From positions 1 to 38,590 of the forward strand of contig NZ_JAIULG010000045.1 of NCBI RefSeq assembly GCF_020169415.1: a DNA stretch of 38,590 nucleotides. Direction: 5' to 3'. A model generated the notes under the pieces. The model made no database searches. It worked only from the letters and a program-made list of their open reading frames with translations, and had not been told where the DNA came from. Below are positions 1 through 38,590 of this stretch, in pieces; positions within the stretch are counted from its first letter, which is position 1; every line of letters starts with the position of its first letter. A program made the translations under genes and the position numbers. The DNA comes from Tsukamurella sp. M9C. Its GTDB lineage: Bacteria > Actinomycetota > Actinomycetes > Mycobacteriales > Mycobacteriaceae.

Positions 1-1690
1 GCGTTTCGGGGCGCGGAGCCTCGGGACGCGGTGCCGTCGCGGGGCGCGGGGCCGCGGCGCGGGGGCCGGTGTGGCCCTCGGTGCGCTGGGTCGCGGGACG
101 GGGCGCGACGGGGAACTGTCCGGTCGGCGGCGCCACCGGCAGCTGCCCCGTCGGCGGCGCGGCGGGCGCCGGCGTCTCCTGCTCGACCCGCTCCTCGGCC
201 GGCGTCGAGGCGGCCGCCGCGGTGGTCGTGGCTGCCGCCGCGCTCGCCGCTCTCGCGGCCGCGGCGCGGCGCTCGCGGACCCGGATCTCCGACGGGTCGG
301 CGTCGGGATGGCTCTGCGTGTAGCGCTTCGCGGCCTCGGCGCTCACGGCGACCCGCTTCGGCTTCGCGAGCAGCGTCGCGATGGCGGTGGTCAGCGGCAC
401 GGACAGGGCCAGGCCGATGCCGCCGACGAAGGCGCGGACCAGCTCGATCGCCACCGAGTCCGACGTGAGCACCTGGCCCAGCGGCCGGCCCGCGATGGAG
501 AACAGCAGCAGTAGCGGCAGCGCCGTGCCGACGTACGCGAAGACGAGGGTGTAGACCGTCGACGCGATGTGGTCGCGGCCCACGCGCATCGCGGAGAGGA
601 AGGTGCGTCGACGCGAGGACTTCGGGGAGAGCTTCGCCAGTTCGAAGGTCGCCGACGACTGCGTGATCGTCACGTCGTTGAGCACGCCCAGCGCGCCGAT
701 GACGAAGCCCGCGAGCAGCACGCCGGACGTCGAGACGGTCGAGGCGTAGGCCTGCAGGTTCGTGGTGTCCTCGCTGCTCAATCCCGTGACCTGGGTGGTG
801 GCCGTCGCGAGCCAGGCCAGCACGCCGCACACCGCGAGCGAACAGAGCGTGCCCAACAACGCCGCCGACGTCCGCAGCGAGACGCCGTGCGCGAGGTACA
901 GCACCAGGTACAGGATCACCGCCGACGCGACCAGCGCCACCCAGACGGCCGAGTGCCCGTCGAGGATCGACGGCAGCGCGAAGAAGACGATCACCACGCC
1001 CGAGAGCGCCAGCCCCAGCAGCGCCCGCAGGCCGCGCCACTGGGCCACCGCGATCACCACGGCCGCGAAGACCAGGCCCCACACCCACAGCGAGACGCCG
1101 CGCGCGTAGTCGTAGAAGGCGTAATTCGACGGCGAGCCGGCCACGCCGCCGCCGTTCCAGCTCATCATGATCTTGGTGCCGGGCGCGAGGTCGGGCTGGC
1201 CGGTGCCGGGCGTCGCCGGACGGGACAGGTCGATGCCCGACGGTGCCGCGTCCGGCGAGGCCTTCCCGGGCACCGCGGAGACGTTCATCCGCTGCGTGCC
1301 GATGGAGAACATCGTCCACTTGCCGGCGTCGGGGCCGCTGGTGATCTTGACGGAGCTGTTGAGGCAGCCACCGTCGGGGTTGAGGACCGGGTGGCGCTCC
1401 GCGTCGCTGAGCTGCCCGTTCCCGGACGGGGAGAAGTCGCAGTCGCCGACGAGCTGCTCGGAGACCTCGCCCTTGGCCAGCGTCGGCGACTGTGGCCCCG
1501 AGGGCACGCTCACGCGGATCTGGGACGGCCAGAGCAGGATCACGCCGGCCACGACGAGGACGCCGATCACGGCGAGGAGGCCGACCACGACCCGGGACGC
1601 CCATCTCCCGAGGGAGATGTTGGTCAGCGAGTGGCTGTGCACGTGCGCTGCGGGGTCGTCGTGCAGGTCGTGGTCGTGGTCGGCTGTCAC
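1..1690 (-). CDS. YibE/F family membrane protein, 3' end cut by window edge
   Basis: The leftward frame from GTG 1690 stays open to base 1, so only the C-terminus is missing (about 563 residues present). A His/Asp-rich N-terminus (HDHDLHDD... HVHSHS) is followed by one membrane segment, an extracytoplasmic region of about 130 residues, then a run of about seven hydrophobic segments. The arrangement and motifs such as LNDVTITQ fit the YibE/F-like family (PF07907), whose function is not established. The tail is Ala/Pro/Arg-rich and contains two tandem PPTGQ-x-PVA units near bases 105-150. The frame upstream is closed by the in-frame TAG of alaT only nine bases before the GTG, so the start is well fixed and the gene is the third of a leftward operon. 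Family fairly sure; role unknown. Confidence 0.8.
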   Translation of the reverse strand, partial: MTADHDHDLHDDPAAHVHSHSLTNISLGRWASRVVVGLLAVIGVLVVAGVILLWPSQIRVSVPSGPQSPTLAKGEVSEQLVGDCDFSPSGNGQLSDAERHPVLNPDGGCLNSSVKITSGPDAGKWTMFSIGTQRMNVSAVPGKASPDAAPSGIDLSRPATPGTGQPDLAPGTKIMMSWNGGGVAGSPSNYAFYDYARGVSLWVWGLVFAAVVIAVAQWRGLRALLGLALSGVVIVFFALPSILDGHSAVWVALVASAVILYLVLYLAHGVSLRTSAALLGTLCSLAVCGVLAWLATATTQVTGLSSEDTTNLQAYASTVSTSGVLLAGFVIGALGVLNDVTITQSSATFELAKLSPKSSRRRTFLSAMRVGRDHIASTVYTLVFAYVGTALPLLLLFSIAGRPLGQVLTSDSVAIELVRAFVGGIGLALSVPLTTAIATLLAKPKRVAVSAEAAKRYTQSHPDADPSEIRVRERRAAAARAASAAAATTTAAAASTPAEERVEQETPAPAAPPTGQLPVAPPTGQFPVAPRPATQRTEGHTGPRAAAPRPATAPRPEAPRPET

Positions 1691-1699
1691 GCCGACACC

Positions 1700-2956
1700 C
1701 TACTTCTGCTTGTAGGAACTCAGGAAGTTGCCGAAACGATCGAGGGCCTCGGCGAGGTCGCGCGCCCAGGGCAGGGTGACGACGCGGAGGTGGTCGGGCG
1801 TGGCCCAGTTGAAGCCGGTGCCCTGCACCAGGAGGATCTTCTCCTGGTTGAGCAGGTCCAGCACCATCTGCTCGTCGTCGCGGATCTCGTGCACGTTCGG
1901 GTCCAGCTTGGGGAAGGCGTACAGCGCGCCCTGGGGCTTGACGCAGCTCACCCCGTCGATGGCGTTGAGCTTCTCGTAGGCCACGTCGCGCTGCTCCAGC
2001 AGCCGCCCGCCGGGCAGGATCAGGTCGTTGATCGACTGGTAGCCGCCGAGCGCCACCTGGATCGCGTGCTGCGCGGGGACGTTGGGGCACAGGCGCGTCG
2101 ACGCCAGCAGCGTCAGGCCCTCGATGAAGCCGGAGGCGTGGTCCTTCGGCCCGGTGAGCACCATCCAGCCCGCGCGGTAGCCGCACACGCGGTACGCCTT
2201 GGACAGGCCGTTGAACGTGCAGACGAGCAGATCCGGCGCGAGCTCGGCGATGGAGATGTGCTTCGCGTCGTCGTAGAGGATGCGGTCGTAGATCTCGTCG
2301 GCCAGCACGAGGAGCGAGTGCTTGCGCGCCACCTCGACGATCTGCTGCAGCGTCTCGCGCGAGTAGACGGCGCCCGTCGGGTTGTTCGGGTTGATCACGA
2401 CGATCGCCTTGGTGCGCGGTGTGATCTTCGCCTCGATGTCCTCGACGGACGGGTTCCAGCCGTTGTCCTCGTCGCACAGGTAGTGCACCGGGGTTCCGCC
2501 GGAGAGTGACGTCATGGCGGTCCACAGGGGGTAGTCGGGCGCGGGGATGAGCACCTCGTCGCCGTTGTTCAGCAGCGCCTGCAGCGTCATCGTGATCAGC
2601 TCGGAGACCCCGTTGCCGAGGTAGACGTCGCCGATATCGAAGTACGGGAAGTCCTGGACCTCCTCGTAGCGGGTCACCACGGCCCGTCGCGCGGAGGCGA
2701 TGCCCTGGGACTCGCTGTAGCCCTGCGAGGTGGGCAGCGCGTGGATCATGTCGCGGACGATGGAGTCCGGCGCCTCGAAGCCGAACGTCGCCGGGTTGCC
2801 GATGTTCAGCTTGAGGATGCGGTGCCCCTGCGCCTCGAGCCGAGCCGCCTGTGCCACCACGGGTCCACGGATCTCGTACAGCACGTTCTGCAGCTTGGCG
2901 GACTGCTCGAGCGGCTTGAGTTCGGTGCGGATGTGGGGCACATGCGGTCGGCTCAT
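1700..2956 (-). CDS. alaT: Alanine aminotransferase, class I/II PLP enzyme
   Basis: 418 residues, full length for AlaT-type transaminases that interconvert pyruvate and alanine with glutamate/2-oxoglutarate in the cytoplasm. Fold-type I residues are all visible: NPNNPTG at 189-195, D220 and Y223 in LADEIYD for the PLP ring and phosphate, the Schiff-base lysine K253 in NGLSKAY, and the carboxylate-binding arginine in DHLRVVTLP near 393. It matches the protein annotated aspC/alaT (Rv0337c) next to the Fe-S reductase in mycobacteria. It starts three bases after the stop of the upstream membrane-protein gene and is followed nine bases later by the YibE/F gene, so the three are probably one transcript. 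Substrate preference cannot be proved from sequence; a general aspartate aminotransferase is the alternative. Confidence 0.9.
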   Translation of the reverse strand: MSRPHVPHIRTELKPLEQSAKLQNVLYEIRGPVVAQAARLEAQGHRILKLNIGNPATFGFEAPDSIVRDMIHALPTSQGYSESQGIASARRAVVTRYEEVQDFPYFDIGDVYLGNGVSELITMTLQALLNNGDEVLIPAPDYPLWTAMTSLSGGTPVHYLCDEDNGWNPSVEDIEAKITPRTKAIVVINPNNPTGAVYSRETLQQIVEVARKHSLLVLADEIYDRILYDDAKHISIAELAPDLLVCTFNGLSKAYRVCGYRAGWMVLTGPKDHASGFIEGLTLLASTRLCPNVPAQHAIQVALGGYQSINDLILPGGRLLEQRDVAYEKLNAIDGVSCVKPQGALYAFPKLDPNVHEIRDDEQMVLDLLNQEKILLVQGTGFNWATPDHLRVVTLPWARDLAEALDRFGNFLSSYKQK

Positions 2957-2959
2957 GGG

Positions 2960-3991
2960 CTATATCGTCGCAGGCTGCAGCAAATCCTTTTCCTCCACCT
3001 CGCCCTTGTCCGACGGTGCGCCGCCCTGCGCCCGGTGCTTCGCGGCGCCGATCACGAGCAGGGCGTAGCCCACGACGATCCAGGCGCCCAGCACCGCGAA
3101 GGCCGCGCCGGCCCCGGCGCCGACGAGGGAACCGTCGGCGAAGAAGGCCGCGCTGCGCAGCGCGGTGCCCGTCGCGCCGATCGGCAGGCTCTGGCCGAGG
3201 ACCGCCCAGACGTGCGGCAGGAACTCCGGCGGCATGGCGATGCCGGCCAGCGGCATCCCGACCAGCATGAACAGCAGTGCGGCGGGGCCGATGCCCTTCG
3301 TGCCGAGCAGGGAGACCAGCCCTGCCACCGTCGCGCCGATGGCGAGCATGCCCGCGCTCATCGCGAGCCACTGGCCCCAGAAGCCGCCGGGCAGCACGCC
3401 GATCCACATGGCCGCGCCCACGGCGGCGGCGCCGATGACCGCCGCGCCCACGGGCAGGGCCGCGGCGACGATCTTCGGATGGCCGCCGATCATCACCGTG
3501 GCCAGCGCCAGCACCATCCCCGAGAGGAAGACCGGCATCACGATCGAACCGAAGCCGGCGCCGCGCGGGTCGTCGGCGGAGAGCGGAGCCACCTCGACGG
3601 TCTGCACCTTCTGGCCCTGGGCCAGGGCCGTCGCCATCTGGGTGATCATCGGCGCGACGGCGGGCGAGGCGCCGCTCGCGACGACGGCCTTGGTCTGCGA
3701 CCCCGGGGCGGCAGGGCTCGCGGGCACGATGCCGCCGTAGACCTCGCGGTCCTTCGCGGCCTGCACCAGCGCGGCCTCGGATTCGTAGGCGTGCACGGCG
3801 AAGCCGCCGGGCTGCTGCGCGTCGAGCCGCTGCTCGACCTGCTGCGCCGCGCTCGCCGGGCCGACGACGCCGATCGGCAGGTCGTGCGGCTTGCCGTGCG
3901 AGGCGGGGCCGGTGAACAGCAGGACGATCAGCGGGATGGCGATCGCCAGCCCGGCGAAGACCGCCGCGAGCTGAGCGTGGGACTTGCTCAT
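2960..3991 (-). CDS. YhgE/ABC-2-like multispan membrane protein
   Basis: 343 residues. There is one N-terminal membrane segment (about 8-28), an extracytoplasmic domain of about 125 residues, then five to six hydrophobic segments from about 150 to 325 and a short charged tail. This topology is that of ABC-2-type/YhgE-Pip-like proteins (DUF3533-like), which often act in export of drugs, lipids or small molecules; no ATPase partner is present here. A strong ribosome site GGAGG lies nine bases before the ATG. A TetR gene is divergent, and two palindromes in the shared 100-bp gap lie on the predicted promoter, so local repression is likely. It leads the operon with alaT and yibE/F. Substrate unknown. 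Confidence 0.6.
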   Translation of the reverse strand: MSKSHAQLAAVFAGLAIAIPLIVLLFTGPASHGKPHDLPIGVVGPASAAQQVEQRLDAQQPGGFAVHAYESEAALVQAAKDREVYGGIVPASPAAPGSQTKAVVASGASPAVAPMITQMATALAQGQKVQTVEVAPLSADDPRGAGFGSIVMPVFLSGMVLALATVMIGGHPKIVAAALPVGAAVIGAAAVGAAMWIGVLPGGFWGQWLAMSAGMLAIGATVAGLVSLLGTKGIGPAALLFMLVGMPLAGIAMPPEFLPHVWAVLGQSLPIGATGTALRSAAFFADGSLVGAGAGAAFAVLGAWIVVGYALLVIGAAKHRAQGGAPSDKGEVEEKDLLQPATI

Positions 3992-4012
3992 GGTGGAGCA
4001 CCTCCAAGTAAT

Positions 4013-4071
4013 TCAACGTGTGATGAATCTGAGAGTACGACTGCGGCGACACGGAAGTCAACAGGCGTTGA
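4013..4071. promoter_or_regulatory. Twin TetR operator and divergent promoters
   Basis: Two related dyads: TCAAC-GTGT-GATGA at 4013-4026 (inside the longer ATTCA-N8-TGAAT, 4011-4028) and TCAAC-AGGC-GTTGA at 4058-4071 (inside AACAGG-N9-CCTGTT, 4060-4080), centres 45 bp apart. Leftward promoter: -35 TTGACT (4056-4061), 18-bp spacer, -10 TACTCT (4032-4037), so one dyad covers the -35 and the other the start region. The rightward TetR -10 TAGGAT (4080-4085) lies six bases before its ATG. Inferred target of the TetR encoded at 4092. Confidence 0.6.
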
Positions 4072-4091
4072 AATCCTGTTAGGATCGGCGC

Positions 4092-4673
4092 ATGGCCACA
4101 GGGAGACGGGCGGGCGTCAGTACCGCGAAGGCGGACATCCTCGAGGCGGCACGTGAGCTCTTCGCCGAGGTGGGTTACGACCGCGCCACGATCCGCGCCA
4201 TCGCCGCCCGCGCGGGCGTCGACGTGGCGCTGGTCTCGTACTACTACGGCAACAAGAAGGGCCTGTTCCGGGGCGTGATGAGCATGCCCGTCGACCCGGA
4301 GGAGATCTTCACCGCCGCGCTCGACGGCCCGCGCGAGGGCGTGGGGGAGCGGCTCGTGCGGGCCGCGCTCACGGTCTGGGAGGGGCAGGAGACCTCCGAC
4401 GCCTTCCGGGCGCTGCTGCGCGCCGCGGTGAACGCCGACGAGGGCGCGTCCAACACCTTCGGCGAGTTCCTGTCGTCGGTGATGATCCCGACGCTGACCA
4501 GGCACTCGGGGATCTCGATCGAGACGGCGCGGGTGGTCGCCAGCACGATGTTCGGGCTGGCCTTCATGCGGTACCTGATCGCAGCGCCGCTGTTCGCCGA
4601 GCCCTCGGCCGACGAACTGGTGGCGACCTACGGCGCCGCGATCCAGCGCATCGTCGACGGCGACGCGGGCTGA
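4092..4673 (+). CDS. TetR-family transcriptional regulator
   Basis: 193 residues. The N-terminal helix-turn-helix is clear at about 14-60 (ILEAARELFAEVGYDRATIR followed by AGVDVALVSYYYGNKKGLF). The C-terminal ligand domain resembles the TetR_C subfamilies found in mycobacteria, but I cannot name the ligand. The ATG comes six bases after the -10-like TAGGAT and there is no Shine-Dalgarno sequence, so the message is probably leaderless. It is divergent from the YhgE-like gene and sits beside two matching palindromes, which suggests autoregulation and control of the membrane-protein operon. Confidence 0.85.
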   Translation: MATGRRAGVSTAKADILEAARELFAEVGYDRATIRAIAARAGVDVALVSYYYGNKKGLFRGVMSMPVDPEEIFTAALDGPREGVGERLVRAALTVWEGQETSDAFRALLRAAVNADEGASNTFGEFLSSVMIPTLTRHSGISIETARVVASTMFGLAFMRYLIAAPLFAEPSADELVATYGAAIQRIVDGDAG

Positions 4674-4681
4674 CGCGTCCC

Positions 4682-4746
4682 GAAACCCGCAGAATTCGGG
4701 CCGACGATCGAAATACGTCGCCCCGAGCCGGGAATCGGCCGGTTCC
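4682..4746. terminator. Convergent-gene palindrome (element A)
   Basis: An 11-bp stem with one mismatch (4696-4706 with 4716-4726, core CGACG/CGTCG) sits inside weaker outer arms GAAACC and GGTTCC. It fills the gap between the convergent TetR gene and the hypothetical gene whose TAG starts at 4746. The 14-mer GGAATCGGCCGGTT (4731-4744) recurs exactly in element C at 25079-25092. Probably a bidirectional terminator belonging to a small repeat family. Confidence 0.5.
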
Positions 4747-5432
4747 TAGAGCCGGTCGCCCGGCGCGGGCAGGATCTCGGTCGGCTCGATGACCTCGGGT
4801 GCCGCTGGTGCCGATCCCGGGGCAGCGGATGCCGGGGCGGGAGCTGCGGGCGGAGTCTGCGGGTCCTCGTCGTCGCCGAGGTTGTGGAAGGCGCGGCCCA
4901 GCTCCTCGGAGACGTTGATGATCCGCGCCTTCTTGATCTCCGGCTTGTCGATCTCCTCGGCGACGTACTGCGCGATGAACCGCCGGATCTCCGAGTCGAC
5001 GCTGGCGACGACGCGCACGATGGAGCCGCGGATGGTGCGCGACTCGACGTCGACCCACACGTCCTTGGGCTTCGGCGGGTCGACCTCGATGCGCAGCTCC
5101 AGCGGCGCCGCGGCGCGCACCGTGAGCGGGAGCGTGATGAGGCCGGCCACGTCGTAGCGGATCCGGTCGACCTTGAGGTCGATCAGCAGGCCGATGCGCA
5201 GCGGGATCTTCACCGTGAAGGTGATGAGCTCGCCCACCTGGCGCGTGAGCTGCGGCTCGTCGATCTCCACCTGCGCCCACACCTTGGCCATCCCACCGGG
5301 GCCCGACGGAATCGGGCCCACGGTGAAATCGCCGCCGGCGATGTCGGCGAACGCGGAGCCCACGCGCTCCTCGTTCACGGCGATCTCGAAGAACCGCCGC
5401 CCGAACTCCTCGTAAGTCACGTACTCAGGCAC
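4746..5432 (-). CDS. Conserved actinobacterial hypothetical protein
   Basis: 228 residues from GTG 5432, with AGGA seven bases before it. No signal peptide or membrane segment. Residues about 30-165 look like alternating amphipathic strands (for example TFTVKIPLRIGLLIDLKVDR), then a helical part, then a disordered Pro/Ala tail from about 185. I do not recognise a catalytic motif. The strand pattern recalls lipid-binding beta-sandwich proteins such as the DUF2993/LmeA type, but that is only an impression. It lies 45 bp downstream of etfD in the same direction and may be read from the same transcript. Function unknown. Confidence 0.6.
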   Translation of the reverse strand: MPEYVTYEEFGRRFFEIAVNEERVGSAFADIAGGDFTVGPIPSGPGGMAKVWAQVEIDEPQLTRQVGELITFTVKIPLRIGLLIDLKVDRIRYDVAGLITLPLTVRAAAPLELRIEVDPPKPKDVWVDVESRTIRGSIVRVVASVDSEIRRFIAQYVAEEIDKPEIKKARIINVSEELGRAFHNLGDDEDPQTPPAAPAPASAAPGSAPAAPEVIEPTEILPAPGDRL

Positions 5433-5477
5433 GCGTACATCCTGCCGCAGAAGCGATAGCCAGTCGGGGAGCTTCGA

Positions 5478-8429
5478 TCACTTCCGTCCACCGGGGCGCT
5501 TCGCGCCCGCCGCGATCCCGAAGCCCTTGGCCTTCGACTCACCCTCCGTGGTCACCGTGCGGTCGCTCGCGCCCGACGGTGCCTTCGGCTGGTCAGCGTC
5601 GGTTTCCGGGGCCGACGGTGCCGCCTCCGGAGCGGCCGCGGGGGCCTCTGCCGGGGCGTCGGCCGCGGGTGCGGGTGTGACCGGCGTCTCAGCGGCCGCC
5701 GGTGCCGAATCCGTCACAGGCGCTGGTTTCGGCGCGCCCGGCTTCTTCGCGCCGGGGCGCTTGGCGCCCGCCGCGATGCCGAAGCCGGCCGACTTGGACT
5801 CGCCCGCCGTGGTCAGCGTGCGGTCCTCGGCCGGGGCCGACGGTGCAGCCGGAGCCGCGGCAGCCGGTGCGGCCGGAGCCGCGGCAGCCTCGGTCGCGGG
5901 TGCCTCGGCCGCGGGGGCGGCGTCGGCGGCGGGAGCCGCTGCGGGCTTGGGTGCGCCCGGCTTCTTCGGTCCACCGGGGCGCTTGCCGCCGCCGGCGAGG
6001 CCGAGGCCCACCGTCGGCTTCGCGTCCTTCTTCTCCGCGGGCGCCGCCGGTGCGGCGGTCGCGGCGGCCGCCGGAACAGCGGCCGGGGCCGCGGCAGGCG
6101 CCTCGGCGAGGGCGGTGGCACCGTCGGACACCTTGCGGTTCGGGTTGCCGACGACGATGCCCTCGGGCAGGCCCCGTCGGACGGACTCGAGGAGCATCTG
6201 CGCGACGTCGACGACCTCGGGGGCCGGGGCGTCGGACTCCGCGGTCTGCGCGGTCACGCCGTCGGAGAGCATCACGCGGCAGAACGGGCAGCCGGTGGCG
6301 ATCTTCTTCGGCGTGGCCTCGGGCGACGACGACAGGGTGTTCAGGGCCTCGTCGACGCGGTCGATGTTGATGCGCTTGCCGAGCTGCTCCTCCATCCACA
6401 TGCGCGCGCCGCCGGCGCCACAGCACATGGACCGCTCGAGGTGCCGCGGCATCTCCTTGAGCGTGGCGCCCGAGGCGCCGATCAGCTCGCGCGGGGCCTC
6501 GTAGACCTGGTTGTGGCGGCCGAGGTAGCAGGGGTCGTGGTAGGTCACGTCCTCCGACGGGGGCGCGACGGGCACGAGCCGCTTCTCGCGGACCAGCTTG
6601 TTGAGCAGCTGCGTGTGGTGGACGACCTCGTAGTCGCCGCCGACCTGCGGGTACTCGTTGCCGAGCGCGTTGAAGCAGTGGGCGCAGGTCACGACGATCT
6701 TGCGCTGCTTGGCGGGCAGGCCGTCGAAGACCTCGTCGAGCTGCTCGATGTTCTGCTGGGCGAGCATCTGGAACAGGAACTCGTTGCCCGCGCGGCGGGC
6801 GGAGTCGCCGGTACAGGTCTCGCCCTGGCCCAGGACCAGGAAGTTCACGGCGGCCACGTCGAGGAGCTCGGCGACGGCCTTGGTGGTCTTCTTGGCGCGA
6901 TCCTCGAAGGCGCCGGCGCAGCCGACCCAGAAGAGGTACTCGAAGCCGTCGAAGGACTCGACGTCCTGGCCGTAGACCGGGATGTCGATGTCCATCTCGT
7001 CGATCCAGGCGGTGCGCTGGCTGACGTTCTGGCCCCAGGGGTTGCCCTTGTTCTCGAGGTTCTTGAACAGGCCGGCCAGCTCGTGCGGGAACTCGGACTC
7101 GATGAGCACCTGGTAGCGGCGCATGTCGACGATGTGGTCGACGTGCTCGATGTCGACGGGGCACTGCTCGACGCACGCACCACAGGTGGTGCAGGACCAG
7201 AGGACCTCGGGGTCGATGACGCCGCCCAGGGCGCCGTCCTCGCCCGCGGGCCCGACCAGGGCGCGCTCGGCCTCGGCGCGGGCGTCGGCGGGGATCTTCT
7301 CCAGCTTGGCCTCGTCCGGGTTGCCCTCGGCGTCGACCAGGCCGGTCTGCTCGCCCGACGGGTCCGTCCGGCCGCCGGCCAGCAGGTACGGCGCCTTGGC
7401 GTAGCCGTGGTCGCGCAGGCCCATGATGAGCAGCTTCGGGCTCAGCGGCTTACCGGTGTTCCACGCGGGGCACTGGCTCTGGCAGCGACCGCACTCGGTG
7501 CAGGTGGTGAAGTCCAGCCAGCCCTTCCAGGAGAAGTCCTCGATCTTGCCGGCGCCGAGGTTGTCGACGTCGGGATCGGTGTTCTCCATGGTCAGGACCT
7601 TGCCGTTGGAGACCATCGGCTTGGCGGCGCCCAGCGCGCGGCGGCTTCCCAGCTCGCGCTTGAAGTAGATGTTGAAGAAGGCCGAGAACCGGTGCCACGC
7701 GACGCCCCAGGTGAGGTTGCTGCCCACCAGGACGAGGAACATGACGCCCGACATCAGCTTGACGAAGGCGAAGACGGTGATCAGCGTCGGGCTCGCGGGG
7801 AGCAACTCGGCGACGTGGCGGGTGAAGAAGTCGGTCACGGGATCCGACTCGCCGTACGTGGCGATCTTGCTCGCCTTCACCAGGATCATGCCGACGCCCT
7901 CGGACAGGACGATGGCCTCGATCGTGTACGCGGGCAGGAACTTGCTGCCGGAGAAGCGCGAGAACAGTGCAGGGTTGCGCGGGTGCTTGACCTGGCGCAC
8001 CACGATGAGCACGAGGATGCCGAGGAACGTCGCGATACCCAGTACCTCGTCGAGGAGGTGGTACACCGGCCACGAGCCGACGACGGGCCAGTGGAAGGCC
8101 GGGTCGAAGGTCTGCGGCAGGGCCTCGAACCAGAACACCATGCCGGCGAGGAAGCCGACCATGACGAACCAGTGGGCGATGCCCACCGTGCGGTTCTTGA
8201 TCATCTTGGTGTGGGCGAGGAACTCGACCACGACCTCGGCGGCGCGAGGGATGAAGGGGAGCCAGCGGTCCTTGGCGGACTGTCCCTGGGCGATGATCCG
8301 CACCATGCGGAACGCGCCGCGGAAGAAGATCGCCCAGGCGACGACGAACGCGACTGCGCCGATCGTGCCGAGGGTGATGTTCAGCGGGGTGATGTCGGAC
8401 TCGGCGGCGGCCACATATGTCTGGTCCAC
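5478..8429 (-). CDS. etfD: EtfD-like membrane Fe-S electron-transfer reductase
   Basis: About 983 residues. Order: five to six membrane helices of the NarI/cytochrome b type (to about 265), two ferredoxin-type 4Fe-4S motifs (CTECGRCQSQCP near 310; CTTCGACVEQCP near 413), then two cysteine-rich CCG domains of the HdrB type (GCAGAF, ETCTGD, CAHC; then DPCYLGR, CCGAGG, GCPFC) to about 720. This matches mycobacterial Rv0338c, described as EtfD, which passes electrons from acyl-CoA dehydrogenases via EtfBA to the respiratory chain in fatty-acid oxidation. The tail from about 760 is Ala/Pro-rich with three spaced GLG/GFGIAAGAKRPG-type repeats. I chose GTG 8429 because GAAAGG lies eight bases upstream; the GTG at 8438 overlaps that site. 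A palindrome lies on the promoter. Confidence 0.85.
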   Translation of the reverse strand: MDQTYVAAAESDITPLNITLGTIGAVAFVVAWAIFFRGAFRMVRIIAQGQSAKDRWLPFIPRAAEVVVEFLAHTKMIKNRTVGIAHWFVMVGFLAGMVFWFEALPQTFDPAFHWPVVGSWPVYHLLDEVLGIATFLGILVLIVVRQVKHPRNPALFSRFSGSKFLPAYTIEAIVLSEGVGMILVKASKIATYGESDPVTDFFTRHVAELLPASPTLITVFAFVKLMSGVMFLVLVGSNLTWGVAWHRFSAFFNIYFKRELGSRRALGAAKPMVSNGKVLTMENTDPDVDNLGAGKIEDFSWKGWLDFTTCTECGRCQSQCPAWNTGKPLSPKLLIMGLRDHGYAKAPYLLAGGRTDPSGEQTGLVDAEGNPDEAKLEKIPADARAEAERALVGPAGEDGALGGVIDPEVLWSCTTCGACVEQCPVDIEHVDHIVDMRRYQVLIESEFPHELAGLFKNLENKGNPWGQNVSQRTAWIDEMDIDIPVYGQDVESFDGFEYLFWVGCAGAFEDRAKKTTKAVAELLDVAAVNFLVLGQGETCTGDSARRAGNEFLFQMLAQQNIEQLDEVFDGLPAKQRKIVVTCAHCFNALGNEYPQVGGDYEVVHHTQLLNKLVREKRLVPVAPPSEDVTYHDPCYLGRHNQVYEAPRELIGASGATLKEMPRHLERSMCCGAGGARMWMEEQLGKRINIDRVDEALNTLSSSPEATPKKIATGCPFCRVMLSDGVTAQTAESDAPAPEVVDVAQMLLESVRRGLPEGIVVGNPNRKVSDGATALAEAPAAAPAAVPAAAATAAPAAPAEKKDAKPTVGLGLAGGGKRPGGPKKPGAPKPAAAPAADAAPAAEAPATEAAAAPAAPAAAAPAAPSAPAEDRTLTTAGESKSAGFGIAAGAKRPGAKKPGAPKPAPVTDSAPAAAETPVTPAPAADAPAEAPAAAPEAAPSAPETDADQPKAPSGASDRTVTTEGESKAKGFGIAAGAKRPGGRK

Positions 8430-8468
8430 GTCGTGCACCTTTCTGCCTCGCGGGCTGGGTAACCACCG

Positions 8469-8497
8469 ATATTACTCGTCAGTAACATAGGTGTGAA
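8469..8497 (-). promoter_or_regulatory. etfD promoter with overlapping palindromic operator
   Basis: Reading leftward: -35 TTCACA (8492-8497), 17-bp spacer, -10 TAATAT (8469-8474). The perfect dyad TTACT-CGTC-AGTAA (8472-8485) covers the -10 and the adjacent spacer, the position expected for a repressor. No regulator gene is adjacent. Given the role of EtfD, a fatty-acid-responsive TetR/FadR-type regulator elsewhere is a reasonable inference. Confidence 0.6.
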
Positions 8498-8585
8498 ACC
8501 ACTGCGTCTGGCTTAACGGTAGAACGCGGATATATGTCGTCCCGCGCGAAGGTTCACCTAACTCGCTGCTCGGTAAGGTGTGCTC

Positions 8586-9161
8586 ATGAGTTCAGCCGTC
8601 CGCGTGCGCCGAAATCCCGTCGCACGTGCACGTTCGGTGGTGACCGGCCTCACAGGTGCGGGGCCGTTGTACGCGCCGGAATCGGCGCCGCCCGCGCCCG
8701 TAGCGATCGCCTTCGGGGCGTCGGCGCGGGGCGGCCGCCCGGGCTCCTTCGTCGAGGGCCGGTTGGAGGCGTCGCTGCAGCTCCTACGGCTGGGGAAGGT
8801 TGAGAAGATCCTGGTCTCGGGCAACGCCGGCGGCACCTCCGGCGACGAGATCGCCGTCATGACGGGGTGGCTCCGCGACCGGGGCGTGCCGGAGTCGGCC
8901 CTGCTCACCGACGGTGCCGGGCTCGACACCTATCTCGCGTGCCGTCGCGCGCGCGACGAGTTCGGGGTCGAACGGGTCCTGCTCGTCTCCCAGTTCTTCC
9001 ATGCCCGACGGGCCGCCGCCCTCGCCCGCCATCTCGGCCTCGACGCCGACGCCGTCCGCGCTTCCTGCGGGTGCACGCGTCGCGCGTGGGTCCGCAACCT
9101 CGCCCGCGAGTACGTCCTGTCGCGCCCCAAGGCGGCGTTGGACATCGCGCGCGGGCGCTGA
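8586..9161 (+). CDS. YdcF/SanA-like DUF218 protein
   Basis: 191 residues from ATG 8586. The DUF218 pattern is visible: an early strand ending in IAFGASARGG, LEASLQLLRLGKVEKILVSGN, a G-x-SGDEIAVM segment with acidic residues, then LLVSQFFHARRAAALARHLG. The family includes SanA (envelope barrier, vancomycin exclusion) and YdcF. I see no clear membrane anchor, unlike SanA. A TAAGGT box six bases before the ATG suggests a leaderless start, although AAGG could also serve as a weak ribosome site, and a GTG lies two codons upstream. Divergent from etfD. Biochemical role uncertain. Confidence 0.7.
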   Translation: MSSAVRVRRNPVARARSVVTGLTGAGPLYAPESAPPAPVAIAFGASARGGRPGSFVEGRLEASLQLLRLGKVEKILVSGNAGGTSGDEIAVMTGWLRDRGVPESALLTDGAGLDTYLACRRARDEFGVERVLLVSQFFHARRAAALARHLGLDADAVRASCGCTRRAWVRNLAREYVLSRPKAALDIARGR

Positions 9162-9186
9162 TTACTGAACTTTAAGTTTGTTTGGG

Positions 9187-9192
9187 TACATT
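9187..9192 (+). promoter_or_regulatory. -10 box for leaderless small membrane gene
   Basis: TACATT is followed by six bases and then GTG 9199, the spacing typical of leaderless actinobacterial transcripts. No good -35 is visible upstream. It decides the start chosen for the next gene. Confidence 0.4.
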
Positions 9193-9198
9193 CAAGGT

Positions 9199-9573
9199 GT
9201 GTATCGAGTCCTGCAGCGGGTAGCGCTGGGAGGCGCGCTGGTCCTGCTCCTCGTCATCGCGGTCCTCATCGCCAACGACGACCGGGTCGAGGTGGGGCGC
9301 CTGTCGACCGAGATCTGCGGCACGTACCTCGACGGAGGCAACTACTTCTCGATCTTCGTGACCGACGTGGCCTGGTTGATGGGGTGCGTCCTCCTTGCGC
9401 TCGGGGCGTGGGCCGCGCTGTTCTGGGCGGACTTCGCGCGGCGCGCTCGCAGGTACCGTCTCGCGTTCCTGGCGTGCGGTGCTGCCGTAGGTCTCGTCGT
9501 CGCGATCTTCGTCGGCTCCGAATTCTTCGTCTCCACGTATCGGGACGCCTTCCTCGGCTGGTGTCCGGCGTGA
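9199..9573 (+). CDS. Small three-span membrane protein
   Basis: 124 residues from GTG 9199; an in-frame TTG at 9178 would add seven residues but has no ribosome site. Hydrophobic segments lie at roughly 9-26, 57-77 and 92-111, with a short outside loop containing CGTYLDGGNY and a C-terminal cysteine. I recognise no family. Its TGA overlaps the GTG of the next small membrane gene (GTGA), so the two are translationally coupled and may act together. Confidence 0.55.
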   Translation: MYRVLQRVALGGALVLLLVIAVLIANDDRVEVGRLSTEICGTYLDGGNYFSIFVTDVAWLMGCVLLALGAWAALFWADFARRARRYRLAFLACGAAVGLVVAIFVGSEFFVSTYRDAFLGWCPA

Positions 9574-9845
9574 CCGCGCCGGATAGCGGCGGCGACGGCT
9601 ACACGAGCGGTCGCACGATCCTGCGGAACGCCGTACAGATCGGCATGGGCGTAGCGGTGGTCCTCGGTGGGGCAGCGGGCGGCGCCCTCGTCTACGAGGA
9701 GTCCCGTCGCGCACGCCTGCTCGGACTCGCCCTGATCGTCCTTCTCCTCGTGATCCTCGGGTTGATGCAGTGGTGGAGCGCGTCCTCGTTCGACGCCTCC
9801 TGCGGCGGTGAGGGCCACGCTCGCAGTCGTAGTCTCGCGGTGTGA
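9570..9845 (+). CDS. Small two-span membrane protein
   Basis: 91 residues from GTG 9570, which overlaps the preceding stop by GTGA. Hydrophobic segments at about 24-43 and 51-68 are separated by a short charged loop (EESRRAR), followed by a Ser/Cys-rich end. No family recognised. The reading frame is supported by coupling to the preceding gene and by the hydrophobic pattern rather than by any known homologue. A GTG at 9561 is a less likely start. Confidence 0.45.
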   Translation: MTAPDSGGDGYTSGRTILRNAVQIGMGVAVVLGGAAGGALVYEESRRARLLGLALIVLLLVILGLMQWWSASSFDASCGGEGHARSRSLAV

Positions 9846-10006
9846 GCGGAAGTGGCGCGCGGTCGATTCCGCCCGCGGGTCGCTCCCAGGCCGCTCGACG
9901 AACGCCGAGGCGATGCGTGTCACGCATGCCCTCCGGGGAAGAGGAACGGTCCGTTCGGTCGATGCTTCCGGATGCCTGAGGCCGCTCCGACGGCACCGAC
10001 CTCAGG
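9846..10006. terminator. Convergent gap with hairpins
   Basis: About 155 bp between convergent genes, no ORF of its own. It holds ATGCGT-GTC-ACGCAT (9913-9927) and the perfect 7-bp pair CCTGAGG...CCTCAGG (9975-9981 with 10000-10006), which takes in the stop codon of the leftward gene at 10002. No U-tract; probable terminators for both directions. Confidence 0.4.
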
Positions 10007-11048
10007 GCTGCGTGTCGATCCACTCCAGGTAGGCGCTGCCGGCGACCGGCTGGGATCGGTAGCTGCCGAGGTAGGTGTACGCGCCCACGTAGCCGCGGCC
10101 GTGCCCGTACCGGAGCTCGCTGTCGACGGATCCGTCGATCGTGAGGACCTCGTCCTCGCCGTCCCGGACGGTCCACTTCAGCAGGACGGGCACCGTCATC
10201 GCGCGGCCCCGGTCGTCGACGACCCGGCGCGACTCGATCACGTCCATCAGGACGTCGTCGTAGACCTCGGCCGGTTCGCCGAGGCGCCGGACGTGCGCGA
10301 GCCGGCACGCGATGTGGCCGCGCGCGCGGACGTCGGTGAGGAGGATCTGGGTGGTGGGGTCGATGTCGATGATCTGGTAGGTGAAGAAGTCGATCGGCAG
10401 CTTGAGCGCCGTGGGCATCGCGCGGCGGGTGAGCGCCTGGTGGCTGCGGATGCGGGCGTACTCGAACGTGCCGACGCCTTCGACGGGATCGCCGTCGACG
10501 GTGCCGGTGTACGGCGCGGTCAGGCTGAGGTGGTCGTAGATCGGGGTCTTGACGAAGTACGAGACCTGGTCGGAGACCTCGAGTTCCAGGTCGACGTCGA
10601 AGCCCGGGTAGCGGCCGCGCACCGTGACGCGGGGCAGGTCCACGTCGATGGCGAGCTCGTCGCCCCAGCGCAGCTCGGATCCGTCTGCGGCGAAACGGCA
10701 TTCGCGCGACGCGTCGTAGGCGCGGTAGAAGTGCTGGTCGGCGTAGGCGGTGGAGGAGAGCACCGTCGTCGTGTTCCGTGCATCCGCGGCCGAGAGATGA
10801 TCCTGGTCGAAGAGCTCCGCGCCCGCCGCGCCGATCAGCGTCATGGTGTTCACGTAGCGGTAGGGCTCCGGCAGGTCGGGAACGAAGACGCCGTAGTGCG
10901 TGGTGGCCCAGACCTTCGACGTGGCGTGCGGCCGCAGGATCTCCGGCTGGTCGAAGGGTCGGCGGGAGGCCTCGATCCGTCGGTCCAGCAGGGGGAGCGC
11001 CCCGTCGACGACGGCGCGGGACAGCAGGGTGGAAATCATGTGGCTCAC
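10002..11048 (-). CDS. DUF6670-like protein, function unknown
   Basis: 348 residues from GTG 11048, whose GTGA overlaps the TetR stop. An in-frame ATG at 11039 is the alternative start. No signal peptide. The protein is strand-rich with repeated aromatic and acidic residues (YADQHFYRAYD, YFVKTPIYDHLSLTAPYTG, GAYTYLGSYRS), which recalls large lipocalin/CrtC-like hydratase folds. I believe it belongs to the DUF6670 family seen in mycobacteria, but the family name is from memory. It ends the operon that starts with a Baeyer-Villiger-type monooxygenase, so a role in the same oxidation pathway is likely. No catalytic residues can be assigned. Confidence 0.55.
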   Translation of the reverse strand: MSHMISTLLSRAVVDGALPLLDRRIEASRRPFDQPEILRPHATSKVWATTHYGVFVPDLPEPYRYVNTMTLIGAAGAELFDQDHLSAADARNTTTVLSSTAYADQHFYRAYDASRECRFAADGSELRWGDELAIDVDLPRVTVRGRYPGFDVDLELEVSDQVSYFVKTPIYDHLSLTAPYTGTVDGDPVEGVGTFEYARIRSHQALTRRAMPTALKLPIDFFTYQIIDIDPTTQILLTDVRARGHIACRLAHVRRLGEPAEVYDDVLMDVIESRRVVDDRGRAMTVPVLLKWTVRDGEDEVLTIDGSVDSELRYGHGRGYVGAYTYLGSYRSQPVAGSAYLEWIDTQP

Positions 11049-11755
11049 GGGTTCTCCGTATCGGGGGAGGGGGACGGCGCGGGGATCGCCCAGGCCGCGA
11101 GGATGCGGGTCGCGCTCGCCGAGACCTCGGCGGCGGACAGTTCGGGGTTCAGGCGCCACCACTGCATGACGCCGGAGATCATGGATTCCCAGACGATGAC
11201 GGCCGCGGCCTGGTCACGCGGATCGGTGAGTCCTGCGGCGCGCACCACGCCGGCGACGGCGGAGGAGGACTGCTCCCGCAGGCGGTGTCGCTGTCCGCGC
11301 GCCACGACCCGGCCGTCCCCGTCGGGCACCGACCGGTCGTAGAGCAGCGCCCAGTACCCGATGCGGCCCTCCAGGGAGGTGACGATGCCGGTCAGTACCC
11401 GGACGGCGGCGCGATTGAACAACGAACCGGGCAGGGGATCGGGGTCCGGCTGGGCGAAGGCATCGCGCACCGCGTCGAAGACGAGGGGCCCGGCCTTCTG
11501 CACGCACGCGATGTACAGCTTCTCCTTGGAGCCGAAGTAGGCCAGCACCAGGGCCTTCGACACCCCGGCGCGTTCGGCGACGGCCGTCACCTGGGCCCCG
11601 GCGTAGCCGTGGGCGCCGAACTCGGCCGCGGCGGCTTCGAGGATCTCCGCGGCCCGCACCTCGCGCGGCACGCCGCGGGTGCCGGACCGCGGACGCGTCG
11701 CCTCCCGCGTCACCGTGGCACCCCGTTCACGCCGTCCATCTTCGGGATCGCTCAC
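11045..11755 (-). CDS. TetR-family regulator of the monooxygenase operon
   Basis: 236 residues from GTG 11755, overlapping the monooxygenase stop by GTGA; a second GTG at 11713 would remove 14 mostly charged residues. The helix-turn-helix is at about 37-82 (AAEILEAAAAEFGAHGYAGA, then RAGVSKALVLAYFGSKEKLY). The C-terminal domain contains VWESMISGVMQWWRLNP, typical of TetR ligand domains. It lies inside the operon it probably controls: a perfect palindrome on the operon promoter (13281-13300) is the likely binding site. Ligand unknown, presumably the monooxygenase substrate. Confidence 0.8.
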   Translation of the reverse strand: MSDPEDGRRERGATVTREATRPRSGTRGVPREVRAAEILEAAAAEFGAHGYAGAQVTAVAERAGVSKALVLAYFGSKEKLYIACVQKAGPLVFDAVRDAFAQPDPDPLPGSLFNRAAVRVLTGIVTSLEGRIGYWALLYDRSVPDGDGRVVARGQRHRLREQSSSAVAGVVRAAGLTDPRDQAAAVIVWESMISGVMQWWRLNPELSAAEVSASATRILAAWAIPAPSPSPDTENP

Positions 11756-13263
11756 CGGACGGTCAAGCTCGCGCCGTCGTGGCGGACGTCGTCGGGGGCG
11801 TCCCACGGCGCCGGGTGGAGGGTGTATTCGGCGGGGTCGAACCGGTCGGTCCGGTGCCGGTACTCGCGAACCGTACCGGGCCAGTTCGACACGACGCGGC
11901 CCGATTCGGTGACGTACCAGCTGTCGCACCGGGACCAGACGCCGTTCGCGAGCCGCGCCTGCAGGGCCTCGTCGTACGCGGCCTCGACCTCGGGCAGGAC
12001 CTCGGCGGCGGCACCGTCGGGAATCGCGGCGAGGGCCTGCCGGATGTAGCGCGCCTGGCACTCGAGCATCGCGACGATCGACCCCGACCCGAGGTTGGTG
12101 TTGGGTCCGTACATGAGGAACATGTTGGGGAAGCCGGGGACCGCGATGCCCAGGTGGGCGCGCGGCCCGTCGGCCCAGGCGGCGCTGAGTTCGGCGCCGT
12201 CCCTTCCCCGGATCGAGACGTGGTCGAGGAAGGTGCCCGCGGCGAAGCCGGTGCCGTGGACGATGACGTCGGTCTCGCGTCGCACCTCGTCGGCCGTGGT
12301 GATCGACGTGGCTCCCACCCGCGCGATGCGATCGGTGACCAGCTCCACGTTCGGCCGGCGCAGCGCCGGGATGTAGCGGTTGGAGAACAGGACCCGCTTG
12401 CAGCCGAGCGGGTGCTCGGGCCGGATGGTGCGGTACAGCTCGGCGTCACCGGCCTGCGCCCGCATGAAGGCCAGGCACGCGAGTTCGAGGGCGCGGGCCA
12501 CCGGCGGCGCGTAATGCAGTGCGGCCGTGAAGCCCTCGGTCACCCCCTGCCACAGGAGGCGTTGGGCGCGGAGGGTGACGGGCGCGCGGCGGGCGAGGAT
12601 CGCGTGCGCCCGGGTGAGCCGGGAGTCGGGGCGCGGCAGGATGTGCGGCGCGGACCGCTGGTAGACGGTGACCGACCGCGCGACCCGCGCGATCTCGGGC
12701 ACGATCTGGATACTGCTCGCGCCGGTACCGATCACCGCGATCTTCTTGCCGGCGAGGTCGATCGACTCGTCCCACTGCGCGGAATGGAAGGCGGCGCCGG
12801 TGAATCCGTCGTGCCCGGGCAGGTCCGCGAGAATCGGGGTGGAGAGCTGCCCGACGGCCGGCACCAGGAAATCGGCGTCGAGCTCGGCGACGACGTCCCG
12901 ATCCTCGCCGTCGTCGAGGCGCACCGTCCAGCGGTGGGCGTCGTCGTCGAAGCGCGCCTCGCGGACCGTCACGCCGAACCGGATGCGCTCGTACAGGCCG
13001 TATTTGTCGGCGTTGTCGCGGAGGTATCCGAGGATCTCCGCCTGCGGGGCGTAGCGCCGGCTCCAGCGCGGGTTGGGGGAGTACGAGAGCGAGTAGTAGG
13101 CCGACGGGACGTCGCACGCGGCGCCCGGGTAGGCGTTCTCGCGCCAGACGCCTCCCACGTCGGGGCCGCGCTCGAGGACGGTCACGTCGTGGCCGCCGCG
13201 GAGCAGTTCGATCGCGGCGGCGATGCCCGAGAAGCCGGCTCCGATGACGATGACTGAGGCCAT
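11752..13263 (-). CDS. Flavin monooxygenase, Baeyer-Villiger type
   Basis: 503 residues from ATG 13263, preceded by GAAGGGA at a normal distance; the longer reading from 13293 has no ribosome site. The FAD-binding Rossmann motif is GAGFSG at 8-13, with ERGPDVGGVWREN downstream. The type I Baeyer-Villiger fingerprint FxGxxxHxxxW is present as FTGAAFHSAQW near 153-163, and a second NADPH-binding motif GTGASS follows. Such enzymes insert oxygen next to ketones to give esters or lactones, using FAD and NADPH; related N- or S-hydroxylating flavoproteins share parts of this pattern. It leads an operon with a TetR and a DUF6670-like protein, both start codons overlapping. Substrate unknown. Confidence 0.85.
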   Translation of the reverse strand: MASVIVIGAGFSGIAAAIELLRGGHDVTVLERGPDVGGVWRENAYPGAACDVPSAYYSLSYSPNPRWSRRYAPQAEILGYLRDNADKYGLYERIRFGVTVREARFDDDAHRWTVRLDDGEDRDVVAELDADFLVPAVGQLSTPILADLPGHDGFTGAAFHSAQWDESIDLAGKKIAVIGTGASSIQIVPEIARVARSVTVYQRSAPHILPRPDSRLTRAHAILARRAPVTLRAQRLLWQGVTEGFTAALHYAPPVARALELACLAFMRAQAGDAELYRTIRPEHPLGCKRVLFSNRYIPALRRPNVELVTDRIARVGATSITTADEVRRETDVIVHGTGFAAGTFLDHVSIRGRDGAELSAAWADGPRAHLGIAVPGFPNMFLMYGPNTNLGSGSIVAMLECQARYIRQALAAIPDGAAAEVLPEVEAAYDEALQARLANGVWSRCDSWYVTESGRVVSNWPGTVREYRHRTDRFDPAEYTLHPAPWDAPDDVRHDGASLTVR

Positions 13264-13280
13264 GTCCCGTTCCCTTCTAG

Positions 13281-13325
13281 ATATGACTACCAAGTCATAT
13301 AAACACGGATTGACTCGCCGGTCAA
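13281..13325 (-). promoter_or_regulatory. Monooxygenase operon promoter and operator
   Basis: Leftward -35 TTGACC (13320-13325), 17-bp spacer, -10 TTATAT (13297-13302). The perfect dyad ATATGACT-ACCA-AGTCATAT (13281-13300) overlaps the -10 and start region. The arms are AT-rich against a GC-rich background. Likely site of the TetR encoded within the operon. Confidence 0.7.
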
Positions 13326-13334
13326 TTACCCGTG

Positions 13335-13382
13335 TTGCGCGGCTAACGTCGTTCGCTTAGGGTCGGGCTAACGCTGTTAGCC
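13335..13382 (+). promoter_or_regulatory. SRPBCC-TetR promoter with two operators
   Basis: -35-like TTGCGC (13335-13340), 17-bp spacer, -10 TAGGGT (13358-13363). The spacer is an imperfect operator (GGCTAAC-GTC-GTTCGCT, 13341-13357) and a perfect one, GGCTAAC-GCT-GTTAGCC, lies at 13366-13382 over the start. The copies are 25 bp apart. The AGGAGGA ribosome site follows at 13385. Probably bound by the TetR at 13897. Confidence 0.6.
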
Positions 13383-13393
13383 TAGGAGGAATC

Positions 13394-13900
13394 ATGAAGT
13401 GGATCCTGTCGATCGCGGCGGCGATCGCACTGGTGGCGGGCGCGGCGGTGGTGCTCCACCGGGAGCGGACGGTCGAGCGGTCCATCGAGATCGCCGCGCC
13501 GCCGGCCGAGGTGTGGCGCGTCCTCGTCGACTTCGCGGCCTACCCGCAGTGGAACCCGTTCGTGATCCGCGCCGCCGCGCCCGACGGCCTGGAAGTGGGG
13601 CGCGACCTCGACGTGCGGATCAGCAACGGCGGCTCCGAGACGGGCTTCCGGCCCGCGGTGCTGGCCGTGGAGCCGGACCGCGAGCTGCGGTGGCGGGGCC
13701 GCGTGCTGCTCCCCGGCGTCCTCGACGGTGAGCACTCGTTCCGCTTGGAGGCCACGGCGCAGGGGATGCGGTTCACGCAGGGGGAGCGGTTCCGGGGAGT
13801 CCTCGTGCCGGTGGCCGGCTCGTCGATCGACGTGGCGGGCGGCTTCGACGCGATGAACGCCGCGCTGCGCGACCGCGTCCTGGCTACGATCGCCCGGTGA
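13394..13900 (+). CDS. Membrane-anchored SRPBCC (START-like) protein
   Basis: 168 residues, strong AGGAGGA three bases before the ATG. The N-terminus is a hydrophobic anchor or signal (about 3-21). From about 27 it has the SRPBCC/polyketide-cyclase pattern: RSIEIAAPPAEVWRVLVDF, the AAYPQWNPF motif, strands, and a C-terminal long helix with GFDAMNAALRDRV. These folds hold hydrophobic ligands in a deep cavity; no enzyme activity can be inferred. Its stop overlaps the GTG of the TetR gene (GTGA), so both are made together. The ligand may be what the TetR senses, which is inference. Confidence 0.75.
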   Translation: MKWILSIAAAIALVAGAAVVLHRERTVERSIEIAAPPAEVWRVLVDFAAYPQWNPFVIRAAAPDGLEVGRDLDVRISNGGSETGFRPAVLAVEPDRELRWRGRVLLPGVLDGEHSFRLEATAQGMRFTQGERFRGVLVPVAGSSIDVAGGFDAMNAALRDRVLATIAR

Positions 13901-14418
13901 TTCCCGACGAGCTGGCGCCCCTGCGCACGGCGTCCCCGCGTGCGCGCCAGATCGTGGAGACCGCCCGCGCGCTCCTCGAGCGCGACGGGTGGGAACGCGT
14001 CACGATGCGCGACCTCGCCGACGAGGTCGGCATCCGCGCACCGTCGCTGTACAAGCACTTCGCGAGCAAGGACGCGGTGAAGTCCGCGCTGGTCGGGGTG
14101 GCGCTCGCCGAGTCCGGCGCGGCGCTGCGGCCCGTCACCGACGTGGCGACGCTGCTGCGGGACTACCGAGCAGTGGCCCGGAACAACCCGAACCTGTACC
14201 GCCTCGCCACCGTCGGGCCGCTCGACCGGGAGGCACTGCCGGACGGTCTCGAGGAATGGTCGGGCAGCCCGTTCTACGAGGTCACCGGCGATCCGCACGC
14301 CGCGCAGGCGCTCTGGGCGGCCGCGCACGGCCTCGCGATCCTGGAGATCGACGGGCGGTTCCCCACCGGCTCCGCGCCCGACGAGACCTGGGACGAGCTG
14401 GCCCGCCGCTTCGCGTGA
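13897..14418 (+). CDS. TetR-family regulator with WHG C-terminal domain
   Basis: 173 residues from GTG 13897 (GTGA overlap with the SRPBCC gene). Helix-turn-helix at about 17-62 (IVETARALLERDGWERVTMR, then VGIRAPSLYKHFASKDAV). The second half carries the WHG-type TetR_C pattern AAHGLAILEIDGRFP. It probably binds the two GGCTAAC dyads upstream of the pair, giving autoregulation. The TGA stop lies within the left arm of a large inverted repeat (14415-14430). Confidence 0.85.
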   Translation: MIPDELAPLRTASPRARQIVETARALLERDGWERVTMRDLADEVGIRAPSLYKHFASKDAVKSALVGVALAESGAALRPVTDVATLLRDYRAVARNNPNLYRLATVGPLDREALPDGLEEWSGSPFYEVTGDPHAAQALWAAAHGLAILEIDGRFPTGSAPDETWDELARRFA

Positions 14419-14490
14419 AACATCGACGTCACCGAGGCGGTTTCGCGTGCGAAGACGGGCCCTGGGCGCGAAAAGACGTCGAAGTTTCAC
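14415..14490. repeat. Large inverted repeat after TetR (element B)
   Basis: Outer arms 14415-14430 and 14475-14490 pair over 16 bp with one mismatch (GTGAAAC and GACGTC blocks). Inner arms TTTCGCG (14441-14447) and CGCGAAA (14467-14473) pair perfectly. The gene's TGA is inside the left arm. The layout resembles element C at 25024, including GTGAAAC/GTTTCAC ends. Terminator or REP-like element. Confidence 0.55.
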
Positions 14491-14502
14491 CGCGGCCGCG
14501 CG

Positions 14503-14594
14503 TAGGGTGAGGTCCATGAACCGAGGAGGAGTGTCCGGCGCCCTGCGCCACGGCAGATGATCCCGCCCCGCAGCCGATCCACAGGACCGGCTGC
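14503..14594 (+). promoter_or_regulatory. Leader of the FBP gene: possible leader peptide and hairpin
   Basis: TAGGGT (14503-14508) is followed by seven bases and ATG 14516, which opens a 14-codon ORF (MNRGGVSGALRHGR, stop 14558-14560). Ten bases on is an 11-bp hairpin with one mismatch, GCAGCCG...CGGCTGC (14570-14580 with 14584-14594). The FBP gene starts at 14660 with no obvious ribosome site. Could be a leader-peptide attenuator; no further support. Confidence 0.3.
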
Positions 14595-14659
14595 GAAGCC
14601 CTGCCCACACACTCCCACTCCCCGGCATTCGCGCCCGGGAGCAACAGAACGGTTCACTC

Positions 14660-15154
14660 ATGGATCCCGTATCCCAGCAGCAGGTCGTCGACGCCTTCCG
14701 CGGCGCCACCAAGAGCGAGGTCAAGCGGGTCGCGTTCCCGTCGAACTTCGACGAATTCGACTTCGCCGCCCTCGAATTCGTCGGCTGGCGCGACAAGAAG
14801 ATCCCGCGTCGCGCCTACGTCAGCGTGCCCACCGACGACGGGCTGGTCACCCTCCTGCTCACCCAGGCCGACGCCAAGCCCTCGGCGAAGGCCATGTGCA
14901 CCTGGTGCCGCGACGTCAACATTTCGAGCCAGGCGGTCCTGTACTCGGTGCGACGGGGCGGATCGGCCGGCCGCAAGGGCGACACCCTCGGCGTCCTCGT
15001 GTGCGAGGACTTCCGTTGTGCCGCCAACGCGCGCAAGCTGCCGCCCGCCTTCCACAAGGGCACCGACGTCGAGCAGATCCGCGAGCAGAACCTCGCCGAC
15101 CTGCGGCGCCGGGTGACCGGCTTCGTCGCCGAAGTGCTCAGTACCGAGGACTGA
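14660..15154 (+). CDS. FBP-domain zinc protein, FusB-like EF-G-binding candidate
   Basis: 164 residues. The C-terminal half shows the FBP treble-clef zinc finger with four cysteines (C80 and C83 in CTWC, C115 and C120 in CEDFRC), and the N-terminal half is helical. The family includes the staphylococcal FusB/FusC proteins, which bind elongation factor G and release fusidic-acid-stalled ribosomes; actinobacterial members are mostly uncharacterised. The ATG lacks a good Shine-Dalgarno sequence and follows a possible leader-peptide/hairpin region. Its TGA directly abuts the stop of the convergent oxygenase gene with no base between. Family fairly sure, EF-G binding inferred. Confidence 0.75.
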   Translation: MDPVSQQQVVDAFRGATKSEVKRVAFPSNFDEFDFAALEFVGWRDKKIPRRAYVSVPTDDGLVTLLLTQADAKPSAKAMCTWCRDVNISSQAVLYSVRRGGSAGRKGDTLGVLVCEDFRCAANARKLPPAFHKGTDVEQIREQNLADLRRRVTGFVAEVLSTED

Positions 15155-16411
15155 TCACCGGTACTTCGGCTTGCTGTAGTTCGGGTTGTTCCCGGTGGGG
15201 ATCGCGATGTTGATCGGCCGGAAGCCGCCCAGGTAGACCAGCTCGAACGTGTTCGCGATCTGGTCCATCTGGTGATAAAGCTCGGGCGGGAGGGCGGCCT
15301 GCGTGAGTCCGCCCTCCCGGATCGCGACGTAGGTGGGCCACGCCACCGTGAGCAGGCCCTGGTACAGCGGCTGCGGGGGCAGCTGCATCCAGTCGGTCAG
15401 CTTGTCGCCGAGGGAGTAGCGGGTGAAGGCCTCGATGGCGGGGCGCGAGACGATCCGCGCGTCGAGGTCACGCCCCAGGTCCACGAGCATGTTCGCTATC
15501 TTGACCCCCTCGGGGGTCGGACCCATGATCGTGTCGAGGTCCTTCTGCGCTTGTCGCTCGGCCTGGTCCCAGCTCGACGGGATGTACTCGTCGCGAATGC
15601 CCAGCATATGCCCGTTGACCTGCCACGAGTGCAGCAGCCCGTCGACCTCGTCCTGCGGCAGGTGGACGCCCCAGTTCCGCATGATGCGCATGCCCATGGT
15701 GGCGAGCGTGTGCCAGGTGACCATCATGTCGGCCTGGGAGATGGGCTTGGGCTGGTCGGCGACCTTCTTCCAGTGCGGCGACTGCGGGAGGAGGTGCCGG
15801 ACGGCGCCGTGCGTGAGGCGGACCTTCACCGCGGTGGTGGCGGCGCGGCCGCTGGGGCCGTACGCGCCGACGGCGATCTGGTCGTACACCAGGCGGTAGG
15901 TCTTGGCGATGCGGTCCTTCATGTCGGCGCCGCCCGCGGACCAGTACACGGCCCGCGACTCGCGGGGGATGACGGACATCATGATGCCGCCGCAGAGCCC
16001 GATGATCGTGGAGAGGTAGAAACTGCGGGTGGTGTAGAACTTGTCGGCGCCCTTCATCAGGCGCGGGTCGAGCCACTCGGGGAGCTTCCGGGCCTCCTCG
16101 ATGAAGTCCCGCACGTCCGACGGTAGGCCGGCCGGCAGCGGCTGGGAGTTCGTCTCCCACTGGGCGAGGGCGCGGTTGGTCCGCTCGACGTCGCCGCGTT
16201 CGAGCACCGACTTCATGAGCGCGTCGCACTCCGGGTCCCACGTCGTGGCGGAGTCGGGGGTGGCCGCTGTGCGCACGCCGGGATCGGCCGAGGCGAGCCC
16301 CGTGCCCAGCGTCCCTGCGAGTGCGGCCACTCCGGCGCCCGCCGCGCCCACGCCGGCGGCGCGGAGCGCGTCCCGCCTGGTGATGCCGTCCTGTACCGCG
16401 GTCCTGTCCAC
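15155..16411 (-). CDS. Tat-exported MpaB/Lcp-family oxygenase (DUF2236)
   Basis: 418 residues from GTG 16411, with GAGGGAG four bases before it. A twin-arginine signal (TRRDALRAAG, then a Gly/Ala-rich hydrophobic stretch to ASA near 42) indicates export of a folded, cofactor-bearing protein. The body matches DUF2236; R198, H201, R205 and H206 in VRLTHGAVRHLL correspond to the region that holds the heme ligand of latex clearing protein (Lcp), a b-type heme enzyme that cleaves cis-1,4-polyisoprene. The length is close to Lcp. Other DUF2236 proteins oxidise other compounds (MpaB in mycophenolate synthesis), so rubber cleavage is a possibility only. It has its own promoter downstream of xth. Confidence 0.75.
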   Translation of the reverse strand: MDRTAVQDGITRRDALRAAGVGAAGAGVAALAGTLGTGLASADPGVRTAATPDSATTWDPECDALMKSVLERGDVERTNRALAQWETNSQPLPAGLPSDVRDFIEEARKLPEWLDPRLMKGADKFYTTRSFYLSTIIGLCGGIMMSVIPRESRAVYWSAGGADMKDRIAKTYRLVYDQIAVGAYGPSGRAATTAVKVRLTHGAVRHLLPQSPHWKKVADQPKPISQADMMVTWHTLATMGMRIMRNWGVHLPQDEVDGLLHSWQVNGHMLGIRDEYIPSSWDQAERQAQKDLDTIMGPTPEGVKIANMLVDLGRDLDARIVSRPAIEAFTRYSLGDKLTDWMQLPPQPLYQGLLTVAWPTYVAIREGGLTQAALPPELYHQMDQIANTFELVYLGGFRPINIAIPTGNNPNYSKPKYR

Positions 16412-16441
16412 GCCACTCCCTCTCGCCTGTGATCTCGGCGA

Positions 16442-16471
16442 AGGGTAGCGAGTGAAGTATTGCTATTGCAA
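16442..16471 (-). promoter_or_regulatory. Promoter of the DUF2236 oxygenase
   Basis: Leftward -35 TTGCAA (16466-16471), 18-bp spacer, -10 TACCCT (16442-16447), in the 70-bp gap after xth. The -35 lies in the small dyad TTGC-TATT-GCAA (16460-16471). Confidence 0.45.
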
Positions 16472-16481
16472 CATGAAGCTG

Positions 16482-17351
16482 TCAGTCCTTGGCCTGGGGC
16501 AGCTTCGCGCCCTTGGGCGAGACCCGCCCGGCCGACGGTGGCGGCACCATCGGGCCCACGTCGCCGTCCGGTGCCGCGTCGAGGTCGAGCATGACGGGCG
16601 CGTGGTCCGACGGGCCCTTGCCCTTGCGCGCCTGCCGGTCGATCCAGGCCGCGGCGGTGCGGTCGGCGACCTCGCCGCTGGCAAGGATGAGGTCAATGCG
16701 CATGCCGAGGTTCTTGTTGAACATGCCGGCGCGGTAGTCCCAGTACGAGAACACCTGCTCGTCCGGCCAGTGATCGCGCACCACGTCGCGCAGGCCGGCG
16801 TCCGCGAGTGCCGCCAGGGCGGCGCGTTCGGGCGCCGTCACGTGGGTGTGGCCGGCGAAGGCGGCCGGATCGAAGACGTCGGCATCGGTGGGCGCGATGT
16901 TCATGTCGCCGCAGACCAGCTGGGGGACGGTATCGGCCTTCACCTGCGCGACGAGGGCGGCGAGCCACTCGAGCTTGTACGCGTAGTGGTCGGAATCGAT
17001 CTCGCGGCCGTTCGGTGTGTACAGCGAGTGCACCCGGATCCCGTCGCAGACGCCCGAGATCGCACGCCCCTCGACGATCCCGTCGAACGCGGGCCCATCG
17101 GGGATTCCGACGATCACGTCCTCCAGGCCCACCTTGGACAGCAGTGCCGAGCCGTTCCACTGCGGCTGCCCCGCGGTGGCGAACTCGTAGCCGCGTTCCT
17201 CGAGATCGGGGCCGATGAGGGTGGCGAAGGCGTCGTCGGTCATCTTGAGTTCCTGTAGGCAGACGACGTCCGGCCGACGCGAGTCCAGCCACTCCAGCAG
17301 CCTGCCGTGCCGCTGCTTGACCGAGTTCACATTCCACGTGGCGACGCGCAT
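16482..17351 (-). CDS. xthA: Exodeoxyribonuclease III
   Basis: 289 residues, complete endonuclease/exonuclease/phosphatase fold. Catalytic signatures: WNVNS near the N-terminus, the metal-binding glutamate E34 in CLQELKM, YTPNG, GDMNIAPTD, and the final SDHAPV Asp-His pair. It cleaves at abasic sites and degrades 3' ends in base-excision repair. The C-terminal 30 residues are a Pro/Lys-rich extension. The ATG comes six bases after TACGGT (17358-17363) and lacks a Shine-Dalgarno sequence, so it is probably leaderless. Divergent from crtB with a 59-bp gap. Confidence 0.92.
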   Translation of the reverse strand: MRVATWNVNSVKQRHGRLLEWLDSRRPDVVCLQELKMTDDAFATLIGPDLEERGYEFATAGQPQWNGSALLSKVGLEDVIVGIPDGPAFDGIVEGRAISGVCDGIRVHSLYTPNGREIDSDHYAYKLEWLAALVAQVKADTVPQLVCGDMNIAPTDADVFDPAAFAGHTHVTAPERAALAALADAGLRDVVRDHWPDEQVFSYWDYRAGMFNKNLGMRIDLILASGEVADRTAAAWIDRQARKGKGPSDHAPVMLDLDAAPDGDVGPMVPPPSAGRVSPKGAKLPQAKD

Positions 17352-17410
17352 GCCCCCACCGTAGCGGGGTGCCCTGACAGCCCCGGCGGGGCGGTCGGGA
17401 GACTGGAGGC

Positions 17411-18229
17411 ATGGATTCCGCCGAACGATACGGTCGCGCCGCTGTCGCGGCCTCCGCGGTCGTGATCCGCGACTACTCCACCTCGTTCTCGTTGGCCGCC
17501 CGCCTGATGCCGCATCGCGTCCGCGACCACATCACGTCGATCTACGGGCTGGTGCGGGTCGCGGACGAGATCGTCGACGGTGCCTGCCCCACAGATCCAC
17601 GGGCTCATCTCGACGCGCTCGAGGAGGCCGTGGAGCGCGCGATCGCAGAGGGGTTCAGCGCGAACCTCGTGGTGCACGCCTTCGCGGGTACCGCCCGCGC
17701 GACGGGCTTCGGGACGGAGTTGACCAGGCCCTTCTTCGCCTCCATGCGCGCCGACCTCACCCCCGCCCCGCACACCGCCGCCTCGCTCGCCGAGTACATC
17801 CACGGCTCCGCCGAGGTCGTCGGGCTCATGTGCCTGCGGGCCTATTTGGTGGGGGTCGCACCGTCGGACTACGACAGGCTGGCGCCCGACGCCGCGCGCC
17901 TCGGCGCGGCGTTCCAGAAGGTCAACTTCCTCCGCGACCTCACCGACGACGAGCTCCGCCTCGGCCGGGCCTACCTGCCCGAGCTCACGCAGCGCGCCTA
18001 CGACGAGGCCCTCGACGACGCCGTCGCCGACCTCGCCGCCGGGCGTGCCGGCATCGCGCGGCTCCCGCGGGACGTGCAGCGCGGCGTCCGCGTGGCCGCG
18101 GACCTCTACGGCGAGCTTCTGGTCCGTCTCCGGGTCGCCGGGCTCGACGGTGCGCGATCCGGCCGCGTCCGCGTCCCCGCCGCGCGGAAGGCGGCGGTGA
18201 TCGCCCGCTCGCTCTCCTCCTCGCGTTGA
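17411..18229 (+). CDS. crtB: Phytoene/squalene synthase family protein
   Basis: 272 residues. Both prenyl-diphosphate/Mg-binding aspartate motifs are present: DEIVD at 52-56 and NFLRDLTDD near 172-180, with SFSLAARLMP and YGLVRVAD before the first. The enzyme joins two geranylgeranyl diphosphates to phytoene (or two farnesyl units in squalene synthases). Its likely partner, a CrtI-type desaturase, lies at 25093-26541. GGAGG sits only one base from the ATG, which is unusually close, so the start is slightly uncertain. The C-terminal 30 residues are Arg/Ala-rich and diverge from the family core. Confidence 0.82.
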   Translation: MDSAERYGRAAVAASAVVIRDYSTSFSLAARLMPHRVRDHITSIYGLVRVADEIVDGACPTDPRAHLDALEEAVERAIAEGFSANLVVHAFAGTARATGFGTELTRPFFASMRADLTPAPHTAASLAEYIHGSAEVVGLMCLRAYLVGVAPSDYDRLAPDAARLGAAFQKVNFLRDLTDDELRLGRAYLPELTQRAYDEALDDAVADLAAGRAGIARLPRDVQRGVRVAADLYGELLVRLRVAGLDGARSGRVRVPAARKAAVIARSLSSSR

Positions 18230-18562
18230 TGCGGTAGTCGTTCTGAATGGCTATGCGCCTGCCGCATACCCGCGAAACGCCTGCTCAAGACGTGTCTCCG
18301 GCCGCGTGGCTATGCAGTATCCGCATTGCCTCCCCGCCGACGGTGTTGTTCGCAGTGGCGCCGACTGTTATGCCTAGACACAAATTCGACCTAGGTAGGT
18401 GCTGGCATGGAGGCCCCGCGCGGAAGGGGCTATCAGCTCCAGGCGCCGGCCGCACCGATTCGGCCGCCTGCGTGAGGAGTGGCGCGAGTTCACTGCGGCG
18501 GCCGCCGCGCTCGGGGCCGCGCCCGCGCGCTGAGTCGTCGCGATCCGGCTTCCCGCTGACGT

Positions 18563-18604
18563 TTCCGCTTCTTCATAGCGTTGCAACGGTATGAGCAAGC
18601 GGAA
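18563..18604. repeat. Symmetric 42-bp hyphenated palindrome
   Basis: TTCCGCTT (18563-18570) pairs with AAGCGGAA (18597-18604), CATA (18574-18577) with TATG (18590-18593), and the centre is GTTGCAAC (18580-18587). All blocks share one axis (18583.5). A cruciform, dimeric protein site or RNA hairpin is possible. Confidence 0.5.
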
Positions 18605-18686
18605 GCGGGCTGAGGACCGCGGTCCGGTGTGAGTGCCGTGCCCGCTCCGCGGGCGCACGCACCAATACTGCTGAGGCACTACGAGA

Positions 18687-18719
18687 ACGGAGGGTATGCG
18701 TTGGACGCATACCCTCCGT
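18687..18719. terminator. Perfect 15-bp hairpin after hydrolase operon
   Basis: ACGGAGGGTATGCGT (18687-18701), loop TGG, then its exact complement (18705-18719). It lies 35 bp beyond the stop of the leftward hydrolase gene. There is no U-tract; likely terminator, perhaps bidirectional with crtB. Confidence 0.6.
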
Positions 18720-18753
18720 GAACGACTACCACCCCGGCGGTGGCGCCGATGAT

Positions 18754-19626
18754 CTACTGCGACGCGGCCTGTGGCAGCTCCGCCACCGGATTCCGCTGCA
18801 GGAACGACGTGATCAGCGCGGCGAACTCGCGCGTGCACTCGAGCTGCGGCATGTGGCCGACCCCGGGAATCAGATGCGCCTCGGCGTGCGGGATGAGCCT
18901 CCGCGCGGCCTCGAGATGCGCGGGCGGAAGCACCTTGTCGCGCGCGCCCCACAGCACCATCGTGGGTCGCGGGGTCCGAGCGATGGTCCGGTGCAGCTCG
19001 TCGCGCCAGTCCTGGCGCACGCCGCCGAGCACTGAGCCGAGCTCGTCCGCGGTCTTCCACGCGGTGAGGCCGGCGTCGGTCTCCCGGGCGATGGCCATCG
19101 CGTGGTCGATACGCGCGCGGGTGGCGTAGGACTTGTCGGCGAAGATCAACCGCTCCTGGATGATCGCACCGGGGCGGCTCGGCGTGGTCGCGATCAGCTT
19201 GCCCAGCACGGGAACCCCGAGCAGGCGCAGCAGCGGCGTCACCTCCTTGCCGAAGCCGGCGGGATCCACGAGTGTCATCGACGCGACCAGCTCCGGGTGC
19301 CGGGCGAGCAGCGTCATCGTCACCGCGCCGCCCAGCGAATTGCCCGCGACGTGCACCGGTCCCGAGACGTTCAGCGCAGCCAGGGTCTCCGCGACCCCGT
19401 CGGCGAGCGCGGCGAGGCCGGCACCGTCGGGATGAGGAGCGGACCAGCCGTACCCGGCGAGGTCGGGCGCGATGAGCCGGTACTCTCCCTCGAGCGCCTC
19501 GAAGGTCGGGCCCCAGTCCTCCAGGCTGCGCGTGATGCCGTGCAGCAGAACCAGAGTGGGCAGCGATGCGTCGCCCGACTCGCGGACCCGCACCCAGCGG
19601 CCGCGGACGGGGATGCTGCGGATCAC
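18754..19626 (-). CDS. Alpha/beta-hydrolase
   Basis: 290 residues from GTG 19626, overlapping the stop of the upstream hydrolase gene (GTGA). Oxyanion motif LLHG at 27-30, nucleophile S97 in GNSLGG, acid Asp in GARDKVLP and base His in GVGHMPQLE complete the triad. The sequence resembles C-C-bond hydrolases and lipase-like members (MhpC/BphD type), but substrate cannot be inferred. Last gene of the four-gene operon starting at 22559; a perfect hairpin follows. Confidence 0.8.
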   Translation of the reverse strand: MIRSIPVRGRWVRVRESGDASLPTLVLLHGITRSLEDWGPTFEALEGEYRLIAPDLAGYGWSAPHPDGAGLAALADGVAETLAALNVSGPVHVAGNSLGGAVTMTLLARHPELVASMTLVDPAGFGKEVTPLLRLLGVPVLGKLIATTPSRPGAIIQERLIFADKSYATRARIDHAMAIARETDAGLTAWKTADELGSVLGGVRQDWRDELHRTIARTPRPTMVLWGARDKVLPPAHLEAARRLIPHAEAHLIPGVGHMPQLECTREFAALITSFLQRNPVAELPQAASQ

Positions 19627-20519
19627 CGGTTCGCCTCGACCCACTCGAAGGTCGCATCGGCCAGCGGGCCGGGGTTCTGCGCGACCACCCAGTGCCCGCC
19701 GGGCACCGAGACGTGCCGCGACTTCGGCGACTTCTCCAGGCCTGCCAGCTGCAGCGGCGGCGTGACGAACAGGTCGCCCTCGGGCGTGACCACCTGCACG
19801 GGCACCGACGTCGTGGCGTCCGCCGGCTTGAGGAACGGCGCGGGCATGTTGGCGCGGTACAGGTTCAGTCCGTTGGTGAAGTCGCGGTCGGTGCGCGTGT
19901 AGCCCTCGGCGACCTTCCCGCCCGTGCCGCGCTTCTCCAGCGTCTCGATCAGCTTCTGGCCCCAGCCGCGCTTGTACAGCGAATCCGCCAGTCCCGGAAC
20001 GAGGAAGAACGGGATGTACGTCGAGCCCGCCGCCTGGCGCAGCCGCGCCGGCAGCTCCTTCGCGCTGCGCACGCCCTGCAGGTACTCGCCCGCGTGGTTC
20101 AGGTTCGGCCCCGACACCGAGGTGTACGAGGCGGTCTTGTCCGCGACCGCGGGGTCGACCACGGCGTGCCAGCCCTGGATCGAGCCCCAGTCGTGGCCGA
20201 GGAGGTGCACCTTCGAGCGGTCGCCGCTGACCTCGCGCACCGCGTCGATCACCCGCGAGATGTCGGAGATGAGGCGGTCGAACCGGTACCCGGCCTTGCC
20301 GGCCGGCGCCTCGGAGTCGCCCGCGCCGCGCACGTCGTAGGTGTAGACGTTCGCGCGACCGTCGAGGGCCGCCGCGACGCCGTCCCACACGTGGTGGTTG
20401 TCGGGGTAGCCGTGGATCGCGAGCACCGTCGGGCGCGCGGCGTCGTGGGTGCCGTAGCGGAAGCCCGCCAGGGTGAGGCCGTCGGACGTGGTCACGTCGA
20501 AGCGGTGCTGATCGGTCAT
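19623..20519 (-). CDS. Epoxide-hydrolase-like alpha/beta-hydrolase
   Basis: 298 residues. HGYP at 36-39 and the nucleophile elbow GHDWGS with D110 (not Ser) mark the epoxide hydrolase/haloalkane dehalogenase branch, which forms an Asp-ester intermediate. Later acid (TPEGDLF) and His (GGHW) are present. It is similar to the N-terminal hydrolase domain of mycobacterial EphD but lacks the C-terminal short-chain dehydrogenase domain. It lies 10 bp after the ferredoxin reductase stop and overlaps the next hydrolase. Epoxide opening fits an operon with an oxygenase-like diiron protein; exact substrate unknown. Confidence 0.78.
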   Translation of the reverse strand: MTDQHRFDVTTSDGLTLAGFRYGTHDAARPTVLAIHGYPDNHHVWDGVAAALDGRANVYTYDVRGAGDSEAPAGKAGYRFDRLISDISRVIDAVREVSGDRSKVHLLGHDWGSIQGWHAVVDPAVADKTASYTSVSGPNLNHAGEYLQGVRSAKELPARLRQAAGSTYIPFFLVPGLADSLYKRGWGQKLIETLEKRGTGGKVAEGYTRTDRDFTNGLNLYRANMPAPFLKPADATTSVPVQVVTPEGDLFVTPPLQLAGLEKSPKSRHVSVPGGHWVVAQNPGPLADATFEWVEANR

Positions 20520-20529
20520 GGTGTGCGCC

Positions 20530-21666
20530 TTACAGATCGATGGTCAGGTGGTCGCCGGCAGCGCGCGAGACGCAGGTCAGCATCTGGCCCTGCTCCCGCT
20601 CGAAGGGCGTCAGGGTCTTGTCCCGGTGGTCGACGGTGCCCTCGGTCACCGTCATCCGGCAGGTGCCGCAGAAGCCCTGCTTACAGGAGTACGGGGCGTC
20701 GGGCTTGGCCTTGAGGATCGCGGCCAGCAGGGTCTCGTCCGCGGCCACGTCCAGGGTCTGTCCGGACTGGGCGAGGGTGGCGGTGAAGGGCTTGCCGTCC
20801 ACCACCGGCGGCGCCGAGAAGCGCTCGTAATGCAGCTCGACGTCCGTGCGGCCGATCAGGCCCACGCGCAGGGACTCGAGCATCGGGATCGGGCCGCAGG
20901 CGTACAGCGCCGTCGGGCCCGGGGTCTCGCCGATGAGGGTCTCGGCGGTGGGGATGCCGTGCTCGTCGTCGGTCCGGATCTCCACCTTGTCGCCGAACCG
21001 CTCCACCTCGGCGATGAACGGGATGGTGTCGGTGGAGCGACCGGAGTAGAGCATCGACCAGCTCAGTCCCAGGCGCTCGGCGGCGATCATCATCGGCAGG
21101 ATCGGCGTGATGCCGATGCCGCCGGCGACGAACCGCAGGTGCTCCGCGGAGGAGCCGTGGCCCGGCACCGCCATCGGCATGCCGTTGCGGGGCCCCTTGA
21201 CGGTCACCGTCGCACCGACGTGCAGGGTCTCGTGCACCTCGACGGAACCACCGCCGCCGTTCGGTATGCGGCGCACCGCGATCCGGTAGGTGTCGGAGTC
21301 CGCGGGGTCGCCGCACAGCGAGTACTCGCGCATGCGGCCCGAGGGCAGCAGCAGGTCGAGGTGCGCGCCGGGCGTCCAGCGGGGGAGCGGGGAATCGTCG
21401 GCCGAGACGAAGGTCAGGGCGACGACGTCCTTGTCGTGCGCGACGATCTCGCGCGAGACCACCCGCAGGTCGCGGCTGGTGCTGGGCTCGGCCAGGTGCC
21501 GCGGCTTCATCAGGTGCGCGAACGCCGGGATTGTCACGCCGAAGAAGGCGTTGGCGAAGCGCAGCAGCGGATCCCGCTTCCAGCGGCCGTACAGGTGCGG
21601 AGGGATCTCCGTGACGGGCTCGCCCCAGGGGCGGAAGACCGACGGTGCCTTGCGCTCGCCCGTCAT
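20530..21666 (-). CDS. FNR-type oxidoreductase with C-terminal 2Fe-2S ferredoxin
   Basis: 378 residues from ATG 21666, overlapping the upstream stop by ATGA. After a 70-residue N-terminal extension comes the flavin/NAD(P)H module (YSLCGDP for flavin, GGIGITPILPM for nucleotide, YACGPIPML), then a plant-type ferredoxin domain with CKQGFCGTC near 326-334 and a last Cys in LTCVS. This order is that of phthalate-dioxygenase-reductase/VanB-like proteins and of the reductases that serve membrane desaturases and diiron oxygenases. It would pass electrons from NAD(P)H to the diiron protein encoded just upstream. Confidence 0.85.
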   Translation of the reverse strand: MTGERKAPSVFRPWGEPVTEIPPHLYGRWKRDPLLRFANAFFGVTIPAFAHLMKPRHLAEPSTSRDLRVVSREIVAHDKDVVALTFVSADDSPLPRWTPGAHLDLLLPSGRMREYSLCGDPADSDTYRIAVRRIPNGGGGSVEVHETLHVGATVTVKGPRNGMPMAVPGHGSSAEHLRFVAGGIGITPILPMMIAAERLGLSWSMLYSGRSTDTIPFIAEVERFGDKVEIRTDDEHGIPTAETLIGETPGPTALYACGPIPMLESLRVGLIGRTDVELHYERFSAPPVVDGKPFTATLAQSGQTLDVAADETLLAAILKAKPDAPYSCKQGFCGTCRMTVTEGTVDHRDKTLTPFEREQGQMLTCVSRAAGDHLTIDL

Positions 21667-22559
21667 CCGTTCGCCGCCCGGGCGGCCGGCGACTTCGCGA
21701 GGTACGCGACGGCCTGCGCGGTCGACCCGATCGACGCGGGATCGAAGCTCGGCTTGAAGTAGATGAGCGTGAACTTCACGACGTCCCGCAGCTTCGGCAG
21801 GATGTTCTTGCGGGAGCCCTTGAGGTACTCCCACCACAGCCGCGGGTAGGAGTAGCTGAAGTTCGGGTCCTTGCGCAGCATGTAGCCCGACGTGCGGTGC
21901 AGCGCGAGGATGAGGAAGACGATGCCGACGATCATCGCGCGGCAACGGTGGAAGTAGCTCGGGTCGAAGTAGTTCGCCACGTCGTGCGCGACGGACCGGT
22001 GCTCGACCTCCTCGGCGCCGTGCCAGCGACAGATGTCGGCCATCGTCGGGTCCACGTCGAAGTCGTCCCAGGCGTTGTTCAGCGCGAACACGCCCAGGAT
22101 CGCGGTGTAGTGCTCCACCGCCGCGATCAGCCAGAGCCGCTGCACCATGTCGTTGTACTGGGCGCGGTCCGAGTGGTAGGTCCGCGGCGCGAGGATCTTG
22201 CGGAAGATGTACTCGAACTGCCGGGCCACGGGCTGGGTGTCGATGCCGCAGCGCTGCAGGTACTCGGAGAGGGCGCGGTCGTGCGACTCGGCGTGCATGG
22301 CCTCCTGGCCGATGAAGCCGCGCATCGTGCGGGCGAGGTTCTCGTCCTTCACGAAGGGCAGCGCCTCGGTGTAGACCTCGCAGAACCAGCGCTCGCCCTC
22401 GGGGAGCACGGAGTGCAGGATGCTGCTGATGATGTCGCTGGCCACGGGCTCGCCGGGGATCCACTCCAGCGGCACGTTCTCCCAGTCGAACTCCACGTTC
22501 CGGGCGTGGATCTCGACCTCCGCGGGCTCGTGCTGCTGGGCCGATGTGCGCGAACTCAT
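21663..22559 (-). CDS. Diiron 'metal-dependent hydrolase' (PF10118-like)
   Basis: 298 residues from ATG 22559, with GGAAGGAG seven bases upstream; the longer reading to 22592 lacks a site. A four-helix-bundle diiron pattern is visible: E86-x-x-H89 with H93, E149-H150, and E184-x-x-H187 with H192, plus acidic E54/E56 in an earlier helix. I assign it to the PF10118 group, which is named metal-dependent hydrolase but has ferritin-like ligands. A hydrophobic helix lies near 207-222. First gene of an operon with a 2Fe-2S reductase and two hydrolases, which argues for an oxygenase or desaturase role rather than a hydrolase. Confidence 0.75.
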   Translation of the reverse strand: MSSRTSAQQHEPAEVEIHARNVEFDWENVPLEWIPGEPVASDIISSILHSVLPEGERWFCEVYTEALPFVKDENLARTMRGFIGQEAMHAESHDRALSEYLQRCGIDTQPVARQFEYIFRKILAPRTYHSDRAQYNDMVQRLWLIAAVEHYTAILGVFALNNAWDDFDVDPTMADICRWHGAEEVEHRSVAHDVANYFDPSYFHRCRAMIVGIVFLILALHRTSGYMLRKDPNFSYSYPRLWWEYLKGSRKNILPKLRDVVKFTLIYFKPSFDPASIGSTAQAVAYLAKSPAARAANG

Positions 22560-22578
22560 CGTCCGACTCCTTCCACGT

Positions 22579-22601
22579 GGGTGTCTTGACATTCAACACC
22601 C
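22579..22601. promoter_or_regulatory. Possible operator of the diiron operon
   Basis: GGGTGT-N11-ACACCC (perfect 6-bp arms) lies 20 bp before the diiron gene ATG. An overlapping GACAT-N11-ATGTC dyad is at 22588-22608. No clear -35/-10 pair was found, so this is weak. Confidence 0.3.
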
Positions 22602-22702
22602 TGATGTCCAGTGAGCGCTACCGGCTGTGAGAGCACTCGGCACGGAACCTATCACTTTCGGGTGGCCGGGCCGAAGCTCTTGCAGGCCGGATGTGACGGC
22701 GG

Positions 22703-22725
22703 TAACGTACAACTTGATGGTTGTA
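22703..22725 (+). promoter_or_regulatory. ArsR promoter -10 and operator across the start codon
   Basis: TAACGT (22703-22708) precedes ATG 22717 by eight bases. The perfect dyad TACAAC-TTGATG-GTTGTA (22708-22725) spans the expected transcription start and the ATG itself. Dyads with GTTGTA half-sites are typical of ArsR/SdpR-type regulators paired with SRPBCC genes. Confidence 0.6.
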
Positions 22726-23055
22726 GATGAACTGGCACCGGACGAGGCGGACCGCCTTTTCCACGCCCTCGCGGATCGCACCCGGCGCGACATCGTCGTC
22801 CGGGTGATCGAGCGGGAGTGCTCCGTCTCGGAGCTCGCCCGCGGCTACGAGATGAGCTTCGCGGCGGTGCAGAAACACGTGGCGGTGCTGGAGAAGGCCG
22901 GCCTGGTCGTCAAGACCCGGCGGGGGCGCGAGGCCCTGGTCGGCCCGGACGTCGACACCATCGCGCGCGGCGCCCGCCTGCTGCGCGGATACGAGGACCT
23001 GTGGCGGGGAAGAGTCGCGCGCATGGACGCGCTGCTCGACCTCCCGAACGATTGA
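22717..23055 (+). CDS. ArsR/SdpR-family regulator
   Basis: 112 residues from ATG 22717. The winged helix-turn-helix covers about 8-85 (DRLFHALADRTRRDIVVRVI, CSVSELARGYEMSFAAVQKH, LEKAGLVVKTRRGRE). There is no metal-binding Cys pair; the lone Cys in RECSVSEL is not enough for an ArsR metal site. The longer frame from 22627 has a basic, unlikely N-terminus. It is followed 11 bases later by an SRPBCC gene, the usual partner in this subfamily. A palindrome over its own start suggests autorepression. Confidence 0.85.
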   Translation: MVVDELAPDEADRLFHALADRTRRDIVVRVIERECSVSELARGYEMSFAAVQKHVAVLEKAGLVVKTRRGREALVGPDVDTIARGARLLRGYEDLWRGRVARMDALLDLPND

Positions 23056-23066
23056 GGAGTTCCGTC

Positions 23067-23546
23067 ATGCCCGTGCTCACCACCGGCGCCGATCGCGAGG
23101 CGCTCACCTTCACCCTCGAGGCGGAGTTCGCAGCCTCCCCGGAGCGCGTCTGGCAGCTCTGGGAGGACCCCCGGCTGCTGGAGAAGTGGTGGGGCCCGCC
23201 CGGATGGCCCGCCACCTTCGTCCGCCACGAGCTGCGGCCCGGCGGTGAGTCCCGCTACTACATGACCGGCCCGGACGGCACGAAGGCCGGCGGCTGGTTC
23301 TCGACGGTGTCCACCGACGCCCCGTCGACCTTCACCTTCCGCGACGGCTTCGCCGGCGAGGACGGCGAGCCCCTCGACCCCGAGGATCACTCCACGACCA
23401 CCGTCGTCATCACGCCCACCGGCGACGTGACGCGCATGACCCTCACCGCGACGCACCGTTCGCTCGAGCAGCTCGAGCAGGTCCTCGAGATGGGCATGGA
23501 GGAGGGCATGACCCAGGCGATGAACCAGATCGACGCCCTGCTCTGA
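23067..23546 (+). CDS. SRPBCC/AHSA1-like protein
   Basis: 159 residues, GAGGAG seven bases before the ATG. The AHSA1 pattern is clear: FTLEAEFAASPERVWQLWED, LLEKWWGPPGWPATF, the central GG-x-SRYYMTGPDG strand pair, and a C-terminal helix (LEQVLEMGMEEGMTQAMNQID). Such proteins bind hydrophobic ligands and are usually encoded with an ArsR regulator, as here. No enzymatic residues are evident. The pair probably forms one transcript from the promoter at 22703. Confidence 0.85.
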   Translation: MPVLTTGADREALTFTLEAEFAASPERVWQLWEDPRLLEKWWGPPGWPATFVRHELRPGGESRYYMTGPDGTKAGGWFSTVSTDAPSTFTFRDGFAGEDGEPLDPEDHSTTTVVITPTGDVTRMTLTATHRSLEQLEQVLEMGMEEGMTQAMNQIDALL

Positions 23547-23565
23547 GCGTGTGCCGGAAATCCCG

Positions 23566-23596
23566 TTGACGGCGCCCCGTCGTCCCGGGATAGGCT
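23566..23596 (+). promoter_or_regulatory. Promoter of the MFS leader RNA
   Basis: -35 TTGACG (23566-23571), 19-bp spacer, -10 TAGGCT (23591-23596). Seven bases later is ATG 23604, so transcription should start at or next to that A. The spacer is longer than ideal. Confidence 0.5.
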
Positions 23597-23603
23597 GCCG
23601 CGC

Positions 23604-23615
23604 ATGAACTCCTGA
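23604..23615 (+). CDS. Three-codon upstream ORF (M-N-S-stop)
   Basis: ATG AAC TCC TGA, seven bases after the -10 box, so probably leaderless. Codons 2-3 and the stop form the 5' half of P1, so a ribosome on them would open P1 and free AGGAG. Its translation is inferred from position only. Confidence 0.35.
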   Translation: MNS

Positions 23616-23688
23616 CACGTGTCGACGCCCTGCGCGGCGTCGACGGATGCCCCCATCCGTGCCTCCCGTGTCAGGAGTCTCTCCTTTT
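23604..23688 (+). ncRNA. Structured cis-regulatory leader of the MFS gene
   Basis: Three stems in a junction. P1: ACTCCTGACACG (23608-23619) with CGTGTCAGGAGT (23667-23678), 12 bp perfect. P2: GTCGACGCC (23621-23629) with GGCGTCGAC (23636-23644). P3: GGATG (23645-23649) with CATCC (23654-23658). The 3' side of P1 contains AGGAG, the ribosome site of the TTG start at 23687. An alternative hairpin AGGAG-TCT-CTCCT followed by TTT (23673-23688) uses the same AGGAG. The structure therefore seems built to hide or expose translation initiation. Confidence 0.6.
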
Positions 23689-25030
23689 GCGTACCTCCAC
23701 GCCCATGTCCACGTCCGTCTCCGCCGACCGGTGGGCCGCGCTCGGCGCTCTCGCCCTCGGCTACGCCATGATCCTGGTGGACGCGACGGCGCTATCCGTC
23801 GTCACCGTCCGCCTCATGGACGGCCTGCACACCGACGTCCGCTCGGTGCTGTGGGTCTCGTCCGCGTACCTGCTCGCCTTCGCCGTCCCGATGCTGCTGT
23901 GCGGCCGCCTCGGTGACCGGTTCGGGCACCGCCGCATGTACCTACTCGGCCTCGCCGTCTTCCTCCTCGCGTCGCTCGCCTGCGGCTTCGCGCCGACCCT
24001 CGGCGTGCTGGTGGCGATGCGCGTCGTGCAGGGGATCGGCGCGGCGCTGATGACGCCGCAGGTCATGGCGATCATCACCCTCGTCTTCCCGATCGAGACC
24101 CGCGGTGCGGCCCTCGGCGTCTGGGGCTCCGTCACCGGCGTCGCGACGCTGGCGGGCCCGCTCCTCGGTGGCCTCCTCGCCGACGTCGCGAGCTGGCGCT
24201 GGGTGTTCTGGCTCAACGTCCCCGTGGGCGTCGCGGGGATCGTCCTTACCCTGCGGTTCGTCCCGCGGTCGACGGCGGACGCCCGCCGGCTCGATATTCC
24301 TGGGGCCGTCCTGTCCGCAGCCGCCGTGTTCGGGCTGATCCTCGGTCTGCAGGAGCTCGGGCGACCCGGCGCGATGCCGTGGATCGCGCTCGCAGCGGGC
24401 GCCGCAGCGACTCTCGCCTTCCTCTCCCGCCAGCGCCGACGGAGCGAGGACGCGCTCGTCCCGCTGCGGCTCTTCCGCATTCGCAGCTTCGCCGCGTCGT
24501 CGGGCGTCAACCTGCTCGCCGGTGCGTGGGCGACCGCCTACGTCTTCCCGGCGACGCTCTACGCGCAGGCCCGGCACGGCGTCTCGCCGGGCGGCGCCGC
24601 GCTGCTGCTGGCGCCGACGGCCCTGGTCTCGGCCCTGCTCGCGCCGCGGGTCGGGCGGTCGCTGCGCCGGCGCGACCCGCGCGGAGTCCTGTCGGCCGGT
24701 CTCGCGGTGTGCGCCCTCGGCCTGGCGCTGTTCGTGGCCGTCCTCGCCGCGGCGCTGCCGGCCGGGTGGCTGACGGTGCCGGCCGCGGTGGTCGGCGTGG
24801 GCAGCGCGATGATGTGGGGCCCGATGTCGCTGCTCGCGACCTCCGAGCTGCCGCGCGACCTGGTGGGCGCGGGCGCCGGCGTCTTCAACACGACGCGGCA
24901 GTTGGGCTCGGCGTTCGGTGCGGCCGCGGTCGCCGCGGTGCTCGCCCACGGCGCGCTGCCCGGAGCGATGGTGTTCGCGGCGGTCGTCTGCCTGGCCGCC
25001 CTCGCCGCCTCCGCCGCGGTGCGCTCGTGA
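23687..25030 (+). CDS. MFS drug-efflux-type transporter (DHA2-like)
   Basis: 447 residues from TTG 23687, nine bases after AGGAG; ATG 23705 would shorten it by six residues. About 12-14 hydrophobic segments are present. MFS motif A appears as GRLGDRFGHRR after TM2 and motif C-like GPLLGGLLAD in TM5, typical of proton-driven antiporters of the EmrB/DHA2 kind. Substrate not predictable. Expression is probably set by the leader RNA just upstream. Its TGA lies in the left arm of element C and it converges on the crtI-like gene. Confidence 0.85.
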   Translation: MRTSTPMSTSVSADRWAALGALALGYAMILVDATALSVVTVRLMDGLHTDVRSVLWVSSAYLLAFAVPMLLCGRLGDRFGHRRMYLLGLAVFLLASLACGFAPTLGVLVAMRVVQGIGAALMTPQVMAIITLVFPIETRGAALGVWGSVTGVATLAGPLLGGLLADVASWRWVFWLNVPVGVAGIVLTLRFVPRSTADARRLDIPGAVLSAAAVFGLILGLQELGRPGAMPWIALAAGAAATLAFLSRQRRRSEDALVPLRLFRIRSFAASSGVNLLAGAWATAYVFPATLYAQARHGVSPGGAALLLAPTALVSALLAPRVGRSLRRRDPRGVLSAGLAVCALGLALFVAVLAAALPAGWLTVPAAVVGVGSAMMWGPMSLLATSELPRDLVGAGAGVFNTTRQLGSAFGAAAVAAVLAHGALPGAMVFAAVVCLAALAASAAVRS

Positions 25031-25099
25031 AACCGGCCGAATACCGCGGCACGAGGCCGAATCTTCCCTCGTGACCGAGGAATCGGCCGGTTTCACGAG
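25024..25099. repeat. 17-bp perfect inverted repeat holding both stop codons (element C)
   Basis: Arms 25024-25040 and 25083-25099 are exact complements. Inside is a second perfect stem, CACGAGG (25050-25056) with CCTCGTG (25067-25073). The TGA of the MFS gene (25028-25030) and the TGA of the convergent crtI-like gene (25093-25095) sit in mirrored positions in the arms. GGAATCGGCCGGTT is shared exactly with element A. Likely bidirectional terminator of a repeat family. Confidence 0.65.
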
Positions 25100-26541
25100 G
25101 AACTGATCGCCTCCGCCGCCAGTCGGCCGGAGATCAGGGCGGGCGGCACGCCGACGCCGGGGTGCGTCATCGACCCCGCGAGCACCGCGTTGGCGATGCC
25201 GGGCACCCGCTGCGGGCGCCGGAGCGGCCCCGTCTGGGTGAGGGTGTGGGCCGCGGCGAACGGGGTGCCCGCCGACATGCCCTGTCGAGCCCAGTCCGCC
25301 GGGGTGTCCACGTGGAGCACCTCCGCGTCGGAGATCCCGCGGTAACCGCGGCCCTCCAGGGTGCGCAGCGCGTCGCGCGCGTAGTCGGTGCCCATCGTGT
25401 CCCAGTCCAGCGGCGCCGATTCCAGGTTCGGGCAGGGGGCCAGCACGCTCACCGGCCCGGGCTCGCCCGTCGTGACCGACGGCCGGGTGATGAGGAACGA
25501 CGGGTCGCTCATCAGCCGCCCGCGGCCCCGCGTCGCGGTGATCTCCGCGAACGTCCGCTCCCACGCGGCGCCGAAGTCCAGCGTGTGGTGGGCCTGCGTG
25601 GGCCAGTGGTCCTGCAGGTCCGGGTCCACGTCGAGGTGCGCGACCACCGCCGACGGCGACAACCGCACCCTCCGCGGCGCCCGCCCGCCGAGCGGCGCGA
25701 TGAGCCGGTCGGTGACGGGCGAGTCGGCGGTGAGCACCACCCCGTCGAACGGCAACTGGTGCACGCGGGTGATCGTCCGGGCCCGCAGCCCCGTCACACG
25801 GCCCCGTCGGCCATCGAGGCCGATCACCTCGTGGTCGAAGAGGAGCCGCCCTCCGGCCCGTTGGATCTGCCGGGCCATGACGGACGCCACCCAACCCATA
25901 CCCGCCCGCGGGTACCAGACGCCCAGGCCGACGTCCATGTGCGAGATCACGGCGTACACAGCCCGCGCCGCCGACGGCGCGACCCCCGCGTACAGCGCCT
26001 GGAAGGTGAGCATGCGGCGGGCGCGCGGGTCGTCGACGCGGCGGTCCACCTGGTGCTGCATCGAGCGCAGCGCGCCGCGTCGCACCAGCCCGCCGAGCCG
26101 GGCCAGGTCGCGCGGGTTCGCGTACGAGCCCCATGCGGCGTCCCCGGCGATGAACCGCTCGTAAGCGGCATCGAACATGCCCTGCTGCCAGCGCATGTGC
26201 TCGGGGACGGCGAGGTCCTCGGGCACGTGCAGCACGCTCGGCGGCAGGCCGTCCAGCGCGGGGAAGCGGCCCGCGTACGCGGGCGTGACGGGAAGGAGGT
26301 CCAGCTCGTCCTCGGCGGCGAACCGGTCCAGGCCGCCCGCCGCGAGGGCGTCGAAGACCAGCTCCGGCATGGTCAGCACGCTCGCGCCCGGATCGACGAC
26401 GTGGCCGCCGATCCGCACCGTGCCCGCGCGCCCGCCCACGTGTCGCGACCGCTCGATCACGGTGACCTCGTGGCCCGCCCCGAGCAGGTGCAGCGCCGCC
26501 GACAGTCCGGACAGTCCCGCCCCGATGATTCCGATGTGCAC
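25093..26541 (-). CDS. crtI: CrtI-type phytoene desaturase/FAD oxidoreductase
   Basis: 482 residues from GTG 26541. The N-terminal FAD motif GAGLSG (7-12) is followed by VIERSRHVGGRAGT, and the C-terminal signature SMTHPGVGVPPALISGRLAAEAI is that of bacterial carotenoid desaturases. These act on phytoene at the membrane, adding conjugated double bonds. It is shorter than many CrtI proteins and could also be a later-acting carotenoid oxidase/desaturase. A leaderless start is suggested by TAGACT (26548-26553) six bases before the GTG. Divergent from the metal ATPase; crtB is about 7 kb away. Confidence 0.8.
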   Translation of the reverse strand: MHIGIIGAGLSGLSAALHLLGAGHEVTVIERSRHVGGRAGTVRIGGHVVDPGASVLTMPELVFDALAAGGLDRFAAEDELDLLPVTPAYAGRFPALDGLPPSVLHVPEDLAVPEHMRWQQGMFDAAYERFIAGDAAWGSYANPRDLARLGGLVRRGALRSMQHQVDRRVDDPRARRMLTFQALYAGVAPSAARAVYAVISHMDVGLGVWYPRAGMGWVASVMARQIQRAGGRLLFDHEVIGLDGRRGRVTGLRARTITRVHQLPFDGVVLTADSPVTDRLIAPLGGRAPRRVRLSPSAVVAHLDVDPDLQDHWPTQAHHTLDFGAAWERTFAEITATRGRGRLMSDPSFLITRPSVTTGEPGPVSVLAPCPNLESAPLDWDTMGTDYARDALRTLEGRGYRGISDAEVLHVDTPADWARQGMSAGTPFAAAHTLTQTGPLRRPQRVPGIANAVLAGSMTHPGVGVPPALISGRLAAEAISSS

Positions 26542-26574
26542 GGGACGAGTCTAGAAAGGTCCCGCAGCAACATA

Positions 26575-26603
26575 TTGCAATGTATGCATATGTGGCATAC
26601 GCT
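26575..26603 (+). promoter_or_regulatory. Metal-ATPase promoter with dyad in spacer
   Basis: -35 TTGCAA (26575-26580), 17-bp spacer, -10 TACGCT (26598-26603), then six bases to ATG 26610. The dyad GTATG-N9-CATAC (26582-26600) fills the spacer. ACAT-N6-ATGT overlaps the -35 (26570-26583). The AT-rich dyad recalls ArsR/SmtB-type metal sensor sites; no sensor gene is nearby. Confidence 0.55.
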
Positions 26604-26609
26604 CAGGAC

Positions 26610-28628
26610 ATGAGCGCAGAACACGACCACGAATCCGGCCACTCGGCGCGGTGGGAGATCGGCTTCGCCATCGCCTCGGGCGTCACCTACACCGCGGGCA
26701 TGATCGCCGAGTACGCCCTGAAGCTGCCCGACGTCGGCACCGCCCTCTTCCTCGCCACCTACTTCTTCGGCGGCTTCTTCACCATCCGCTCCGCGATCAA
26801 GTCCACGCTGAACGGCAAGTTCGAGGTCGACTTCCTCATGCTGGTCGCGGCGATCGGCGCCGCCTCCATCGGCCGGTTCGCCGAGGGCGCGGTGCTGCTG
26901 TTCCTGTTCAGCCTCGGCCACGCGCTGGAGGAGTTCGCGCTGGCCCGCGCGTCGAAGTCGATCGAGGCACTGGCCGGCCTCGCGCCCCGCACCGCGCTGG
27001 TGCACGTCGGCGGACCGTCGACCACGGCGGGCGAGTTCGTCGACCGGCAGGTGGAGGACGTCGCCGTCGGCGACCTCGTGCTGATCCGCCCCAATGCCCG
27101 CGTCAGCTCCGACGGCGTGGTCGTCGACGGCCGGTCCGCGATCGACCAGAGCGCGGTCACGGGCGAGTCGATGCCCGTCGAGAAGGAGCCGCTCGATCCC
27201 GCCCGCACCGGCCGCGTCGCCGACGAGAACAAGGTCTTCGCGGGCACCGTCAACGGCTCCGGCGCGCTCGTCGTGCAGGTCACGGCGCTGGCAAAGGACT
27301 CCACGCTGAGCAAGGTGGTCGAGCTCGTCGCGTCCACCGACCAGGCCAAGTCGCCCACGCAGCGCTTCCTCGACAAGTTCCAGCGCATCTACGTGCCGGC
27401 GGTGATCGCCTTCGTCATCGGCGTCTTCCTCGTCGGCTACTTCGCGCTGGGCAACCCCTTCGACGACGCCTTCTACCTCGCGATGGCCGTCCTCGTCGCC
27501 GCGAGCCCCTGCGCGCTGGCGCTGGCCACCCCGTCGGCCGTGCTCGCCGGCGTCGCCCGCGCGGCCCGCGCCGGCGTGCTCGTCAAGGGCGGCGCCCCGC
27601 TCGAGACGCTGGGCCGGGTCACGTCGATCGCGTTCGACAAGACCGGCACGCTCACCTGGGGCGAGCCGCGGGTCACCGATACCGTCGCCGCGCCCGGCGT
27701 CGAGCTCGACGAGCTGCTCGCGACCACCCTCGCCGTCGAGAAGCTCTCGGACCACCCGCTCGCGGCCGCGGTCGCCGAGGCCGTCGCCGCCCGCACGTCG
27801 ACGGTGCTCACCGCCTCCGACTTGCAGTCCGTCACCGGACGCGGCGTCCGCGCCCTCGTCGACGGGGAGCGGGTCGAGATCGGCAACGAGCGCCTCTTCA
27901 CCGACGCCGCCATCGAGATCGACGGTGCCGTCGCCGCCGACGTCGAGCGGCTCCAGGCCGGCGGCCGCACCCTGATGATCGTGCGCCGCGGCGGCCGCTT
28001 CCTCGGCGTGATCGGCGTGATGGACACGCCCCGTCGGGAGGCCGGGCAGGTGCTCGACCGGCTGCGCGAGTCCGGCATGACCGACATCGTGATGATCTCC
28101 GGCGACCACCAGCAGGTGGCCGAGGCCGTGGGTCGCGATGTGGGCGTCGACCGCGCGCTCGGCGGGCTGCTGCCCGAGGACAAGGTGACCCACGTCCGGG
28201 GCCTGTCCGGCGCCGGGCCGGACGCCCGACGGTGCGCCATGGTCGGCGACGGCGTCAACGACGCCCCCGCGATGGCGCAGGCCGACGTGGGCATCGCGAT
28301 GGGCGCCGCCGGCTCGGCGGTCGCGCTGGAGACTGCCGACGTCGCGCTGATGAGCGACGACCTGGGCCGCCTGCCCTTCGCGGTGCGGCTGAGCCGGCAG
28401 ACCAGCCGCATCATCCGGCAGAACCTCATCGCCGCGCTCGGCATCGTGGTCTTCCTGGTGATCGTCACCTTCCTCGGTATGCCGATGGGGCCGGTGGTCT
28501 TCATCCACGAGGGCTCGACGCTCATCGTCGTGGCCAACGCGCTGCGGCTGCTGCGCTTCGAGGTGGGTCGGGAGCACGAGGGGGTGGAGCACGAGGCGCG
28601 CCCCGAACGCGAGCCCGTGGCCGCGTGA
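26610..28628 (+). CDS. P1B-4-type heavy-metal-transporting ATPase (CtpD/CtpJ-like)
   Basis: 672 residues from ATG 26610. Motifs: TGES 184-187 (actuator), SPC 299-301 (membrane metal site), phosphorylated D343 in DKTGT, GDGVND from 546, and HEGST 633-637 in the last helix. SPC plus HEG-S-T is the signature of subgroup P1B-4 (Co2+, also Fe2+/Zn2+ export; CtpD and CtpJ in M. tuberculosis). There is no N-terminal HMA domain, only a short His/Glu-rich start, as usual for this group. The tail (EHEGVEHEARPER) is also His/Glu-rich. Start likely leaderless; 30 bases of upstream frame from 26580 lie in the promoter. Confidence 0.88.
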   Translation: MSAEHDHESGHSARWEIGFAIASGVTYTAGMIAEYALKLPDVGTALFLATYFFGGFFTIRSAIKSTLNGKFEVDFLMLVAAIGAASIGRFAEGAVLLFLFSLGHALEEFALARASKSIEALAGLAPRTALVHVGGPSTTAGEFVDRQVEDVAVGDLVLIRPNARVSSDGVVVDGRSAIDQSAVTGESMPVEKEPLDPARTGRVADENKVFAGTVNGSGALVVQVTALAKDSTLSKVVELVASTDQAKSPTQRFLDKFQRIYVPAVIAFVIGVFLVGYFALGNPFDDAFYLAMAVLVAASPCALALATPSAVLAGVARAARAGVLVKGGAPLETLGRVTSIAFDKTGTLTWGEPRVTDTVAAPGVELDELLATTLAVEKLSDHPLAAAVAEAVAARTSTVLTASDLQSVTGRGVRALVDGERVEIGNERLFTDAAIEIDGAVAADVERLQAGGRTLMIVRRGGRFLGVIGVMDTPRREAGQVLDRLRESGMTDIVMISGDHQQVAEAVGRDVGVDRALGGLLPEDKVTHVRGLSGAGPDARRCAMVGDGVNDAPAMAQADVGIAMGAAGSAVALETADVALMSDDLGRLPFAVRLSRQTSRIIRQNLIAALGIVVFLVIVTFLGMPMGPVVFIHEGSTLIVVANALRLLRFEVGREHEGVEHEARPEREPVAA

Positions 28629-28686
28629 TCGGGGAAGCGCAGCGGAGCACGAGGTGCGCCCCGAGCGGGAGCCCGTCGCGGCCTGA
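28583..28686 (+). repeat. Duplicated 3' end of the ATPase gene
   Basis: The last 46 bases of the gene (28583-28628) recur with few changes at 28641-28686, 58 bases downstream. The second copy still reads EHEVRPEREPVAA then TGA in its own frame, outside the gene. Looks like a partial tandem duplication that became non-coding. Confidence 0.65.
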
Positions 28687-28701
28687 AATCCGCTGAGGGC
28701 G

Positions 28702-28745
28702 AACGTCGATGCCCGGCCGGAACAACCCGGCCGGGCGTCGGCGTT
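28702..28745 (+). terminator. Hairpin between ATPase gene and lon
   Basis: GCCCGGCCGG (28711-28720), loop AACAAC, CCGGCCGGGC (28727-28736), extended outward to 28702 and 28745 by nine more pairs including two G-U. It separates the two transcription units. No U-tract. Confidence 0.6.
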
Positions 28746-28763
28746 GAGCGGGGCAGACTGAAC
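28743..28763 (+). promoter_or_regulatory. HAIR-like HspR site before lon
   Basis: GTTGAGC-N7-ACTGAAC has the 7-7-7 geometry of the HspR inverted repeat (consensus CTTGAGT-N7-ACTCAAG), with several mismatches in the arms. lon is a known HspR target in Streptomyces. It lies 13 bases before the lon ATG. Confidence 0.45.
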
Positions 28764-28775
28764 TTTGGAGGTCCC

Positions 28776-31115
<2,340 letters not shown>

Positions 31116-31128
31116 CAGGTTCGACGGT

Positions 31129-31158
31129 GCGGGCGGGTCGCTTCGGCGGCCCGCCCGC
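31129..31158 (+). terminator. lon terminator hairpin
   Basis: GCGGGCGGG (31129-31137) pairs perfectly with CCCGCCCGC (31150-31158), 14 bases after the lon stop. GC-only stem without U-tract, as is common in actinobacteria. Confidence 0.6.
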
Positions 31159-31194
31159 TCGGCGTTCAAGGGGAGGTCGGCGTTCAAGGGGAGG
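31159..31194. repeat. 18-bp direct tandem repeat
   Basis: TCGGCGTTCAAGGGGAGG occurs twice exactly (31159-31176, 31177-31194), and a third copy begins TCGGCGT before diverging. Non-coding, just after the lon terminator. Confidence 0.7.
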
Positions 31195-31221
31195 TCGGCG
31201 TCCGGTGGGGGATTCGGCGCC

Positions 31222-31273
31222 GCGCGGGGGACGGCCGGTCCCCCACCAGGGGAGCGGCTTCTCGTGGGGGAGC
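31222..31273. repeat. 52-bp G-rich repeat, copy 1
   Basis: By my count about 42 of 52 bases match copy 2 at 31802-31853. It contains GGGGGAC-N5-GTCCCCC (31226-31244) and ends with GTGGGGGAG, which can pair with the same CCCCC block. A further GCGGGGGACG lies at 31302-31311. No gene. Confidence 0.6.
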
Positions 31274-31349
31274 GAACGGATCCGAGGGGATTCGGCGCGG
31301 CGCGGGGGACGAACTCCCTCCGGTGTGCCCGCGCTGCGCGAAACGCGGT

Positions 31350-31664
31350 TCAGGTCGACGCGGCCGCGAGGGCGGTGACGAGGACTATCGCGACGACTGG
31401 GCCGGTCATGAGGAGCACGGTGGTGCAGGCGATACGGCACGGGCCGAGTCCCCAGAAGCTGCCTATCGCGGCGAGTACGGGAGTTGCGAGAGCGAGGATC
31501 ACCGCTGCACCCAGTAGGGAGTCGAAGTGGTCGAGGTTGTTGCCCAGCGCGCCGGCGACGACCAGGATGAAGCACCCGTACGCCCCGCCGCACGCGAAGA
31601 GTGCCGCTCGGGCGACGCGGGTGCGAAGTGCGTCGCGGTGTTCGGTGTAGACCGTGTTCGTCAT
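31350..31664 (-). CDS. Small three-span membrane protein
   Basis: 104 residues from ATG 31664. A basic N-terminus (RTRVARA) precedes hydrophobic segments at about 20-40, 49-70 and 81-101. I recognise no family. It lies alone between lon and dnaK, on the opposite strand, between the two copies of a G-rich repeat. The hydrophobic pattern argues that it is real; the ribosome site is weak (GGACGG). Function unknown. Confidence 0.5.
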   Translation of the reverse strand: MTNTVYTEHRDALRTRVARAALFACGGAYGCFILVVAGALGNNLDHFDSLLGAAVILALATPVLAAIGSFWGLGPCRIACTTVLLMTGPVVAIVLVTALAAAST

Positions 31665-31801
31665 CCGTCCAGTCCACTCGCTTCGACGTGGCGGCGGATC
31701 CGTGGAACTACCCAGTCGACCCCTGGGATTCCCCGCGGTCCGCGTGACGGCCGGTAATGCGGCGTGACGGCCTGCGAAGCTGCGCGGGGGACGTGCACGC
31801 C

Positions 31802-31853
31802 GCGCGGGGGACGAATCGTCCCCCATCAGACGACCGGCTTCCCGTGGGGGAGG
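31802..31853. repeat. 52-bp G-rich repeat, copy 2
   Basis: Same layout as copy 1: GGGGGAC-GAATC-GTCCCCC (31806-31824), then GGCTTC and GTGGGGGAG. The 12-mer GCGCGGGGGACG also begins near 31782 and 31882, so the unit is flanked by partial copies. Region 31665-31940 otherwise holds no gene I can support. Confidence 0.6.
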
Positions 31854-31942
31854 TGCCGCCGCGTGGGGGGGCGTGGCCGCCGCGCGGGGGACGGAGCGGA
31901 TGTCACCGGCACCGTCGGACAGCGCGACCTGGGAGAACTCAC

Positions 31943-31963
31943 CTTGAGCGACCTGCGCTCAAC
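31943..31963 (+). promoter_or_regulatory. HAIR site 1 before dnaK
   Basis: CTTGAGC-N7-GCTCAAC, a near-match to the HspR consensus CTTGAGT-N7-ACTCAAG with correct 7-7-7 spacing. Confidence 0.75.
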
Positions 31964-31977
31964 TTTTTCGCGAAATC

Positions 31978-32005
31978 GGGAACATTCCCGTCCGGTCGTC
32001 CGTTG
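31978..32005 (+). promoter_or_regulatory. SigH-type promoter of dnaK
   Basis: GGGAAC (31978-31983), 17 bases, CGTTG (32001-32005). This fits the published SigH consensus SGGAAC-N17-22-SGTTS. It would bring dnaK under heat and thiol-oxidation control, as known in mycobacteria. Confidence 0.65.
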
Positions 32006-32019
32006 GACTGAACGTACTA

Positions 32020-32050
32020 CTTGAGCGTGATCCGCTCAATGGGGTAGAAC
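32020..32050 (+). promoter_or_regulatory. HAIR site 2 and housekeeping-type dnaK promoter
   Basis: CTTGAGC-N7-GCTCAAT (32020-32040). Its TTGAGC can act as a -35 with an 18-bp spacer to TAGAAC (32045-32050), so HspR bound here would block RNA polymerase. Confidence 0.7.
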
Positions 32051-32064
32051 TGAAGTGTTCGCCC

Positions 32065-32085
32065 CTTGAGTCGGGGGCGCTGAAG
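32065..32085 (+). promoter_or_regulatory. HAIR site 3 before dnaK
   Basis: CTTGAGT-N7-GCTGAAG, exact left half and a right half with mismatches to ACTCAAG. It lies downstream of the predicted start, inside the dnaK leader. Confidence 0.6.
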
Positions 32086-32124
32086 TCTGGATCTGTAGCA
32101 GAACTATTCAGGAGGCAAATCAAT

Positions 32125-33968
<1,844 letters not shown>

Positions 33969-33969
<1 letters not shown>

Positions 33970-34520
33970 TGACGAGTCCCGAGAATCCGGTGGAACCGGA
34001 TGAGGTGACCGCGGAGTCCGAGGTCGCGGCGGAGGAATCCGCCGCGGCCGCGGCCGACGCCGAGATCGTGGAGGAGGCCGCGCCCGACAAGGAGGCGGAA
34101 CTCACCGCCGATCTGCAGCGCGTGACCGCCGAGTACGCCAACTACCGCAAGCGCACCGCGCGCGATGTGGTGGACGCCCGCGCCGCGGGCAAGGCCTTCG
34201 TGGTCGGCGAGCTGCTCGTGGTCCTCGACGACCTGGAGCGCGCGCGCAACCACGGCGATCTCGAGGCCGGGCCGCTGAAGTCCGTGTCCGACAAGCTCGA
34301 CGGCGTGCTCAAGACCCTCGGTCTCGAGTCCTTCGGTGCGGAGGGCGACGAGTTCGACCCCGCGATCCACGAGGCCGTGCAGCACGAGGGCGACGGTGCC
34401 GATCCCGTTCTGGGAGCGGTACTGCGCCAGGGATATCAGATCGATGGCAAGGTGATCCGTAACGCGATGGTCGCAGTGGTCGACCGTCCGGCGGAGGCCC
34501 CGAGCCAGGACGAGCAATAA
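33969..34520 (+). CDS. grpE: Nucleotide exchange factor GrpE
   Basis: 183 residues, start overlapping the dnaK stop (TAATG). An acidic, Ala/Glu-rich N-terminal 45 residues lead into the long coiled-coil ([19 protein letters not shown]) and the C-terminal beta-domain with the family signature ([20 protein letters not shown]). It releases ADP from DnaK. Its coiled coil may also act as a thermosensor, as known for the family. Translationally coupled to dnaK. Confidence 0.96.
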
Positions 34521-34535
34521 AGGAGGTGATGCCCA

Positions 34536-35777
<1,242 letters not shown>

Positions 35778-35779
35778 CG

Positions 35780-36175
35780 ATGAATGTCGACCAGCAGTTC
35801 CCCGAGGACCCGGACGCGCATGTGTTCATGATCTCGGTGGCTGCGCAGCTCGCGGGGATGCACGCGCAGACCCTCCGCACGTACGACCGCCTCGGGCTCG
35901 TGACGCCCGAGCGGTCGGCGGGCGGGGGTCGGCGCTACTCCTCGCGCGACGTCGACCTGCTCCGCGAGGTGCAGCGACTCTCGCAGGACGAGGGCGTGAA
36001 CCTCGCCGGGATCAAGCGGATCATCGACCTGACGAATCAGGTCGACGCCCTGCAGCGGCGGGTCGAGGAACTCGCCGCGCAGGTCGACAACGTCCGTCGC
36101 GGTGGCGAACTCGTGCATGTGCCGAAATCCAGCGCCATGGTGGTGTGGCAGCCCCGCAGCCGCCGCGGCGGCTGA
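35780..36175 (+). CDS. hspR: Heat-shock repressor HspR (MerR family)
   Basis: 131 residues, ATG two bases after the dnaJ stop. MerR-type winged helix: FMISVAAQLAGMHAQTLRTYDRLG with the R-x-Y-D-R-x-G-L turn, then GGGRRYSSRDVDLLREVQ, followed by a dimerising coiled coil (IKRIIDLTNQVDALQRRVEEL). It represses dnaK operons by binding HAIR sequences with DnaK as corepressor. Three candidate HAIR sites precede dnaK and one precedes lon in this window. Confidence 0.95.
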   Translation: MNVDQQFPEDPDAHVFMISVAAQLAGMHAQTLRTYDRLGLVTPERSAGGGRRYSSRDVDLLREVQRLSQDEGVNLAGIKRIIDLTNQVDALQRRVEELAAQVDNVRRGGELVHVPKSSAMVVWQPRSRRGG

Positions 36176-36251
36176 GGGCGGCCCTCTCTTCCGCCCCGGG
36201 AGTCCGGCAGTCGCGGAGTCGCCGCAAGCCCTGAAATCAGATGTCCGTGCC

Positions 36252-36284
36252 ACGGCCCCGGGAGTCCGACGACCCCGGGGCCGT
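36252..36284. terminator. Bidirectional terminator after hspR
   Basis: ACGGCCCCGGG (36252-36262) and CCCGGGGCCGT (36274-36284) form a perfect 11-bp stem with an 11-base loop, between convergent hspR and the flavohaemoglobin-like gene. Confidence 0.7.
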
Positions 36285-36313
36285 CGCACGTCCCGGGCAC
36301 GGCGCCCGCCGGT

Positions 36314-37462
36314 TCACAGCGGGTCGTGCAGCACGTCCTCGGCCGCGGCGCCCCGCGCCACGGCCTTCTCGCTCGCGGCGCGCAGCAGGCCCCGCGGGCC
36401 GGCGATCAGCACGCGGTGCCCGGTGAGATCCAGGCCGTCCATCGCGTCCACCAGCGAGCCGTGCCGCAGCGGCAGCGCGCGGTAGGCGGTGGCGGGATGC
36501 TTGAGCCACCACGGATCCCGTCGTGCGTCCGTCACCTGCGTCACCTTGAGCCACGGATTCGTCGCCGCTAGCGGCGCCAGCGAATCCGAGTCGTACAGCA
36601 GCCCCGGCGATCGCGCCCCCACGAGGAGGTGCACGTCGGGGTTGTCGGCGTTCATGGCCATCGCGAGCAGCATCGACTTCATCGGCGCGAGGCCGGTGCC
36701 GCCGGCGATCATCGTGATGGGGCGGTCACCGTCGGGCCGCAGGAGCCCGTGGACCTGCCCGAACTGCCACACGTCGCCCGGGCGGGTCTCGCCGAAGACG
36801 GTGCTGGAGAGGTAGCCGCCCGGCACCGCGCGGACGTGGAACTCCAGCTGCCCCTGCGTGTTCGGCGGCATCGCCAGCGACAGGGGGCGCCACACGCGCG
36901 GCACCTGCGGGATCTGCGTCTCGACGTACTGGCCGGGCCGGAAGAGCAGCGGCTCGTCGGCGACGAGGCGCACCACCGACAGGCCGGGGTGCGGACGCAG
37001 CACCTCCGCCACGCGGGCGGTGCGGCGGGCGGGCGTCGGATCGGAGTGCGCGCCGCCGCGCATCACGCCGGTGAGCAGCTGGACGCCCTGCTCGAGCACC
37101 ACGGCGTCCTCCTCGTCGAGCCCGCCGTGCGGCTTGTACACGGCGTGGACCTCCGTGATGAGCGCCGTCGACATCGTCTCGTAGTGGGCCTCGGTGAGCC
37201 CGTACTTGCGGTGATCGCGCCCGAGCTGCGCGAGGAACTCGATCAGCTCGTCGTGCCCGTCGGTCTTCGGGATCGAGGTGAAGACGTGGTCGAGCACGCG
37301 CATGAACGTCGCGCGGTGCCCCGACATGCTGGCGGGGAAGAGGTCGCGCAGCGACGGGTCCATGGCGAAGAGGCGGGCGAAGAGGCCCTTGGTGAAGTCG
37401 TCCGCCACCGGCCGGAGATCGGCCGCGATCTGCGCCAGACCGTGCCGTGCATGCGAACCCAC
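36314..37462 (-). CDS. Flavohaemoglobin-like globin/FAD-NAD(P) reductase
   Basis: 382 residues from GTG 37462, with AGGAG ten bases upstream; ATG 37507 would add 15 residues but has its purine run directly against it. The globin domain (to about 140) carries the proximal His in GRDHRKYGLTEAHYE. The reductase domain has the flavin motif VWRPLSLAMP, nucleotide motif GGTGLAPMKS and AGPRGLL. The normally conserved B10 Tyr of NO-dioxygenases appears to be Phe (LFARLF), as reported for mycobacterial type II flavohaemoglobins (Rv0385 type), which are not efficient NO scavengers. Divergent from the SGNH gene. Confidence 0.82.
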   Translation of the reverse strand: MGSHARHGLAQIAADLRPVADDFTKGLFARLFAMDPSLRDLFPASMSGHRATFMRVLDHVFTSIPKTDGHDELIEFLAQLGRDHRKYGLTEAHYETMSTALITEVHAVYKPHGGLDEEDAVVLEQGVQLLTGVMRGGAHSDPTPARRTARVAEVLRPHPGLSVVRLVADEPLLFRPGQYVETQIPQVPRVWRPLSLAMPPNTQGQLEFHVRAVPGGYLSSTVFGETRPGDVWQFGQVHGLLRPDGDRPITMIAGGTGLAPMKSMLLAMAMNADNPDVHLLVGARSPGLLYDSDSLAPLAATNPWLKVTQVTDARRDPWWLKHPATAYRALPLRHGSLVDAMDGLDLTGHRVLIAGPRGLLRAASEKAVARGAAAEDVLHDPL

Positions 37463-37651
37463 TGCCGCTCCGCTCCTGCCTTCCGAACCGCTCGTTGACG
37501 GCCCCATCCTACCTGCGGCTTTGCGTTCGTCACGCCTCTGCGCGGACGGCGTGCCCAGTGCTGCGCCGAACCGGGCCGTCGAGTATCTTTCTCCCGGGCG
37601 CGCACACCGTGCCGAGGGGATCGACGAGCTCGAAGAGAGGGTTCCACCGCC

Positions 37652-38476
37652 ATGATCGCTGTGCGAGTCAGCCGCCGCGTGCGCCGCATCGGATACGGCA
37701 TCGCCTTCGGAGCGGGCATCGCCCTCGCGCCGATCGCCGCCGGGTCCACCTCCGCCGACACGGGGACGGTCGCCGATGCTCCCACCGCCCCCGCGGCGGT
37801 GCAGCGCGTGAAGCCGGTCGTCGTGCCCAAGGCCGTTGTCCGGCCCGTGGCTGCGAAGCCGGTGGCCAAGCCTGTCTCCGGGAAGGCCGTGGCGGCGAAG
37901 CCCGCCGCGAGGCCGGCTGCGGCGAAGCCCGCCGCGGTCCGGGGCGGCTCCACCGACCGGCGCCCCGTCGTCGTGATCGGCGCCTCGGTCTCCTCGGGCA
38001 AGGAGGTCTCGTCCGCGCAGGCCTACCCGCGCCGCGTCGCCGCGCTCTCCGGCCGCCCGGTCCAGGTCAGCTCCCGCGTGGGCGCCGGCTACGCCGACGG
38101 CTCCATCGCGCGCCTCACCCGCGCCGCGAACCTGCCCGCGCAGAACCCGTCGCTGGTCGTGCTCCAGGCGGGCACCAACGACGTCGGCGCGCCGCCGGCT
38201 CTCGTCGCGGGCCAGGTGCGGCAGGTCGTCTCGACGGTGCGCCAGCAGGCGCCGGGCGCGAAGATCGCCGTGGTCACGGTGTTCCCGTCGATCCACAGCG
38301 GCGACGCGGCGCGCACCACGGACGCCGCGATCATCGGCGCGGCCCGGTCCGTCGACCCGAGCGTCGTCGTGATCTCCCCGCTCAGCGAGGGCTGGAACTA
38401 CACCTCCTCGGAGGACGGCCACCCCGGTTCCGCCGCGCACCTGCGGATCGCCGAGCGCGTCGCCGGCCTGGTCTGA
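37652..38476 (+). CDS. Secreted SGNH/GDSL hydrolase
   Basis: 274 residues. A signal peptide (RRVRR, then a hydrophobic stretch to about 35) leads to a Lys/Pro/Ala linker of about 60 residues with repeated AKPA/AKPV units, probably spanning the cell wall. The catalytic domain has block I as IGASVSSG, where the usual Asp after Gly of GDS is Ala, block III GTND, and block V DGHPGSAAH with the Asp-His pair. The Ser, Asn, Asp and His of the active site remain. Acts outside the membrane as an esterase on an unknown lipid, sugar or wall substrate. Confidence 0.8.
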   Translation: MIAVRVSRRVRRIGYGIAFGAGIALAPIAAGSTSADTGTVADAPTAPAAVQRVKPVVVPKAVVRPVAAKPVAKPVSGKAVAAKPAARPAAAKPAAVRGGSTDRRPVVVIGASVSSGKEVSSAQAYPRRVAALSGRPVQVSSRVGAGYADGSIARLTRAANLPAQNPSLVVLQAGTNDVGAPPALVAGQVRQVVSTVRQQAPGAKIAVVTVFPSIHSGDAARTTDAAIIGAARSVDPSVVVISPLSEGWNYTSSEDGHPGSAAHLRIAERVAGLV

Positions 38477-38547
38477 GGCTCGAGCTGCGACCCAGCGCCT
38501 GCGACGGGACGACCTGCCCGCTGCGGGCATCACTCGCGGGTATTTCG

Positions 38548-38569
38548 GGTGCGGGAGATCCTCCGCACC
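38548..38569 (+). terminator. Hairpin after the SGNH gene
   Basis: GGTGCGG (38548-38554) pairs with CCGCACC (38563-38569) around an eight-base loop, about 70 bases after the stop. The final 114 bases of the window otherwise show nothing. Confidence 0.4.
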
Positions 38570-38590
38570 TGATACGCCAGGGTGGCGGGT

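What the first reader, a model, noticed from the sequence alone, without database searches (positions are those of the whole stretch)
23566..23690. MFS exporter behind a leaderless three-codon uORF that forms half of an SD-hiding stem
The sequence shows a promoter seven bases before ATG AAC TCC TGA, whose bases begin a perfect 12-bp stem with the region holding the exporter's AGGAG; two more stems close a three-way junction, and a second hairpin (AGGAG-TCT-CTCCT then TTT) competes for the same AGGAG. A ribosome paused on M-N-S-stop, or a ligand bound to the junction, would switch exporter translation. Ribosome-binding drugs as inducers are inference. I do not recognise this as a named riboswitch class.
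Basis: partly seen in the sequence, partly recalled or inferred. Interest (0 to 1): 0.82.

Follow-up and report, generated by a model that had tools for sequence, protein, structure and literature searches.

The report
Leaderless mini-ORF hiding exporter start
Upstream of a likely drug-export pump gene in a Tsukamurella bacterium, the messenger RNA appears to begin directly with a three-codon mini-gene whose letters also clamp shut the pump's ribosome-landing site, so a ribosome parked on the mini-gene should switch the pump on.

Summary
In a Tsukamurella genome a DHA2/EmrB-type MFS exporter (23687-25030, TTG start) has a promoter ending 7 nt before ATG-AAC-TCC-TGA (23604). A perfect 12-bp helix (P1) joins this uORF to the exporter's Shine-Dalgarno (SD) AGGAG (23673-23677); P2 and P3 complete a three-way junction. 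The leader folds far better than shuffles (z -7.8); 0 of 98 other AGGAG sites in the window has an 11-bp partner at this range.

Promoter spacing, ATG-NNN-TC[C/T]-TGA, P1 and SD spacing recur in the two orthologs found (3 of 16 genus genomes), although four-fold sites differ by 33-37%. Covariation is weak. Rfam and a covariance model gave no credible relative elsewhere.

Best reading: a translation attenuator. A 70S ribosome held on the 5'-terminal AUG covers the anti-SD strand and frees the SD. It works like toiL-topAI of E. coli, with a leaderless three-codon uORF. No transcript, translation or induction data exist; the start site is inferred. A ligand riboswitch is unsupported; the second hairpin is weak and not a terminator.

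The parts
23566..23571 (+). -35 element TTGACG (TTGA kept in 3 of 3 species)
   Evidence: starts 38 nt before the ATG in all three; spacer to -10 is 19 nt in all three
23591..23596 (+). -10 element TAGGCT (TAAGCT in G137)
   Evidence: ends 7 nt before the ATG in 3 of 3 species
23604..23615 (+). uORF ATG-AAC-TCC-TGA (M-N-S-stop), predicted 5'-terminal (leaderless)
   Evidence: ATG-NNN-TC[C/T]-TGA in 3 of 3 (MNS, MIS, MIS); transcription start inferred only
23608..23619 (+). P1 5' strand (anti-SD strand, overlaps the uORF)
   Evidence: two wobble-preserving changes in relatives, and the outermost A-U pair lost in both orthologs
23621..23629 (+). P2 5' strand
23636..23644 (+). P2 3' strand
   Evidence: two pairs with a change on both sides; one pair lost in G125, one in G137
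23645..23658 (+). P3 hairpin (5 bp, 4-nt loop)
   Evidence: one pair lost in G125
23667..23678 (+). P1 3' strand, holds the SD; 0 of 12 positions differ in all three pairwise comparisons
23673..23677 (+). Shine-Dalgarno AGGAG of the exporter
   Evidence: 9, 8 and 9 nt before TTG in G000, G137, G125
23673..23685 (+). P4: weak alternative hairpin AGGAG-TCT-CTCCT
   Evidence: -4.1 kcal/mol; forms in the model when nt 1-17 are blocked
23687..25030 (+). DHA2/EmrB-type MFS exporter, 447 aa, TTG start (ATG 23705 is not conserved)

Best explanation
The leader is a ribosome-operated translation attenuator. Transcription starts at or one base before the ATG, so the mRNA begins with a three-codon leaderless uORF (inferred). 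Once the leader is complete, P1 pairs uORF nt 5-16 with the exporter's SD and keeps it off (structure predicted from sequence and energy; effect inferred). When a 70S ribosome is held on the 5' AUG or on the next codons, for instance by a drug that traps initiating ribosomes, it covers nt 1 to about 16-18. That takes in the whole anti-SD strand up to the base of P2, so P1 cannot form. The SD is then held only by the weak hairpin P4, which a second ribosome can melt, and the exporter is made (inferred). The peptide probably matters little (codon 2 is Asn or Ile); what matters is occupancy of the 5' end.
For: A perfect 12-bp P1 and a leader energy far below shuffles. Promoter elements at fixed distances from the ATG in 3 of 3 species although the spacer between them has diverged. 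AUG and UGA kept in 3 of 3, with the second codon varying and the third changing synonymously. P1 3' strand 0 of 12 different while four-fold sites differ at 101/306, 107/296 and 106/286. Modelled cost of opening the SD falls from 13.5, 9.7 and 9.5 to 7.3, 4.8 and 5.5 kcal/mol when nt 1-17 are blocked. In E. coli, drug-stalled start-codon ribosomes have their downstream edge at +16 to +18 (PMC12121999 section 9); P1's 5' strand ends at +16. About 25% of mRNAs are leaderless in two mycobacteria, where a 5' AUG seems to suffice for translation (PMC9094748 passages). The gene is an efflux-type MFS (TIGR00711, 231.5 bits against a cut-off of 230.2; best solved match named antiseptic resistance protein). 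Of 30 DHA2-type loci examined in this genome only this one has the arrangement; of 83 homologous loci scanned, only the four Tsukamurella ones plus one rejected match.
Against: No transcript, ribosome or induction data. Only three sequences: covariation is not significant (107 of 500 shuffles reach the score, 330 of 500 the number of further pair types) and P1 has no double change. With nt 1-17 blocked the SD is still mostly paired in the model: mean unpaired probability 0.03, 0.16 and 0.07, so release depends on a ribosome melting P4. The model does not single out 17 nt: blocking only 9 nt already gives 5.5, 4.8 and 5.3 kcal/mol. In Mtb, footprints at leaderless starts were spread about 25-35 nt downstream, not at +15 (PMC9094748 passage). 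The UGA and Ser codons lie inside P1 and could be kept for pairing alone. The -35 to -10 spacer of 19 nt is long (recalled norm about 17). The element is known in three species only.
Confidence: 0.57

Rival explanations
1. Static damping: P1 simply lowers exporter translation. The ATG at the 5' end is a by-product of a purine start site plus an anti-SD sequence (CTCCTGA contains a stop), and nothing is sensed.
For: Ser and stop codons are forced by pairing with GGAG and TCA, and I see no stalling motif in M-N/I-S. P1 changes are only wobble-type.
Against: The AUG itself lies outside the 12-bp P1 and is kept in 3 of 3, at a fixed 7 nt from the -10 box, while bases between the two changed.
Confidence: 0.27
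2. Riboswitch: a small molecule, perhaps an exporter substrate, binds the three-way junction and toggles P1.
For: A compact three-way junction with a well-kept J31 (1, 1 and 2 differences in 8 positions) and an SD-sequestering P1.
Against: No Rfam match at gathering score in the window or up to E 10 around the leader. No credible relative beyond three congeners in 401 family and 394 class genomes, searched with filters that lose weak matches. P2 and P3 each lose a pair in G125. J12 is 1 nt and J23 is 0 nt, leaving little room for an aptamer (sequence). A riboswitch gives no reason for a 5'-terminal AUG.
Confidence: 0.07
3. DNA-level or transcript-stability element: the long inverted repeat is an operator for a repressor, or a 5' hairpin protecting the mRNA.
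For: The repeat abuts the promoter; a CCGGNAA block 50 nt before the ATG is also kept.
Against: The pairing strand coincides with the SD and its spacing. None of the window proteins that matched a family is a regulator; 6 of the 10 frames matched nothing, and not every ORF was tested. P1's 5' strand changes by wobbles, which keep RNA pairing but break DNA symmetry.
Confidence: 0.09

Closest known systems
toiL-topAI upstream region of E. coli (Baniulyte and Wade 2025, PMC12121999; abstract and sections 8, 9, 13, 14 read)
   Same: uORF whose body pairs with the downstream SD; a ribosome stalled at the uORF start codon frees the SD; tetracycline and retapamulin act there.
   Different: toiL is longer and has its own SD (not leaderless), controls a toxin-antitoxin operon, and has experimental proof.
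tetQ attenuator of Bacteroides CTnDOT (Wang et al. 2005; paper not held; seen only as cited in PMC12121999 section 14 and in a table of PMC5418344)
   Same: Very short uORF (cited as four codons) with translational control of a resistance gene.
   Different: Ribosome-protection gene in Bacteroides; leadered or leaderless state not known to me.
Polycysteine leaderless short ORFs of mycobacteria (Canestrari et al. 2020; paper not held; seen as cited in passages of PMC9031893 and PMC13236596)
   Same: Leaderless short uORF in a related genus, acting as an attenuator of downstream genes.
   Different: Senses cysteine through contiguous Cys codons; here there are three codons, no Cys, and an exporter.
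5'-terminal uAUGs of E. coli mRNAs (Beck et al. 2016, PMC4965119; abstract and section 15 read)
   Same: AUG at the 5' end upstream of an SD-led gene; for ptrB the uAUG aids 30S binding at the downstream start, apparently independently of uORF translation.
   Different: Removing the uAUG lowered or raised expression depending on the gene; the parts I read describe no SD-hiding helix made by the uORF and no drug exporter.

Membership tests
Ribosome-mediated translation attenuators | Short ORF upstream on the same transcript | tested here: met
   ATG-NNN-TC[C/T]-TGA in 3 of 3 species, (promoter-based; transcript not measured)
Ribosome-mediated translation attenuators | Downstream SD sequestered by a stable helix | tested here: met
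   (prediction)
Ribosome-mediated translation attenuators | A ribosome on the uORF excludes the sequestering helix | tested here: met
   geometry only: P1 5' strand nt 5-16 lies under a ribosome at the AUG (edge +16 to +18 in E. coli); SD opening cost falls by 4.0-6.2 kcal/mol
Ribosome-mediated translation attenuators | Alternative fold leaves the SD free | tested here: inconclusive
   weak P4 still pairs the SD in the model
Ribosome-mediated translation attenuators | Drug- or starvation-dependent stalling on the uORF | not testable with these tools
   needs ribosome profiling, toeprinting or reporters
Leaderless short ORFs of Mycobacteriales | -10 element placed so that the start codon is at the 5' end | tested here: met
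   7 nt from TANNNT to ATG in 3 of 3
Leaderless short ORFs of Mycobacteriales | Mapped transcription start at the start codon | not testable with these tools
   no RNA data held
Polycysteine leaderless attenuators | Contiguous Cys codons in the uORF | tested here: not met
   uORFs are MNS, MIS, MIS
Riboswitch (any Rfam class) | Match to a known class | tested here: not met
   0 matches
Riboswitch (new class) | Conserved aptamer core in diverse relatives | tested here: not met
   three congeneric species only, (strict filters, sampled genomes)
Intrinsic terminator / transcription attenuator | Stable G+C hairpin followed by a conserved U-run | tested here: not met
   P4 is -4.1 kcal/mol; the run after its arm is TTT, T and TT in G000, G137, G125

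The most novel reading that the evidence does not exclude
A minimal 70S-occupancy sensor: the 5'-terminal AUG is the sensing site itself. Any 70S ribosome trapped on a leaderless start codon, whatever the peptide, covers the anti-SD strand and turns on a multidrug exporter. This would be a peptide-independent attenuator read by the leaderless initiation pathway, responding to start-trapping drugs or to a rise in free 70S ribosomes.
Probability: 0.3. Interest if true: 0.75.

Novelty: new variant of a known kind. Interest (0 to 1): 0.52.

Why it matters
About a quarter of mRNAs are leaderless in two mycobacteria, and hundreds of leaderless short ORFs have been mapped in Mtb (PMC9094748 passages), most without a described function as far as I know. 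A case in which such an ORF is reduced to three codons and its letters double as the lock on a drug exporter would give these ORFs a concrete, testable role. It would also offer a simple reporter for drugs that trap initiating ribosomes on leaderless mRNA.

Tried and rejected
Exact-architecture pattern (ATGNNCTCCTGAC...GTCAGGAG) in 298 genomes of the order: 1 match, the window's own; by its letters the pattern could not have found the two orthologs. Looser pattern in the own genome: 30 matches against 43 for the reversed control; 0 of the 30 has a TANNNT box 5-9 nt before the ATG. The window's own element falls one base outside that pattern's gap range, so it is not among the 30.

Covariance model R1: 37 of 401 family genomes matched at E <= 0.05, 40 rows. 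Three rows are the real leaders (E <= 4e-32). The 27 others that became loci (L090-L116) show, by eye, no uORF-plus-SD arrangement; 10 further rows were not inspected. L108 lies over the start of an MFS-like gene by my reading, but across its coding sequence. In 394 class genomes two further matches (E 2e-4 and 9e-4) lie opposite coding-like frames. Both searches used Infernal's stricter filters, which lose weak matches.

Homolog scan: the first version used a wrong gene start for some loci. The repeat covers 83 of 84 loci (L083 dropped, upstream not held), with starts extrapolated for matches that begin inside the protein. It finds four Tsukamurella loci (two of them the same genome) and L036 (Reinekea), a 9-bp helix with 2 G-C pairs whose predicted fold leaves the SD free, rejected as chance. 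Own genome: 30 of 32 DHA2-type matches examined, 1 with the arrangement.

Plasmid collection: 24 records, all under 60% identity; their leaders were not examined. PMC11264731 (passages) and PMC10367133 (abstract) gave nothing decisive. The inducer cannot be named from sequence.

Corrected steps: one search printed minus-strand loci unreversed and one search used L003 unreversed (superseded); one motif search missed L003 and printed an empty fold; one search used wrong bounds for L003 (replaced); one search's real-sequence control included the element's own reverse strand (replaced).

Full report
What is there. The window lies in a Tsukamurella genome: a handle of the same genus, G125, has a contig of the same length (252905) as the T. 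pseudospumae record found by protein search, and that record holds the same leader. The gene at 23687-25030 encodes a 447-residue MFS protein of the DHA2/EmrB type (TIGR00711, 231.5 bits against a cut-off of 230.2; PF07690). Its best solved matches are named antiseptic resistance protein, EfpA and EmrB. Its start is TTG 23687: the start and its 8-9-nt spacing from AGGAG are kept in both orthologs, whereas ATG 23705 is not.

Leader anatomy. TTGACG (23566), 19 nt, TAGGCT (23591), 7 nt, then ATG AAC TCC TGA (23604-23615). Leader nt 5-16 pair perfectly with nt 64-75, which hold AGGAG (P1). P2 (nt 18-26 with 33-41) and P3 (nt 42-46 with 51-55) lie between, with J12 of 1 nt, J23 of 0 and J31 of 8. 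The 83-nt leader folds at -44.0 kcal/mol, z -7.83, 0 of 200 shuffles as stable. An 11-bp or longer helix at comparable range was found at 0 of 98 other AGGAG sites in the window. A 12-bp helix arose in 1 of 5000 shuffles.

Relatives. Orthologs at 85% and 83% identity exist in 2 further genomes of 16 in the genus, the own one included; the other family hits listed are 42-49% identical. In both orthologs the -35 box is 38 nt and the -10 box 13 nt before the ATG, the uORF reads M-I-S-stop, and the SD and TTG are in place. The 3' strand of P1 has 0 of 12 differences in all three comparisons; four-fold degenerate sites of the gene differ at 101 of 306, 107 of 296 and 106 of 286. The 5' strand changes at two pairs, each time to or from a G-U wobble that keeps the pair, and the outermost A-U pair is lost in both orthologs. 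P2 has two pairs changed on both sides, one pair lost in G125 and one in G137; P3 loses one pair in G125. With three sequences this is no statistical proof of structure: 107 of 500 shuffles reach the covariation score and 330 of 500 the number of further pair types. Sliding the partner by 1-3 columns drops paired cells from 96% to at most 51%, but a structure derived from these sequences favours itself in that control.

Distribution. Rfam gave no match at gathering score in the window or up to E 10 around the leader. The covariance model found only the three Tsukamurella leaders in 401 family genomes, besides weak matches without the arrangement where inspected (27 of 37 further rows), and no credible one outside in 394 class genomes. 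A mechanical detector (-10 box, RTG 5-9 nt on, SD-sequestering helix) finds it in no other DHA2-type locus of this genome (30 of 32 matches examined). Among 83 of 84 homolog loci it finds the four Tsukamurella loci plus one weak chance case.

How it most likely works. Shown: sequence, predicted fold, conservation of spacing. Inferred: everything about transcription and translation. If transcription starts at the ATG, a 70S ribosome can bind it directly. In E. coli a ribosome stalled at a start codon ends at +16 to +18 (PMC12121999 section 9); P1's 5' strand ends at +16 and P2 begins at +18. With nt 1-17 blocked, P1 is lost and P2 stays in all three modelled folds; P3 is redrawn in G000 and G125. 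Modelled opening cost of the SD falls from 13.5 to 7.3 (G000), 9.7 to 4.8 (G137) and 9.5 to 5.5 kcal/mol (G125). The model does not single out 17 nt: with only 9 nt blocked the costs are already 5.5, 4.8 and 5.3. Nor does the cost fall to zero, because the SD then folds into P4 (AGGAG with CTCCT-like letters just before the start codon). P4 can be drawn in all three species, but with a G-U pair in each ortholog; it is weak in G000 (-4.1 kcal/mol, z -1.12), and pyrimidine-rich spacers make such hairpins easily. It may be a second brake or nothing. It is not a terminator.

Caution about stalling. In Mtb, footprints on leaderless start codons were spread about 25-35 nt downstream rather than at +15 (PMC9094748 passage), so the footprint of a leaderless initiation complex in this order is uncertain. 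A longer footprint would also open P1, and part of P2. Which drug, if any, acts is unknown; start-trapping drugs are the natural guess because a three-codon ORF leaves little nascent peptide to be read.

Comparison. It works like toiL-topAI, where tetracycline or retapamulin at the uORF start frees the SD (PMC12121999), and like very short-uORF control of tetracycline resistance (Wang et al. 2005, as cited there; not read). It also recalls leaderless cysteine attenuators (Canestrari et al. 2020, as cited in PMC9031893 and PMC13236596; not read) and E. coli 5'-uAUGs (PMC4965119). I saw no report of a leaderless uORF controlling a drug exporter in the rows listed. Several of those lists were cut, and the library holds only open-licence papers, so this is not proof of absence. 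I rate it a new variant of a known kind.

Surroundings. The upstream neighbour (22818-23546) is an AHSA1-like protein. In the orthologs a different coding-like sequence lies upstream, while conservation resumes about 50 nt before the ATG (by eye). Downstream is a phytoene-desaturase-like gene on the minus strand; a gene that looks alike lies there in T. pseudospumae by my reading of its translation. None of the window proteins that matched a family is a regulator, but 6 of 10 frames matched nothing and not every ORF was tested.

Noticed in passing
window 25024-25099: Just after the exporter's stop lies a near-perfect palindrome (GTGAAACCGGCCGAAT...ATCGGCCGGTTTCAC; -53.9 kcal/mol, z -8.9) that is repeated: 10 matches on 7 contigs of this genome, three contigs matching on both strands, and a similar one after the ortholog in G137. 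It looks like a dispersed palindromic repeat family, possibly serving as a two-way terminator.
   Followed up: partly
window 23554-23560 (50 to 44 nt before the ATG): A CCGG[A/T]AA block is kept in all three species although the sequence between the -35 and -10 boxes is not; a possible activator site or upstream promoter element.
   Followed up: no
own genome, TIGR00711 search: 32 matches to the DHA2 efflux model at E <= 1e-20, 12 over the curated cut-off: a large exporter complement, of which only the window's gene has this leader among 30 examined.
   Followed up: partly
L036 2927-3010: In Reinekea blandensis an MFS homolog also has a -10-like box, a three-codon ATG ORF and a hairpin before its start, but the predicted fold leaves the SD free; taken as chance.
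   Followed up: yes
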